A program made the position numbers and the translations under genes. The notes under the pieces were generated by a model. It worked only from the letters and a program-made list of their open reading frames with translations, was not told the DNA's origin and ran no database searches. 64,000 bases of DNA, taken from the NCBI GenBank assembly GCA_024693045.1, contig JAILLQ010000019.1:1-64000 (forward strand), in the 5' to 3' direction. Origin of the DNA: Treponema sp. (lineage in GTDB: Bacteria > Spirochaetota > Spirochaetia > Treponematales > Treponemataceae). Positions 1 to 64,000 of the stretch are shown here, piece after piece. Numbering within the stretch: the first letter of the stretch is position 1; every line of letters begins with the position of its first letter.

Positions 1-357
1 GAAAGTCATGCCAAAACTCTTGCAGAACAGTTTGGCTTTGAATATGCGGTTCTTGAACCCGACAGTGCATCAATTTTGGATCATTATTCAGATATTATTA
101 TTCAAACAACAAAAGTTGGTATGAACAGCGAGGAAGCTCCAAATAAGGAAAATAATCCAATTTGGTTCTATACTTTCAAAGGTCATGAATATCTTTACGA
201 CATTGTATATGACCCTCAAGTTACACCAATTATGCAGGTGGCAAAACAGGCTGGCTGCAAAGTTTGTAATGGTTATTCAATGTTAAAGTATCAGGGATAC
301 AGACAGTTTAAATATTTTACAGGGGTTGGTTACGATGAAGAACTTAAACCAGAGTGA
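1..357 (+). CDS. Shikimate dehydrogenase-like C-terminal fragment (possibly the AroE part of an AroDE fusion), 5' truncated by window
   Basis: Open frame from the window start; IIIQTTKVGM resembles the AroE NTTPxGM motif, followed by DIVYDPQVTP and a C-terminal GYSMLKYQG segment. Confidence 0.7.
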   Translation, partial: ESHAKTLAEQFGFEYAVLEPDSASILDHYSDIIIQTTKVGMNSEEAPNKENNPIWFYTFKGHEYLYDIVYDPQVTPIMQVAKQAGCKVCNGYSMLKYQGYRQFKYFTGVGYDEELKPE

Positions 358-1063
358 ACAGAAGGTTTTGGCAGCTAGAACTGCCATTGAAACATTAGTT
401 GCAAAGGGACTTATTTTTAGTGGAATGAAAATTGGTCTTGGAACTGGTTCTACAGCTCTTCCTGCTGTAAAAAGACTTTCTGAGTATATAGCGGACGGAA
501 CTTTAAAAGACGTTAAAGCTGTTGTAACTTCATTTCAGACAGAAAATGCCTGTGCTGATTGGGGAATCCCTGTTTATTCATTTAAAGACAGACTCATTGA
601 TGGAGAACTGGATTTAGCAATCGATGGTGCAGACGAAATCGACACAAACGGTAACTGTATTAAGGGTGGAGGCGCAGCTCTTCTTCGCGAAAAAATTGTT
701 GCTTACAACGCAAAAAGATTTGTAATTGTTGCAGATTCTTCAAAGGCCGTAGAAACATTAGGAACAAAGTTCGCTCTTCCTGTTGAAATTATTGCAGAAG
801 CTTATGTACCTGTAAAAAAGGCATTGGAAAAATTAGGGGCAAAGGTCATTCTTCGAGAAGGCGTAAGAAAGTGCGGACCTGTAATCACTGATAACGGTAA
901 CCAGATTGTAGACTGTCTTTGGGAAGCTCCTGTAGATGCAGAAAAAATGGAAGAAGTTATCAACGATATTACTGGTGTAGTTGAAGTTGGTTTCTTTACA
1001 AAAAATAAGCCGGCTGCATTTATCGCTCATGAAGACGGAAATGTAGAAATCCGCGGACTTTAA
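335..1063 (+). CDS. rpiA: Ribose-5-phosphate isomerase A
   Basis: GLGTGSTA, DGADEID and KGGGAALLREKIV motifs; ATG at 335 preferred over TTG at 326. Confidence 0.95.
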   Translation: MKNLNQSEQKVLAARTAIETLVAKGLIFSGMKIGLGTGSTALPAVKRLSEYIADGTLKDVKAVVTSFQTENACADWGIPVYSFKDRLIDGELDLAIDGADEIDTNGNCIKGGGAALLREKIVAYNAKRFVIVADSSKAVETLGTKFALPVEIIAEAYVPVKKALEKLGAKVILREGVRKCGPVITDNGNQIVDCLWEAPVDAEKMEEVINDITGVVEVGFFTKNKPAAFIAHEDGNVEIRGL

Positions 1064-1064
1064 T

Positions 1065-2456
1065 ATGTTTCCTCCATTCCCGGAAGATAAAGCCTATCAG
1101 ATTTGTCTAGAAATGATAGATGAACTTGAAAAGGGTTCTCTATCATTAGAACAGATTGGAAAAGAAAGCCAGGAAAGGAGCGGACAGGGCATTATGCTGG
1201 GGGCCGCACTTTGCCGGGATTCTAATGGCAGGCTTTATGCTCTAAAGACTCTTTCCGGTATATCAAAAACAATTCAGGTTAATCAAAATATCATAAGGAA
1301 CATAAAAAGTAAGATTCCTTATGATGAGGAAATTTTTGTAGATCCTATTGTCCCTGCCGAAGATATAAATCAGGCACTTTCTGACAATGATAAAGAAATT
1401 CACCTGCTTACTGAAAAAATCAATATATTAAAAGAAACTCGCTTGCGGCCCGACGGTAAATATGAAAACCAGACTGACCAAGAAAAGGAATTGGTTGAAA
1501 AGAGAAAGGAACTTTGTAAGGCTTCTCTTAAAAAAGTTTACGAAAGATATTCTTTTCATTGTGCTGATGGTTGTGAAGAAAAACTTTTGGATATATGCCA
1601 GGGAAAACTTCCTCCCACGGGAACCGGTGATTGTTGTGCCCCAAAGATTTTAGATTATGCTTTTAAGTCGAATTTTAAGATTTTGAGCATGGCGGAAGTT
1701 TTTTATGGAAAAAACAGTGAAAAACGCAGAATGGCAGAAAAGTATTCTCCATGTGATGAACGCTGTGCCTTGATTTTACCGTATATGTTGGGATTAAAAA
1801 TTCTTTATAGGGATGACGATATCATTGTAGTAAACAAACAGAGCGGGCTTTTAAGTGTACCTGGTCGTGGTCCAGATAAGCAGGACTGTATTGTTAATAG
1901 GGTAAAAAGGCTCTTTCCAGATTGTATTGAACAACCTAGTGTTCATCGTTTAGATATGGAAACAAGCGGACTTTTAGTTCTAGCTTTTACAAAAGAAGCT
2001 CACAGGGAATTGAACCGGCAGTTTGAATCAAGAGAAGTAAAAAAATCCTATATTGCGCTTTTGAGTGGTATTCTTCCTGAAAAGTTTGAAAAACACGGAA
2101 AGATGGAACTTTTTTTCCGCCTGGATGTTGATAACCGCCCTCATCAGATTTGGGATTCAGAATTTGGCAAAAATGCCCTTACAGAATGGTATGAAGAAGG
2201 AAGGGTCTTTTATACATCTCCAGATGGAAAAAAAGAGCAAGTGAGTAGAATTAAGTTTATTCCTCACACAGGGAGAACCCATCAGCTAAGACTTGCGGCC
2301 GCTGACAGTCATGGTTTTGGCCTTCCTATAATTGGAGACACCCTGTATGGAAAGTGCAGAGAGGGGGAACGGCTAATGCTGCATGCTGAATATCTGTCTT
2401 TTAAGCATCCTGCAAGTGGCCGTCTTATGGAATTTTACTGTCCGCCAGATTTTTAA
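1065..2456 (+). CDS. RluA-family pseudouridine synthase with long N-terminal extension
   Basis: VHRLDMETSGLLVLA catalytic motif, HTGRTHQLR; N-terminal PPTGTGDCCAPKILDYAF segment. Confidence 0.88.
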   Translation: MFPPFPEDKAYQICLEMIDELEKGSLSLEQIGKESQERSGQGIMLGAALCRDSNGRLYALKTLSGISKTIQVNQNIIRNIKSKIPYDEEIFVDPIVPAEDINQALSDNDKEIHLLTEKINILKETRLRPDGKYENQTDQEKELVEKRKELCKASLKKVYERYSFHCADGCEEKLLDICQGKLPPTGTGDCCAPKILDYAFKSNFKILSMAEVFYGKNSEKRRMAEKYSPCDERCALILPYMLGLKILYRDDDIIVVNKQSGLLSVPGRGPDKQDCIVNRVKRLFPDCIEQPSVHRLDMETSGLLVLAFTKEAHRELNRQFESREVKKSYIALLSGILPEKFEKHGKMELFFRLDVDNRPHQIWDSEFGKNALTEWYEEGRVFYTSPDGKKEQVSRIKFIPHTGRTHQLRLAAADSHGFGLPIIGDTLYGKCREGERLMLHAEYLSFKHPASGRLMEFYCPPDF

Positions 2457-2457
2457 A

Positions 2458-5406
2458 TTATTCACTTACAGGATTTATTCCACAGCAGTAAAGGTACTTT
2501 CCTTCTCCATTAGGAATTAAAACTCCCCGAATATTTTTAATCTGTTTCTGCTGGTTTTTAATAGAAAAATGACAGACAGAAAGTTCGTCATTCAGGTTAT
2601 TTATGTGTTCAGGACTGATAAAGCGTTTGAACTTTTCTCTGTCTTCTTCGATAACAAATTTATCTGCCCACTTATTGTATGATTCCTGAAGATTTCTTGT
2701 TTCATTTACCTGCTCAAGACTGAAGCTTGATTTTAAAGTTGTAGACTTGTTGTTTTTATAATCAAGCTCGTATATTTCGTTAAAAAGTGTGTATACAAAG
2801 TTTACATATTTAGAGAAATTATGTTTTTCCAGTTCATTTATGTCTACTATTACACAACTTATGTAGAAAGAACCGTCTGAGCGTTCAAGTAAATTTCCTG
2901 CAATCTGAACAGTTTTTGTGTTTCCATTTTTACAAAGGAATCTCGCTTTTGAATTAAAAGCAGGTAACTTTGAATGGAGAATATTTAAAAGGTATTCTTT
3001 ATAATGTTCTCTGTCATTTTCATGGAACATAAGAAATGGATCTTTTCCGATTTTGCTGCGGAATTCAGACTGGTCAAAACCACCTAAACTAGCCGTATTT
3101 TCATTTAAGTAGGAAGTCTTAAATGTACCGTCGTAATCCAAAGTAATAATTCCACATGGAACATTTTCCATTATTGTAGAAAGCTGTTCTGAAAGGTTTG
3201 TATTTAACTGCAGAAGCTGCATTCTAAAGTCAATGTTTTCGATTGTAATGTAGAAAATATCGCTTGTAGCAGTTTTTGCAAGCTGCCTTGCTTTTGTTCT
3301 AATCCAGAAAGGACGGTTTCCTTCGTAAAGGGGTAAACTTTTTATTTCACAAAATTCTGTCTTCTTTGTCTTAGTAGCGTCTGCAAGCATAGAAAGTAAA
3401 ATTGGTCTGCTGCTTTCTTCTATGTGTTCAAGCATGTTCTTATGGAAGGTAGAATATTTTTCTTGTGTTGTTCCCATTTCTTCAAGATACTGGTCGTTCA
3501 TTCTGATAATTTCAATGCAATCACCTGTCCATTCAATGATTGCTGCCGCTCCAACGAATTTGTTGAAGAGAAGCGAATCCTGGGTAGTCGTATCTAAAAA
3601 GTTTACGGCTGGTGTAATATCTGATGAACTGTCTTCGTCTTTGCAAACTGGATTAAGTGTGTAAAGCAAATTACGGTATTCGTCAGAAGGCATAGGGCGA
3701 GCAAAATAGAAGCCCTGCATATGGAAACATCCTATGCTTTTTAAATAATCAGCCTGACTTTTAGATTCTATTCCCTCTGCAATAACAGGAAGATGAAGCC
3801 AGTTTGCCATTCTTACAACAGAACTTAAAATGCTTCCGCTTTTTGCTGCACTTTCCGAAAATTTATTGTTTTCTAAATCAGGTGTCGATTCAGCAATAAA
3901 CTTCATGTCCAGTTTAAGTATATCAACAGGGACTTCTTTTAAGGTGTTCAGAGAAGAATAACCGCTTCCAAAGTCATCCATTTCCAGGCAGAAACCCTGA
4001 TTTCTCAAGTTTTCAACAACCCTTATAAGTTGATCAGGGTTATCCATATAGGCAGACTCTGTTATTTCAAGTCTTAATAAATCCGGAGTTAGATTATATT
4101 TTAACAGAAGATTTTTGAAAATTTCAGAAAGGTCAGTATTGTAAATGTCTCTTCTCGAAATATTTACAGAAACCGGAACAGGATTTAGTCCTTCATCAAT
4201 CCATTTTCGTAAGAGTCTGCAAGTTTCTTCCCAAATGTATTGATCGAGTTGGGTAATAAAGCCATTTTTTTCAAAAATCGGTATAAAAATGGTTGGCGAA
4301 ATCAATCCTTTTTTAGGATGCTGCCAGCGAACAAGGGCTTCCGCTCCTGTTAAAGAATCGGTGGTATAATCATACTGTGGCTGTATGTAGACCTTGAATT
4401 CATGGTTATTTAGTCCTGTAACCATATCAGTTATGAGTTCCTGCTCTTCTTTCAGGTCATTCAGCATACTGTTTTTATAGAAGCCGATTCTTTCTGTAAA
4501 ATTCTGTTTGATAGAATTCAGGGCAAGAAGAGAGCGGTCAATTGCAAGGTTTACATTTATATCTCTTTTATTAGAAGTTTCATAGACACCCATGCGAACT
4601 ATAAAATCAAAAGAAGGGTAAATAGAGTTTACAAAATCCGTTATTTTTTTTAGGAATAGCTGGGGATTCAATTCCGATTTTTCTGCACAGATTATGAAGT
4701 GATCAGCGTGAACATGACCAAAAGTGAACTTTATATCCTGAGGAATTAGAAGCCATTCTCCTATTTTTCGTAAAATCTTGTCGCCTTCTTCAAAACCGAA
4801 CAAGTCGTTAAATACTTTAAATCTATCCAAATCAAAGCGGACAAAAATAAAATCCTCTTTGTTTGAACTGTTAAAAAATTCCTTTGTTTTTTCGATGAAG
4901 GTTTTTCTATTGTAAATGCCGGCTTTGTCACTCAGTTGACTTAAACGCTGAATCGCACTTTTATGCTGATTATTCAAAATCGTAAAGCGTTCTGAATCCA
5001 GTTTAGAGTTTTGCATAATATTCTTTATTTTAAAGAAGATAATCTGCTTTGGGCTATTAATTGGAAAAACATCCGTAACATTCTGCTCTAAAAGGTTAAT
5101 TCCCAAATTTTCATCATCAAGGTCCAGTAGAACTATGATTGGGACTTTTGTTATGAGGTCAGATTTTAAAGCAGCTTGTAAAGTAGTTTTTTTGTCGATT
5201 TTTTTTATCAGATCAAAATCATTATCTTTCGCAAAGGAATTTTCGATTACAATTGCATCTGTTTGTAATCCTGAATCAATCCTTGAAATAAAAGCATCTT
5301 CATCAGCGCAAAAGGTAATATTAAAATTTGATGTAAACAACTCATCCGAAAAGATTTTTTTTAACGATTTTTTTTCAGCTACAAGAATTTCAAACTTATC
5401 AGACAT
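2458..5406 (-). CDS. Degenerate-GGDEF/EAL protein with PAS-like C-terminal regions and REC-like N-terminus; predicted c-di-GMP phosphodiesterase
   Basis: EAL motifs EALVRW, EITES, DDFGSGYSSL, AEGIES and QGFYFARP intact; GGDEF site reads HADHF; internal Met (MSDKFEILV) is the likely start. Confidence 0.85.
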   Translation of the reverse strand: MSDKFEILVAEKKSLKKIFSDELFTSNFNITFCADEDAFISRIDSGLQTDAIVIENSFAKDNDFDLIKKIDKKTTLQAALKSDLITKVPIIVLLDLDDENLGINLLEQNVTDVFPINSPKQIIFFKIKNIMQNSKLDSERFTILNNQHKSAIQRLSQLSDKAGIYNRKTFIEKTKEFFNSSNKEDFIFVRFDLDRFKVFNDLFGFEEGDKILRKIGEWLLIPQDIKFTFGHVHADHFIICAEKSELNPQLFLKKITDFVNSIYPSFDFIVRMGVYETSNKRDINVNLAIDRSLLALNSIKQNFTERIGFYKNSMLNDLKEEQELITDMVTGLNNHEFKVYIQPQYDYTTDSLTGAEALVRWQHPKKGLISPTIFIPIFEKNGFITQLDQYIWEETCRLLRKWIDEGLNPVPVSVNISRRDIYNTDLSEIFKNLLLKYNLTPDLLRLEITESAYMDNPDQLIRVVENLRNQGFCLEMDDFGSGYSSLNTLKEVPVDILKLDMKFIAESTPDLENNKFSESAAKSGSILSSVVRMANWLHLPVIAEGIESKSQADYLKSIGCFHMQGFYFARPMPSDEYRNLLYTLNPVCKDEDSSSDITPAVNFLDTTTQDSLLFNKFVGAAAIIEWTGDCIEIIRMNDQYLEEMGTTQEKYSTFHKNMLEHIEESSRPILLSMLADATKTKKTEFCEIKSLPLYEGNRPFWIRTKARQLAKTATSDIFYITIENIDFRMQLLQLNTNLSEQLSTIMENVPCGIITLDYDGTFKTSYLNENTASLGGFDQSEFRSKIGKDPFLMFHENDREHYKEYLLNILHSKLPAFNSKARFLCKNGNTKTVQIAGNLLERSDGSFYISCVIVDINELEKHNFSKYVNFVYTLFNEIYELDYKNNKSTTLKSSFSLEQVNETRNLQESYNKWADKFVIEEDREKFKRFISPEHINNLNDELSVCHFSIKNQQKQIKNIRGVLIPNGEGKYLYCCGINPVSE

Positions 5407-5534
5407 GTACAATTTCCTTAATGTGATTTTACCACGGATTTGTTCGAATTCAAGAAAAAAATAGAAGACTATAAATCGACAGAAGAAAGAAAAAGAGTTA
5501 ATATTTATCAAGATAATTTAATCGGAGATGTAAA

Positions 5535-5996
5535 GTGAAAAAGATACTATTTCTTTTATTAGCCTGTCTTTCTATTTTTGCTTATTCAGAAACAGTGATT
5601 TCTGATTGGAAGGGGGCTGAACTGGGCCTTTCTGAAAATCCTAGGTGGCTTAAGGCATATAATAAAAATGAAAATGTTGAAAAAATCCGCTCCGCTTTTT
5701 CTATAGCCAAAGATGATTTGATATTCGTGGGAGAGGCAGAAGATGAGGATTCCCACGCGGCTAGCTTAAAGGCTAGAAATAAAGCTCAGCTTAAAGCAGC
5801 AAAAAAACTTACTCCCGATTTTAGTAAAGATGCTTCTGCTTTTATGGTAAAGGGCCTAATTCCTGTTTATTCCTTTTGGATAGAATACAGTGAACTTTCT
5901 TCCGACGAAGAAATCGAAAAATCCTGGTACAAGGTCTATGAAATTTATTCAATTTCAAAAAATCAGTGGGAATTGAATAAAGCAAAAATACATTAG
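5535..5996 (+). CDS. Hypothetical exported protein
   Basis: N-terminal signal peptide MKKILFLLLACLSIFAYS; followed by a strong terminator. Confidence 0.7.
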   Translation: MKKILFLLLACLSIFAYSETVISDWKGAELGLSENPRWLKAYNKNENVEKIRSAFSIAKDDLIFVGEAEDEDSHAASLKARNKAQLKAAKKLTPDFSKDASAFMVKGLIPVYSFWIEYSELSSDEEIEKSWYKVYEIYSISKNQWELNKAKIH

Positions 5997-6000
5997 CAAA

Positions 6001-6036
6001 AAAAAGCAGATGACTAAAAAATCATCTGCTTTTTTG
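6001..6036 (+). terminator. Rho-independent terminator
   Basis: Perfect 14-bp stem AAAAAAGCAGATGA-ctaaaaaa-TCATCTGCTTTTTT right after the stop of 5535..5996; A/T tracts allow bidirectional use. Confidence 0.85.
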
Positions 6037-6110
6037 ATTGAGGGGGTAGTAAAAACCCTCAAAACGGCGAAGTCAAGGCTTTAAGCGTTAGCGTGCCTTG
6101 ACTCGACGTA

Positions 6111-6863
6111 TTATATATGGGTGATTTCTTTAGCCTTTTCGGTTACCTTTTCTGACAGCTTATTTACATCATCCTGGTTTTCTGTGATTATGCGGACAAA
6201 TACAGAGCCTGCAACTACAGCTTCAACATAACCGGCAAGGTCTGCAGACTGTTTGCCGTTTGAAATGCCGAAGCCTCCGTATACTTTGCTTCCGCCAGCA
6301 TTAACTTTTTTTAGGAAGTTTAGGGTTTTGTCATCTATTGTAGTTTCACTTCCTGTGATACCAGCTCTTAGGGCTGCGTAAATAAAAGGAAAACCCGCAT
6401 TTGCCAATTTTGAAAGTCTTTCTTCGCTCATACTTGGAGCTGCAACAGGAATGTTTTCCATGCCATATTTTTTGCATGCGGCTGTAAGGCCTTCGTCAAA
6501 ATCAAATGGCAGGTCTGGAATAATCATTCCCTTTACGCCAGCTTCAGAGGCTTTTTTGCAGAAGTTTTCTACTCCAGGAGTGTAAACCAATGAACCGTAA
6601 CTCATTAGGTAAATTGGAATGTTTGGAAATTCCTTGTGAACTTGGGCTATGAAGTTTAATCCATCAGCAGTCCTATACTTTCTCTGCAAAACTTCAGTGC
6701 AGGCAGTTTGTATAGCAGGTCCATCTGCACTAGGGTCGCTAAAAGGTAACTGAATCTCTAAAATATCAGCACCACCTGCTACAAGTGCTCGAGCTGCGGC
6801 AAGGGCTTTTTCATCTGTTGGAAATCCCGCAACTAAGTGGGACATAAGTTTTATTTTGTTCAT
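6111..6863 (-). CDS. trpA: Tryptophan synthase alpha subunit
   Basis: LEIQLPFSDPSADGPAIQ, LPFDFDEG and GGFGISNGKQ; last gene of the trp operon. Confidence 0.95.
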   Translation of the reverse strand: MNKIKLMSHLVAGFPTDEKALAAARALVAGGADILEIQLPFSDPSADGPAIQTACTEVLQRKYRTADGLNFIAQVHKEFPNIPIYLMSYGSLVYTPGVENFCKKASEAGVKGMIIPDLPFDFDEGLTAACKKYGMENIPVAAPSMSEERLSKLANAGFPFIYAALRAGITGSETTIDDKTLNFLKKVNAGGSKVYGGFGISNGKQSADLAGYVEAVVAGSVFVRIITENQDDVNKLSEKVTEKAKEITHI

Positions 6864-6885
6864 AGAATTGTCTCCTGTAAGTAAA

Positions 6886-8166
6886 TCAGTGGTCTTTCAT
6901 TAAATCTGCATCGTGAATGTCTTTGCTTGCGTTTAATCGTTCAAGTTCAGAGATAAGAAATTCTTTCCATTCTGCAGGGCGGAAAACAGGACAGGTGATA
7001 AATATATCTTTGTCGCCTCGACCACTCATATTTATGATGATAGCTTTGTTTTTTGGAAGACTAGGTGCTAGTTTTATTGCTTCTGCTCCTGCGTGGGCAC
7101 TTTCCATAGCGAATAAAATTCCTTCATTTTTTGCAAAAAACTTTACGGCTTCCAAAGCTTCTTTATCCAGAGCAGAAGTAAATTCAACTCTTCCGCTTTT
7201 TCCTAAAGCTGCAAGCTGAGGTCCGATTCCACAGTAGTCTAGTCCTGCCGAAATTGAACGGGTTGGAAGAGCCTGTCCATCTTCGTCCAAAAGGAATCGG
7301 GATTTGTATCCTTGCATAATTCCTTCCCGACTGGCATTTCCTGTCATACGAGAAGCGTTTTCTCCGACATTAGGACCGATTCCACCTGCTTCAACTGCGA
7401 TTAGGCGGGGATTTTTCTGGTCAACAAATGGACTGAAAAAACCAATTGAGTTTGAACCGCCTCCACAGCATGCAATTAAGGCTTCTACATCTAACTTTCT
7501 TTCTTCTGCCTGTTTTTTTACTTCTTTACCGATTACACTTTGGAATTCCCTTACAATATCAGGGAATGGGGCAGGTCCTAAGGCTGAACCTAAACAGTAG
7601 TGGGTTGTATCCGGATGAGCTGCCCAGTCTCTCATAGCTTCGTTTACGGCGTCCTTTAAAGTTCTACTTCCGCTTGTTACAGGAACAACTTTTGCTCCAT
7701 ACAATTCCATAGAAGCTACGTTAGGCTGTTGACGGCGAACATCAACTTCTCCCATGTAAACAATGCATTCCAGCCCAAGTTTTGCACAAGCAGCTGCTGT
7801 TGCAACACCGTGCTGTCCGGCACCTGTTTCGGCAATGATTCTCTTCTTTCCCATTTTTTTTGCAAGAAGGCACTGGCCAATGGCATTGTTTATTTTGTGG
7901 GCTCCGGTATTTGCAAGTCCTTCAAGTTTTATATAAATCTGAGCTCCGCCGAGTATCTCTGTTGCCCTTGGTGCATAATACAAAGGAGTTTCCCTACCGA
8001 TGTAGTCACGGCGAATTTCATCTAATTCTGTAAGAAAATCCTTATCCTGCATATATTTTTTGAATGCAACTTCTAGTTCGTCTAAAGGTCGGCGAAGTAC
8101 TTCTGCAACGTACTTTCCGCCAAATCTTCCAAAAAATCCCTTTTCTGATTCCATATTATGCTCCAA
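6886..8166 (-). CDS. trpB: Tryptophan synthase beta subunit
   Basis: GRFGGKYVAEVL, LEGLANTGAHKINNAIGQ (PLP Lys), ETGAGQHGVATA, CCGGGSNSIG. Confidence 0.97.
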   Translation of the reverse strand: MEHNMESEKGFFGRFGGKYVAEVLRRPLDELEVAFKKYMQDKDFLTELDEIRRDYIGRETPLYYAPRATEILGGAQIYIKLEGLANTGAHKINNAIGQCLLAKKMGKKRIIAETGAGQHGVATAAACAKLGLECIVYMGEVDVRRQQPNVASMELYGAKVVPVTSGSRTLKDAVNEAMRDWAAHPDTTHYCLGSALGPAPFPDIVREFQSVIGKEVKKQAEERKLDVEALIACCGGGSNSIGFFSPFVDQKNPRLIAVEAGGIGPNVGENASRMTGNASREGIMQGYKSRFLLDEDGQALPTRSISAGLDYCGIGPQLAALGKSGRVEFTSALDKEALEAVKFFAKNEGILFAMESAHAGAEAIKLAPSLPKNKAIIINMSGRGDKDIFITCPVFRPAEWKEFLISELERLNASKDIHDADLMKDH

Positions 8167-8168
8167 TA

Positions 8169-9737
8169 TTACTTATTAATTTCCATAAATAAAGTTTTCA
8201 TTTTTTCCAGATCTTTTACACCCGGTTCGCTTTCAATTCCACTGCAAACATCTACTAGTTCCGGATTAAAGCGCTTTATCATTTCTTTTACATTTTTTTC
8301 ACTAATTCCGCCAGAAAGCCAAAGTGGGCATTGTTTAGAAACTTTTTCGACCAGTTGAGCCGGTATATTTTTGCCAGTTCCGCCATAACGGCAATCACCA
8401 TTAGCATTGTCTTGATTTATGTTTTTGGCGTCAATCAGAATTCGTGGAAAACCTTTTGAAAGAGATTCCTTTAACAAAGCCAAATCATTGTCGTCAGCTA
8501 AAGGTATTGCCGGATAACCGAGTGCTCCATCTGCTTTTTCTGGGCAAGCGTGGTACTGGATGCCGTCTAATATTCCCTGATAACAGAATTCATAGGCTGC
8601 ATTTCCACAAGGGCTAGAAGGATCGACAATAACTCCTATCATTAAAGGAAACTTTTTGATTTTTCCACTAGAAAGCATATTTTCTAAGTCGACTCGGATT
8701 TTTTTAATTTTTTCCAAATCATCTGTTGAATTGCTTCTAGCAGATTTTTCTGCAAAAATAAAACCTAAAATGTCGGCTCCAAGGAGGGCTGCTGCTACTG
8801 CGTCTTCTTCCTTTTTTAAGCCGCAGATTTTTACAAGGGGACCTTTTTTTTCTTCCAGCATTGCTGCAATTTTATTCCAGAATTTATACTCATAGTCGAG
8901 CCTGCTTGTTTTTCTGGCATTTTTTGTAAAGGCCTGAACAAGCTTTTTTGCTTCTTTAGGATTTTTTGCAGCGGCTTCACCAATTAAAACAGAATGAAAA
9001 CCTATATTCCCTACAAAAGCTGCTGCCTGTGGGGTAGTTACCCCAGATTCTGAAATGATTCTAGGGAATGGGAGTTCCTGACCTTTTTCTTTATAGATTT
9101 TTTTGATTCTTTCTTTAAGTTTTAGAGGAATCAAAAGGTCTATCGTAAAGTTTTTTAAATCTCTCGAGTTGATTCCAAGAACAATTTTGTCATCACAGTT
9201 GATTTTGTGGGCTAAAGAAAGAACATAAAATGCTTTTTCTATATCAGAGTCTTCCCGGATTTCTAAAAGAACTGAAATTCCAAGACTAAAGGCCTTGTGA
9301 GCCATAGAAATAAGTTTTTCCTGCTCCAAAATTCTTGCGATAAGTAAAACTGCATCGGCTCCGCACTTGTAAGCAACTTCGATTTCTTCTTCTTCAAGGA
9401 GAAAATCTTTTCTTAGAAGACTTGCTTTTTTTCCGGCTGCTTTTGCGGCTGCCTGAAGATCAAGAAGATTTCCGTGAAAATAGTTTTCTTCTGTCAGGCA
9501 GCTGATAGCCATTGTGCCGGCTTTTACATAGGCCTTAGCTGTTTTTGCAGCATTAAGGTCTGCAGAAATCATTCCTTTTGAAGGAGAGGCTCGTTTGATT
9601 TCCAAAATGGTTCCTGCTTTTGGTAAAAAAGGAACTACAGGCTTTTTTCTTTCTTCTGGAATTTTATGTCCAAAAGAAAAGCCTTTTATTTCAATTTGTG
9701 AACGTCTTTTATCGCAAATTTCTTTCAAGATATCCAT
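8169..9737 (-). CDS. trpCF: Bifunctional indole-3-glycerol phosphate synthase / phosphoribosylanthranilate isomerase
   Basis: IGPS motifs EIKRASPSKG and LLRKDFL; PRAI motifs VKICGLK and LSGGISEKNV in one ORF. Confidence 0.93.
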   Translation of the reverse strand: MDILKEICDKRRSQIEIKGFSFGHKIPEERKKPVVPFLPKAGTILEIKRASPSKGMISADLNAAKTAKAYVKAGTMAISCLTEENYFHGNLLDLQAAAKAAGKKASLLRKDFLLEEEEIEVAYKCGADAVLLIARILEQEKLISMAHKAFSLGISVLLEIREDSDIEKAFYVLSLAHKINCDDKIVLGINSRDLKNFTIDLLIPLKLKERIKKIYKEKGQELPFPRIISESGVTTPQAAAFVGNIGFHSVLIGEAAAKNPKEAKKLVQAFTKNARKTSRLDYEYKFWNKIAAMLEEKKGPLVKICGLKKEEDAVAAALLGADILGFIFAEKSARSNSTDDLEKIKKIRVDLENMLSSGKIKKFPLMIGVIVDPSSPCGNAAYEFCYQGILDGIQYHACPEKADGALGYPAIPLADDNDLALLKESLSKGFPRILIDAKNINQDNANGDCRYGGTGKNIPAQLVEKVSKQCPLWLSGGISEKNVKEMIKRFNPELVDVCSGIESEPGVKDLEKMKTLFMEINK

Positions 9738-9748
9738 ATTTTTTCCGT

Positions 9749-11344
9749 TTAAGCGTTGCTTGCCAATTTGATTTCTTCAAGCTTTCTTTTAACAGCTCCG
9801 CTTTCGATTGCGTGAAGAATTTTTACAGAACCTTCTTTGATGGATTTTACTTTTCCACCGATGTAAAGAGCTGCTCCTCCATTAAGAGCTACTGCTGCTT
9901 TTAGAGTTCTGCGTCCCTTTCCTGCTAAAATGTCTAAAGCCATCTGGGCATTTTCTTCGCCAGTTCCGCCTATAAGTTCTTCGTCTTTGCAGCCAGTTAA
10001 ACCGAATACGCTTGGGTCAATAGTATACTGTTTTTCTTTGCCGTCTTCATCGATTTCAAATACTTTTGTTGGAACAATTGGAGAAATTTCGTCGAATCCA
10101 TCTTCTGAAACAACAACCATTACTCTTTTTGCCCCCAGGAGTTTTGCAGCTCTAGCAACCGGTGCAAGCAGTTCTTCTGAATAAACACCAAGCATCTGGT
10201 ATTTTGCTCCAGCCGGATTAGAAAGAGGTCCAATCAGGTTCATAATTGTTTTTACACCTAATGCTTTTCTTACAGGACCTGCAAAACGCATGGCACTGTG
10301 ATAAACAGGGGCGTATAAAAATCCGAAGTTTGTTTTTTTAATAACCTCTGCTGTTACTTCTGGGGAATTATCGATTTTTACTCCAAGAGCTTCGTAGAAA
10401 TCTGCTGCTCCAGATTTTGAAGAAACAGCTCGGTTTCCGTGTTTTGCTACAGGAAGCCCACAAGCAGAAGCACAAAGGGCACTCATAGAACTTATGTTGA
10501 AAGAACCTTTGCTGTCTCCACCTGTTCCTACAATGTCTGTGAGTTCTGTTGTATCCAAAGGAAGAGGAGTTTTCTTTGCGACTAAAACTCCTGCACAGCC
10601 TGCCATTTCTTCTGGAGTAGCTTTTTTTGCTGCAAGAGAAATGAGAATAGCTGCTGTCATTCTTTCGTCCATACAGCCTTCTGTTAAATCACTCATGAAC
10701 ATTTCAGCAGTTTTGCGGCTCATATCTTTACCTTCAATTAATTCTGCCAAAACTTTATTTGCAGGAAAGGCTTCCCGGCGGTAATTTAAGAAAGCTGTAA
10801 AGAGTTCTTTTGTTTTAGGGCTTGCAATTGATTCTGGATGGAACTGAACACCTTCAATTGGAAGACTTTTATGGCGAATTCCCATTATATCTCCATCCTC
10901 TGCTCTTGCTGTAACTTCGAAATCCTCTGGTAAAGTCGATTCATCTATTACAAGAGAGTGATAGCGGGTAAAAGTTTCTTTTTTCCCCATCAGGCGGAAA
11001 AGGCCTTTCCCATCCAAAGAGATTTCTTCGGCAATTCCGTGTTTGATGTACTTTGCTCCTACGATTTTAGCACCAAAAGCATATCCAATTGCCTGGTGAC
11101 CAAGGCAGATTCCCAGTACAGGGATTTTCTTGGAAAAATATTTTATTGCTTCAACAGAAACCCCTGCATCTTCTGGTCGTCCTGGACCTGGAGAAACAAC
11201 AAGTCTGCTTGGATTCATTTCTTTGAGTTCTTCCAAAGAAACTTCTTTGCTTCTTACAACTTTTATTTCTTCTTTTGTAAGTTTTACCAGTGACTGGAAA
11301 ACATTATATGTAAAACTGTCGTAATTATCCAAAATTAAAATCAT
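9749..11344 (-). CDS. trpGD: Fused anthranilate synthase glutamine amidotransferase / anthranilate phosphoribosyltransferase
   Basis: GATase GICLGHQAIG and HPESI; TrpD VGTGGDSKGSFNIS and KHGNRAVSS. Confidence 0.95.
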   Translation of the reverse strand: MILILDNYDSFTYNVFQSLVKLTKEEIKVVRSKEVSLEELKEMNPSRLVVSPGPGRPEDAGVSVEAIKYFSKKIPVLGICLGHQAIGYAFGAKIVGAKYIKHGIAEEISLDGKGLFRLMGKKETFTRYHSLVIDESTLPEDFEVTARAEDGDIMGIRHKSLPIEGVQFHPESIASPKTKELFTAFLNYRREAFPANKVLAELIEGKDMSRKTAEMFMSDLTEGCMDERMTAAILISLAAKKATPEEMAGCAGVLVAKKTPLPLDTTELTDIVGTGGDSKGSFNISSMSALCASACGLPVAKHGNRAVSSKSGAADFYEALGVKIDNSPEVTAEVIKKTNFGFLYAPVYHSAMRFAGPVRKALGVKTIMNLIGPLSNPAGAKYQMLGVYSEELLAPVARAAKLLGAKRVMVVVSEDGFDEISPIVPTKVFEIDEDGKEKQYTIDPSVFGLTGCKDEELIGGTGEENAQMALDILAGKGRRTLKAAVALNGGAALYIGGKVKSIKEGSVKILHAIESGAVKRKLEEIKLASNA

Positions 11345-11387
11345 AGTTATTTCCTCTCTGACTATTTGCCGCCAGATGGCAAAAAAA

Positions 11388-12776
11388 TTAGTTACAAATT
11401 ACAGCCTTCATTGCGCCGAGCTTTTCACAAGTTTCGGTGAATTCTCTTTCTGCATTAGAAGCATGAACGATTCCTCCACCTGCCTGCAAAGTCCATATGT
11501 CGTCTTTTTTTAGTGCACATCGAATTGCTATACAGAAATCCAGATTGTTCTGATTTCCAATATATCCAACAGCACCTGCATAAAAATTGCGTTTATTTTT
11601 TTCAAGTCTGGAAAGTATTTCTATCGCACTGATTTTTGGTGCACCACTAACCGTTCCGGCTGGAAAAGCAGCTCTTAAAACTTTTATTGCTGGTGTTTTA
11701 GGACTGATTTTTCCGATTACTTCAGAAACCAGGTGAATTACATGGCTATAAAGTTCTGTAAACATATATCGTGTAACTTCTACGCTTCCGTTTTCGCAAA
11801 CTCTTCCCAAATCGTTTCTGGCAAGATCAACTAGCATAAGGTGTTCCGCTCTTTCTTTTGGATCATTTTTTAATTCTTCCATAAGAGCCTTGTCTTCCAT
11901 TGCATCTTTTCCGCGACGACGGGTTCCTGCAATCGGGTGAATCATAGCTTCGCCATTTCTTACTCTGACTAAACTTTCAGGACTGGCACCAGTAAGCTGG
12001 AAATCTGTAAAATCCAAATAGAACATATATGGAGAAGGATTTACAGAACGCAGTCTGCGATAGATTTCAAGGGCAGGAACCTGGCTTTTAATTTGAAGTC
12101 TGCGGCTAGGAACTGCCTGTACTATGTTTCCTGCTACGATTTCTTTTTTAAGAGCTTCAACTTTCTGGCAATATTCTTTTTTGCTTTCTTCTTCGTCAGT
12201 GATGATTTCTGCCGGATAATTACTTTCAGGGGCTGCAAGATAAGAAAAATCCAGGTCGGAAAGTCTCTTTTTTACATTTTCGATAGCAGCATGAAGGTCT
12301 ATTTCATGTTCCTTGTAATTTTGAGCACAAATGTAGATTTTTTCGCAGAAGTGGTCGAATACAATAAAAGTATGACCTACGATAAAAGCACTTTCAGGAG
12401 TTCCCAATTCATCATTTTGCTTTGCCAGGTGAATAGTGTCGCATTTTGCACAGAATTCGTAACTTAAATACCCCATTCCGGCAGCAGGAAGTGGAAAGTC
12501 TATACCTTCTTCAGGGGGATTTTGAGAAGCTATTTCTTGAAGAACATCGAGAATATCTCCGTTTTTCATTGCATAAATCGGTCTGCGTTCTCCATTCATA
12601 ATTAAGGCGATACCTTCTTCGTCCTGAACTACCCTAAATGCTTCGTCCAGCATAATCATAGAGTAACGGTCTTTGCCCGATGAAAAATTTGCAGATTCTA
12701 GAACCGCTTTTGCGTTAAACTTTTTTGCTAAAGAAAAAGGAGTAAAGCGGTCTCCTGCTAAAACTTCATAAATCAT
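11388..12776 (-). CDS. trpE: Anthranilate synthase component I
   Basis: IAGTRRRGKD, DLARNDLGRVC, FPAGTVSGAPK; first gene of the trp operon. Confidence 0.95.
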   Translation of the reverse strand: MIYEVLAGDRFTPFSLAKKFNAKAVLESANFSSGKDRYSMIMLDEAFRVVQDEEGIALIMNGERRPIYAMKNGDILDVLQEIASQNPPEEGIDFPLPAAGMGYLSYEFCAKCDTIHLAKQNDELGTPESAFIVGHTFIVFDHFCEKIYICAQNYKEHEIDLHAAIENVKKRLSDLDFSYLAAPESNYPAEIITDEEESKKEYCQKVEALKKEIVAGNIVQAVPSRRLQIKSQVPALEIYRRLRSVNPSPYMFYLDFTDFQLTGASPESLVRVRNGEAMIHPIAGTRRRGKDAMEDKALMEELKNDPKERAEHLMLVDLARNDLGRVCENGSVEVTRYMFTELYSHVIHLVSEVIGKISPKTPAIKVLRAAFPAGTVSGAPKISAIEILSRLEKNKRNFYAGAVGYIGNQNNLDFCIAIRCALKKDDIWTLQAGGGIVHASNAEREFTETCEKLGAMKAVICN

Positions 12777-12791
12777 TTTTGCCCCCTAAGT

Positions 12792-12809
12792 GTTACTGTG
12801 AATAGTAAC
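12792..12809. promoter_or_regulatory. Putative trp operator 1 (downstream of predicted TSS)
   Basis: Inverted repeat GTTACT-GTGAAT-AGTAAC. Confidence 0.65.
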
Positions 12810-12820
12810 GCTATGAGACA

Positions 12821-12849
12821 AATATATAATAGCTTTTTGTTACTGTCAA
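12821..12849 (-). promoter_or_regulatory. trp operon sigma70-type promoter
   Basis: Minus strand TTGACA (12849-12844), 17-bp spacer, TATATT (12826-12821), about 45 bp upstream of the trpE start. Confidence 0.8.
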
Positions 12850-12856
12850 TAGAAAC
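12839..12856. promoter_or_regulatory. Putative trp operator 2 (overlaps -35)
   Basis: GTTACTGTCAATAGAAAC, 16/18 identical to operator 1. Confidence 0.6.
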
Positions 12857-12864
12857 ATTAAAAT

Positions 12865-13749
12865 TTATTGATTTTTTTTATTTTTTCTTTTAGCCGTTTC
12901 CAGCCTGATTCTTCGGTCCAGCATTGATTTTAATATTTCGGTCCAGAAAATTTTGATTTTAAATCCAATCTGAAAACCGGAAGGAATTAAGTCTTCGTTG
13001 AATTCGTAGTTTTCAGTTTTGTTGATTATGAATCTGTAGCCGAGGTTTACATCAGTCATCACTTTTTTAAAGAAAAATTGCTTCCATCCGATTGTAGGTG
13101 TTGCACAGAAAAATATGTCGTTGGGTGTCATTGGAGCGTAGTCTCCTGTGTAGAACAAAAAATCTGAACCAATTCCACATCCAGCATAAAGCCATTCTAA
13201 TCCCTTTCCGAAAGGATAAATGTAGGAGCTTATTTCGGTTCGGATACCAGTGTACCATGTAGAAGCATCAGGAATTTGACAGATTATTGTTCCCAGCTGA
13301 CCTTTTAAAGAAAAGTATCTCCAGATTTTCTGTTCATAGTTCAGGCCAAGACCTATTCCGTTGTTTTGAAGGGCTGTAAGAGTATAGATAAAGTCAAATG
13401 AAAAGATGTGATTGAGTTCGTGGTTTGGTAGTTTATCGGAAAGCCAGCGTGCATTAATTCCTAAGAAGGTTATAGGTTCATCGTCGTATTCTGTACTTAT
13501 TCCTTCTTCATAAAAGGGGTTAGGAATATTTTTAAAAAGTTCCTTGTTAGGATCTTCTTCCTCGTCCAGAATGTCTTCTCTGATTTTAATTTTAGGTTTT
13601 TCTATGTCCTTGGAATTTTCATTATCTTCTTCATTTTCTTGATTCGAAATTTCCTGACCGCTATTTAAATTTTCAGTTGTACCTTCTGAAAAAAAAGGAA
13701 GAGAAGTGAAGAGTAGCAAAAATGTGAAGAATACAAATGTGCGCTTCAA
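12865..13749 (-). CDS. Hypothetical exported/outer-membrane protein
   Basis: Signal peptide, acidic low-complexity region, then beta-rich repeated aromatic strands. Confidence 0.65.
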   Translation of the reverse strand: MKRTFVFFTFLLLFTSLPFFSEGTTENLNSGQEISNQENEEDNENSKDIEKPKIKIREDILDEEEDPNKELFKNIPNPFYEEGISTEYDDEPITFLGINARWLSDKLPNHELNHIFSFDFIYTLTALQNNGIGLGLNYEQKIWRYFSLKGQLGTIICQIPDASTWYTGIRTEISSYIYPFGKGLEWLYAGCGIGSDFLFYTGDYAPMTPNDIFFCATPTIGWKQFFFKKVMTDVNLGYRFIINKTENYEFNEDLIPSGFQIGFKIKIFWTEILKSMLDRRIRLETAKRKNKKNQ

Positions 13750-13776
13750 ATCTCCTCCTTATTTAGTAATTGTCTT

Positions 13777-14724
13777 CTATTCTAAAGAAAAACCTTCGTC
13801 TATTCCCAGGCTGATGTTAAAACACTGGACTGCAGCACCGCTAGCACCTTTTCCAAGGTTATCAAAACGGCTTGTAAGCATGATTCGGTCATCGTTTCCG
13901 TATACAAAAATCTGCATATTGTTTGTACCTGCCATTGTATTTGCCGGAATAAATTGTTCTGTAAGAGTTCCTTCTCCCATAAAGCCTGCAACTTTTACAA
14001 AGTGAGAATCTTTATAGTGTTCACTCATCATTTCCCATACATCGTGTGCAGTAACTTTTTTTTCAAGAAGGCGGCTGTGAAGTCCTACTGTAACTGTCAT
14101 TCCCTGGAAATAGTCGCAAACATATGGATTAAAAATTGGTTCGTAATCCAAGCCGGAAATCTTTTTCATCTCTGGAAGATGTTTGTGTGCCTGAGTAAGA
14201 GCGTAAAGGCGTGGAGAATCCAATTCAGGATTTCTTCCTTCTGCTTCGTACTGGGCAATAGCTTTTTTTCCGGCACCAGAATAACCAGACACTGCATGAA
14301 TAGTCACAGGATAATCTTTTGGCATGATTCCGCTTTTTACCAATGGGTAACCCAAAGAAATAAAGCCGGAAGCATAACAGCCTGGAACTGCAATTCTTTT
14401 TGAAGTCTGAATTTTTTCGCGGAAAGATTTATCCAATTCAGGGAATCCGTATGCCCAGTCAGGATTTGTTCTGTGTGCTGTTGAAGCATCTATAATTACT
14501 GTATCAGGATTTGTGCAGAGTTCAGCTGATTCTATGGCAGCTGCATCTGGAAGACAAAGGAAAGTGTAATCTGAAGCATTAATCATTTTTGCTTTTTCTA
14601 CAGGATCCTTTCGTTTTTCATCATCTATCTGTAAGATTTCAAGGTCATTTCTTTTTGCGAAACGTTCAAAAATTTTAAGACCTGTAGTACCCTCTTTTCC
14701 GTCAATAAACACTTTTACTGCCAT
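13777..14724 (-). CDS. argC: N-acetyl-gamma-glutamyl-phosphate reductase
   Basis: VFIDGKEGTTGLKI, VPGCYASGFI (catalytic Cys), HAVSGYSGAGKK. Confidence 0.93.
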   Translation of the reverse strand: MAVKVFIDGKEGTTGLKIFERFAKRNDLEILQIDDEKRKDPVEKAKMINASDYTFLCLPDAAAIESAELCTNPDTVIIDASTAHRTNPDWAYGFPELDKSFREKIQTSKRIAVPGCYASGFISLGYPLVKSGIMPKDYPVTIHAVSGYSGAGKKAIAQYEAEGRNPELDSPRLYALTQAHKHLPEMKKISGLDYEPIFNPYVCDYFQGMTVTVGLHSRLLEKKVTAHDVWEMMSEHYKDSHFVKVAGFMGEGTLTEQFIPANTMAGTNNMQIFVYGNDDRIMLTSRFDNLGKGASGAAVQCFNISLGIDEGFSLE

Positions 14725-14785
14725 AATAAACCTCGTTCGTTTAAATATAGACTTATTTTTGTTTTATGAAAATAGTAAAAAGAAA

Positions 14786-14823
14786 GCCTCACAGGCAAAA
14801 AGTGGGAATTTTACTTGTGAGGC
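14786..14823 (-). terminator. Terminator downstream of the DUF4956-like gene
   Basis: 8-bp stem GCCTCACA/TGTGAGGC with additional inner pairing; minus-strand TTTCTTTTT follows. Confidence 0.65.
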
Positions 14824-14856
14824 CAGGGAGAAAGTTGTGTGTATTTAAAAAGTCTT

Positions 14857-15531
14857 TTAAAGAACTGGAATTAACTGATCGTCTGGGTTTTCAAGAATAA
14901 TATTCAAATTGCCGTTTCTTGTTCTAAGTTCATCGATAAATTCTTTTTCATTGATTCCGTTTTTTGGCTGAACCCAGTAGGAAATTGTAAATAAAGTACC
15001 CATGTTAGAAGTTTTTACATTTTTTACACCCCATTTAACAAGGTTCTTTTCAAAAATATCGTTGAAGACATCCTTGTAATTCATGTCTTCTGGAATTGTA
15101 ATCTTAAGAATCTGCTTGTCTTCAACATTCCAAAGTCTAGAAATAAGGACAAAGAGAAGAGAAACGCTGATTGTCATAAGGAAGCCAAGCAGGTAGTCGT
15201 TTAGACCTATGATAAGACCGCTGGCGATTGAGAAGAATACATAGAGAATATCCTTTGAATCACCAGGAATACTTCGGAAACGGACTAGGGCAAAAACGCC
15301 GGCCAGAGAGAGAGTCTTTTTAAGGTCAGTTGCGATAAAAGGAATTACAATCGACATGATTACCGGTAAAAGTAAAACTGTGATTGCAAAGTTTTTTGAA
15401 TATTTTTTTCCTTTGCAGGCAGCTATGTAACTTGAAGTAACTATTAAACCGGCGATAAAAGAAAAAAACATATTCAAAAGAACATTCATTCTTTCTGGTG
15501 TAAAACTAAATCCATTAGATAATAAATTCAT
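14857..15531 (-). CDS. DUF4956-family membrane protein
   Basis: N-terminal TM helices, ALVRFRSIPGDSKDILYVFFSIASGLIIG motif; adjacent to a VTC-domain gene. Confidence 0.8.
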   Translation of the reverse strand: MNLLSNGFSFTPERMNVLLNMFFSFIAGLIVTSSYIAACKGKKYSKNFAITVLLLPVIMSIVIPFIATDLKKTLSLAGVFALVRFRSIPGDSKDILYVFFSIASGLIIGLNDYLLGFLMTISVSLLFVLISRLWNVEDKQILKITIPEDMNYKDVFNDIFEKNLVKWGVKNVKTSNMGTLFTISYWVQPKNGINEKEFIDELRTRNGNLNIILENPDDQLIPVL

Positions 15532-15563
15532 ATAAACCTCGTTAGATATTGTATGCAGGAAAA

Positions 15564-16292
15564 TTATTTTGACTGCAAAAAGTTTTTGTATTCAGCACCA
15601 TATTTTGAAAATGATGTACTGAAAATCTTTCGGCTTGAAAGGAAGTGTACAAACCAAAGCGGAAAAGCTTTGAATGCCTTTGCTTCCATGAGCCATTGCC
15701 CTTCTTTTAAAAGTTGAGTCCCGTAAGCGGGAGAATCAAGTCTTAAATCTGTGCGGCGGGTTTGTATATTTCTGTCGATTGTAAGGCGGAAATCCGAATT
15801 GTTTTTTTCGAAAAAGGCCAGCCTGTCATAAGAAATAAAAACCTTTGGCTTTAAGTCATAAAAGTGCATGATATAATCAATTTCTTTCATGACTTGGGCA
15901 TTCATTTTGGGGTTATCCCGAATCTCTCCTGTTTCAAAATAATTGTAAGCATCCTCCAGTTTAAAAGTGGTTCTCCTCTTGTTTACAACGGAATCAAATT
16001 TCTTTTTGCTTTCCAGGAAAACATTATCAGAAAGTTGAACAGTTCCATAACTTCTTAAACGAATCTTCTCTTTAAAAGCTGGTTTTTCCAGAGATTTGCG
16101 GATAAGTTCGTTTGCAGAAGTGTCCAAGTACAAATTGCATATGGAGTAGGGCTTACCATCTTTATTAAAAGGGTCGCTGTCCATATAATTACCAATGATG
16201 GCAAGAAGGGCATCCTTGTCTTCGTCGGTGAGCATGTACTTAATTTCTCGTCGGTTAAAAACTTCTATAGCCATTTGAAAGTAAAACCTCAC
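15564..16292 (-). CDS. VTC-domain (polyphosphate polymerase-like) protein
   Basis: RREIKYMLTDED, SICNLYLDT, KIRLRSYG, LESKKK, FISYDRLAF, MEAKAFKAFPLW. Confidence 0.82.
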   Translation of the reverse strand: MRFYFQMAIEVFNRREIKYMLTDEDKDALLAIIGNYMDSDPFNKDGKPYSICNLYLDTSANELIRKSLEKPAFKEKIRLRSYGTVQLSDNVFLESKKKFDSVVNKRRTTFKLEDAYNYFETGEIRDNPKMNAQVMKEIDYIMHFYDLKPKVFISYDRLAFFEKNNSDFRLTIDRNIQTRRTDLRLDSPAYGTQLLKEGQWLMEAKAFKAFPLWFVHFLSSRKIFSTSFSKYGAEYKNFLQSK

Positions 16293-16424
16293 TACAAAGG
16301 AATTGTAACAGAGAATTTTAATAGGTCAAAAAAAAAGTTTAAAAAAACTGCATATATTTATATAATACAAGAAGTTTTGCCCTAAATCGCTAAAAATTCT
16401 CAATAAGATATTAAGGTTGGAAAT

Positions 16425-17810
16425 ATGAATGCAAAAGAACTTCATGAAACTATGTTTAAGTTTTCTCATTCCTTTTTTTTGGTCGATGCAAGAAATCATA
16501 AAAGTGATTTTTTTGCGGTAAGTCCCGAAGAGATGAAAAAATACTGGCTTTGCTATTCTGGTCAATTTTTGAACTATGTAATGGACGGAAAGTTAAAAGA
16601 GGCCTGGGATATTATTGATTCAATTCAGGGAAATGAAATTATGAAAATTGGCCTTAGTCTGGTTCATCCGGAAATTACATGGCAGCAATTTGTAAAAAAA
16701 ATTGAATATCTTAAAAGTATAAATCAACCTTTGGCATGTGTTGTTCTTACCGCAGGGAGACCTTCTTTACTTAACGGATTTAATGATTTTTCTAGAATTG
16801 GTCCTGCTCTTGTAAACCATCAGAATATTTTTATTGACTACGGAAAGTATCTTTACGGAGAAGAATGTTCTCTGTTCATTTACAAACTCTGTCTTGCTGA
16901 ATTTTATTATCAGAGAGGAAAACTCCTTGAAGCAGAAGTGCTTGTAAGCCAGACAATTAAAGAATTCGACAAAAAGAGTGAGATGCGTCTTCTTTTTGCG
17001 GCCCTTTATCTTCAGTCTAAAATTCTTCTGGCTCATAAAGAAAATGTGAATGCCGCAACCTATATAAAAGAAATCCGGAAATATATAAGGGAAGTAGGCT
17101 ATGCGGAATTTTCGTACAATCTGGATGCCGCAGAAGTTCTCTATGCTTTTTATGATGGAGATTATGCCTTAATTAATAATTGGCTAAAAAAATCAGCTCC
17201 CGACGAATATCTAGACTTTAATATGCTGGATTTGTACCGTTACATGATAAAAATCCGCTGTTATATAGTAACAAAAAAATATGCGGCCCTAGTTGCCCTC
17301 TGCGAAAAACTACGACCTCTTTTGGAAGCAGGTCGTCGCCATATGGATTTATGTGAATTAGATTTACTTCTTGCCATGAGCCTGTATTCAAGTGGTAACA
17401 AAGAACTTGCCTTTGAAGCTTTGTCCAGGGCTTTAAAAATTGCCAAAAAACATTCTTATTACAGGCTTGTAGCAGATGAAGGTGAAATCATGCTGCATTT
17501 GCTTTTGGAATATGCAGAAATCAAAGGAAGGTCTCCAATCCTTATGAGAATAATTGAACTCACTCGAGAGATGGCAATCCGCTATCCTTTGTATTTAAAA
17601 GTTCAAATTGTAGTAAACGGCAAATTTACCAAAATGGAAGTAGATATTTTAAAATTAATTGAGCAGGGTAAATGTAAAGATGAAATTGCGGAATATTTTC
17701 TCATTACTGTAAACACAGTAAAGTATCATATGAAAAAGATTTATTCCAAATTACATGCAAAAAATTCCTGTCAGGCTATCTGGAACGCAAAACTTTTAGG
17801 AATTTTGTAA
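16425..17810 (+). CDS. LuxR-type HTH regulator with MalT-like TPR region
   Basis: C-terminal TKMEVDILKLIEQGKCKDEIAEYFLITVNTVKYHMKKIYSKLHAKN; helical repeats before it; no ATP-binding P-loop. Confidence 0.78.
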   Translation: MNAKELHETMFKFSHSFFLVDARNHKSDFFAVSPEEMKKYWLCYSGQFLNYVMDGKLKEAWDIIDSIQGNEIMKIGLSLVHPEITWQQFVKKIEYLKSINQPLACVVLTAGRPSLLNGFNDFSRIGPALVNHQNIFIDYGKYLYGEECSLFIYKLCLAEFYYQRGKLLEAEVLVSQTIKEFDKKSEMRLLFAALYLQSKILLAHKENVNAATYIKEIRKYIREVGYAEFSYNLDAAEVLYAFYDGDYALINNWLKKSAPDEYLDFNMLDLYRYMIKIRCYIVTKKYAALVALCEKLRPLLEAGRRHMDLCELDLLLAMSLYSSGNKELAFEALSRALKIAKKHSYYRLVADEGEIMLHLLLEYAEIKGRSPILMRIIELTREMAIRYPLYLKVQIVVNGKFTKMEVDILKLIEQGKCKDEIAEYFLITVNTVKYHMKKIYSKLHAKNSCQAIWNAKLLGIL

Positions 17811-17813
17811 AAG

Positions 17814-18899
17814 CTATTCTTTAAAAATAGGGTAACATTCAAAGCCTGCGGAACGGAGCTGGTCACTCATCGTGGCCGACTCGTTTTCGTCTACCACAAC
17901 TGAATAATAAATTGTGCCGCTATCTCTTTTTTCTTCCTGAATATAGGCTGTAAAACCTTTATCGTTTAGTTGGCTTACAAAATTCTGGGCATTTGTTTTA
18001 TCTCTAAAAAGTCCCAGCTGCTGCTTTATTGGCTTTTCTTCTGTTGAAGAATTGTTTTTCTGTTCAGCCTTCTTACTGGTTTCAATTGCTTTTTCTGAAT
18101 CTATTTCTTCTTTACCCTGGGTTTTTACTTTTTCAATTGTAATTTGGCTGGTAGACTCTTCGGACTTGGCTTCTTTTTGAGGGGTTTTCTCGGCATTTTT
18201 TTCGCTGTAATTTTTTGGAGTAAAATACCAGAATGGAGCCGGATAAAGCTGTACCTTACCATTAACTATTTCGGCTTCAGCAGATTTTGCAAAATCATTT
18301 TTTAAAGTGTTTGCAAACTCTTCATCCCCGGTTAAAAACCAAAGTGTAAGCAGTACCTGTCTTTTAATGCTTTCCATAGAAGGTATCTGAAGGTAAGCCT
18401 TGAGCATGGCGATTGGTTCAATCAAATCTACCTGATTTTCGGCCTTGCACAAAGCAGCCCACTGCTCATAGAGTTTTATCGTTGCAATTATTTCAGGGTT
18501 TTTGGAATTTCTTACGGCGGAATTCAAATAAATTTCTGCGTTTTCCCAGTTTCCTTCAGAAAGAGCACAACGGGTTGCGTCTAAAACCAGTCTTTCTGAT
18601 GATTTTTTTGGCATTCCTGCTGCATCGCCGGCAGCTATTCCCGCTGCACTTGCATAAGATTTTTGGGCATCGCTAAAAAGGGCAAGTCTTTCCTGCACTG
18701 AGGCTAAAAAAGCGTAGGCTGCTCTTTTTTCGGCTGCTACGGTGATTCCTGGAATTTTAGAATTCAAGTATTCAATTGCTTTTTCAGGTGACTTTTTTGC
18801 AACAGCCTCCTGGGAAAGTTTTTTTGCTGTAATTTCCTGTGAATAAAGAGCAAAAGATGTAAAAAGAGCTGCTATTAGGCAAAGAGTTGATTTTTTCAT
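17814..18899 (-). CDS. Exported SPOR-domain protein
   Basis: Signal peptide; C-terminal QLGLFRDKTNAQNFVSQLNDKGFTAYIQ...YYSVVV. Confidence 0.75.
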   Translation of the reverse strand: MKKSTLCLIAALFTSFALYSQEITAKKLSQEAVAKKSPEKAIEYLNSKIPGITVAAEKRAAYAFLASVQERLALFSDAQKSYASAAGIAAGDAAGMPKKSSERLVLDATRCALSEGNWENAEIYLNSAVRNSKNPEIIATIKLYEQWAALCKAENQVDLIEPIAMLKAYLQIPSMESIKRQVLLTLWFLTGDEEFANTLKNDFAKSAEAEIVNGKVQLYPAPFWYFTPKNYSEKNAEKTPQKEAKSEESTSQITIEKVKTQGKEEIDSEKAIETSKKAEQKNNSSTEEKPIKQQLGLFRDKTNAQNFVSQLNDKGFTAYIQEEKRDSGTIYYSVVVDENESATMSDQLRSAGFECYPIFKE

Positions 18900-19318
18900 A
18901 CGGGGCTACCTGTCTCCAATTCTGTCGTCTGACTTTCTTCGCTTGTATTTGTTTTTTCTTCAGTATTTTTGACTACAGAATTTTTATCTTCTGTAGAATC
19001 GCTTTTCTTTTCAGGAGAATTTGTATTATTTTCTTCCGATTTTTTATTTTTGGCAAAGAATCCTGGCTTTTTTGTTTTTTCGGTCTTTTTTTCTTCTTTT
19101 TCTTTAGCTTTTTTTGCTTTTAATATTTTATGACCAAAGGCGAATGGAAGTGTAAAAAGAATTCCTGCGGCAAATGAAATCATTATTGTTATAAAAACCG
19201 GAACATTTTCAAAAGTTTTAAAAAGTATGTTTACATTGCACTTATTATCAAGATTAAAACCTATAAAAAATGCGAGAACGACAAGACCAGCAATTGTTCC
19301 TAAAAGTTTAATAACCAT
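18896..19318 (-). CDS. LapA/DUF1049-like membrane protein with Lys/Glu-rich tail
   Basis: Two TM helices separated by NLDNKCNVNILFKTFENVPVF; charged low-complexity C-terminus. Confidence 0.6.
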   Translation of the reverse strand: MVIKLLGTIAGLVVLAFFIGFNLDNKCNVNILFKTFENVPVFITIMISFAAGILFTLPFAFGHKILKAKKAKEKEEKKTEKTKKPGFFAKNKKSEENNTNSPEKKSDSTEDKNSVVKNTEEKTNTSEESQTTELETGSPV

Positions 19319-19351
19319 TTCTCCTCCTGCAGTAAAATCCTGCTTTATAAT

Positions 19352-20743
19352 TTAAAGGATTTTAACTAATTCACCTTTAAATGTATGACCATTTAATGAT
19401 TTTATATCAACCATCACAAATTTGCCAATTAAAGATTTTTCAGCTTTAAAACTTACTTTTTCATCCTGGGCTGTTTTGCCTAAAAGTTCATCTTTGTTGT
19501 CTCTGGTAATGCTTTCTACCAAAACCTTTACCGTCTTACCAACTCTTTTTTTCATCTGTTCATCAGTATGAATCATCTGTAAGTCTATAACTCTCTGAAG
19601 TCTTTCCTTTCTTATTTTTTCAGGAATCTGTTCCCATTTTGCAGCTGGAGTTCCTTCTCGAGGGTTGTAGTAATACATACAGGCACTTTCAAACTGAACC
19701 TGACGCATTAAATCCAAAGTGAGTTCAACATCTTCTTCCGTTTCTGTAGGGAATCCCATCATGATGTCGGTTGTAAGGGAAACATCAGGAATTGCTTCTT
19801 TAATTTTCTTTACAAGTTCCAGATAATGTTCTCTTGTGTAGCGGCGGTTCATAGCTTTTAGAACAGAAGTTGAACCGTGTTGTACAGGCAGGGCAATGTG
19901 ATGGCAAATTAAGTCATTTTTTGCAATTACTTCTATTAAATCATCGCTAAAGTCTTTTGGATGGCTTGAAAGGAATCTTACCCAACCAATTGAAGATTTG
20001 ATTTCTTTAAGATGGTCTACTATTATTTGCAAAAGTTGGGCGAAATTTACATCACTGCCTTTGTAAGTTGAATGATAGCTGTTTACATTTTGTCCGAGCA
20101 GAGTTATGTCCAGAACATGGTAGCGGGAAAGGGTGTCGAGCTCCTGAAGAATTTCTTCTACATCTCGGCTGATTTCCCGGCCTCTAACGTAAGGAACAAT
20201 ACAGTAGGTACAGAAATTGTTACATCCGTTCATAATAGGGACGAAAGTTGATTTTGACCCCTGTTCATAAGAGAGTGAGGCAAATTTGTAATTGTCTGTA
20301 TCGTCAACAGGGATTGCATCTTTTTTGTCTTCAACGGCAGAAATGATTTCTCCAAAGTGATGCTTTGCGTATGTTCCTACAACATAATCTATGCATGGCC
20401 AGTCTTTTTTTAGGGAATCCAAAAGGCGTTCTGCCATACAGCCCATAACTACAACTGTAAGAGGAATAGCTTCGTCTTCTACTAGTTTTGACGCTTCTTC
20501 AAAGAAAGAATTTTTTGCTTTTGGGTCTTTGTTTCTTACAGCCTTTAGCCCAGTGTAATAACCAAGACGGCCAAATATGCGGTTTTCAGCGGATGCACGA
20601 ACAGAACATGTGTTTAGAATTGCCATGTCGCATACTTCTGGTGAATCTGCTTTTTCCCAGCCACGAGCGATTAAAAGCTGTTCTACCGCAGCTGATTCTG
20701 CAATATTCATTTGGCAGCCGTAAGTTTCGAAAAAATATTTCAT
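19352..20743 (-). CDS. miaB: tRNA-2-methylthio-N6-dimethylallyladenosine synthase
   Basis: ETYGCQMNIAES, GCNNFCTYCIVPYVRGREISR radical SAM motif, TRAM C-terminus. Confidence 0.95.
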   Translation of the reverse strand: MKYFFETYGCQMNIAESAAVEQLLIARGWEKADSPEVCDMAILNTCSVRASAENRIFGRLGYYTGLKAVRNKDPKAKNSFFEEASKLVEDEAIPLTVVVMGCMAERLLDSLKKDWPCIDYVVGTYAKHHFGEIISAVEDKKDAIPVDDTDNYKFASLSYEQGSKSTFVPIMNGCNNFCTYCIVPYVRGREISRDVEEILQELDTLSRYHVLDITLLGQNVNSYHSTYKGSDVNFAQLLQIIVDHLKEIKSSIGWVRFLSSHPKDFSDDLIEVIAKNDLICHHIALPVQHGSTSVLKAMNRRYTREHYLELVKKIKEAIPDVSLTTDIMMGFPTETEEDVELTLDLMRQVQFESACMYYYNPREGTPAAKWEQIPEKIRKERLQRVIDLQMIHTDEQMKKRVGKTVKVLVESITRDNKDELLGKTAQDEKVSFKAEKSLIGKFVMVDIKSLNGHTFKGELVKIL

Positions 20744-21528
20744 ATTTTTTCTCCGTTGAATTCAGTGTAAGCGTATGCATTGTGATTATGAATAGATTCG
20801 TAATTTTCACATTCAACGCTGAACCATTTAAAAGGTTTTTCTATACTGAAATTTTTGAGTCCAAGATAAACTTCCCTTACCACGTCTTCAACAAAGCGAG
20901 GATTTTCATAAGCGTGTTCAGTTACAAACTTTTCGTCTTTGCGTTTTAGAAGAGAATAAAGCCCGTTTGAAGCGCAACTTTCAATCATAGTGATAATGTC
21001 TTCAATCCAGAAAAAGCCGGAATACAAAAGTTTGATTCTAACTTTGCCTCTCTGGTTGTGTGCGCCGTATTCACTTATAGCTTTTGAGCAAGGACAAACA
21101 GTAGTAACAGGAACTTCTATAGAGATAAAAAACTGTTTTTCTTCGGCGCTGACCTTTCCTTCGTAAGTGCAGGAATAGCTCATGATAGCCTTTTCTCCAC
21201 TTACAGGTGCCGCTTTTTCCATAAAGAAAGGAAATCTCATTTCTCCAAAAGCTTCCTGAGCGTCGAGTTTAGTCCGAATTTCATCAAGCATATCCAAAAA
21301 ATGATTCATGGATATATCTTTGTGGTGCTTGTGAAAAATCTCGATAAAGCGACTCATATGAGTCCCCTTAAAATGGTGAGGCAAATTAACGAATAAATCG
21401 ACAACTGCCGTAGTACACTGAGTTTTATTGATTTTATCTAAAACAGTAACAGGATACTTAACCCCTTTAACGCCAACTTTTTCAAGCGGAACATTACGAG
21501 TGTCCTGTTCATTCTGAATATCACGCAT
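20740..21528 (-). CDS. folE2: GTP cyclohydrolase FolE2 (type IB)
   Basis: RDIQNEQDTRNVPLEKVGVKGVKYP, VTTVCPCSKAISEYGAHNQRG. Confidence 0.92.
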   Translation of the reverse strand: MRDIQNEQDTRNVPLEKVGVKGVKYPVTVLDKINKTQCTTAVVDLFVNLPHHFKGTHMSRFIEIFHKHHKDISMNHFLDMLDEIRTKLDAQEAFGEMRFPFFMEKAAPVSGEKAIMSYSCTYEGKVSAEEKQFFISIEVPVTTVCPCSKAISEYGAHNQRGKVRIKLLYSGFFWIEDIITMIESCASNGLYSLLKRKDEKFVTEHAYENPRFVEDVVREVYLGLKNFSIEKPFKWFSVECENYESIHNHNAYAYTEFNGEKI

Positions 21529-21605
21529 AATTAAGACTTAGTTTAACAAAAAAGTGAAGGATATAAAAGCACTATAAAACATGAGTAAAAGGAGGGAAGA
21601 AAATA

Positions 21606-21636
21606 AAGGCAACCAAAACACCTGCTTGGTTGCCTT
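21606..21636 (-). terminator. Terminator of folD
   Basis: AAGGCAACCAA/TTGGTTGCCTT stem followed by TTATTTTC on the minus strand. Confidence 0.8.
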
Positions 21637-21649
21637 GAACAGACGTTTT

Positions 21650-22525
21650 TTACCTTAATCTGTTTTCTGCAGATTCCAAAGTGTTGAACATGAGCATTGC
21701 AATTGTCATAGGTCCAACTCCGCCTGGAACAGGTGTAATGAAAGAAGCTGTTTCAAGAAGGTCTGCATAATCTGTATCTCCAATCAAGCGGAAGCCAGAT
21801 TTTTTGCTGCTGTCTGGAATGCGGTTTACACCTACATCGATAACTACGGCACCTTCTTTTACCATATCTTTTGTTACAGTGTGAGGGTGTCCGCTGGCTG
21901 CTATTATGATGTCAGCCTGTCGTGTGAAGGAAGCAATATCCTTTGTACCAGTGTGACAGATTGTTACTGTGCAGTTTGTTTCTTTTCTAGCCAGCAAAAG
22001 AGAAACTGGTTTTCCTACAATGTTCGAGCGGCCGATTACAACTGCGTGCTTTCCGCTTGTTTCGATACCCATTTTTTCAAGAAGTACTATAATTCCATGA
22101 GGTGTGCAAGGCAAAAAGGCCTTCTTTCCGATTACCATATTACCTACATTTACCGGGTGGAAGCCGTCAACATCTTTTGCAGGATCAATAGCCATAATAA
22201 CTTTTTCTTCGTTGATGTGCTTTGGAAGTGGAAGCTGTACTAAAATTCCGTGAACTGTATCATCTTTATTTAAATCGTCGATGATTTTTAAAAGTTCTTC
22301 TTCAGATGTACTTTCTGGCAGGTGCATGCTTCTGTCTGCCATTCCAACTTCTGCAAGGGCTTTTTGCTTACCAGTAACATATGAAACGCTGGCAGGGTTT
22401 TCTCCTACTAAAATTACTGCAAGGCAAGGAGTAATTCCTTTTTCTTTTAAAGCTGAAACCTTGTCTTTTACTTCTCCACGAACCTGGGCTGCAATAGCTT
22501 TTCCGTCAATAATTGTTGCGCTCAT
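21650..22525 (-). CDS. folD: Methylenetetrahydrofolate dehydrogenase/cyclohydrolase
   Basis: SVSYVTGKQKA, QLPLPKHI, PCTPHGI, VIGRSNIVGKP, PVPGGVGPMT. Confidence 0.96.
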   Translation of the reverse strand: MSATIIDGKAIAAQVRGEVKDKVSALKEKGITPCLAVILVGENPASVSYVTGKQKALAEVGMADRSMHLPESTSEEELLKIIDDLNKDDTVHGILVQLPLPKHINEEKVIMAIDPAKDVDGFHPVNVGNMVIGKKAFLPCTPHGIIVLLEKMGIETSGKHAVVIGRSNIVGKPVSLLLARKETNCTVTICHTGTKDIASFTRQADIIIAASGHPHTVTKDMVKEGAVVIDVGVNRIPDSSKKSGFRLIGDTDYADLLETASFITPVPGGVGPMTIAMLMFNTLESAENRLR

Positions 22526-22624
22526 TTGTTACCTTCTGTTTGAGTGTTTGTTTTCAATTGTAAAAAGACTAGAAAAAATGTATAGTCTTTATATAGTAGA
22601 CATTATAAAAAAATGTGAGGAAAA

Positions 22625-23239
22625 ATGAAACGCATTATTTCGCTTTTAGGCATACTTTTTTTAATTTTAGTGCCAGTTTTTGCCCAGTCAGAAGATGAAG
22701 CTGAATCAAATGAAAATCAGGAAGAAGAAAATATCGTTCGTGAAGATGATGATTATAAAATCAATGGCAAGGGAGACCAGTTTATCAAAATAGGTCTTAT
22801 GCCAAATATCCCACTGAACTTTGGAGATTCTCTTTATGTAGGAGGAGCTGCTCAGCTGGGTTACTACCGTTTCTTCAATGGCTGGTTCGGTATAGGTGGT
22901 GATTTAATGGCCGGCTATAATCCAACATTGGGAAGTAATGTACTTACTTTCGTTCCTGTTACAGTTGGGGTTATGGTTCAGCCTACTGTCTGGCATTTTG
23001 AATTTCCTCTTTTTGCAAGTGTCGGAATGGCTTTTGAAACTTGTGCAAATAAAAAATACTTTCCGGGTTTTGCCTCAAAAATCGAACTCGGGGCTTTTTA
23101 CAGAATTGTTGAAAGCTGGTCTGTAGGTCTTACCGGCCAATGGCTTTTCCTTGATGAATCTTATACAACAACAGATGGGGCAGATGCCGATTACGGTTCG
23201 TTTTTGCAGTTTTCCGTATCAGGCCGTTATCATTTTTAA
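22625..23239 (+). CDS. Outer-membrane beta-barrel-like hypothetical protein
   Basis: Signal peptide, acidic segment, glycine/aromatic-rich strand pattern ending in YHF. Confidence 0.7.
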   Translation: MKRIISLLGILFLILVPVFAQSEDEAESNENQEEENIVREDDDYKINGKGDQFIKIGLMPNIPLNFGDSLYVGGAAQLGYYRFFNGWFGIGGDLMAGYNPTLGSNVLTFVPVTVGVMVQPTVWHFEFPLFASVGMAFETCANKKYFPGFASKIELGAFYRIVESWSVGLTGQWLFLDESYTTTDGADADYGSFLQFSVSGRYHF

Positions 23240-23251
23240 TTTGGAGTTAGC

Positions 23252-24781
23252 ATGAAAAAGAAATCTTTATCAATAATTTTAGGCCTTTTGGCACTGTTAG
23301 CTTTTTCTTCCTGTCATGATTCTGTTTTTCAGGCGATTCGTGTTGAAGTAGAATTGGGAGACTCTTCTGTAAGTGGCTTTATTAATGGAATTGTTAGATT
23401 TAAACCAGAAGGGGCATCTTCTGATTATCTTGTTACAGCAAATGGCGTTATTTATATCAAAGATTCTACTTACAGGTCACCAGGCGGATGGATTCAGCTT
23501 TCTGGCTTAGGACTTCCTGAAGAGGTTTCTTATTCTTATTATGATTCATCTTTTTCAGGAGAACATATTTTTAAAGTTGCTGCAGATAATGAATGGCTTT
23601 ATGCTCTTTCATACGCACCTGTTTATGACGAAGATAGCAGCCGAATAGTTCCAAAAAATCTTTATCTTTATGCTTGTAAGCCAAGAGTAAATTCAGATGG
23701 AGCTTTAGACTTTATTTCTAATGGTGGTTGGCAGAGAGTTGCTAATGTAAATACAGCAATAGAAGCCTATCTTGCTGTTGTTCAGTCTACAACAACTTCT
23801 TATTACAACATGAATGCAAGTATACAGCTTTTCTGTACAAATGCTCCTAATGCATCACATAGAAAGGCCTTTATCCGTGTAGGAGGTGGTTCTCCTTACG
23901 TTTATAATTCCGCAAATGATAATATGTGGGTCGTTTTCGATCTGAATGGATATAATTCGGCCGCTGTAATGAACTGCGGTACAAGTGCTTCATATGAGGT
24001 TTCTACTGATTCCAAATATAGCGAAGTTATTGTTGGAAAGGATGTTCTTGGTGCCGTTTGGTTTCAAGATAAAAATTCTAGTGATGCATCAAGCTTAAAA
24101 AATATCGTCTTTGTAAATTATGAAAACCCTATTACAAACGAATCTCTTGTTTCTTTCCCAACTCCTAATTATGCATATTATGGTCAGGGTGAATATCTAT
24201 GGAAATTTTCAAAAGATGACTACAATTCTTCTTACACAATTGGTAAACCTAGCTATTCTACTGGAAAGCGTACTTATTCAGCATGTGAATTTAGTTTAAT
24301 TAAAGGTTATTTGTCAGGTTATGGAATTATTGGAGAATCAGTAACTGTTGATGCAGATGGTAATGAAACAACAAAAACTGTTACAACAAGTATATCTCAG
24401 CCAAACACTTTGAACTGGACTTATATGAATACAGACTCTTCAATTTGTTCACTTGCTGTTACAAAAGATTATCTTCTCATAGGGACAGGTACTTATCGTT
24501 CTTCTGGAGATGGTATTTACCATCTTGCTCTTGATTCTAATGGCTGTCCTGCATCAACAGAAGCCTCTAATTCTGACTTTTCTTCGAATGCAGCTGAAGT
24601 TTTGTGCGAGCCATATATAGTTCGGTCCCTTCTTGCAGTTGATCCTGATAAAAAAGAAATAGAAGATTCTATTTATGCTTCAATGGACTATATTTATACA
24701 GAGTCTACTTCCGGAACAAATATCGAAGACAGAGGTCTCTGGTCTTATCATGTTTCGAAGTTAGAATGGAACCGAGAATAA
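23252..24781 (+). CDS. Hypothetical lipoprotein
   Basis: MKKKSLSIILGLLALLAFSSCHDS signal peptide with lipobox. Confidence 0.72.
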   Translation: MKKKSLSIILGLLALLAFSSCHDSVFQAIRVEVELGDSSVSGFINGIVRFKPEGASSDYLVTANGVIYIKDSTYRSPGGWIQLSGLGLPEEVSYSYYDSSFSGEHIFKVAADNEWLYALSYAPVYDEDSSRIVPKNLYLYACKPRVNSDGALDFISNGGWQRVANVNTAIEAYLAVVQSTTTSYYNMNASIQLFCTNAPNASHRKAFIRVGGGSPYVYNSANDNMWVVFDLNGYNSAAVMNCGTSASYEVSTDSKYSEVIVGKDVLGAVWFQDKNSSDASSLKNIVFVNYENPITNESLVSFPTPNYAYYGQGEYLWKFSKDDYNSSYTIGKPSYSTGKRTYSACEFSLIKGYLSGYGIIGESVTVDADGNETTKTVTTSISQPNTLNWTYMNTDSSICSLAVTKDYLLIGTGTYRSSGDGIYHLALDSNGCPASTEASNSDFSSNAAEVLCEPYIVRSLLAVDPDKKEIEDSIYASMDYIYTESTSGTNIEDRGLWSYHVSKLEWNRE

Positions 24782-24783
24782 AA

Positions 24784-26256
24784 TTATAAAAAATTATATT
24801 TAATACCAAAAGCTGCTGTAAAAAGCAGCTTTTTTTTTGGAATTTTATAAGTAGTCTGAATTTCAATATAGGATTTTTGGATTTGCTCTTCTTTTGCATT
24901 AAGGTAAAAATCTGCTTTTGTGTAAAAATTGTTAATCTTAAAATTAAAAGCTGCCTTGTATAGGGATTTTTTATTTTCCTTGCTGTAAGAATAGGAAAGT
25001 TTTAATTTAGGACAAAAAAGTGAATAGAGGGAATGAGTACTGCTTACTGTAAAAATCCCTTCATCGAGGCTTTGACTCATAGTGTAGGGAATTCCTTCGT
25101 TTATAATTTTGTAAAAGCTTTCTCCTAATTTCATGTCAGAAAGTGAAAACATAATGGAAGTGTCAACTTTTTTTGTTCTGAACTCGCTTCGAAAAGCACC
25201 TTTTAATTTTACTAGGCTAGTGTCATTTTCTGCGATTTTTTCTTCTGATAATAAGATTAAACCAAATCGAAAACGAGCTGTATTAGTAGCTGAATAAATA
25301 AGAAGCTGGGGATTGATTTTAAATTGTGCCAGTGTGTTCAACCTTCTTCCTGAAGAATTGTATATATGTCTGCTAGAAGCCAAAAAGGCTGAAAAGTTAA
25401 GGGTAAAGTCTTTTATAGAAAGCGAATTTTCCGAGGAAAAACTATATTCATTTTTTGAATAGGGATTTATTGCAGACTGGTAAATGTTCAGGCTTTCCTT
25501 TGTAATAAAGTGTCTTGAAGAGAAAGAACTTTGAAGATTTTGAAATAAGTAAAAATTTTGGGGAAAATAAATTTCTTCGCTAATCCAGCTTGAGTTTTCA
25601 GAAGAAATTGGAAGATTTGCAGCTGTATAAGAAATAGAAAAATGAAGGTCAGAAAGAAAGTTTATGCTGGCAAGGCCACTTAAAGCAAATTTCTGGTCTA
25701 AATCATAAAAAGAAGAAAGTTGTGCCTGTTTTAGAATAATACTTTTGCAAAAAGGGATTCTAATTTCTGGGCTTTCTAGTTTCAGGTAAAATCCAGGAAC
25801 TCTATCATAGCTGGAAGCTGAAGGCATAGAGGCCCCCAGAGAAGTAATCCTAGGAGAAAGTTTAGCCAGTGGTGAAAGTGAAGATGGGAGTGAAGGTGAG
25901 GAAAATAAAGATAGACTTCCACCGCAGGAAATTTGACCTAGCGTTAGGATAAACGGAAATTTCGTTACTTCTTTTACATTGAAAGATAAAGCAAAAGCCG
26001 GTCTATTAAAATCTGGCCTTTGATCGAATTCCCATGGAGAGTATTTCCAGGCACTTTTGAAGGTCAGACCCTTTAGGTACAAAGTAAAATCTGCAGTATC
26101 TGCAAGACTGGATTTTTCAATTTCTTCCTGCTCAAGATTCAATGCCAAATCATTTCTAATCAGAATTTTTTTTAGAACATGTCCGCTTTCTGAAAAGGAT
26201 TTTGCAGAAGAGAGCAAAAAAAATGCCACGATAAAACAAGCACAACTTTTCTTCAT
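24784..26256 (-). CDS. Hypothetical exported protein, outer-membrane-like
   Basis: Signal peptide and Ser/Phe/Tyr-rich alternating strand pattern. Confidence 0.65.
   Translation of the reverse strand: MKKSCACFIVAFFLLSSAKSFSESGHVLKKILIRNDLALNLEQEEIEKSSLADTADFTLYLKGLTFKSAWKYSPWEFDQRPDFNRPAFALSFNVKEVTKFPFILTLGQISCGGSLSLFSSPSLPSSLSPLAKLSPRITSLGASMPSASSYDRVPGFYLKLESPEIRIPFCKSIILKQAQLSSFYDLDQKFALSGLASINFLSDLHFSISYTAANLPISSENSSWISEEIYFPQNFYLFQNLQSSFSSRHFITKESLNIYQSAINPYSKNEYSFSSENSLSIKDFTLNFSAFLASSRHIYNSSGRRLNTLAQFKINPQLLIYSATNTARFRFGLILLSEEKIAENDTSLVKLKGAFRSEFRTKKVDTSIMFSLSDMKLGESFYKIINEGIPYTMSQSLDEGIFTVSSTHSLYSLFCPKLKLSYSYSKENKKSLYKAAFNFKINNFYTKADFYLNAKEEQIQKSYIEIQTTYKIPKKKLLFTAAFGIKYNFL
24808..24838 (+). 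terminator. Terminator of lipoprotein gene 23252..24781
   Basis: AAAAGCTGCT-gtaaaa-AGCAGCTTTT plus T-run; lies inside the 3' end of the convergent CDS 24784..26256. Confidence 0.82.
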
Positions 26257-26310
26257 GCTTATTTATCATGGCTTTTTTATCAATTTCTGCAGTATTTGCA
26301 GATTTATTTA

Positions 26311-27168
26311 CTAAACTTCTGTTTTTGTGCTTGTAACATAACTTGCAGACTTAGCAAAAGTATCAATCTGTGAAATCTTGTTTCTCCAGTATTCAGCTTC
26401 AGTTTTTGTTGTATAAGGACCAACTCTTACACGGTAGAAAAGCTGATTCTTTTTGTTTGTATAAGTGAATACATCTGCTGTGATAGAATTTTTTGAAAGT
26501 TCTTCACGGGCAGCGTCTGCACTTTTACGGCTAGACAAGGCTGTTACCTGAATCCAATACTGTGTAATTTCTGGCTTTTTTGGTAGAGCCTTTTTTACTT
26601 CTTTTGAAGCAGCCTTTGCAGGAACTTTTTTGCTTTCGTATGTTACTACAGGCTTTTTAGCTTCAACATATTTAACACTTTCTACCTTTTTTCTTTCTGG
26701 AATAACTGTGTTTTCCACTTTTTTAGCAGGTACATCAGTGTTCAAATCTATCGTTGTTGCAGTTTTCAGATTATCAGCGATTACAGTAGCATTATCAACA
26801 TGAACTGTAAGTTCTTTTACTTGTATTTCGTTTGAAAGTTCACTTTTCTTTTCTTCAATTTCTGAAGGAGCTTTTAGAGTATTTGCTTCGTTTTCAATTG
26901 GATTTGAAAGAGCTTGTCCTTCATTGTTTGTTGAAAAATCATTGCTGGCAAAATTCTGACCTGGTGTCTGAAGGTAAGTATCATCTTCGTCGCTTGGTGC
27001 TAAAGAAATCCAGCCGTTAGCAGAAGCCTTTGAATTCTGTTTATTAAGTGATGCAATTGACTGTGGTGTTTTTGTAGATGGAGAATAAATAATAAGAGCA
27101 GCACCCAAAACTACTAGAAGAAAAACTCCAACAGCTGCAATAATCCATAATAATCTTTTCTGTTCCAT
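26311..27168 (-). CDS. SPOR-domain membrane-anchored protein
   Basis: N-terminal TM helix; C-terminal QYWIQVTALSSRKSADAAREELSKNSI...YRVRVGPYTTKTEAEYWRNKI. Confidence 0.85.
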   Translation of the reverse strand: MEQKRLLWIIAAVGVFLLVVLGAALIIYSPSTKTPQSIASLNKQNSKASANGWISLAPSDEDDTYLQTPGQNFASNDFSTNNEGQALSNPIENEANTLKAPSEIEEKKSELSNEIQVKELTVHVDNATVIADNLKTATTIDLNTDVPAKKVENTVIPERKKVESVKYVEAKKPVVTYESKKVPAKAASKEVKKALPKKPEITQYWIQVTALSSRKSADAAREELSKNSITADVFTYTNKKNQLFYRVRVGPYTTKTEAEYWRNKISQIDTFAKSASYVTSTKTEV

Positions 27169-27250
27169 ATCGCATTCCTTTGCGGTCTTCCCGACCCCTT
27201 ACTTTTCTATCGGAATCTGAAAAAAATTGTTTAGGATTATTTTAAAAGTT

Positions 27251-27850
27251 TTATTTCAGAATAAAATATTTTTGCAGGGACTTTGATAAATTTTTCATAC
27301 TGGTAAAATTATTTACTATACAAAGTTCTTTTCCAAATTCTTTGTATTTTTGCAAAAGTCCCTTTTGAGCCCTGAATCGTTCTATAATATTTTTGGTCTT
27401 AATTCCATCTCTCTTTTTTACCCGAAAAAATCTTATCAAGGCTGGAGCTGTTACAAAAAGAATTTTATCGCATAAGCAAAGGAGTTCTGGAGTTTTGTAG
27501 AGGACGGCTGCATTTAAAATTATATTTTTTTCTGGATTTTGACTTATTATCTTTTTTACCTCTTTGGTAATTATTGGATAGACGATTTCTTCCTGTTTTT
27601 TAAGAAGTTCCGGACGGGGAAAAATAAGTGAAGCAAGATTTTTGCGATTTAGGCTGCCGTCTTGATTTTGAAGACAGATGCCTAAATCTTCTGCATCTTT
27701 TTTAAAGCTGCTGATTATTTTTTCTCGGGCCTGTTCGACAGCCAAATGTCCTATTTTATCAGCATCGATGCAGAGCCAGCCGCCTTGTTCAAAGATTGAG
27801 CAGACATAATTTTTTCCGGCAGCAATTTTTCCCGTTACGCACAAAATCAT
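27251..27850 (-). CDS. coaE: Dephospho-CoA kinase
   Basis: P-loop VTGKIAAGKNYV, CIDADKIGHLA; overlaps polA end. Confidence 0.85.
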   Translation of the reverse strand: MILCVTGKIAAGKNYVCSIFEQGGWLCIDADKIGHLAVEQAREKIISSFKKDAEDLGICLQNQDGSLNRKNLASLIFPRPELLKKQEEIVYPIITKEVKKIISQNPEKNIILNAAVLYKTPELLCLCDKILFVTAPALIRFFRVKKRDGIKTKNIIERFRAQKGLLQKYKEFGKELCIVNNFTSMKNLSKSLQKYFILK

Positions 27851-30738
27851 TAGTGGAAAAGTCCCCAGGATTTTCCCTGTTCAATTGAAACTCTAAGAGG
27901 AACATTGAGTTTTACTGCATTTTCCATTTTATCTCGGATAATTTGTACAGTTTCTTCTACAATGGCTGGCTCTTCCGGGCATTCAAGAATAAGTTCGTCA
28001 TGGACTTGAAGTAAAAGTCTGGCTCCATTTTGCTTTTCCTCAAGGGCTTTTGAAACTTCAATCATTGCTTTTTTTACAATGTCGGCTGCAGAACCTTGTA
28101 CAGGTGTGTTTATTGCAATTCTTTCGGCTGCGGCTTTTTCAATTTTATTTCGACTGTTGATGTTTATAATAGGGCGTCGGCGACCAAAAATCGTTTCGAC
28201 ATAGCCTTTATCTTCTGCTTTTGCAATCGTTTCTACTTTAAATCTAGTTATGTCAGCATAGTGGCGGTCGTAGTTTTCTATAAACTGGCTGGCTTCTGTT
28301 CGGCTTATTCCTAAATCCTGAGCCAGTCGGAAGGCACTCATGCCGTAAATTACACCAAAATTAATTGTTTTTGCTGTTCGCCTCATTTCTGGTGTTACTT
28401 CTTCTGGCTTTACACCATAAATTAAGGCGGCGGTAGATTTATGAACGTCTGTTCCATTTATAAATGCATCGCTCATATTCTTGTCGCCAGAAAGATGGGC
28501 TAAAACTACAAGTTCGATTTGAGCATAATCGGCGGAAATCAAGACTTTTCCATCTGAGGCCGTAAAAGCACTTCTTATGCGGCGTCCTGCTTCATTTCTA
28601 ACAGGTATATTTTGCAGGTTTGGTTCACGGCATGAAAGGCGACCGGTAGCTGTTCCAGTTTGTACAAAGTCGGTGTGGATTCTGTTCTGAGAATCTGTCA
28701 GTTTAGGAAGAGTTTCTACATAGGTTGACTGTAACTTTGCCATTTCCCTGTATTCAAGAATCATTTTGGGAACAGAGTCGTACATGGCTAGTTCTTCGAG
28801 AACCGAGGTGTCGGTTGAATAACCGGTCTTAGTTTTTTTACCAGGTTTAAGTTTTCTTTCTTCAAAGAGAACTGTCTGTAGCTGCTTTGGCGAAGCAATA
28901 TTGAATTCGTGTCCAACTTCCTTATAAATTGCTTCTTCTGCTTTTTTTATCCCCTGGGATAATTCCTGATTGTATTGATTTAATTCCTGGGAATCCAAGT
29001 GAACGCCAGCTAATTCCATATTTGCAAGAATTGGCAAAAGGGTCATTTCAATTTCAAACAGATTTTTTAGAGGATACTCTTGATTATCTAACTCTGGTGA
29101 AAGTTTTTGCCAAAGTTGAAGGGTAAAATCGGCATCTTCAGAAGCGTAAGGAACTGCATTTTCTAAAGGAACGTCAGAGAAAGTTTGTCCTTTTGCAACG
29201 ATGTCGGAAAATTCAATGCCCTTTAAGCCTAATAAAAGCTCAGAAAGCCCTTCCAGACTGTAAGAATTACGGCCGTTTCTTTCTGGATTTATGAGCCAGG
29301 CAGAAATCATTGTGTCAAAAAGTTTTGCCTTAAAAGTGATTTTTTTGTTTGCAAAAAGGCCGTTGGAAGCAAGGACTTTTAAGTCGAATTTTCCGTTGTG
29401 CATTATGATTGTAAGGTTCTGGCATTCAAATATTCTTTTTAATTCAGAAAAAGCTTCTTCTTTAGAAAGATTATCTGCTTCAAACAGGTTTTGACCTGAT
29501 GAAAGAGGAATGTAAACTGCACTTCCCGCCTGATAGCAGAGTGAAAAGCCTAATATGTTTGCATTTATTGTGTCCAGACTGTCTGTTTCGCAGTCAAAGG
29601 CAATCTTTCCTGCTTGAATGGCTTTGTCTACAAAGTCTTTTAGTGTTGGAATATCTTTGATTGCAGAATAATTTCCGGAATTCTTTTTGATTTTTGAAAG
29701 TTCTACTGCATTTTCTACAAAAAAGTCTTTGTAAGTCGAATGAAGGGGGCGTTGCGGGGTGTCCCCACTAGAAGGGGTAGGTGAAGACGCGGAATTTTCC
29801 GTGGCTGAACCGAGGGGAAGGCTTTCCCCCTCCTGAATTTTTTCTCCGTTTTTTAAAGCCAGTTCGTTGTACTGCTTTGCAACCTGAAAGGCTCCATATT
29901 GGGCCAAAAGTTTAGAGGCTTCTGCAAAGTGGTAATTTGATTTGTTATTTAGAGCATCTTCTATCTGGCTGCACGGAACTGTGTCACAAAGGCGAACTAG
30001 TTTCTGTGAAAAATAGGCATTTTCCTTTCCGTCGATAAGCTTTTTCTGCATAGCGCCTTTTACCTGGTCGATATGTGCGTAAATTCCGTCCAAATCTTTG
30101 TAATCGGAAAGTAGTTTTGCGGCTGTTTTTACGCCAACGCCATGAACACCAGGAATGTTGTCTGCGGTGTCGCCATAAAGGGAAAGCAAATCAAGCAATT
30201 GTTCTGGTTTTACCCCCCATTCAGCTTCAACGCCTTCAATCCCGGTAATTTTCCATGCGCTTCCTGCGTCTGGTTTTAAGATTTGAGTTGTATCGCAAAC
30301 TAACTGCATAAGGTCTTTGTCGCCGGAAAGGATACGGCAGGTGCGGCCGCTTTCCTGACATTTTTTTGCAACTGTTGCTATTATGTCGTCTGCCTCATAG
30401 CCGTCACACTGGAGTACAGGGATTCCAAGCTTTTCTAGAATTTCAGAAATCCATGGAATTTGGGCGTGCAGGTCTTCCGGCGTTTTATTTCTTGTAGCCT
30501 TGTATTCAGGGTAGAATTCGTGGCGGAAGGTTTTAGTTTTGGAATCCATGGCGGCAAAAATATAGCCTGGTTTGTAGTGTTCTAAAATAAAGTGAAGGTT
30601 TCTAAAGAAACCGAAAAGTGCGCTTATATTGTCGCCCTGTGGATTTGTAAGAGGACGGTTTATAAATGCAAAGTAGCAGCGGAAAATTAATCCGTATGAA
30701 TCAAGAATGTATACTGTATTTTCGTTAAAGTCGACCAT
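27850..30738 (-). CDS. polA: DNA polymerase I
   Basis: 5'-3' exo domain, 3'-5' exo AFDCETDSLDT, polymerase motifs DYAQIELVVLAHLSGD, RRTAKTINFGVIYGMSAFRLAQ, LQVHDEL. Confidence 0.97.
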   Translation of the reverse strand: MVDFNENTVYILDSYGLIFRCYFAFINRPLTNPQGDNISALFGFFRNLHFILEHYKPGYIFAAMDSKTKTFRHEFYPEYKATRNKTPEDLHAQIPWISEILEKLGIPVLQCDGYEADDIIATVAKKCQESGRTCRILSGDKDLMQLVCDTTQILKPDAGSAWKITGIEGVEAEWGVKPEQLLDLLSLYGDTADNIPGVHGVGVKTAAKLLSDYKDLDGIYAHIDQVKGAMQKKLIDGKENAYFSQKLVRLCDTVPCSQIEDALNNKSNYHFAEASKLLAQYGAFQVAKQYNELALKNGEKIQEGESLPLGSATENSASSPTPSSGDTPQRPLHSTYKDFFVENAVELSKIKKNSGNYSAIKDIPTLKDFVDKAIQAGKIAFDCETDSLDTINANILGFSLCYQAGSAVYIPLSSGQNLFEADNLSKEEAFSELKRIFECQNLTIIMHNGKFDLKVLASNGLFANKKITFKAKLFDTMISAWLINPERNGRNSYSLEGLSELLLGLKGIEFSDIVAKGQTFSDVPLENAVPYASEDADFTLQLWQKLSPELDNQEYPLKNLFEIEMTLLPILANMELAGVHLDSQELNQYNQELSQGIKKAEEAIYKEVGHEFNIASPKQLQTVLFEERKLKPGKKTKTGYSTDTSVLEELAMYDSVPKMILEYREMAKLQSTYVETLPKLTDSQNRIHTDFVQTGTATGRLSCREPNLQNIPVRNEAGRRIRSAFTASDGKVLISADYAQIELVVLAHLSGDKNMSDAFINGTDVHKSTAALIYGVKPEEVTPEMRRTAKTINFGVIYGMSAFRLAQDLGISRTEASQFIENYDRHYADITRFKVETIAKAEDKGYVETIFGRRRPIININSRNKIEKAAAERIAINTPVQGSAADIVKKAMIEVSKALEEKQNGARLLLQVHDELILECPEEPAIVEETVQIIRDKMENAVKLNVPLRVSIEQGKSWGLFH
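29743..29832. repeat. Palindrome-rich in-frame insert in the polA linker
   Basis: GC-rich segment with GGGGtgtCCCC, CGCGGAAttTTCCGTG and GGGGAAggctTTCCCC in an AT-rich gene; encodes about LPLGSATENSASSPTPSSGDTPQRPLH. Confidence 0.55.
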
Positions 30739-30785
30739 GATTTTGATTTTACAGTAAATCGGTAAAAATAGGTAGGCAAAAAAAT

Positions 30786-30813
30786 ACCCTGCCTCATATT
30801 TTTAGGGCAGGGT
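30786..30813 (-). terminator. Terminator of the uraA-like gene
   Basis: ACCCTGCC/GGCAGGGT stem, T7 run on the minus strand. Confidence 0.8.
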
Positions 30814-30836
30814 CGTATTTATGGATGCTCAGAAAA

Positions 30837-32174
30837 TTATTCTTTTTCTTTTCCAAGAATAAGATTTGTGAGAACGCCAAGGATTAATGCACAGGCTACT
30901 GTTCTTATTTCTACTTTTCCGAATCTTACAATCATTCCACCTACGCCGGTGATGAAAATAACACTTGCTACGAAAAGGTTTTTATTTTTGTTTAAGTCAA
31001 CTTTCTGGAACATCTTGAATCCTGATACTGCAATAAAGCCGTAGAGGGTGATACAAACGCCTCCCATTACACAGTTTGGAATTGTTTCAAGGAATGCTAC
31101 AAGAGGACTTATCAAGCTGACTATGATACAAAGAATTGCGCAACCCCAAATTGTAATAGTGGAAGCATTTCTTGTAATTGCTACACAACCGATTGATTCT
31201 CCGTAGGTTGTATTTGGACATCCGCCGAATAAAGTAGAAACCATTGTTCCAACACCGTCACCTAAAAGAGTTCGTGTAAGTCCAGGTTCTTTTAAAAGGT
31301 CTGTTCCGATGATTGCAGAAAGGTTTTTGTGGTCAGCAAGGTGTTCTGCAAAAACTACAAAGGCTACAGGAACGTAGGCTGCAAATACTGTCAGAAGATA
31401 AGAAGCTGTTATGCCCTTAAAGCCTTCTTCTCCACCAAGAAGGAAGGTGAACTTTGGAAGTGAAAGGTATCCGGAAAAGTGAGCAAAATCGAGTTCTTTC
31501 AAAGCTCCATAATTGATTACGATGAGGGAAGGGTTTTCTGTAAGGTGACCGATAAGGGCAAAGATAGAAGCTGCTGCATAACCGGCAAGGATTCCGATGA
31601 TGAATGGAATTAGACGGCCGGCTCTTTTGCCATAAGTTGAGCAGAGCATTGTTACAGCAAGTGTAATAAGTCCACAGATAAGGGCAACATATGTGCTTCC
31701 GCCTTCTACGCTTGATTTCATAAGGTCAGCAACTGCGTTTCCGGAAAGGCTTAAACCGATAATCGAAACTACAGGTCCTATGATTACAGGAGGCATTATG
31801 CGGTCAATCCATTTTACGCCGAAAAATTTTACTAGAATTGCGATTACTACATAAACTAGACCGGCCATAATGGCACCGATTATAAGTCCCCAGTAGCCGA
31901 TTGAAATTGCGGCAGCACCTGCAAAGGCACTCTGCATGGAGCCGATAAAAGCAAATGAACTTCCTAAAAATACAGGACTGGAACTCTTAGTAAAAAGCAG
32001 ATAGATAAAAGTTCCGACACCGGCTCCAAATAAAGCTGCGGAAGCTGTAAGTCCGTGCCCTACGATTGCAGGAACGGCGATTGTTGCTGCCATAATAGCA
32101 AGAAGCTGCTGTACGGCAAAAAGAAAAGTTTTTAAAAGACTTGGTCGGTCTTTAATGTTGAAAATTAAATTCAT
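30837..32174 (-). CDS. uraA: Uracil/xanthine permease (NCS2 family)
   Basis: Multi-TM protein with AEHLADHKNLSAIIG, GDGVGTMVSTLFGGCPNTTYGE. Confidence 0.92.
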   Translation of the reverse strand: MNLIFNIKDRPSLLKTFLFAVQQLLAIMAATIAVPAIVGHGLTASAALFGAGVGTFIYLLFTKSSSPVFLGSSFAFIGSMQSAFAGAAAISIGYWGLIIGAIMAGLVYVVIAILVKFFGVKWIDRIMPPVIIGPVVSIIGLSLSGNAVADLMKSSVEGGSTYVALICGLITLAVTMLCSTYGKRAGRLIPFIIGILAGYAAASIFALIGHLTENPSLIVINYGALKELDFAHFSGYLSLPKFTFLLGGEEGFKGITASYLLTVFAAYVPVAFVVFAEHLADHKNLSAIIGTDLLKEPGLTRTLLGDGVGTMVSTLFGGCPNTTYGESIGCVAITRNASTITIWGCAILCIIVSLISPLVAFLETIPNCVMGGVCITLYGFIAVSGFKMFQKVDLNKNKNLFVASVIFITGVGGMIVRFGKVEIRTVACALILGVLTNLILGKEKE

Positions 32175-32200
32175 ATATACTCCATAAAATAGTTTGAATA

Positions 32201-33232
32201 TTAACCTAAAACTGTTCTTTCTATTTCGAACATCTGGGAACGATAAAGACGGGTAATGTTGTGTCCGTAATCCGCCAAAAGCTGCATAATATTTCTAGGC
32301 TTGTCTTTAGTGTCGCAACCGTTCAAGCGGTCACCTGCATCACCAAGACCTGGCATAATATAAGCCTTTTCGTTCATAACAGGATCCATCCACAAAGTGT
32401 AGCAGGTACAGTTTTCCAAGGCTCTTGTTACACGGATACTGCCTTTTAGAGTAGAAATAGTATTGAAGAAGGCAATGGATTTTGGTTTTACTCCCTGATC
32501 GTGCAGATATTTTACAACTGTTACAAGGGAGCCACCAGTAGCGTTCATAGGATCTGCAAAAATCAAATCTTTGCCTTCTAAATCTTCTAATTTGAAGAAA
32601 GATTTGTTCAAATCTAAAACGTATTCCATGTTATTTTCATTTTTTGAATCATTTCTGCTGATTTTGAAAAGAGCAAAAGGAGTTAAGTATTTGTGGGAAG
32701 AAAATTCTTCAATTTCTTTTGAAACAATCATACTTGGCAGAAGAGCTCCGCGAAGCATTACGCACATTACTGTATTTTCAATTTTGTGGTCAATATCAGG
32801 GATTTTGTGAACGGCGTAATTCTGAACCGGATAGGTAACAGGGGTTTTTACAACTATATGACCTTTGCGGTCTGTTTTTTCGTTAGTGTAAGCCATTTTA
32901 AAAAGCATTTCGTAAGCTCTCTGGCTGTAGTACATAAATTCTGCGTGATCTGTGTTTTCGTCACGGAGTTTTGAAATTACATGGCTGGCACTAGCCTGGG
33001 CAACTCTTTCTGTTTCAAAGGAATATACTTTGATTCTTGGATGCTTTTTGCATATTTCCTGCATGGCGTGACCCATTTTGTCGTAGCCTTCGATGATTTT
33101 TTCTTCATTCACCGGTTCAAAATAATGCATTGTTTCTTTGAACATTTCGTCCAATCGTTTTAAATCTGACATATCTTCTTGTGTCAGATACCCGTCCAAG
33201 TCTTCTGCTTTTAAGATGATTTTGTTTTCCAT
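32201..33232 (-). CDS. Uracil phosphoribosyltransferase-like protein with N-terminal extension
   Basis: [15 protein letters not shown] loop and [16 protein letters not shown]-terminal signature; next to the uracil permease. Confidence 0.82.
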
Positions 33233-33274
33233 TGTATTCCTCTAATATTTATATCCTAAATATTGTATTGCTCT

Positions 33275-35152
33275 TTATGTATTTTGGAAAGTTTTACTTA
33301 AAATTTCTGGTAAACGATAAACATCTTTTACTCCGCTGACTAAAATTCCTCCCATTCCCATCTCTAAAGGAAGTGAAATATCCATGTCGTAGCGGTCTCC
33401 GATAGAAATGCATTCATTTGCTTTTGAAGAAGTCTTTTCTAGTGCGATTTCGAAAGGCTCTCGGGCCGGTTTTGATTTTCCTGATGTGTCGAGCCCTATT
33501 ACATCTGGTATTAATTCTAAAATTCCTAAAGCTTCCAGTGTTTTTTTTGCTGGTAATTCAGGATTGTTCGTTACGCAAATTACTTTGTATTTTTTCTTTA
33601 ATTCCTTGATTGTCTCTATGAGTCTTTGGTCTTTATGCAAAAAGTTTTTTGGTTCTAAAAGATTACGCCTCATTTGCACACTTTCTTCTATCGTAACCCC
33701 AAAGTGTGTGAAGGTATTCCCTAAGCTGATTTTTTTTCCAGAGTGCTGGCTGGACCAATTTCTGCGGAATTCGCTTATTTTGTTTCGGGCCTGGGCTTCA
33801 CTGATATTCTGTTTTTTTGCCCAAAAGCGTATTTGTGCATCAACTTGTTCAAAGGCATAGGCCGCACTGGTATAAAGGGTCGAATCGATATCAAAGATAA
33901 TCGTTGTCAATTTTTCTGGTATTGAAAAAACTTTAAAGCTTTCTGGACTTTCTTTTTCTGGGCTAAAAAGGTCTCTTTCTTTTACCAGTTTTTCGGCCCC
34001 TTGCTGCCAGCTATTGAATAAACCAAGAGATGTAAAGGCTATGATTGCATCTCCTAAAAGTTCTGAGTCAAAAACTTTTCCCCGGCATATGCTTGTTCCC
34101 AATACTTTTGCTTTTTCTTTGAGCCAGCGGGGATTTTTTGCCTGTCCCCCGGTTATAAAAACTTTGTCGTCAAATGGAATTTGAGCTTCATTTGCTAGCC
34201 CTTTTATTTCTTCAAAGCCTTTTTTATTATTTTCCAGTATTTCCGAAAGAATTCTCCAGCCTTCACTATTTTTGTCGTTAAAGGCATAGTCTATTATTTC
34301 TTCATAGGAAAGTTCCCTTTCTTCCAGGGAGCTGATTTCATTTTTAAAATCTGTTATTAAGCTGCCGCTTTTTGGAATCATGTAAGAAATATTCCATAGG
34401 CCGGGAATTACAGATGGTAGCGTTCTTAGATTTGGAGATTTTAAGGCTCTTTCTGAGCAGAAGTTGAGCCCTTCGCTGGAGCCTGCTCTGTCGCAGATTT
34501 TACCTGCTTTTAGACATCCTGTACCGATTAAGGCTGTAATAAAATCAGGTCCCCCACAGAAAACTGGAATGGCTTTTTTTAGGCCAAGAACCTTATTGCA
34601 TTCTTCTGTTGTTTTTCCTGCAAAATACCCTGGTTCTACAAAGTCTGGTAATTTTTCTTCTTCTATGTCGAATGCTTTTAATTCTTCACTTGTCCAATAG
34701 GCATTCTGAAATCTTTTTTCTGGAAGAATTGTTACAGCCTTGTCTGTTAATTTATAGATAAGATATTCAGGGCCTGAAAAAATATGAGGGCTTCCTTTCC
34801 ATTCATCCTTGTAGAAATGTTTAAAGGCAGCCAAAAGAGGAAGAAAAAGGGATTTTGTTGAAGGAAGTTTTAGTTCGGAAGGAAGAATACTGTTCCACAG
34901 AAGAGTTCTTCCATTTTGGGAAACTAATGTTGGTCCATTTCCTGAAATACAGATTGCAAGGACTTCTTCATCAGTTTTTTGAATACATTCCGCCCCTCCT
35001 CCGGTAAAAGCCTGAAGCCACTGATTTGCTACATAGTCGCTTTTCTGGAAATTCAAAGGGCGTTTACAAAATGAAACGACTTCGCCTTGCTCTGAAATTA
35101 GGGCAATTTTAAGCGAAGTCGTTCCAATGTCTGCACATAAGACGTTTGACAA
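33275..35152 (-). CDS. FGGY-family carbohydrate kinase fused to a HAD-family phosphatase
   Basis: N-terminal LCADIGTTSLKIALI and CISGNGPTLV; C-terminal IIFDIDSTLYTSA, VCVTNNPE, KPAREPF, SIGDRYDMDI. Confidence 0.85.
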   Translation of the reverse strand: MSNVLCADIGTTSLKIALISEQGEVVSFCKRPLNFQKSDYVANQWLQAFTGGGAECIQKTDEEVLAICISGNGPTLVSQNGRTLLWNSILPSELKLPSTKSLFLPLLAAFKHFYKDEWKGSPHIFSGPEYLIYKLTDKAVTILPEKRFQNAYWTSEELKAFDIEEEKLPDFVEPGYFAGKTTEECNKVLGLKKAIPVFCGGPDFITALIGTGCLKAGKICDRAGSSEGLNFCSERALKSPNLRTLPSVIPGLWNISYMIPKSGSLITDFKNEISSLEERELSYEEIIDYAFNDKNSEGWRILSEILENNKKGFEEIKGLANEAQIPFDDKVFITGGQAKNPRWLKEKAKVLGTSICRGKVFDSELLGDAIIAFTSLGLFNSWQQGAEKLVKERDLFSPEKESPESFKVFSIPEKLTTIIFDIDSTLYTSAAYAFEQVDAQIRFWAKKQNISEAQARNKISEFRRNWSSQHSGKKISLGNTFTHFGVTIEESVQMRRNLLEPKNFLHKDQRLIETIKELKKKYKVICVTNNPELPAKKTLEALGILELIPDVIGLDTSGKSKPAREPFEIALEKTSSKANECISIGDRYDMDISLPLEMGMGGILVSGVKDVYRLPEILSKTFQNT

Positions 35153-35155
35153 GGT

Positions 35156-36427
35156 TTATTTATTGTCGGCTGCTTTGTCGCCGCCTTCCTGCTGAGTCTT
35201 TACAATCTTTTCGATGATGTTGCGGTTATCAAGCAAATCACCGATTGACTGATTGTGGTGTATGCGGGTAATAACATTTGCAAAAAGACCTGATACATCT
35301 GTTGAAATGTACCATTCCTTTTTCAGGAGTTCTTCATGGTAAACGGCGTTTGTACCGATTACGCGATAGAAAAGTCCCTTTTTATATGCTTCATCGAAAA
35401 GTTCGATTGCGTTACCTGTAAAGAATGGAAGGCTGATTGCAGCGATAACTTTTGTAGCACCGTTGTCCTTAAGGAAGCTCATAGCCTTAAGAAGAGTACC
35501 ACCTGTTCCCAGCATATCGTCAGCAAGGAATGCTACCTTACCTTTTACATCGCCTAAGAGTTTTACAGATTTGATATTTGTATCTTTTGCGTTCATTGTA
35601 ACTACAGAGTAGTCGCGTTCCTTGTAAATCATTGCAAGAGGAAGTTTTAGTCCAGAAGCGTAGAACTTGTTACGGTCGATAGCACCTGTATCAGGACTTA
35701 CAACAACCATATCTTCTGTTTTTCCTGTTAAATCAACAACTTTGCTCAATTCGCGGATAATCTGGTATGAAGCGTGAAGATTTTCAAGATTGATTGTATT
35801 GAATGCGTTTACGATTTCTCGGCTATGGATGTCTAATGTAATAATTCTTGAAACACCAAGCATTTCATAAACATGACCAAGCATAGCAGCTGCAAGACCT
35901 TCTCGGCCCTTCTTTTTATGCTGGCGGCTGTATGGGTAAACTGGTACAACTAAAGTGATTTTTGAAGCACCTGCCTGGCGAACAGAATCGATAGTGTTCA
36001 AGAGGCACATAAGGTGGTCGTTTACTGAAAGTGAAAGTTTTGTTTTTCCACCGTTCAAATTCAGAACTTCATGGTTTTCTACATCCTGGAAGATAAATAA
36101 ATCTTTGCCTCGGATAGATTCATTGATTTCTGTCTTAAACTCACCATTAGCAAAGTAAGTAAATGTTGTGTCTACTTTGAAAACTGGTGGACGGTACTTG
36201 TCAGTTGCGCCACGGATTACAAGGTCAGAAGTTTCAAGATCATTCTTTAAGTTGATGTCCTTGATAAGATCTTCTTTTGTAAGGTCATAACGCTTTGAAA
36301 TGGCATCGTTTTTGAGAGTAAAACGATGTTTGTACATGTGTTTTAAATGTGTGATTACAGCATCTGCAAAGGCTTCTCCGCCAGGGCATGCTATAATCGC
36401 AAGATCAGTTGGTTCTGAATACGGCAT
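35156..36427 (-). CDS. prs: Ribose-phosphate pyrophosphokinase (long form)
   Basis: VPVYPYSRQHKKKGRE, LDIHSREI, VVSPDTGAIDR, AFLADDMLGTGGTLLKA. Confidence 0.9.
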   Translation of the reverse strand: MPYSEPTDLAIIACPGGEAFADAVITHLKHMYKHRFTLKNDAISKRYDLTKEDLIKDINLKNDLETSDLVIRGATDKYRPPVFKVDTTFTYFANGEFKTEINESIRGKDLFIFQDVENHEVLNLNGGKTKLSLSVNDHLMCLLNTIDSVRQAGASKITLVVPVYPYSRQHKKKGREGLAAAMLGHVYEMLGVSRIITLDIHSREIVNAFNTINLENLHASYQIIRELSKVVDLTGKTEDMVVVSPDTGAIDRNKFYASGLKLPLAMIYKERDYSVVTMNAKDTNIKSVKLLGDVKGKVAFLADDMLGTGGTLLKAMSFLKDNGATKVIAAISLPFFTGNAIELFDEAYKKGLFYRVIGTNAVYHEELLKKEWYISTDVSGLFANVITRIHHNQSIGDLLDNRNIIEKIVKTQQEGGDKAADNK

Positions 36428-36493
36428 TTTTCAAAAAACCTCTTTTAAGTGGGAAAGTATTGTAATACTAGCATTTTTAAGAGTCTGTTTCAA

Positions 36494-37453
36494 TTACCGA
36501 ATAAAAATGTAGGCGTCGTAAGCACAGTAGAGCAGAACCATTAGAATTCCGGCAAAGCGGGAAAGTTTGTATTTAGGACGAGCCAGAAGCCATACAAGAG
36601 AACTTGCAGCAAGCAAAAGTAAGGTATCTATTGTGCAGAACTGGTCGAGAAGCAATGGTTTTACAGTGGTTGAAAGCCCAAGGATAAAAAGAATATTAAA
36701 AATATTTGAGCCGATTACATTACCCATGGCGATGTCGTTTTCACCTTTTCTGGCTGCAATAATACTTGTTACAAGTTCAGGAAGACTGGTTCCAAAAGCA
36801 ACGATTGTAAGTCCGATAAGGGTTTCGCTCATTCCTGCGGCTTCCGCTATAAATCTTGCACTTTTTACAACGGCTTGACCTCCGATTATTACACCGGCAA
36901 GTCCGATTACTGTAAGAATTGTACTTTTTACGGCAGAAGGTTTTTCTTCATCTTCATCACTAGTGTCTTCTGACTGTGATTTTAATGTGTATGAAACGGT
37001 AGAAAACATGAAGATTATAAAGAAGGACAGGAGTACAAGCCCGTCTGCTCTGGAAATTACATTTTGCTCTGCACCTGAAAGTTTTACATCAGAAAGCAGA
37101 AAGAATAGTGCTGCTGTAATAAGTATTGAATAGGGAAAATCTTTATGCATGAGGGATTTTTCAACTTTCATTGGAGAGATTGCTGCTGCAAGTCCGGCAA
37201 CCAGCATAAGATTTACGATATTAGAACCGACAACATTACCGAATGCGATTCCTTCTACACCCTTGATGGCAGATGTTAAACTTACCGCAAGTTCAGGAAG
37301 ACTGGTTCCAAAGGAAACGATTGTAAGACCTATTACAACGGAAGGAATTTTAAATAGGCGAGCAATTGCAGAACTGCCATCTACAAAAAAATCAGCTCCT
37401 TTTACAAGGAAAATAAAACCAATAACTAAGATTGCGATGTTTAAAGTAATCAT
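36494..37453 (-). CDS. CaCA-family sodium/calcium exchanger
   Basis: Two internally repeated alpha motifs: IGLTIVSFGTSLPELAVSL...GNVVGSNIVN and IGLTIVAFGTSLPELVTSI...GNVIGSNIFN. Confidence 0.93.
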   Translation of the reverse strand: MITLNIAILVIGFIFLVKGADFFVDGSSAIARLFKIPSVVIGLTIVSFGTSLPELAVSLTSAIKGVEGIAFGNVVGSNIVNLMLVAGLAAAISPMKVEKSLMHKDFPYSILITAALFFLLSDVKLSGAEQNVISRADGLVLLSFFIIFMFSTVSYTLKSQSEDTSDEDEEKPSAVKSTILTVIGLAGVIIGGQAVVKSARFIAEAAGMSETLIGLTIVAFGTSLPELVTSIIAARKGENDIAMGNVIGSNIFNILFILGLSTTVKPLLLDQFCTIDTLLLLAASSLVWLLARPKYKLSRFAGILMVLLYCAYDAYIFIR

Positions 37454-37519
37454 AAAATCATTATAGAAATGACTGGGGAAAGTTGCAATCAGGGAAAAAA
37501 ATAGACAATGTAAATTCTT

Positions 37520-38485
37520 TTAAAAGTCTATTTGCCATTCTCTCTTGAAAGTCATGAAAATCTCCTGTCCCACTTCAAATACTTTTTCAGTGCTCTGACT
37601 ATAGGCTGTAATTTCTTTTGAATTTTCCATTTCGATTTTGTAGCGGAAACGGTCGCCAAAAAAAGTCCTGCTTAAAACTTTTGCCTTTATTTTTCCTTTG
37701 TCTGAATTTAGTGAAATCCATTCAGGGCGAACAAGAAATTTTTTACCTTCTTTTTCAAGAATGTTTGTTCTGCCGGCAAAGCTTGCTGCAAAGAGATTTT
37801 TTGGTTCAAAGTAAATTTTTTGCGGTTCGTCATACTGAATGATTTTTCCCTTCTGCATAAGGGCAATTTTATCAGAAAGACTCAAAGCTTCTTCCTGGTC
37901 ATGGGTAACATAAACAGTTGTTATCTTTAATTTTTCCTGAATTTCTTTTAATTCTTCCCTAACTTTGATTCTTAGGTTTGTGTCCAGGGAAGAAAGTGGT
38001 TCGTCCATAAGTAAGAGTTCAGGTTCAAGAACCAGGGCTCGCCCCAAGGCAACTCTCTGCTGCTGACCACCGGAAAGTTCTGAAGGATAGCGCTTTAGAA
38101 GATTTGTTAATTCAAGATTTTCTGCACTCTTTAAGACAAGTTCCATGTTTTTTTCTTTTTGCCTGCGTGCATTTTCTTTAAGTTTTAAACCGTAAAGAAG
38201 ATTTTCTTCTACCGTAAGATGAGGAAAAAGAGCGTAATCCTGAAAAACCATACCAATCTTTCTGCGGTTTGGAAGAATGCCATTTTGTTCCTGACCCTTG
38301 ATTATAATTTTCCCCTGATTAGGATTTAGAAAACCAGAAATAAGGCGAAGAATTGTTGTTTTGCCGCAGCCACTTTCACCTAGTAGAGTGGTAAATTCTC
38401 CTTCTTCAACCGAAAGGGAAAAATCTTTGATAACCTGTGTTTTTTTATAAGAAAAGCAAATGTCTTTCAATTCAAGAAGCTTCAT
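37520..38485 (-). CDS. Ferric/spermidine-type ABC transporter ATP-binding protein
   Basis: LLGESGCGKTTILRLI, LSGGQQQRVALGRAL, LLLMDEPLSSLD. Confidence 0.93.
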   Translation of the reverse strand: MKLLELKDICFSYKKTQVIKDFSLSVEEGEFTTLLGESGCGKTTILRLISGFLNPNQGKIIIKGQEQNGILPNRRKIGMVFQDYALFPHLTVEENLLYGLKLKENARRQKEKNMELVLKSAENLELTNLLKRYPSELSGGQQQRVALGRALVLEPELLLMDEPLSSLDTNLRIKVREELKEIQEKLKITTVYVTHDQEEALSLSDKIALMQKGKIIQYDEPQKIYFEPKNLFAASFAGRTNILEKEGKKFLVRPEWISLNSDKGKIKAKVLSRTFFGDRFRYKIEMENSKEITAYSQSTEKVFEVGQEIFMTFKREWQIDF

Positions 38486-38491
38486 TTTTAT

Positions 38492-40117
38492 TTACCTCAT
38501 TATTTTTAGGCGTTTTTTGGTAATGAATGTTCCCAAAGCCAGAATTGTAAATGTAATACAAGTAAGAAGTAGGGCGAGGGCAGCAGAATTTCCCCAGTCT
38601 CCCTGTTCAGCAAGGTTTACAATGTTAATTGAAGCAAGGGGAGTATTAAACGAAACTAAAAATATTACAGCACTTAGAGTTCCTGCCCCCCGGATAAAGG
38701 CGTATAAAAAACCGCTGAAAATTCCTGTTTTACTAAGAGGAATTATTATACTCACGAAAGTGAAAAACTGGTTTGCACCTAAAGAACGGGCTCCGTCATC
38801 CAGACTTTTTCGTAACAGAGAATACGACTGGCTTACTATTCTGTAACTGAATGGCAAAAAAGCTACTGTCATTGCAATAATTATAAGTGCACTTGAATTT
38901 TTAAAAGAGACTTTTTGAGATGCAGTTAAGATTGAAAGTCCTAAAAGAGTTCCTGGTATAGCAGAAGGAAGTTGAGCAAAGGAATCCAGAGTCTTTCGTA
39001 AAGGAGCATCAGTTCTGTGTACGATATACGAAGTAAATGAGGCTATGGCTGTTCCTAAAGCTGCTGAAACAATAGAGTATAAGACTGAATTTATTATTCC
39101 TTTTGAATAGCGACCGGAAAGAGCAACTTTTATGTGTTCAAAAGTTAATTGCATATTTATACCCCATAGTTTTTGAAAACTTCCGGCAATAATTGCTATA
39201 AATTGGAGCAGAACGCAGAGTGAAATGAAGTATACAAAGGCACTTAGAAAAAAATCTGCCAGTCTACCGGAAGAAGAATCTCTTATAGTGAGTTTTCCTG
39301 TGTTTATTGCAATTTTACTTCCTTGCTTTTTTAGAAGTCTGTTCTGCAAAAGAAATAAAATAACAGAGGGAATAACGAGTATTATTCCGAGTACGGCACT
39401 TTTTCCTGAATTCAGCCAGCCGGTAAGTTGGTTATAGATTTCAACTGCCAGAACTCTGAATCTTCCTGCTACAATTAATGGATTTCCAAAATCACTAAGT
39501 ACATTTACAGCTATAAAAAGAAAAGATGAAAGAATTCCAGGAATTGAAAGGGGTAGAGTAATTGTAAAAAATATTTTTTTATTGTTTGCACCTAAACTTC
39601 TAGCAGCTTCTTCCAGGTTTGGATTTATAGCACTTAAGTTTTGCAGGCAGATTAAATATGAAAGGGGAAAGAAACTTAATGTTTGTGCTATTAGAAGTCC
39701 AGGAAAGCCGTAAAGAGAAATATCAAGCCCTAAAAGTGTTTTTGTAATAAAGCCCTGGCGTCCAATCAAGAGAATGAAAGAAAGGCCTCCGACAAAGGGT
39801 GGTGTCATCAGGTGGATTAATGGAATCGAGGCAAAAAACTTTTTTCCCGGGACTCTTGCTTTTATTATGGCATAGGCAAAAATATAACCGGTAAGTACAG
39901 AAAGGCTAGAAGAGGCTATACATTCAAGAAGAGTGTTACGCATTGCCTGTCTGAAAATGTGTGAAGAAAAAACGGCTTTAAAATCTTCTGGTCTTGCTGA
40001 AATCAAAACACATACAAGAGGAAAGGCTACAAAAAGGGCAAAAAAGCCGAGAAGTAAAAGCCATATTGCAAGTAGAGAACGGCTGTTTTTTCTAAAGTCG
40101 ATTTTCTTCATATTCAA
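38492..40117 (-). CDS. Ferric-type ABC transporter permease (duplicated permease domain)
   Basis: Two EAA-type loops, EAARSLGANNKKIFFTITLPLSIPG and DGARSLGANQFFTFVSIIIPLSKTG. Confidence 0.92.
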   Translation of the reverse strand: MNMKKIDFRKNSRSLLAIWLLLLGFFALFVAFPLVCVLISARPEDFKAVFSSHIFRQAMRNTLLECIASSSLSVLTGYIFAYAIIKARVPGKKFFASIPLIHLMTPPFVGGLSFILLIGRQGFITKTLLGLDISLYGFPGLLIAQTLSFFPLSYLICLQNLSAINPNLEEAARSLGANNKKIFFTITLPLSIPGILSSFLFIAVNVLSDFGNPLIVAGRFRVLAVEIYNQLTGWLNSGKSAVLGIILVIPSVILFLLQNRLLKKQGSKIAINTGKLTIRDSSSGRLADFFLSAFVYFISLCVLLQFIAIIAGSFQKLWGINMQLTFEHIKVALSGRYSKGIINSVLYSIVSAALGTAIASFTSYIVHRTDAPLRKTLDSFAQLPSAIPGTLLGLSILTASQKVSFKNSSALIIIAMTVAFLPFSYRIVSQSYSLLRKSLDDGARSLGANQFFTFVSIIIPLSKTGIFSGFLYAFIRGAGTLSAVIFLVSFNTPLASINIVNLAEQGDWGNSAALALLLTCITFTILALGTFITKKRLKIMR

Positions 40118-40133
40118 CGTATTTTCTACTTAA

Positions 40134-41132
40134 TTATTTTACAGAAACAGACCACTTTTCGAGTACCTGATTTTTTTCTTCTGCTGCAAGTCTAGAATCA
40201 AAATCAATTAAGTCTATGTCTTCTACAGAAAGAGAGCCTTTTGCAGGGCTAGCATCAGGATTTACTGGAATAGTAAAATCTATTGAACTCATAAGAGTCT
40301 GGGCTTCTGCGGAAAGCATGAAGTCAACAAACTTTTTTGCGTATTCCAGGTGCTTTGCATTTTTTGTAATGGCAATGCAGTCAACGTCTCCAACTGATTG
40401 GGGAGGAGCAATAAGTTCTACATCAAAACCTTCTGACTTGTATTTAGAAAGGGCGTGAAGGTAAGAAATCCCAATTGCATATTCTCCTGTTCCAATGAGT
40501 TTTGCAGGTGCAGAGCCTGAATCTGGAAATTGTCCCACAAGAGGGGCAAGCTTTAAAAGATATTCCCAACCCTTTTCCTGGCCCAAACGCTGAAGCTGAT
40601 TCTGTACAAAAAGATAGGCTGTTGAAGATGCAACTGGATTTGTAAGGACTATCTCTCCCTTGTATTCTTCATTTATTAAATCTTCCCAGCTTTGTGGTAT
40701 TTTGATTTCAGGAAACTTTTCCTGGTATCTTTTTGTATTTATTCCAATACCCAGTGTAAGAAGGCAAAAGCCTGTCCATTTGCCGTCAGCAGAATGTGCG
40801 AAATCAGGGACTTTTTCTGCTAGTGGTGAAATGTATGCTTCCAGGGCACCTTCTGCAGCTGCCTGTATGTGGTATGAACTTGCTCCACCAAGCAAAATGT
40901 CGGCATTCGGATTATCTTTTTCGGCAATGATTCGGTTTACAAGTTCTCCGGTAGTTGCTCTTAAAAAGGTTGCAGGAATCCCAGTTTTCTTCGTAAATAA
41001 GTCGCAGAGGGCCTGGGTTTCTTCTTCATGGATTATTGAATAGATATGTAGTTCTTCTTTTTTCTGGCAGGAGGTTAGAGAAAGAAGAAAAATGAGTGAG
41101 CTCAACAATAAAAATAAAGTAGTTTTTTTCAT
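40134..41132 (-). CDS. Ferric-type ABC transporter substrate-binding lipoprotein
   Basis: MKKTTLFLLLSSLIFLLSLTSCQKKEELHIYSIIHEEETQAL; start chosen at Met20 of the supplied ORF because the longer ORF runs into a terminator. Confidence 0.9.
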   Translation of the reverse strand: MKKTTLFLLLSSLIFLLSLTSCQKKEELHIYSIIHEEETQALCDLFTKKTGIPATFLRATTGELVNRIIAEKDNPNADILLGGASSYHIQAAAEGALEAYISPLAEKVPDFAHSADGKWTGFCLLTLGIGINTKRYQEKFPEIKIPQSWEDLINEEYKGEIVLTNPVASSTAYLFVQNQLQRLGQEKGWEYLLKLAPLVGQFPDSGSAPAKLIGTGEYAIGISYLHALSKYKSEGFDVELIAPPQSVGDVDCIAITKNAKHLEYAKKFVDFMLSAEAQTLMSSIDFTIPVNPDASPAKGSLSVEDIDLIDFDSRLAAEEKNQVLEKWSVSVK

Positions 41133-41153
41133 TAGTGTTCTCCAAAAAAAACA

Positions 41154-41190
41154 GGTGATTTTTGATATTATAAAAATATAAAAAATCACC
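41154..41190 (-). terminator. Terminator of 41238..41606
   Basis: GGTGATTTTT/AAAAATCACC stem; minus strand continues TGTTTTTTTT. Confidence 0.78.
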
Positions 41191-41237
41191 AGCTTTGGAT
41201 ATAACCAGATTAAGAGAAAAAAGTACTGTTCAAAATT

Positions 41238-41606
41238 TTAGGCGTTAAGACTAAAAAGAGCCCCTGCTTCCGGACGAGCCCCTGCTGCTGCGTAAGGCAT
41301 AACTTCGGCAGCTTTTACAGCCTGTCGAATCTGTGTCTGGTAGTTATCAATCATTGCATCAATCTGTTCAGGACTTGCATTTTTTACAGCTGCCGGCTGT
41401 TTTCCGCTTTTTACTGCTGAAAGGTGGTCTATCAAAGTGTTCAAAATCTGAATTTTTGAAACAGATACTCCGTGCTGCCCCTTATTCGCAACGAATCCAG
41501 AAACATGCTCAAAGTGAGAATATAAAAGTGCACTCTTGCTAACAGGAACGTAGAGTTTGCTTGAAGATGAGGCAATACTGTTATAACTGTTTAATGAGAC
41601 TGACAT
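41238..41606 (-). CDS. Small hypothetical protein
   Basis: RBS-like GGAGG before ATG, own terminator; no recognised family. Confidence 0.65.
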   Translation of the reverse strand: MSVSLNSYNSIASSSSKLYVPVSKSALLYSHFEHVSGFVANKGQHGVSVSKIQILNTLIDHLSAVKSGKQPAAVKNASPEQIDAMIDNYQTQIRQAVKAAEVMPYAAAGARPEAGALFSLNA

Positions 41607-41676
41607 ATTAACCTCCTACATTTAGATAATCGGAGATTGAAAAAAAATGTTTACAGTAATTTTTTAAGAAATATAA

Positions 41677-42942
41677 TTAATAGCCCAGTTTCTTTAAATC
41701 TGAATAGCGTTCTTCGATTGTCTGAACTTTTTTACCAGGAATACCAGCAACAGATTCTTCAATAAATGGCAGTACAACCCTTTCTTTTATGTGTTCCCAG
41801 TTTTCTGGTTTTCTAGGATATACGCAGAATGTTCCTGCTTCAGGAATGTTAGAAAGTAAAGTTGTGTAATAAATTGGCAAAATATGTTCTGTTACGTCTC
41901 TTACAGTAGAAAAACCGCCGAAAAATCCAAAATCCCTGTTATCCGCTTTGATTTGGGTTTTACGCTCAAGGAATTTCTTCTGCATTTCAGAACTGAAAAA
42001 GGTTGAAATGAAATCTGAAGCTTCTGCTTGCTGTGAAGATTTTTTATATATTCCAAGCATTTTTATAGAATCATCCACAGGAATAAGATTTTCATATTCC
42101 AGCCAGCGGAAGTCAATTTTTTCCAGTTGTTCTGGTGTCATAGTGAATAAAGAATCACTTGTGGTGTATGCAAATAAAGTTCTGCCCCCAGTTACTTTTT
42201 TATCATCTGTTACAGAAAGGTACTTGTAGACAAAATCGCTTTCTGTTTGGGTACTTGTATTTTCTTCTGAAATCCATTGGTTCAGAAATGAAATTGATTT
42301 TTGCAACTGGTCCTGATCCCATGAAAATGATCCGTTTTTTTCTTCCCTGAAATTTGAACCTTTCACTTGAGTAACAGTGAACATGAAATTACTGCTGCTC
42401 TGAGGTGCAAAACCTATAGCCGTGTAGGCCCCTTTTTTATTTTTTGTATTAAATTCAGCCCCGGCATTTCTGAGCTGTTCCAGAGAAATAGTATAAGAGT
42501 TTTCAAGTTTAGAAGTGTTTTCCCGGGAAAAAATAATAGCAGGAAGATTGAATGAAACAGGTAAAAGATATTGCGAATGCTTTATTTTTCCTGCGTCCAG
42601 TAAGCTTTTGTAAAAAAAGTTTGATGAAATGTATTTTCTTTCAAAAAGGAAATCTACAGGTTCGAATGTTTTTTTTATGCGGGAATTTCGAAGCCAGTTT
42701 CCTATTATCAAATCCGGCTGAAGTTCATCTCTTACAGGAGGAATGCTGGCTGCAAGGTTATCCTTGTAGACAAGAACAACCTTTGTTTTGTGGTCGCGGT
42801 TGTAGATTTCAAGGAAAGGTGCCATTTCACTGCTGTCGGTCCATATAACCAGACGCTTTTCCTGGACTTTAGAATCACAGGAAACAAATAGTCCGAAAAG
42901 TATAAGGAGACTAAGAACTGACAGCAATGATTTTCTAAGCAC
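41677..42942 (-). CDS. Extracellular solute-binding lipoprotein
   Basis: Lipobox LFVSCDS; periplasmic-binding-like KRLVIWTDSSEMAPFLEIYNRDH. Confidence 0.8.
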   Translation of the reverse strand: MLRKSLLSVLSLLILFGLFVSCDSKVQEKRLVIWTDSSEMAPFLEIYNRDHKTKVVLVYKDNLAASIPPVRDELQPDLIIGNWLRNSRIKKTFEPVDFLFERKYISSNFFYKSLLDAGKIKHSQYLLPVSFNLPAIIFSRENTSKLENSYTISLEQLRNAGAEFNTKNKKGAYTAIGFAPQSSSNFMFTVTQVKGSNFREEKNGSFSWDQDQLQKSISFLNQWISEENTSTQTESDFVYKYLSVTDDKKVTGGRTLFAYTTSDSLFTMTPEQLEKIDFRWLEYENLIPVDDSIKMLGIYKKSSQQAEASDFISTFFSSEMQKKFLERKTQIKADNRDFGFFGGFSTVRDVTEHILPIYYTTLLSNIPEAGTFCVYPRKPENWEHIKERVVLPFIEESVAGIPGKKVQTIEERYSDLKKLGY

Positions 42943-44233
42943 GCTTCATTTCCTCTGCTGTGTTATATATTTCTGTATAAACCTTTTCAATAAGGTTTTC
43001 TTCTATACTAGAGAATGCTACGCGGAGTGTGCATGAATCAATCTGAATTGTACCTATTCCTTTTTCATTCAAAAGTTTCTGGCGTAATTCTTCTGCGTTG
43101 ATTCCTACTGTGTGGAATGACATAAAGTAACCAGAGTTGAAAGGAAGAGCTTCAAGTCCAGAGCATTTGTGAGTATCAACAAATTTTCTTACAACCTTAT
43201 AGCGACCTTCAAGAACTTTTCTGAAAGCTTCTTTTTCAGCATCATTGTTTGGATCCTGGAAAGATTTGAGTATCAGGTTTTGTGAAGGAGTTGCAGCACA
43301 AGAAACTGAAGAACGGATAACGCCCATAAGTTTTTTTGTAAGAGCTTCATACTGTGAATCCGTAAAGCCTTTACATCCGAATGTAAGGAATCCGCAGCGA
43401 AGACCCCATGCGAAATCTTCTTTTGTTGGTCCGTCAGCTTTTACCGCAAGAATGTTTTCATGTAAATCTGCAATGTGGGCAAAAAGGCTTTCAGGCTCAA
43501 TGTCATCTTCATAGTTCAAACCGAAGTAAGCATCATCAGAAATCACCATGATTTTAGCACCGCTGTCTGCAGTTTCTTTAAGGATTCGGCAGAGTTCTTT
43601 TACTTCGCTCTTTGTAGGACTGTATCCAGATGGGTTCTGTGGAAAGTTCAAAATGAGACGAACGGAACTGTATTTTTTTGCTTCCTCTTTTACTGCTTTT
43701 TCAAGTGCAGCAATGTCGAATTTTCCATCTTTGAACATGTCAAACTGATGAAATTCACTTCCGCGTCGAGCTTCTGCGATAAGTACATAGTTATCCCAAC
43801 TTGGGTTTGGAGCAAGCATTGGTTTATCTGCGTCTACAAAAAGGTCCATAATGTATGAAAGACCTGCTGTAAGACCAGGAACAACAACTGGAAGAGATGT
43901 TTTTTTAGCTGCAAGAGAAGGATTCTTTTTAATCTGCTTCTGTTTCCATGCTTCGCGAATTGCAGGAATACCTGCTGTTGGAGCGTAAGCAACAAGTTCA
44001 CTAGAGGTCATTTCAGGAGCCCATTTCTGAACTGAAGGCAAAATAGCTGGTTTTCCGTTAATTACGGTTGTACCGATTGTGCCGTTTGCAACGCTTGCTT
44101 TTTGTTTTGCTTCGCCACCCTGAGAAATGATTCCTCGTGGGAAGTAAATTCGTTTTCCTAAATCAGAGAAGAGAGCTTCTGCTGATGTGTCTTTTAATAA
44201 ATCGTTTAATTCTTGTGCTAAAGGGTTCAACAT
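42935..44233 (-). CDS. Class I/II aminotransferase
   Basis: LNFPQNPSGYSPTKSE, ISDDAYFGLNYED, KADGPTKEDFAWGLRCGF; ATG at 44233 (MLNPLAQEL) preferred over the longer ORF. Confidence 0.85.
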   Translation of the reverse strand: MLNPLAQELNDLLKDTSAEALFSDLGKRIYFPRGIISQGGEAKQKASVANGTIGTTVINGKPAILPSVQKWAPEMTSSELVAYAPTAGIPAIREAWKQKQIKKNPSLAAKKTSLPVVVPGLTAGLSYIMDLFVDADKPMLAPNPSWDNYVLIAEARRGSEFHQFDMFKDGKFDIAALEKAVKEEAKKYSSVRLILNFPQNPSGYSPTKSEVKELCRILKETADSGAKIMVISDDAYFGLNYEDDIEPESLFAHIADLHENILAVKADGPTKEDFAWGLRCGFLTFGCKGFTDSQYEALTKKLMGVIRSSVSCAATPSQNLILKSFQDPNNDAEKEAFRKVLEGRYKVVRKFVDTHKCSGLEALPFNSGYFMSFHTVGINAEELRQKLLNEKGIGTIQIDSCTLRVAFSSIEENLIEKVYTEIYNTAEEMKRA

Positions 44234-44319
44234 GATAAATTGAATTATTCTGAAATGACGATTTATTGTCAATGAAATTACGCTTTTAATTGTATATTTA
44301 TGCAATTTCGGGATTAAAA

Positions 44320-45309
44320 ATGGAAAAAAATAACATAAACGAAGTTGAATTGGAAAATGTTCGCAGTCTAGTAGAAAAATGTCGCCAGGAAGCAAAGAAA
44401 CGCCTTATTGGCCAGGAAGAACTGGTTGAAGGAATTTTGATAGCCTTTGTTGCTGGCGGACACGTTTTGCTTGAAGGCGTTCCGGGTCTTGCAAAGACTT
44501 TGGCTGTAAAAACTTTTGCAGAAATTAGTGGTTTGGATTTTAAGCGTATCCAGTTTACACCTGATTTGCTGCCTGCTGATGTGAGCGGAACTTTGATTTA
44601 TGAACAGGCTAAAGGTTCCTTTAGTGTTCGTAAGGGACCAGTTTTTTCAAATGTGGTTCTTGCTGATGAAATCAACCGTGCTCCAGCAAAAGTTCAGTCA
44701 GCAATGCTGGAAGCGATGGAAGAAAAACAGGTAACAATCGGTGAAGATTCTTATAAATTGCCGGAACCTTTCTTCGTTCTTGCAACTCAGAACCCTATTG
44801 AACAGGAAGGTACCTATAATCTGCCAGAGGCTGAATTAGACCGCTTCCTCTTGAAACTTACTTTGTCATATCCATCTGCAGAAGATGAAATCAAGATTGT
44901 AAAAACCCAGGGGGCAGCTTCTAAGGTTCCTGTAAATCAGGTTCTGTCAGCAAAGGATTTGATTCGTTTTAGAGAATTGAATAATCAGATTGTTTGTGAT
45001 GATAAAATTGTAGAATACATAGTTCAGATTATTTCTGTTACAAGAAAGTCAGAAAAAAAGCAGTCTGAGCATGATATAACCCGTTACATTACTTTTGGGG
45101 CATCTCCTCGAGCAGGAATTGCTATTTTGCAGTGTGCAAAGGCAAAAGCTTTGCTGGCTGGTCGTTCTTTTGTTCTTCCTGAAGATGTAAAAGCTGTTGT
45201 TCCATTAGTATTAAGGCACAGAGTAGTTCTTTCGTATGAAGCTGCCGCCGACAGCATCAGTGCTGATGATATTATAGCAAAGATTTTGGATTTTATTCCG
45301 GTACCTTAG
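44320..45309 (+). CDS. MoxR-family AAA+ ATPase
   Basis: LLEGVPGLAKT, FKRIQFTPDLLPADVSG, DEINRAPAKVQSAMLEAMEE, ATQNPIEQEGTYNLPEAELDRF. Confidence 0.95.
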   Translation: MEKNNINEVELENVRSLVEKCRQEAKKRLIGQEELVEGILIAFVAGGHVLLEGVPGLAKTLAVKTFAEISGLDFKRIQFTPDLLPADVSGTLIYEQAKGSFSVRKGPVFSNVVLADEINRAPAKVQSAMLEAMEEKQVTIGEDSYKLPEPFFVLATQNPIEQEGTYNLPEAELDRFLLKLTLSYPSAEDEIKIVKTQGAASKVPVNQVLSAKDLIRFRELNNQIVCDDKIVEYIVQIISVTRKSEKKQSEHDITRYITFGASPRAGIAILQCAKAKALLAGRSFVLPEDVKAVVPLVLRHRVVLSYEAAADSISADDIIAKILDFIPVP

Positions 45310-45655
45310 AAGCGGAATAACCTCTTCTGAAAGAGCAAACTTGTTCTACGCTTCTAATCAGTTTTCTGACGAAAACTGAAGAACTTGTTCCAAGAGCCGA
45401 AATAACATCTTCTGAAAGAGCAAACTTGTTCTACGGCTCTAATCAGTTTTCTGGAGAAAACTGAAGAACTTGTTCTGGGGAGAGGAATAACATCTTCTGA
45501 AAGAGCAAACTTGTTCTACGCTTCTAATCAGTTTTCTAGAGAAAACTGAAGAACTTGTTCTGGGAGCTTAGAGCCGGAATATCAGTTCTGAAGTAGCAAA
45601 CTTGTTCTACGGCTCTAATCAGTTTCCTGACGAAAACTGAAGAACTTGTTCTGTA
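45308..45655. repeat. Four-copy imperfect tandem repeat with conserved inverted-repeat substructure
   Basis: Shared core AGCAAACTTGTTCTACG(C/G)(T/C)TCTAATCAGTTTYCT-nn-CGAAAACTGAAGAACTTGTTC-like sequence recurs four times; right-arm starts at 45349, 45434, 45529 and 45610. Confidence 0.93.
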
Positions 45656-45702
45656 AGAGGGACTAGGGGTTTGGGTAATAATAAAAGTGATAGGTAGTTT
45701 AT

Positions 45703-46620
45703 ATGCAGCATCTTATTGCAGGTTCTAGAGATTCTCTTTCTCAAAAGGCAAGTTATTTGCGCGTTTGTGCAAGACATCTGGCGGATTCAATGAAATCGGG
45801 CGGATTTCGTTCGCTTTATCATGGCCAGGGAATTGAATTTGCTGGAGTACGCGAATATTTGCGTGGAGATGATGTAAGGTCAATAGACTGGAATGTAACC
45901 GCACGAATGGGAAAACCCTATGTCAAAATGTTTGAAGAAGACCAGGAACTACAGATTTTTTTGATTGTGGACAGGTCTTCTTCTATGTTTATAGGTTCAA
46001 AAGGACGTGTAAAATACGAAACAGCAGCAGAAGTAGCCGCTCTTTTAACACTGGCAGCGGAACAGAACGACAGTCCTGTTGGAGCAGTTTTCTTTGATGG
46101 TAAAATACATTTTTCCTCAAAACCAGAAGCTGGTCGAAGTCAGTCTATGCATCTTCTAACAAAACTAGACGAAGTAGAGCATATAGAAAGGGGTTCTGTA
46201 ATGGGAAATGCCCTAAGTGGAGCCGCTAAGATACTTCGACACCATTCTCTTGTATTTATTCTTTCTGATTTTAGAAGCAGCGGTTGGGAAGAGCCATTTA
46301 AAATTCTTTCACAAAAAAATGATGTTGTTGCTGTTCAAGTAACAGATTCAACCGACTGGGAACTTCCTGCAATGGGTACAGTTCCTTTTGTAGACAGCGA
46401 AAGTGGTAAACGGCTGGTACTTCCAACACTTTCTTCTATATTTAAGTCTGCCTGGAGAGATGATTACAGGAAAAGAAGTTCAAAATTAGAAAATTATTGT
46501 ATCCGACATGGAGCCCGCTATTTTTCTATTTCTACTGAAGAAGATGCAGTAAGAAAATTAACTGATTTTTTTGCCTCTCGTTTTAAATATTCTTCGCCTG
46601 TAAGAGGTGCTGGAAAATGA
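45703..46620 (+). CDS. DUF58-family protein
   Basis: GIEFAGVREYLRGDDVRSIDWNVTARMGKPYVKMFEEDQEL signature. Confidence 0.93.
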   Translation: MQHLIAGSRDSLSQKASYLRVCARHLADSMKSGGFRSLYHGQGIEFAGVREYLRGDDVRSIDWNVTARMGKPYVKMFEEDQELQIFLIVDRSSSMFIGSKGRVKYETAAEVAALLTLAAEQNDSPVGAVFFDGKIHFSSKPEAGRSQSMHLLTKLDEVEHIERGSVMGNALSGAAKILRHHSLVFILSDFRSSGWEEPFKILSQKNDVVAVQVTDSTDWELPAMGTVPFVDSESGKRLVLPTLSSIFKSAWRDDYRKRSSKLENYCIRHGARYFSISTEEDAVRKLTDFFASRFKYSSPVRGAGK

Positions 46621-47600
46621 AAAAAATTATTTTTCTTCTGTTTTTTATTTCTTTTTCTCTTTCTGCCTTTGCTCAGTCTGAAGTACAACAGTTGGTTATG
46701 CCAAAAAGGCTTTATGTAGGGGATATTGCTGATCTTCATTATACCTTTCGCTCCGGGGTTGATTTTTTCCCAGATGAAGAACTTCTTGTAGAAAAAAAAC
46801 TTAACTCCGACAAGTTTAATTTTTCTGTTGATAACAAAAATTTTACCATATTAAATGCTGTTTTGCAGAGAAACGGTCCTCTCTATACGGTTATTATAAC
46901 TTTTATACCATGGAAAACAGGTCCATTAGATCTTCCGGCTTTTGATTTGTACTCCCTTGTCTTTGGAAATGGAAATGTTGTATTTGAAATTGATCCTGAA
47001 ATAATTGAAATCAGTTCTATTTTATCAGACGATGATACTTCTTTAAGACCATTTGCCTCACCTTTGCTTTTCCCAGGAACAATCTATTTTGTTTATGCAT
47101 CAGTAGTATTATTACTTGCCCTTTTGATTTTTGCAGTTCATTTTGCAATTCGCTGGCAGGATTTTTCCGATAAAATAAAGGCTCATCGAACTATTCGGCG
47201 CTATGTAAAAAGTTCAAGAAAAGCTTTACGACAGTTGAAAAAGCTTGAAAAGAATTCTTCAAAATTAAATGACATTGCCTTTTGTTCTGCTATTCAAAAA
47301 ATCTTCCGCGAATATCTTACTGTTCGTTTAGGTATAAACTTTTTTTCATTATCTACAAATCAGTTTGCTGAAGCTTTTTATCGGGCTACAAGTGGAATTC
47401 TTGATGGATTTGTAATTGATAATCTCGAAGCAATTGTAGAAATCTTTATCCGCATGGATTATATACGTTTTGCTAGAAATTCTGTTGAATCAAAAAAACT
47501 CCCTGAAGAAAACTATGCGGCTTCTCTAAAAGAAGGTGAACGCCAGGAAAAAATAGATACTTCTCGGGCAATAATCAGATTATTTGAGAGGGGAAGATAA
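46617..47600 (+). CDS. Hypothetical membrane protein of Bat operon
   Basis: Signal peptide, beta domain, single TM, cytoplasmic tail; position between DUF58 and VWA genes. Confidence 0.75.
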   Translation: MKKIIFLLFFISFSLSAFAQSEVQQLVMPKRLYVGDIADLHYTFRSGVDFFPDEELLVEKKLNSDKFNFSVDNKNFTILNAVLQRNGPLYTVIITFIPWKTGPLDLPAFDLYSLVFGNGNVVFEIDPEIIEISSILSDDDTSLRPFASPLLFPGTIYFVYASVVLLLALLIFAVHFAIRWQDFSDKIKAHRTIRRYVKSSRKALRQLKKLEKNSSKLNDIAFCSAIQKIFREYLTVRLGINFFSLSTNQFAEAFYRATSGILDGFVIDNLEAIVEIFIRMDYIRFARNSVESKKLPEENYAASLKEGERQEKIDTSRAIIRLFERGR

Positions 47601-48601
47601 TGCCAGATTTTCATAATCCTGCAGCCTTTTTACTTTTACTTTTTATCCCAGTTCTTTATCTGCTTAGAAAAAGTGGTTTTTTTTCTAGAATGGCTTTTCT
47701 TGTAACAATTTCTGATTGGAATGGAAAGACTTTTTCATGGAAAAAAAAGACAAGAAATTTTGCTTCAATGCTTTCCAGGATATCTGCAGTACTAGCTTTT
47801 TTCTTTGCAGTACTTGCCCTCGCAGATCCAGTACTTTACCGGCAGGAACGCATTTATACTTCCCGCGGTACGGATGTTATGTTTGTAATTGATGTTAGTC
47901 CTTCTATGGCTGCAAAAGATATAGGAGCTGTAACTCGCCTTGATGTTGCAAAAAAAGCTGTTATTGATTTGGTAAACGATAATCCTGGAGCTTCTTTTGG
48001 TGTTGTAGCAATGGGAGAGGAAGCTTCGATTGTAATTCCTCCGACTGTAGATAAAAGTATTTTTATGGAACGCCTTAAAAATATTAAACTAGGTTATTTA
48101 GGAAACGGTACTGCTATTGGAACAGGTCTTTCAACTGCAGTTTTTCATATGGTAAGTTCTGCCGCGCCAAAAAAATGCATAGTTCTGATAACTGACGGTG
48201 AAAACAATGCCGGTTCAATTCATCCTGAAACAGCTGCAGAGCTGGCCTATAAAAATAACATCACTGTTTACACTCTAGGGGTAGGAACTGACGGAACTGT
48301 TCCAATTGAATATGTAGATCCTATTTCTGGAAAATCTTATTCAGGTTTTCTTAATTCTACTTTTGACATTTCTGCTCTCAGGTCTATTTCTCAAATTGGC
48401 GGTGGAAGATTTTTTGAAATTCAATCTACCGGTGATTTTTCTTTAGCTCTTTCTGTTATCATAAAAAATCAGGGAGTTGTTCAAACCTATCATTCAAAAA
48501 CTGTTAATTACGAATTCTACGATACACTGATTCTTATTGCAGGCATTCTTTTTGCCTTCAGTTGGTTTATTCGAAGCCTTTGTTTACAGGAGTTTATCTA
48601 A
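47600..48601 (+). CDS. VWA-domain protein, BatA-like
   Basis: DVMFVIDVSPSMAAKD MIDAS motif, TM helices at both ends. Confidence 0.88.
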   Translation: MPDFHNPAAFLLLLFIPVLYLLRKSGFFSRMAFLVTISDWNGKTFSWKKKTRNFASMLSRISAVLAFFFAVLALADPVLYRQERIYTSRGTDVMFVIDVSPSMAAKDIGAVTRLDVAKKAVIDLVNDNPGASFGVVAMGEEASIVIPPTVDKSIFMERLKNIKLGYLGNGTAIGTGLSTAVFHMVSSAAPKKCIVLITDGENNAGSIHPETAAELAYKNNITVYTLGVGTDGTVPIEYVDPISGKSYSGFLNSTFDISALRSISQIGGGRFFEIQSTGDFSLALSVIIKNQGVVQTYHSKTVNYEFYDTLILIAGILFAFSWFIRSLCLQEFI

Positions 48602-50274
48602 TGAATTTTACTTGTCAGCGCCCAGAAGCTTTGTATGGTCTTTTGCTTTTAATACCTGCTTCGATATTTGCAATTATTAAGTACATGAAAGTAATCGAAT
48701 CTTATAACAAGATTACTATAAAGGAAGAAGATTCCATAGAAGCAAAAAGAATAAAGCGTTTCCCGATAACAATTGCCCTAAAAAGTGTTTGCATGATGCT
48801 TTTCTGGGTAATGCTTGTTTTGGCCTATGCTGGTTTTTCATGGGGAACTTATCTTGAACCTGTTCAAAAGAGCGGAAAAGCGGTTTCTTTAGTTTTTGAT
48901 ATTTCTTACAGTATGCAGGCAGAAGACGCTCCTGGAGGAATTTCCAGACTTGAAGCCGCTAAAAAATACGCTTCTATGCTCATTTCTCACATGGATAGAA
49001 CGGCAATCTCTGTTGTAGTCGCAAAAGGTGACGGGGTTGTTCTTGTTCCACTTACAGAAGATCGATCGGTTGTCGATACCCTTTTGGATTCTCTTTCACC
49101 TCAATTGATGAGTTCTGTAGGTACAAGTCTCGGAAAAGGATTAAAAGCCGCATTAAAATCTTTTCCTGCTAATTCAAGTCAGGCTAATACAATCTGGTTT
49201 TTTACAGACGGAGATGAAACGGATGGTCTTTTAGAAAGTGCCCTTTCAGAATGTATTAAAAGCGGTGTATCAGTTTTTTTAATAGGTTTTGGGAGTGAAA
49301 GAGAAAGCAAAATCATTTCTGGAGATGGTAAAACTCCCGTTATGACAGCTCTCCGTCTGGAAAATTTAAAGAAGGCTTGTGCCTCTGTTATGAAGAAGAA
49401 TGCTGCAAGTCATATTTCTGATTTGCAGGTTTCTTATATTGATGCAACAGAACCTGGTTCAGCCTTGGAACTTTTGGAATCTATAAAAAAGAAAACAGAA
49501 AATACAAATATTTATTCAGATGCAGATGAAAAAAACGACGAATTTTTTGTTACTTATGAATTAAAACCTGTTCAGCGTTACAAAATATTTTTAGGAATTG
49601 GAATATTTTTCCTGGCTTTAGGTTTTATCATAAGCGAACTGAATCCCGATGGAATTGCTTCTCGTCTTCATAAACATTCAACTGTTTCAATTATTTTTCT
49701 GCTCCTAATGCTGACTTCCTGCAAAGAAAGAGTGTCCGGGGCTGGAACAATTCTTCAGAGCACATGGAACTGGTATCAGCAGAGATACAATGACTCTGTT
49801 GCAGGCTTTTTTCAAACTGCTTATGAAGCCGACTTAATTGGCGACGAACTCTTGGAACAGTATGCAGTTTATGATTTGGCTGTAACCTATCTTTCTCAAA
49901 ATGAAAATGATGCTGCTTTAGAGCGTTTTGCTCAGATTGTTGACAATGCGGATTCTTCTGTAAAATATGCCACACTTTATAACTGTGGTATTATCGCTTA
50001 CAGAAAGGGAGATTTTGAAAGTGCCGCCCACTATTTTAGAGAAGCGATGAAAATAGACGGTTCAAAGATAAATGCAAAAATCAATCTGGAACTTTCTTTG
50101 AAAAACTCCGAAAAAGAAGCCCGTGCAAAGGAAAACGGTATTTCTCAAGTAAGTGAAACGAATGATTCGGATACGCTGGAAAAGGCAATTTTTGAACGAA
50201 TTAGGGAGTATGATAAAAGACAATGGAAAAACAGCGAAAAAACAGAAAAATCAACTTCAACAATGGATTACTAA
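48601..50274 (+). CDS. VWA-domain / TPR fusion, BatB-BatC-like
   Basis: VSLVFDISYSMQAED MIDAS; later TPR-like YNCGIIAYRKGDFESAAHYFREAMKID. Confidence 0.82.
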   Translation: MNFTCQRPEALYGLLLLIPASIFAIIKYMKVIESYNKITIKEEDSIEAKRIKRFPITIALKSVCMMLFWVMLVLAYAGFSWGTYLEPVQKSGKAVSLVFDISYSMQAEDAPGGISRLEAAKKYASMLISHMDRTAISVVVAKGDGVVLVPLTEDRSVVDTLLDSLSPQLMSSVGTSLGKGLKAALKSFPANSSQANTIWFFTDGDETDGLLESALSECIKSGVSVFLIGFGSERESKIISGDGKTPVMTALRLENLKKACASVMKKNAASHISDLQVSYIDATEPGSALELLESIKKKTENTNIYSDADEKNDEFFVTYELKPVQRYKIFLGIGIFFLALGFIISELNPDGIASRLHKHSTVSIIFLLLMLTSCKERVSGAGTILQSTWNWYQQRYNDSVAGFFQTAYEADLIGDELLEQYAVYDLAVTYLSQNENDAALERFAQIVDNADSSVKYATLYNCGIIAYRKGDFESAAHYFREAMKIDGSKINAKINLELSLKNSEKEARAKENGISQVSETNDSDTLEKAIFERIREYDKRQWKNSEKTEKSTSTMDY

Positions 50275-51632
50275 AAGCAGGTCTTTCTCTGATTCTTATT
50301 CTTTTGACGAGTCAGAATCTTTTTGCTCAGAGACTTACTTATAATATTATTAAGGGATTGACTGTTTCTGCAGTAAACAAAAATAATTTTAGTGGAACAG
50401 ATTGTGCTTTTGAATTAAAGATTCCTTATATCAAATCAGAAAATGTTCAGGCTCAGATTCCGGATTTGCCTAATGGCGTAAATTTTGTTTCTCTTCGTCG
50501 CTCAGAATATTCAGATTCTGAAACCGGAACAAAAATTGAACTCTGGTTAAACTTTGCTGATTCTGGAGTGTATCGACTTAGTTCCTTAAAGGTTTACTTG
50601 AATAATCACCTGTATTATCTACCTTTCGAGCCGATTGTGATATTGGAAAATCCTAAAAATATCCTTCCTCAGTTGGTCGTGGCATTTGAAGATGGTTCAG
50701 AATTTATTCAGACTAGAAGGGGTGGTCAATCAACAAAGAAACGTTTTACAACAAAGGCCGGACAGCCGGTGAATTTTACTGTGTATCTGCAGTATGGAGT
50801 TCAAATCGTTTCTTTTAACTATTCTGTGCCAAAAAATGCTCTTTTTAGAGAACTGGAGCGCTTTGATATAACCCGAGGAACGCTTCGTTCTTCTGAATTT
50901 ACAGAGGAAAAAATACCGGTAGCGCGTTTTGAATGGGAACCACTTTATAGCGGAGATCAAAAACTTCCCGACGTTCATATTGTTGCAACTTCCTATAATG
51001 GGGTCAGGGTAGATTTAACACTCCCACAGACTCCGGTAAATGTTCTTGAAGGCGATATTCAAACTTCTTCAGAAAATGAGGCGGAAGAATTATTTGGATA
51101 TGCTTTTGCTCAGAAAAACAAAAAAATAAAAAAAACAGAAAAAGTTACTGTTTCTCTAAAAAATTGTGAAAGAATTGCAAAACTTCGTACTACAGAAAGA
51201 CATTCTATTCCATTTACAAAGGCCTATAAGTTACGAAAATCCTTTGAAAACTCCTTAGGTTTGAATGACACCATTTTTGAACCCACTTACTTCACCGTAA
51301 AATTATCTGTAATATTGCTTATAATTTTTATACTTCTCCTGGGACTTATGATTTTTATGAAAAAGTTACAGGGAATAATTATTTTTTCAGTTTTTTCAAT
51401 ACTTTTTCTGGTTTCTACAATCATAACTTCTGTTTTGATTTTGACCCCTTATGCAATTTTTAAAGGTGGAGAAGTAAGCCCTGTTCCTGAAAAAGTTTCC
51501 AGTACATCTTCATCTATAGAAAGTGGAAAGAGAGTAAGAATAGAACACCGAAATGGTGGCTGGGTATATGTTCAATTCGGAAATTCTGGTGGTTGGGTAA
51601 CAGAAGATAAAGTTATTTTTATAGATGAATAA
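50223..51632 (+). CDS. BatD-like membrane protein with C-terminal SH3-like segment
   Basis: Signal peptide, beta-rich ectodomain, TM helices, RVRIEHRNGGWVYVQFGNSGGWV. Confidence 0.72.
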   Translation: MEKQRKNRKINFNNGLLKAGLSLILILLTSQNLFAQRLTYNIIKGLTVSAVNKNNFSGTDCAFELKIPYIKSENVQAQIPDLPNGVNFVSLRRSEYSDSETGTKIELWLNFADSGVYRLSSLKVYLNNHLYYLPFEPIVILENPKNILPQLVVAFEDGSEFIQTRRGGQSTKKRFTTKAGQPVNFTVYLQYGVQIVSFNYSVPKNALFRELERFDITRGTLRSSEFTEEKIPVARFEWEPLYSGDQKLPDVHIVATSYNGVRVDLTLPQTPVNVLEGDIQTSSENEAEELFGYAFAQKNKKIKKTEKVTVSLKNCERIAKLRTTERHSIPFTKAYKLRKSFENSLGLNDTIFEPTYFTVKLSVILLIIFILLLGLMIFMKKLQGIIIFSVFSILFLVSTIITSVLILTPYAIFKGGEVSPVPEKVSSTSSSIESGKRVRIEHRNGGWVYVQFGNSGGWVTEDKVIFIDE

Positions 51633-51643
51633 TCGAGGTTGCT

Positions 51644-52216
51644 ATGGATTTTGGTGATATTTTAAATCAATGGGAAAATCAGCAGAAGGAAGAAATTCGA
51701 CGGCAGAAAGAAAGTGGAAAAAATACTGTTTCTCATAAGAAAGCAAATGCCCCAACAGCAGAAGAAAAAGCTTTGAAAAAAATGCGGGAAGGTTTTGACT
51801 ACAATGCCGAGCGAGATCGTAAAATAAACCCTATGGAACTTTGGCTCCGCCGTTATGGTACAGTTGATAAAGATTCCCTGAATGAGCAGGAAGAAGCAAG
51901 AGAGCGTTATAAGAGCCGTTCAAGCCTTGTTCGTTTAAAGTGTGAAGCTAGAATCGATTTACATGGATTAAAGCAGGAAGAAGCATGGAGCCGTTTGAAT
52001 GCTTTTGTTACAGACTGTCAGGTTCGTAAAATAAAAAAAATAATGATAGTCCACGGAAAAGGAATACATACTCACGGAACCGATCCCGTTCTTGGTGAAC
52101 TGGTAAGAAAATTTATTGAACAGGATAAGAGACTGGGAACTTCTGGACATCCGGAATATAATGAAGGCGGAAAAGGAGCTACCTGGGTTATTCTTAAAGA
52201 TAATTTATTTAAGTAG
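51644..52216 (+). CDS. Smr-domain protein
   Basis: RIDLHGLKQEEAWSRLNAFV...IVHGKGIHTHG. Confidence 0.88.
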   Translation: MDFGDILNQWENQQKEEIRRQKESGKNTVSHKKANAPTAEEKALKKMREGFDYNAERDRKINPMELWLRRYGTVDKDSLNEQEEARERYKSRSSLVRLKCEARIDLHGLKQEEAWSRLNAFVTDCQVRKIKKIMIVHGKGIHTHGTDPVLGELVRKFIEQDKRLGTSGHPEYNEGGKGATWVILKDNLFK

Positions 52217-52272
52217 ATTTTTTTCCTTGTAACTCATATTTAAATTAGTTATTTTAATATTGAGGAGTGTGC

Positions 52273-52872
52273 GTGAAAGACTATTACGAAATTTTAGGTA
52301 TACAGAAATCGGCTTCACAGGAAGAAATTAAAAAAGCTTACAGAAATTTGGCTTTTAAATATCACCCTGACCGCAATCCAAACGACAAAGCTGCAGAAGA
52401 AAAGTTTAAACTTATTTCTGAAGCCTATGATACTTTAGGAGACGAAAAGAAAAGGGCCTCCTACGATCGCTTTGGCTCTTCTTCTAATTCTTATTCGTCA
52501 AATACATGGGGACAGCAGAATACTTACAATTCATACAATTCAAATAACTCTTATCAGACGGAAGATGCCTTCTGGCAGTGGTTTAATTCTGGTGCTAATT
52601 CTGGTTCTAATTCTACTGGCAATGAATACAGAAGATACTATAACTCTAACTACAGTTCAAACAATTACAGAAGACCAGAAACTAAAATAAATCTTCTTAT
52701 TAATTTTATATTGAGTATTTTAGAAGTATTTGCAGGGATTTTTCTTTTACAGATTCTTATATGGTTCTTGCCATTCGGCCCTTTGATTTGCCTTGGCTTG
52801 ATTATAAACGGGATTTCCGGAGGAATTAATTCACTCCGGAAGTTTTTTAGATTTAGCGCTGGCGGAAAATAA
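52273..52872 (+). CDS. J-domain protein with C-terminal TM segment
   Basis: [36 protein letters not shown]; Ser/Asn/Tyr-rich linker; hydrophobic C-terminus; GTG start assumed. Confidence 0.85.
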
Positions 52873-53071
52873 TTCGGCCTTTATCCAAGTCGTAAGGAGA
52901 TAAAGCAACTTTTACGCTGTCTCCTGGAACAATTCTAATGTAGTGCTTTCTCATTTTTCCAGAAAGATGAGCCATAATCATGTGCCCATTCTGCAATTCA
53001 ACACGGAACATTGTGTTTGGCAATGCTTCTTTTACAATACCTTCGACTTCAATAGCTTCTTCTTTAGCCAC
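52853..53071 (-). CDS. infA: Translation initiation factor IF-1
   Basis: [53 protein letters not shown] start after GGAGGAATC. Confidence 0.95.
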
Positions 53072-53217
53072 GATTCCTCCATAAGAAAAAAGAATTTTAA
53101 TAGAAAAATTCAAAAAAAGTTGTTTTTTTGCTACTTTATACTTATATTAGTATGTACAAGTAAAAAATACAAGTCAGCAAGAAAAAAATGACTGTTGGCT
53201 AAAGGAAGGAGCAACTT

Positions 53218-53574
53218 ATGGATGACAAATTCGTAGCTGAAGTAAAAGAAAAACTTATTGCACAGAGAGAAGAAATCTTAAAATCTCTTGCCGAACAATC
53301 TGATGAAATGAAAAATCTTGTAAAACCAATAGAATCTGGAGACGAAGCTGACGTAGCTTCTGATGTTATTGACAGAACTATGCTTGATGCTCTTGGAGCA
53401 CAGAATTCATTGCGCCTAAAGCAGATTGATGCTGCTTTGGAACGAATTCGAACAGGAAAGTACGGAATTTGTTTAAACTGCAATAAGGAAATACCTCAGG
53501 CTCGTCTTGAAGCATTGCCTTATGCATTTTTGTGTGTAAACTGTGCTGCGGCTCAGGAACGCCGTAACCGCTAG
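53218..53574 (+). CDS. DksA/TraR-family zinc-finger protein
   Basis: GKYGICLNCNKEIPQARLEALPYAFLCVNCAA. Confidence 0.92.
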   Translation: MDDKFVAEVKEKLIAQREEILKSLAEQSDEMKNLVKPIESGDEADVASDVIDRTMLDALGAQNSLRLKQIDAALERIRTGKYGICLNCNKEIPQARLEALPYAFLCVNCAAAQERRNR

Positions 53575-54416
53575 TTTTCGATTCTTTGGAATTTAATTGA
53601 ATCTTTTGATTCAATGTAGGCCAGTTCCCTATAGCCGGCTTTTACTGCTGCTTCAAGTGCTCTGTCAAAGGCAGCATCAAGATTAGCCGGCTGGTGACTG
53701 TCCGAACTTAAAGTTACAGGAACACCCCGTTCCTGTAAGAGCGACAGAAATTCATGGGAAGGGTAAACATCGTTCATCGTTCCCCTGGATATTGCTCCTG
53801 TGTTTATTTCTGCTATTACCCCTGCCTTTTTAATTGCATCTGCAGTAAGTTTTATTTCTTCCCTGTACCATGAATCATTTTCTGAAAACATATTAAGTTT
53901 TCCATTGTTTTTTCTGACTAAATCAGCATGTCCGATTATGGTAAAATTCCCCTTACTGAGCATTTCTCTCTGAAGTTCAAAATAGCGAATGGTCATTTCT
54001 TTTGCATTACCATTGAAGAGTTCTTGAATTTTTTTCTGCAAACTTTCGGCATTGTAGTCTACTGCAAGCCTTCCTTTTTCTGTAAAAATATAGTGAACTG
54101 AGCCAATCAGAAAATCCGGCTGGGTTCTATAGTAAAGGTCAAAGTCTGGGCAGGTCAGTCCTGGCACATAATCTGCTTCAAAACCGCAGAGAACTTTAAT
54201 TTTGTCCTGATATTTTTTTGCTCCAGCTCTTACAGCCTTTGTGTAGTTTTCGAATTCCCTAGGAGCGATGTGCCAACTGCTTGCGAAAGGGTACATGCTG
54301 TGACTTGAAAAGCCAAGAATATCAAAACCCTTATTTATAGCTTCTGCTATGATTTCTTCAGGTTTTCCTTTGCCGTCGCAAAAAGATGTGTGTGTGTGAT
54401 AATTTGTTTTTAGCAT
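53571..54416 (-). CDS. PHP-domain histidinol-phosphatase-like protein
   Basis: NYHTHTSFCDGKG, FSSHSMYPF, GSVHYI, GHADLVRK, SSDSHQPANL. Confidence 0.88.
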   Translation of the reverse strand: MLKTNYHTHTSFCDGKGKPEEIIAEAINKGFDILGFSSHSMYPFASSWHIAPREFENYTKAVRAGAKKYQDKIKVLCGFEADYVPGLTCPDFDLYYRTQPDFLIGSVHYIFTEKGRLAVDYNAESLQKKIQELFNGNAKEMTIRYFELQREMLSKGNFTIIGHADLVRKNNGKLNMFSENDSWYREEIKLTADAIKKAGVIAEINTGAISRGTMNDVYPSHEFLSLLQERGVPVTLSSDSHQPANLDAAFDRALEAAVKAGYRELAYIESKDSIKFQRIEN

Positions 54417-54429
54417 TTGCTTTTCCTTT

Positions 54430-56427
54430 TTAAATTGGGTATAGATGTCTCCATTTATTTGTTGCCAGTTCCAGAAGTTCAAAGTATTCTACAAAGTCAT
54501 CCAAATTTTTTCGGAATTCCTTTTCACTTTGAATCTTTGTGGCGGCACTCATCTTAGACGCTATATTTGTAAGTTTATTTGCAGAAATTGCAGAAGAAGA
54601 GCCTTTTAAAGTATGGGCGATTCTGTGTAATTCTTCAAAATCTTTATTTTCAAGCAGGTCATATGCTGCGTTAATAAAGGAACGGGTTTGTTCAAGGTAA
54701 TCCATAATAATCTGCTTTCCAAGGTCAATATCGTTACCAATAGTGTCTTCAAAGTCTGTAGAATCCCAAAGTTCGTTATTTGCAATCATAACTGAATCAA
54801 CATAGGCAATTTGAGTGGCAGAAGGAAGATTTATTACAGTACTCCATTTATCAAGCATATTTCTAACATTTTCACGTTTAAAAGGTTTTACAAGAATATC
54901 GTTCATTCCAATTTTCTGGTAATTTATAAAATTCTGTGGGTCATTATTTGCAGTACAGGCGATGATTACTCCAGAATAGTTGATTTCTCTTAGTTCCTTT
55001 GTAGCGTCAATACCGCTCATTACAGGCATCTGTATATCCATGAAAATAAGTTTTATTTCATTATCTTTTTTTACTTTTTCAACAGCTTCTTTACCATCTG
55101 TTGCTTCTACAATTTCAGCACCGAATTTTCTTAAAAAGGCTACAAGAATTCTTCTGTTTACAGGGTGATCTTCAGCAACGAGAATTTTTATTCCCTGGGC
55201 CAAATTTGAATCCCTGTTCATTATTTCTTTTTCTCTTTCTTGTACTTCTTCTGGATTTTGAACTTCTTCAAATAAGCTGAAAGAAGAAACGGCGCCATTT
55301 GTTTCTATTAAAAGCTGGTCTAATTTTTCAAGCCTTACCGGTTTGTAAAGATACCCTGCAAACCAGTCCAGTAATTTCATTTTTGCGTCCTGGCCCATTT
55401 GCCCTTCCGGTACAAGCATAAATAGTTTTGTTTTTTTTAATTTACTATCGTTTTTTATGTCACTAGCCAGGTGCCAACCTTCGACTACAGGCATTTCCTT
55501 GTCTATGAAAACTAAATCAAAGGGATTACCCAATTGTTCTGCGTATTTAAGCTTTAACAGGGCATCATTACCATTTGAAGATTGTTTTATATATTGAAGT
55601 CCGATTGCGTTTAGTTTCTTTTTTAGACTGTTTGAGGCAAGTGGGCTGTCGTCGACGATAAGAATTTTGGTTGTTGCAGGAACAGGAAGTTCGTAAGGTT
55701 TTGCAGTGCTTTCTGAAGCTGAAATCATAGGTATCTTGAACCAGAAGCAGGAACCTCCAAAAGGATTTGGCTTTACTCCTATTTCACCTTTCATTTCTGT
55801 TACAAGACCCTTGCATATTGGAAGGCCAAGACCTGTACCTCCATATTTTCTTGAAATAGAAGGGTCTCCCTGGTCAAAAAATTCAAAGAGTTTTGAAGAA
55901 CTTTTTTTTGAAATGCCAATTCCTGTATCCGTCACCTGGAAGAGCAAAAATCCATCTTCTTGGTTCAATTCAATATGGATGTATCCCTGGTTAGTAAATT
56001 TAACGGCATTTTTAATCAGATTTAAAAGAATCTGCTGTATGCGGGTAGGGTCCCCCATCACAGCTTCTGGTATGGAATAATCTACATCTGTAACTATTTC
56101 CAGATTTTTATTAAAGGCTTCGATACTCAAAAGATGAACTGTATTTTCCGTTAGATTTTTTACATTGAATGGAATGTTTTCCAATACCATCTTGTGAGAT
56201 TTAATCTTTGAAAAATCCAAAATGTCATTTACAAGAGTTAAGAGAACATTTGCTCCGAATCGTATCTGACGAACATATTCAGTCTGTTCCTTGTTCAGAG
56301 GAGTATCAGACATCAAATCCAAGGTTCCTATGATAGTCTGAACTGGGGTACGAATTTCGTGAACTGCATTAGCCAGATAGAGTTCAGAAGGTAAATCTTT
56401 TAGAATTGATTTTTTAGTTTCCGGCAT
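54430..56427 (-). CDS. Hybrid histidine kinase (HisKA-HATPase-REC-REC-HPt)
   Basis: ANAVHEIRTPVQTIIG, GTGLGLPICKGL, two receiver domains, HRIAHTLKGSSSAI HPt. Confidence 0.93.
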   Translation of the reverse strand: MPETKKSILKDLPSELYLANAVHEIRTPVQTIIGTLDLMSDTPLNKEQTEYVRQIRFGANVLLTLVNDILDFSKIKSHKMVLENIPFNVKNLTENTVHLLSIEAFNKNLEIVTDVDYSIPEAVMGDPTRIQQILLNLIKNAVKFTNQGYIHIELNQEDGFLLFQVTDTGIGISKKSSSKLFEFFDQGDPSISRKYGGTGLGLPICKGLVTEMKGEIGVKPNPFGGSCFWFKIPMISASESTAKPYELPVPATTKILIVDDSPLASNSLKKKLNAIGLQYIKQSSNGNDALLKLKYAEQLGNPFDLVFIDKEMPVVEGWHLASDIKNDSKLKKTKLFMLVPEGQMGQDAKMKLLDWFAGYLYKPVRLEKLDQLLIETNGAVSSFSLFEEVQNPEEVQEREKEIMNRDSNLAQGIKILVAEDHPVNRRILVAFLRKFGAEIVEATDGKEAVEKVKKDNEIKLIFMDIQMPVMSGIDATKELREINYSGVIIACTANNDPQNFINYQKIGMNDILVKPFKRENVRNMLDKWSTVINLPSATQIAYVDSVMIANNELWDSTDFEDTIGNDIDLGKQIIMDYLEQTRSFINAAYDLLENKDFEELHRIAHTLKGSSSAISANKLTNIASKMSAATKIQSEKEFRKNLDDFVEYFELLELATNKWRHLYPI

Positions 56428-57709
56428 TTATGAATTCTTTCACCTTTAAAACTATAGTTTCAGGTTTCTGAGGCTTTACAAGATAATGTTTTGCACCTAA
56501 AGCTAAAGCCTGGACAACCATTTCTTTTCTAACGGCCTGCGAATATATGATAATCGGAGGTTTGTTTGAAAGTCCCTGAAGTCTCTTTAGCGTGTCAAAT
56601 CCAGAAATTCCTGGGAGCATAATGTCCAGGATTACAGCAGAGTAGGTAACCTTTCCTATGGCTGCTAGAAAGTCTGTTCCTGTTGTATAAGCGTCGCAGG
56701 CATAACCGGCTCGTGTAAAGGTTGCAACAAGAAGTTTTTGAATTATGATATCGTCATCGATAACGGCAATTCTTAATCTTTTGTCTGTAGGAATTTGAGC
56801 TGTATTCTGATTTGCAATTTCAGAAATAGCAGCCTTAGATTCATCTGTTAATTTTTCTGTATCAGAAGAGAATCGCATTTCAATTGTGCCTTCTGCGTCA
56901 GAATCACTTTGTGTCAGTAATTTATCCGTTACAAGGTCAGAAACTCTGGAAGTTGTTGTGCTGTCTACCAGAGAATTTAGAACTTGAGAGATTTCTGTTG
57001 CCATTTCAATTCCGTCGTACTGAGGATGGCCGTCGATTAATTCCTTTGTAAATGCACTGAATGAAAGAACTTTGATATTTCTTGCAAGAATTTTAGAGTT
57101 AGCAAGAATATTGTCAAAAAGAAGCTCCAGGTTCAGACCGTCCACAAAGGTTAATTCCAGGTTTGTCATCATTAGGACAATCTTAGGATTTTCAATTTCG
57201 TGGCTTTCTATGATTTCTGAAAGTTTGTATTTTAATAACGAAAGTTTTTCTCTGTTTAAGCTCTGTGCAATTTCTATAAAAATAATATTTCCATTTCGGT
57301 GTATGTCTAGCACACAAGGTGTGGTGTCCATGGAAAATGGTGTGTGTAGGATATGTCCAATTGATTCAAAAAAAACGTCGAATTTGATTGGTTTGTTAAA
57401 ATATTTATAGATTCCGTATTTAATGAATGCCGCTAAAGTATCTCTGCTGGCTGCAGGCCCTGTGGCTATCAATGGCACTCTAGAAGCATTTGGGTCTGCT
57501 TTTATATCGGAAAGCAGTTCAAGAAAATACTCGATGTCGTCGTATTCGCTAATATCCATAATAGCTAAATCTGGAAGCAGAGAATTCATTTTAATGATTG
57601 CGTCCCTTTTTTCGTGAACAACAGTTACTTCAATCTTTTCTTCAGAAAGCTTGTCTTTTAAGAATTCGCGAAACATTGGAGCTGCATCAACAATCAAAAC
57701 GTTTTTCAT
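56414..57709 (-). CDS. Response regulator: REC-like, STAS-like, REC
   Basis: C-terminal REC VIDDDIIIQKLL...ILDIMLPGISG...HYLVKPQ; N-terminal REC-like fold; central STAS-like segment. Confidence 0.8.
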   Translation of the reverse strand: MKNVLIVDAAPMFREFLKDKLSEEKIEVTVVHEKRDAIIKMNSLLPDLAIMDISEYDDIEYFLELLSDIKADPNASRVPLIATGPAASRDTLAAFIKYGIYKYFNKPIKFDVFFESIGHILHTPFSMDTTPCVLDIHRNGNIIFIEIAQSLNREKLSLLKYKLSEIIESHEIENPKIVLMMTNLELTFVDGLNLELLFDNILANSKILARNIKVLSFSAFTKELIDGHPQYDGIEMATEISQVLNSLVDSTTTSRVSDLVTDKLLTQSDSDAEGTIEMRFSSDTEKLTDESKAAISEIANQNTAQIPTDKRLRIAVIDDDIIIQKLLVATFTRAGYACDAYTTGTDFLAAIGKVTYSAVILDIMLPGISGFDTLKRLQGLSNKPPIIIYSQAVRKEMVVQALALGAKHYLVKPQKPETIVLKVKEFINAGN

Positions 57710-57781
57710 ATAAATATTTTATACACAAATAATTTATAATTCAAGGAAATAGTTTTTACTTGCCTTTTAAAGATAAAAAAA

Positions 57782-57824
57782 AAGTGTACCTTCAAAAATT
57801 GTCTCCAACTTTTGGGGTACACTT
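57782..57824 (-). terminator. Terminator of the DJ-1/PfpI gene
   Basis: Long hairpin AAGTGTACC...GGTACACTT with inner CAAAAATTG/CAACTTTTG; minus-strand T-run. Confidence 0.82.
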
Positions 57825-57844
57825 CATTCACTCTTCGCTTTTTT

Positions 57845-58468
57845 TTAGCGCTGGCAGGTACTTTTTCTTATGTGGTCTTTTGTTTCTTCTCCACAAAGAA
57901 GTCTTACCAATTCCATTGCAAATTCTTCGGCACAACCTGCTCCTCTAGAAGTGATTACATTTTTGTCTGTAACAAAAGCTACTCCACTTTTATGACAGCT
58001 TCCTTCAAGAAGTTCCTTTGCTTTATCTTCTGAGCCGCAGTATTCCCCAAGGCCTTTTTCCATTTCTGGATAGCAGGTCCAATTTTTACCTTTAAGAAGG
58101 CCTGTTTTAGCAAGAACAACAGCTGGAGCCGCACAGATTGCACTGATATACTTTCCTTCAGCAAAGCATTTTTTTAAGAAATCTGTTACTTCTTCATTAG
58201 CAGCAAGATTATCAGAGCCGACTTTTCCACCCGGGCAGAAAACTAAATCTGGTAAATCCGATTCAAAGTTTTTCTTGAATTCTGAAAAACTGTAATCAGC
58301 AACAACAGGGATTTTGTGAGAACTTGTGACTATATATTCATCGTTCATTGTTGGGCTAGGAACAGCAACTGTGTACAATTCAACTTTTGCTCTTCTTAAG
58401 TAATCAATTGGAGTAAAAGCTTCTACATCTTCAAAACCATCAGCCAAAAAAACTACAGCAATACTCAT
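57845..58468 (-). CDS. DJ-1/PfpI family protein
   Basis: VFLADGFEDVEAFTPIDYLRRA; ISAICAAPAVVLAKTGLLKG nucleophile elbow. Confidence 0.93.
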   Translation of the reverse strand: MSIAVVFLADGFEDVEAFTPIDYLRRAKVELYTVAVPSPTMNDEYIVTSSHKIPVVADYSFSEFKKNFESDLPDLVFCPGGKVGSDNLAANEEVTDFLKKCFAEGKYISAICAAPAVVLAKTGLLKGKNWTCYPEMEKGLGEYCGSEDKAKELLEGSCHKSGVAFVTDKNVITSRGAGCAEEFAMELVRLLCGEETKDHIRKSTCQR

Positions 58469-58524
58469 TTTTACCTCTCTAAAAAATAATTTAGCCTAGA
58501 GCCAAAAAGTTATGGCTCATCTAT

Positions 58525-59223
58525 TTAGCAGCCAATTTCTGTCCCGATAAATTCTTTTTCATCAAGAATGTTTCGGATATTTTCAATATTTTTTCCACTT
58601 GCACAGATTACTTTCATTTTGCATTCATCTGCTTTTTTAGAAGCGATTGGGTCAAAAGGACAGTTTTTACCTGGAGTCCATTCGTCTCCAACCATCTTTC
58701 GGAAATCAGCCCATGAGATTTTATCTATAGGTTTTGCTTCTGGATTTTTGCGTGGATCGTCTGTATAAACCTTTTCAATATTTGAAAGGTTTACAACTGT
58801 TTTAGCACCGTGTTTTTCTGCCAGTAAAACAGCATCATTGTCTGTAGAAAAGCCTGGGTGCCATCCTGCAGCAAGTAGAATTCTACCCTTGAATTCTATA
58901 GGAGCTGTTGGATCGTAAACAACGTCGTTCTGGCATAAATCTGCGAAACTTGCCTTTACAAGCTGGGCGTTCAAACGAGTTGCCATTATACCAATCCAGT
59001 CAGCTGCGTCTAAAGCTGAAGAACCGCCTGTTTTTTCTGCAATTGCCTTGTAGGCATTCTGGTATACTCTTGCTGGTGCTCCTCCGCCTACAACTAAAAT
59101 AAGTTTGCGGCTTTCGTCTTTGCTAAGCCAATCCTTTACCATAGAAATGAACTGGGTAAGAAATTCTGTATCCGGTGCATCAGGTACTACTATTGAACCA
59201 CCTACTGATAATACTTTTGTCAT
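58525..59223 (-). CDS. pyrH: UMP kinase-like amino acid kinase family protein
   Basis: VLSVGGSIVVPD, VVGGGAPARVYQ, GWHPGFSTDNDAVLLAE, NLSNIEKVYTDDPRKNP. Confidence 0.82.
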   Translation of the reverse strand: MTKVLSVGGSIVVPDAPDTEFLTQFISMVKDWLSKDESRKLILVVGGGAPARVYQNAYKAIAEKTGGSSALDAADWIGIMATRLNAQLVKASFADLCQNDVVYDPTAPIEFKGRILLAAGWHPGFSTDNDAVLLAEKHGAKTVVNLSNIEKVYTDDPRKNPEAKPIDKISWADFRKMVGDEWTPGKNCPFDPIASKKADECKMKVICASGKNIENIRNILDEKEFIGTEIGC

Positions 59224-59297
59224 GTTTAACTCCAAATTAAAATATATAAGGCTTCATACAGAAACCGCTATTAGTCGAAAGACTATATTTCTTGCTA

Positions 59298-60998
59298 CTA
59301 GTATATACCAACAACCAGAGGATTTGACCAATAAGAACTGTATTTAATAGTTTTTCCGCTGGCTTCTTCCCAAATCGATTGCAGTGCATAACTTTTTTGC
59401 CTGTGTACAATTTTATTATTTGGTGCGGAAGGCTTTATCTCGTTCCATCCTCTACTAAATATTATATGCTGTCCGTCCATATTTCCAAAATAAAATTGCG
59501 ATGCTTCGATATCTTTTTGCCAGCTTTGGAAAGGCATTCCGGCTCCAAGCGCTGGATCTACAGGAACCCAACCAAAACTTGCCAGGTAGAATTCTGACCA
59601 CCAGTGATTTTGTGTTTTCATGTCAGAATTTACGATAAGTCCGCTGTCGGGAATAGCTGGAATTCCACAGGCTCTGAGTAAGGCTGTGTATATCATGGCA
59701 AAATCATAGGCATCTCCGTTTTTAGACTTTATAAGTTCTACAGGAGATTTGTCGCTTCTTTTTTTGTTATTTGCAATCGAATAATTTTGAATCATATAAT
59801 TATAAAGCAGTACTGCCTGATTATATGGATTTTTTTCTTTTCCTATAACTTTTTTTGCAAGTGCAATTACATCTTCATTGTCGGAAGGAACGCAAGCATC
59901 TGCTTTTGTATACAAGTTGATTAGGGTTTCGTTTATTGGTTCCGACAAATTTAACTTTGCGGCGGTTATTTGTGTACGGGTTTCATACACAGTAATGGCA
60001 AAACTTTGCTGAAAGGTTCTTTTTCCTAGAGGACTTTTTGCTCCTGTTGTCTGATGAATTATTGTATGCTGGAAGTCACTGATTACAGGTTCCTGTGAAT
60101 ACTCAGTCATTTGTACAAGTGGTTGTGAAGGTGTAATAAAAGGCCTGGGACTTCTAAGAATAATGTCGGAATCTTTATCGCCGTTTGTTTCGTCGATATC
60201 TACGCTAGTTTGAACAAGGAAAGTCCTTGGTGAAATAAAACTTTTCTTTCCTGCTTTAGAATCTATGAAAAATTTTCTCTTAGTCGATTTTCCTTTCTGT
60301 GTTTCAACATAAACAAATCCACTGGAAGCCCCGTCTGGTACATAAAGTTTTATTTCGGAATCATTCCAGTAAACATAGTTGTAATCGTCTTCACTAGCTT
60401 CTATAAAATTCAGCTCATCATTAACAGGATTAGTATTTTTTTCTTCCTCTTTGATTTCTCTGTCTGTTGAAAAGAATACTTTAGAGCGTTCCCGGGAATT
60501 ACCAAAATTTACACCTTTTATTGATATCAATGTTCCCGGATAAATTTTGTCTGGGGTAATGCTTGTAATAAGAGGTAAATTACTCTGCAGGTTCTGGTTT
60601 ACTGCAACAGGAGCAGCTGTAGTGTTTGCAAAAAAAGCTGGTTTTGAACGGCCGTCTTTAGTTTCAACTACAACAAGTCCGTCTTTGATATTTGCCGGTA
60701 GAACAACTTTGATTTCTGTTTCAGTCCAGGATAAATAAGAACTGGAAGTGAGTTTACTTCCTCCGAATTCTATGTAGCTTGTATCGCGGATTGAGCCAAA
60801 ATCCTTTCCTGTAATTATTATTAAATCTCCCGGAGCACCTACAGGAGGATTTATAGAATAGATTTCTGGTATCTTTTTTACATGAAAGTTAAAAAGTATC
60901 GAAAACAATGCAAAAATCACTACTAAGGAAAACCATAGTAATGATCTGAAAAGAGGTGATTTTCTAAAAAGATAACTTGTTGATTTTGTACTATTCAC
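59298..60998 (-). CDS. Membrane-anchored IPT/TIG and transglutaminase-like protein
   Basis: Two TIG repeats (INPPVGAPGDLIIITGKDFG; ITPDKIYPGTLISIKGVNFG), then NGDAYDFAMIYTALLRACGIPA...HWWSEFYL...PVDPALG. Confidence 0.82.
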   Translation of the reverse strand: MNSTKSTSYLFRKSPLFRSLLWFSLVVIFALFSILFNFHVKKIPEIYSINPPVGAPGDLIIITGKDFGSIRDTSYIEFGGSKLTSSSYLSWTETEIKVVLPANIKDGLVVVETKDGRSKPAFFANTTAAPVAVNQNLQSNLPLITSITPDKIYPGTLISIKGVNFGNSRERSKVFFSTDREIKEEEKNTNPVNDELNFIEASEDDYNYVYWNDSEIKLYVPDGASSGFVYVETQKGKSTKRKFFIDSKAGKKSFISPRTFLVQTSVDIDETNGDKDSDIILRSPRPFITPSQPLVQMTEYSQEPVISDFQHTIIHQTTGAKSPLGKRTFQQSFAITVYETRTQITAAKLNLSEPINETLINLYTKADACVPSDNEDVIALAKKVIGKEKNPYNQAVLLYNYMIQNYSIANNKKRSDKSPVELIKSKNGDAYDFAMIYTALLRACGIPAIPDSGLIVNSDMKTQNHWWSEFYLASFGWVPVDPALGAGMPFQSWQKDIEASQFYFGNMDGQHIIFSRGWNEIKPSAPNNKIVHRQKSYALQSIWEEASGKTIKYSSYWSNPLVVGIY

Positions 60999-61740
60999 TT
61001 AAATTGTCCGGAATCATATTCACGGGCAGTTTAATTTCTATAGTATCGTCTTCTTCTTCCAAACCCGGAACATTGATTTTGATTGATATTTTTTTAGTTT
61101 CATCAAATTCCGGTCGCAGAACATCCACATTAGTTAAAGAAGAACTTAACCCTTCTGTATGCATAGGAGGACGAGGAGGTCCAAATCTGTGAGGAGGTGG
61201 ATTACCGTTCTCGAAATCCATTTCTACATTGTTATTTGCTGTTCCGACAGGAGTAGCATAACTTGCAGAATAGTCAAAATTTCCGTTTACTTTTACACTC
61301 TGGCTGACAGGTGTTGGAACTGACTGTGGACGGGCAACAGGTGCAATTGATGCAACTTGATTTGCGCTTGTATTATTTTTTGAAGAATTAGAAATGCTTA
61401 CAGGAACAATAGCGGCTACAAGAACTGCAGCAGCTGCAACTGCCCATTTTGTAATTTCTGGTGAAATCTTGAACTCTTTTACATGTACAGTATTTTTTGA
61501 ATAACGCATTTTTGTCTGTAAGCGTTCAAAACTTTTTTCCATGAAGTCATCATCAAGAATAATTGAATCAGAATCTTTTTGAAAAGCATTTTTCACTCTT
61601 CTTAAGGATTCTAACTTTGCAGCACATTTAGGACAATTTTTTACATGGGCTTCGTAGTCCTTAATGTACGCAGGAGAAAGTTCATTATCCAAGTAAATAG
61701 AATGAATGTCATCAGTTGGGCAAGAATACATTTTCGGCAC
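60991..61740 (-). CDS. Anti-sigma factor-like zinc-finger membrane protein
   Basis: N-terminal HVKNCPKCAAKL, central TM AVAAAAVLVAAIVPVSIS, overlaps upstream sigma gene. Confidence 0.82.
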   Translation of the reverse strand: MPKMYSCPTDDIHSIYLDNELSPAYIKDYEAHVKNCPKCAAKLESLRRVKNAFQKDSDSIILDDDFMEKSFERLQTKMRYSKNTVHVKEFKISPEITKWAVAAAAVLVAAIVPVSISNSSKNNTSANQVASIAPVARPQSVPTPVSQSVKVNGNFDYSASYATPVGTANNNVEMDFENGNPPPHRFGPPRPPMHTEGLSSSLTNVDVLRPEFDETKKISIKINVPGLEEEDDTIEIKLPVNMIPDNLSE

Positions 61741-62266
61741 CTACCATTTCTTCAAGTAATTTGCGGGCACGGAAGATTCGTACTTTTACATTACCTTCTG
61801 TTATGCCTACAATTTTACCAATTTCTTTGTAATTCAAGTCACTGTACTCTGCAAGTACAATAACTTCCTTCAGTTTTGGAGGCAGCTTGTTTAAAGCATC
61901 CTGGGCAGTTTTAATAGTTTCTGATCTTAAAAGCTCTGTTTCACCAGAATTGTAAATTCTAGTTTCTTCATATAAAGCTTTTTCGTAAGCTTTTCTTTCC
62001 CTGCTCTTACGCTTTACATAATTCAATGAAGCGTTTTTTACAACGCGAATCAACCAGAATTTTGCATCGTTAATTGTAGGAAAATTAAGTTGTTTTTCGT
62101 TGGCTTTAATCAGAGAATCGTGAGCCAGGTCTTCTGCTGCATCTTCATCGTTTACGATTCGATACGAGATTTTATACAGCATCTGCATAGTCTCACTATA
62201 AATCTTTTTAAAGTCAGCAGGATTAGCTGCGTTCAGAGGTTTTAAATTAGCTGTCTGACCGTCCAT
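61712..62266 (-). CDS. ECF-type RNA polymerase sigma factor
   Basis: Sigma-2 YKISYRIVNDEDAAEDLAHDSLIKA; sigma-4 LPPKLKEVIVLAEYSDLNYKEIGKIVGITEGNVKVRIFRARKLL. Confidence 0.92.
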   Translation of the reverse strand: MDGQTANLKPLNAANPADFKKIYSETMQMLYKISYRIVNDEDAAEDLAHDSLIKANEKQLNFPTINDAKFWLIRVVKNASLNYVKRKSRERKAYEKALYEETRIYNSGETELLRSETIKTAQDALNKLPPKLKEVIVLAEYSDLNYKEIGKIVGITEGNVKVRIFRARKLLEEMVGAENVFLPN

Positions 62267-62304
62267 ATTAAATAAACGCACGAAACCTCCAAAGGTTACA
62301 AAAA

Positions 62305-62715
62305 TTAATTAGAAACCTTAACATTATTCCACTTTGTAAGATCCATAACGGAAGAAGTGGTGATTTTTATTACTAAATCTTCTGTTGTTGTAAATGTAGA
62401 TTTACCCTGGGAAGCCTTGTATACTTCATTTCCATTGCTGTCTTTTAAGAGTATATCTGCTGTATAGGGACCGTCAACTGTTATTTTGATGTATGTAAAA
62501 CTGTATGAACCGTAAGTTCCCTCTACATTATAAGCTTCCATTGTTTCGTTAAAAACAGTTCCTTTTGGAATAGAAAGAGTTGAACTGCCAGCAGAATATA
62601 CTATGTATTTTCGCAAGGCTTCATCATTGTCATGCATGTCTCCGCTGCAAGATGAAAAAATTAGAGCAAAGGTAAAACTTATTGCTGTAAGTAAAAATTT
62701 TAAGTTTCGTGTCAT
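62305..62715 (-). CDS. Small hypothetical lipoprotein
   Basis: Signal peptide with lipobox FSSCSGD. Confidence 0.65.
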   Translation of the reverse strand: MTRNLKFLLTAISFTFALIFSSCSGDMHDNDEALRKYIVYSAGSSTLSIPKGTVFNETMEAYNVEGTYGSYSFTYIKITVDGPYTADILLKDSNGNEVYKASQGKSTFTTTEDLVIKITTSSVMDLTKWNNVKVSN

Positions 62716-62729
62716 TTTTTAACAACTCC

Positions 62730-64000
62730 TTATCCACGTTTCCAAGTTGGTCCCTGTGGTGTATCTATAATAGTTATTCCCCTTTTTACTAATTCATCAC
62801 GGATTTTGTCTGCGGTGGCAAAATCTTTGGCTTTTTTTGCATCTGTTCTTTCTTTTACAAGTGCATCGATTTCAGCAGCTTCAGGATCTCCTGAATGATC
62901 TGGCATTAGGGCTTTTGCTTCGTCATTCGCCTTTTTCTGAACAGCTGCGGCTGATTTCAGCAAACTAAGGCTCAGTACGCTGTCCATTCGGTCAATCAAT
63001 TCAAGAGCTTCTTTTGCTTCAAGGGAAGAATCCTTGATAACCTTGTTCAAAACACTAAGTGCAACTGGTGTAAGAAGATCGTTTTCAAGACCAGATTTAA
63101 AGTTATCCAGGTAGGCTGAGGCTTTTTCTGAAAGGCCAGTGCGGTCATCAGCCTGTCCCTTTTTGTAGCTTTTTCCTTCTGTAAGTGTAATTCCACCTTT
63201 TTGTGCGAGTTTTGCAATTTTCTGAATCAGAGCAAGTCTACCGTTTTTTGCTGATTCAAGTGCGTCCAGGCTAAAAATGAGCTGTTTTCTGTAGTGTCCG
63301 CCCAAAAGGAAGAATCTGTAATCCAAAGCTTCATAGCCCTTGTCTTTTAATGAAAATCCCTTTTCTGCAGGAAGAGAGGTTTGTAAAGTAATGAATTTTC
63401 CGGAAGATTTACTCATCTTTCCGCCTTCAAGAATAAGGAATTCATTATGAAGCCAGTATTTTACCCAAGGACCTTCTTTGCGGTCTTCTTCGCTAAAACT
63501 TCCTTCGCTCTGGGCAATTTCATTAGTGTGGTGTACAGGTACATGGTCGATTCCACCAGTATGAATATCAATGTGTTTTCCAAGATATTTCATACTCATT
63601 GCTGAACATTCAATGTGCCAACCAGGGTAGCCTCTTCCCCAAGGAGAATCCCATGTCATAGCTTGATTTTCGAATTTTGATTTTGTAAACCAGAGTACAA
63701 AGTCTCCAGGATTTCGTTTGTTTTCGTCGATTACAACTTCTTTTCTCTTTCCTGCACCTTCTTTTAATTCATCTATGTTGAGGTTTGCAAGTTTTCCGTA
63801 ATCAGGATAAGTTGAAATATCAAAATACAAGTTTCCACCGGCCATATAAGTGTGTCCGTTTTCTTCTATTTTTTTGATAAGTTCAATCATTTCCTGTATA
63901 TGCTCTGTAGCTTTACAGATAACATCCGGACGGCGAATATTTAATGCGTCTATGTCTTTTAGGAAAGCGTCTGTGTAGAATTGTGCAACTTCAAGAACTG
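62730..64000 (-). CDS. cysS: Cysteinyl-tRNA synthetase, N-terminus beyond window end
   Basis: WHIECSAMSMKYLG, DIHTGGIDHVPVHHTNEIAQSE, GGKMSKSSGKF; frame remains open to the window end. Confidence 0.95.
   Translation of the reverse strand, partial: VLEVAQFYTDAFLKDIDALNIRRPDVICKATEHIQEMIELIKKIEENGHTYMAGGNLYFDISTYPDYGKLANLNIDELKEGAGKRKEVVIDENKRNPGDFVLWFTKSKFENQAMTWDSPWGRGYPGWHIECSAMSMKYLGKHIDIHTGGIDHVPVHHTNEIAQSEGSFSEEDRKEGPWVKYWLHNEFLILEGGKMSKSSGKFITLQTSLPAEKGFSLKDKGYEALDYRFFLLGGHYRKQLIFSLDALESAKNGRLALIQKIAKLAQKGGITLTEGKSYKKGQADDRTGLSEKASAYLDNFKSGLENDLLTPVALSVLNKVIKDSSLEAKEALELIDRMDSVLSLSLLKSAAAVQKKANDEAKALMPDHSGDPEAAEIDALVKERTDAKKAKDFATADKIRDELVKRGITIIDTPQGPTWKRG

Follow-up and report, generated by a model that had tools for sequence, protein, structure and literature searches.

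The gap between moxR and the DUF58 gene of this Treponema sp. carries four tandem double-hairpin units, and comparison of sequences places the array in a previously unlisted repeat family specific to the genus. The array is probably a REP-like repeat of a new kind, and not a switch dedicated to the moxR-DUF58 operon. As a likely history, a double-hairpin repeat of the REP/BIME-like kind arrived at this site in this lineage and multiplied in tandem; it has neither REP tags nor attC cores nor, in the related species G028, a Y1 transposase. One unit of the genus family very probably landed at the moxR stop codon in the window lineage and was then amplified in tandem. Movement between sites is read from the dispersed copies and from the species without them. 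If this is true, a palindromic repeat family found across the genus exists that is not part of the REP-RAYT system. Its clear rule of position, the stop codon, would have to be accounted for by any mechanism of spread.

The array at the moxR stop codon

The window is the whole stretch of DNA that was analysed (64,000 nucleotides; its genome is designated G000). The first-pass annotation had described four related units in an operon gap of about 390 bp. These are present at 45308-45652, in a gap of 393 bp from the moxR stop (45307-45309) to the DUF58 start (45703). This is the sole wide gap of the operon, the remaining junctions of the moxR-DUF58-VWA genes being gapless or overlapping. Unit-to-unit identity is 80-91%, with spacings of 85, 85 and 91; TRF reports 4.0 copies at 45313-45659 (score 449), and the repeat core occurs at 4 places against 0.06 expected. 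Matches to R1, a covariance model built from four elements of G028 only (another species of the genus), are included in the following list of features.

44290..45309, + strand: moxR (AAA_3 ATPase), upstream gene; Pfam AAA_3, 5e-64; the TAG stop at 45307-45309 overlaps the first stem
45308..45652, + strand: array of four double-hairpin units, delimited by sequence, TRF and R1
45308..45390, + strand: unit 1; R1 match 45308-45381, 31.1 bits, E 7.6e-5
45308-45355, + strand: first hairpin (HP1) of unit 1; arms AGAAGCG 45308-45314 and CGCTTCT 45349-45355
45359-45378, + strand: second hairpin (HP2) of unit 1; CAGTTTTC-TGAC-GAAAACTG
45380-45390, + strand: tail of unit 1; AGAACTTGTTC
45393..45475, + strand: unit 2; R1 match 45393-45466, E 3.4e-4; HP1 arms AGAGCCG 45393-45399 and CGGCTCT 45434-45440; HP2 45444-45463; tail to 45475
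45478..45560, + strand: unit 3; R1 match 45478-45551, E 0.0095; HP1 left arm damaged (AGC missing), right arm CGCTTCT 45519-45525; HP2 45529-45548; tail to 45560
45570..45652, + strand: unit 4; R1 match 45570-45642, E 0.01; HP1 arms AGAGCCG 45570-45576 and CGGCTCT 45610-45616; HP2 45620-45639 (one C.A mismatch); tail to 45652
45703..46620, + strand: DUF58/VWA gene, downstream of the array; Pfam DUF58, 1.3e-53

The left arm of unit 1 takes its first two bases from the moxR TAG (its final AG), so that the array begins inside the stop codon and not after it, a small correction to the earlier description. The compensated change of the outer stem is as had been described: AGAAGCG/CGCTTCT in unit 1 against AGAGCCG/CGGCTCT in units 2 and 4, with two adjacent pairs changed on both arms. 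The suspected loss of 3 nt from the left arm of unit 3 was also borne out, AGAGG standing in place of AGAAGCGG while the right arm CGCTTCT is unchanged. The short palindrome GAAC-TT-GTTC is more aptly described as a stem of 4 bp, AGAA/UUCU, capped by a CUUG loop. Units 1 and 2 fold better than their shuffles (z -4.4 and -3.3), and units 4 and 3 marginally so (z -2.1 and -1.8). Rfam 15 contained no family at or above the gathering score for the array. No terminator-like site (a G+C-rich hairpin followed by a T tract) was found inside the array, and promoter-like sites around it are at the random level.

Between the moxR stop and the DUF58 homology, 29 relatives have a gap of -1 to 115 nt. The broader model R2, built from 27 diverse members with the window included, gave no confident match in the moxR-DUF58 gap of these relatives (best 18.1 bits, E 0.13). 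At least four of them (loci L025, L031, L033 and L035) have other, unrelated palindromes directly after the moxR stop, in longer gaps: ATGCTGAAACAAGTTCAGCATGACG in G015, CCCTGAGCTTGTCGAAGGG in G026, GGAAATCGCAAGCGATTTCC in G027 and GGAAATTGCGAGGCAATTTCC in G031. Since several relatives carry other palindromes there, the site behind the moxR stop is a recurrent home of unrelated palindromic repeats. On this comparison, the window array is one such landing and does not belong to the conserved make-up of the Bat operon.

The repeat family and its place at gene ends

In 525 kb of the window genome, the four window units are the best matches to R1, all at full length (model 1-76) and with E 7.6e-5 to 0.01. 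The units belong to the family because this model, built without the window, recovers all four of them; their scores under R2 are not evidence, the window being part of that model. R1 matches 20 of the 196 genus genomes, and R2 matches 72. In a phylum sample, R2 matched 15 of 296 genomes, 14 of them in the genus and one in the same family, and in an order-wide sample R1 matched only five genomes outside the genus, all weakly. No description of the family was found in the literature, as far as open-access full text goes.

The unit plan is an HP1 of about 48 nt followed directly by an HP2 of about 20-26 nt (core AGTTT/AAACT), about 75 nt together, and a tail of 10-18 nt. The G028 unit is very strongly folded, with an HP1 of about 50 nt abutting an HP2 of about 26 nt (z to -10). 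HP2-like hairpins of the form CAGTTTTC-N4-GAAAACTG occur in 9 of 200 genus genomes and in none of the reversed control; in G024 and G004 the same-arm hairpin stands behind a long stem, right at a stop codon. Units are often in tandem, and arrays with a period of about 75-104 occur in G028, G010, G055, G102, G098 and G193. Members sit behind purH, an OmpA-like gene (four units right behind it in G010), transporters and many other genes. Two further places were found by model in the window genome: C22:2140, with two units after purH, and C30:95037. In G028, contigs C3 (end of L062) and C79 (start of L064) both break off within the same compound array of hairpins; arrays thus seem to break assemblies, and copy numbers in draft genomes may be underestimates.

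Simpler searches gave less. Nucleotide BLAST with unit 1 returned only the four array copies in the window genome and fragments of 18-35 nt in relatives. The fragments of 20-23 nt in G024 and G004 are real family members; those at L010, L012 and L014 lack this structure and seem to be matches by chance or to coding sequence. When 85,000 genomes were scanned for an exact 18-nt sequence, there was one match, about the chance level. RNAalifold on a MAFFT alignment of all members found no structure because the arms were misaligned, and the covariance model resolved it.

R1 matches in the sampled part of G028 were grouped into 47 arrays. Of these, 21 start between -2 and +2 nt from a same-strand stop codon and one at +4 to +60, the null being 2.0% of random intergenic positions. 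The next gene is on the opposite strand (convergent) in about 13 of the 21 anchored arrays; as this is more than half, the sparing of a downstream ribosome site is not the sole reason for anchoring. Anchoring is weaker outside G028, where 17 of 57 arrays, with ORFs called on short pieces, have either edge within -4 to +6, about 2-fold over the two-edge null (about 0.065 per edge). A start at the stop codon is therefore frequent in the family, not universal. The window array has it at -2, like three G028 arrays whose stem supplies the AG of TAG. Part of the near-stop signal is generic, because terminator-like hairpins lie near stops in both genomes profiled in the hairpin-density control; one of the profiles is given no weight because of an edge effect. 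At L164, L166 and L168 of G028, some elements have a different dispersed repeat (...CACAGATAAAC) in front of them where others have a stop codon.

Array growth can be followed behind a purH-like gene, which we take to be purH from its C-terminal sequence. The arrays after its stop codon are located as follows.

L135:1492-1662: post-stop array of the purH-like gene, window genome (G000:C22)
L138:860-1250: post-stop array of the purH-like gene, G055
L126:1487-1770: post-stop array of the purH-like gene, G102
L202:2090-2270: post-stop array of the purH-like gene, G098

The four species have unit types in common (stems GACTTGGG, GAGACACGGGC and GAGATGGGC), in differing numbers and order. Units of these arrays start with a copy of the gene end CCAYCATTAA, and G055 has two full purH ends (FTGIRLFHH-stop) that differ at synonymous positions only. 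Similarly, in G140 and G130 a gene ending in MKPVL-stop has another such end about 67 nt further on (L133 and L209, minus strand, about 1400-1580 and 1990-2156), and each stop end is the 5' arm of a palindrome. This suggests that units are added on the side nearest the gene and capture its end in the process. Within the window array, no copies of the moxR gene end were found. Such capture is not general, since neither the window array nor most G028 arrays have a gene-end copy. The purH arrays, with gain and loss of unit types among four species, are a natural system for array growth.

Pair types and upkeep of the palindromes

Covariation is strong throughout the family. In alignment A7, 14 of 30 pairs have double changes, with 61 double-change cells against 15.6 in shuffles; the figures are 20 of 30 pairs and 81 cells against 19.5 for A8, and 25 of 30 pairs and 186 cells against 64.5 for A9. 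Slid controls of all three have far lower double-change counts. Both these counts and those of wobble pairs rest on alignments that were fitted to a model favouring standard pairs. Among 87 members, HP2 has 774 Watson-Crick, 1 G.U and 4 A.C cells, and the outer P1 stem has 626, 10 and 7, respectively, with all four Watson-Crick types common. In tRNA stems of the same loci and genomes, 8.4% of pairs are G.U, although this control comprises only 12 tRNA genes. Because the outer stems are nearly free of G.U and A.C, unlike tRNAs, homogenisation of the arms at the DNA level is favoured over RNA-only selection.

Moves from one Watson-Crick pair to another that skip wobble intermediates and are alike on both strands are what copying of one arm onto the other should produce, a process proposed for RNA hairpins (PMC8794818). 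The hairpins of that study likewise have compensatory changes of several bases on both arms, with no wobble steps between; they are RNA genes, whereas those of the genus family are dispersed repeats. Here, the hairpin would form in single-stranded DNA during replication and one arm would be copied from the other. We lean towards such arm-to-arm copying (template switching) as the main process that keeps the outer stems perfect palindromes; it would also account for the adjacent double change between unit 1 and units 2 and 4. Templated copying had been one suggestion of the first-pass annotation, and the near absence of G.U and A.C in highly variable stems favours it.

The inner part of HP1 is different. 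On the sense strand, G.U is well above A.C there (50:5, 101:20 and 26:9), many of these cells being inherited and not independent. In G028, the inner stem has a conserved AAGTTGACTTT...AAGTTGACTT (e.g., L062:8416-8447) with a tandem U.G/G.U wobble on the sense strand only, and this conserved tandem GUUGAC/GUUGAC wobble makes up part of the excess. The excess points to some selection on the sense RNA, and upkeep at the DNA level and at the RNA level may both act. For RNA discovery, a caution follows from strong covariation in stems whose pair types look DNA-homogenised: taken by themselves, the compensatory changes would wrongly have passed for proof that the RNA is functional.

Other explanations and known systems

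Intercistronic stem-loops are an established means of uncoupling cistrons. The array could thus be a functional RNA whose hairpins are under selection in the moxR-DUF58 mRNA, where they would act in processing or stability and set the ratio of MoxR ATPase to DUF58/VWA protein. The sense orientation at a stop codon within an operon, the strong folds, the covariation and the G.U excess of the inner HP1 stem agree with this explanation. It is nevertheless unlikely, as no relative among 29 has a unit at this gap, the family is also found behind unrelated genes, the outer stems are strand-symmetric and nearly G.U-free, and unit 3 is damaged yet retained. The dedicated RNA for ATPase:VWA stoichiometry proposed in the first-pass annotation found no specific support for the same reasons of distribution, while its other proposal, a tandemly amplified non-autonomous palindromic element, is in accord with the dispersed, often tandem relatives across the genus and with the 29 relatives that lack a unit here. 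Dispersed copies and a lack of covariation had been named beforehand as counting against a folded element; the former were found and tell against the pathway-specific reading only, and covariation is present. A VNTR, formed by simple duplication in situ of a local hairpin that belongs to no wider family, would explain the tandem arrangement, the sole locus found in the window genome by nucleotide BLAST and the unit boundaries at purH, which include the gene end. Model matches at C22 and C30 and in 72 genus genomes, together with recognition of the window units by the G028-only model, make it very improbable. They contradict its 'no wider family' part; duplication in situ is kept as the amplification step.

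REP/BIME elements of the GTAG and CGTC super-families are dispersed extragenic palindromes, single or in tandem clusters near gene ends, with large mosaic clusters (PMC3733652). The genus family likewise consists of dispersed extragenic palindromes, tandemly clustered and near stop codons, and unit 1 supplies bases of a TAG, much as flanking ORFs often owe their TAG stop codon to a GTAG REP (PMC3733652). It differs from them in having two unequal hairpins per unit, a length of 75-95 nt and not 20-40, a range of one genus and sharper anchoring at stop codons in G028. Near the edges of 154 elements, REP tags are few and close to the random control (GTAG/CTAC 8+5, CGTC/GACG 1+4), most elements having no tag. 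A search for Y1_Tnp (RAYT) found none in G028, the richest in copies, nor in G183, G055, G102 and G087. A REP/BIME proper, mobilised by RAYT, is thus quite improbable. Integron attC sites, too, lie against stop codons and adopt hairpin folds, and the gene-end copies at purH and the MKPVL gene resemble integration that regenerates a gene end. However, R''/R' cores (RYYYAAC, GTTRRRY) at both ends were found in 0 of 154 elements and no cassette genes lie between units, so that cassette ends or another site-specific recombination site are the least probable of these explanations.

Under the preferred reading, a landed and amplified genus repeat, the moxR-DUF58 transcript would have up to eight stem-loops, starting within the footprint of the terminating ribosome. 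By analogy with REP/BIME sequences, their likeliest effect would be that of a passive barrier, which shields the moxR part from 3' exonucleases and lowers translational coupling or read-on to DUF58. A generic effect of the array on the transcript is plausible, and moxR/DUF58 expression may be affected; that the array has a selected effect at this operon is possible, with the balance somewhat against it. According to work cited in PMC12306157, E. coli REPs at no more than 15 nt from the stop codon lower translation. These share a stable hairpin within reach of the terminating ribosome; their sequence is unrelated, and the arrays here would have up to eight stem-loops. This translation effect and the REP-supplied stop codons are the best guide to what the array could do.

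To our knowledge, no anchoring at stop codons has been reported for organellar double-hairpin elements. These repetitive hairpin-forming elements (PMC2800124) are similarly short, with adjacent hairpins, and spread through intergenic DNA; they are organellar, unlike the genus family. REPINs (PMC3116915) are also mobile units of two palindromes, formed by two inverted copies of one REP and dependent on RAYT, whereas HP1 and HP2 are different hairpins. A more far-reaching view, held tentatively and rather unlikely at present, is that of a distinct class of stop-codon-seeking palindromic repeats. These would insert or accrete at the gene-proximal edge, could take the last codons of a gene (purH, the MKPVL gene), would spread without a Y1 transposase and have their perfect palindromes kept by template switching during replication, so that the messages of a whole genus would bear hairpins, subject to turnover, at their 3' ends.

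The window genome has a single Y1 (IS200-like) transposase gene (L081:1468-1930; G000:C47), at a contig end and not visibly linked to the hairpins. G028 also contains many ATGCTGAA...TTCAGCAT and ATTCCGAA...TTCGGAAT hairpins that resemble CGTC-type REPs (e.g., L105:6818-6883, L111:258-320 and L109:4725).
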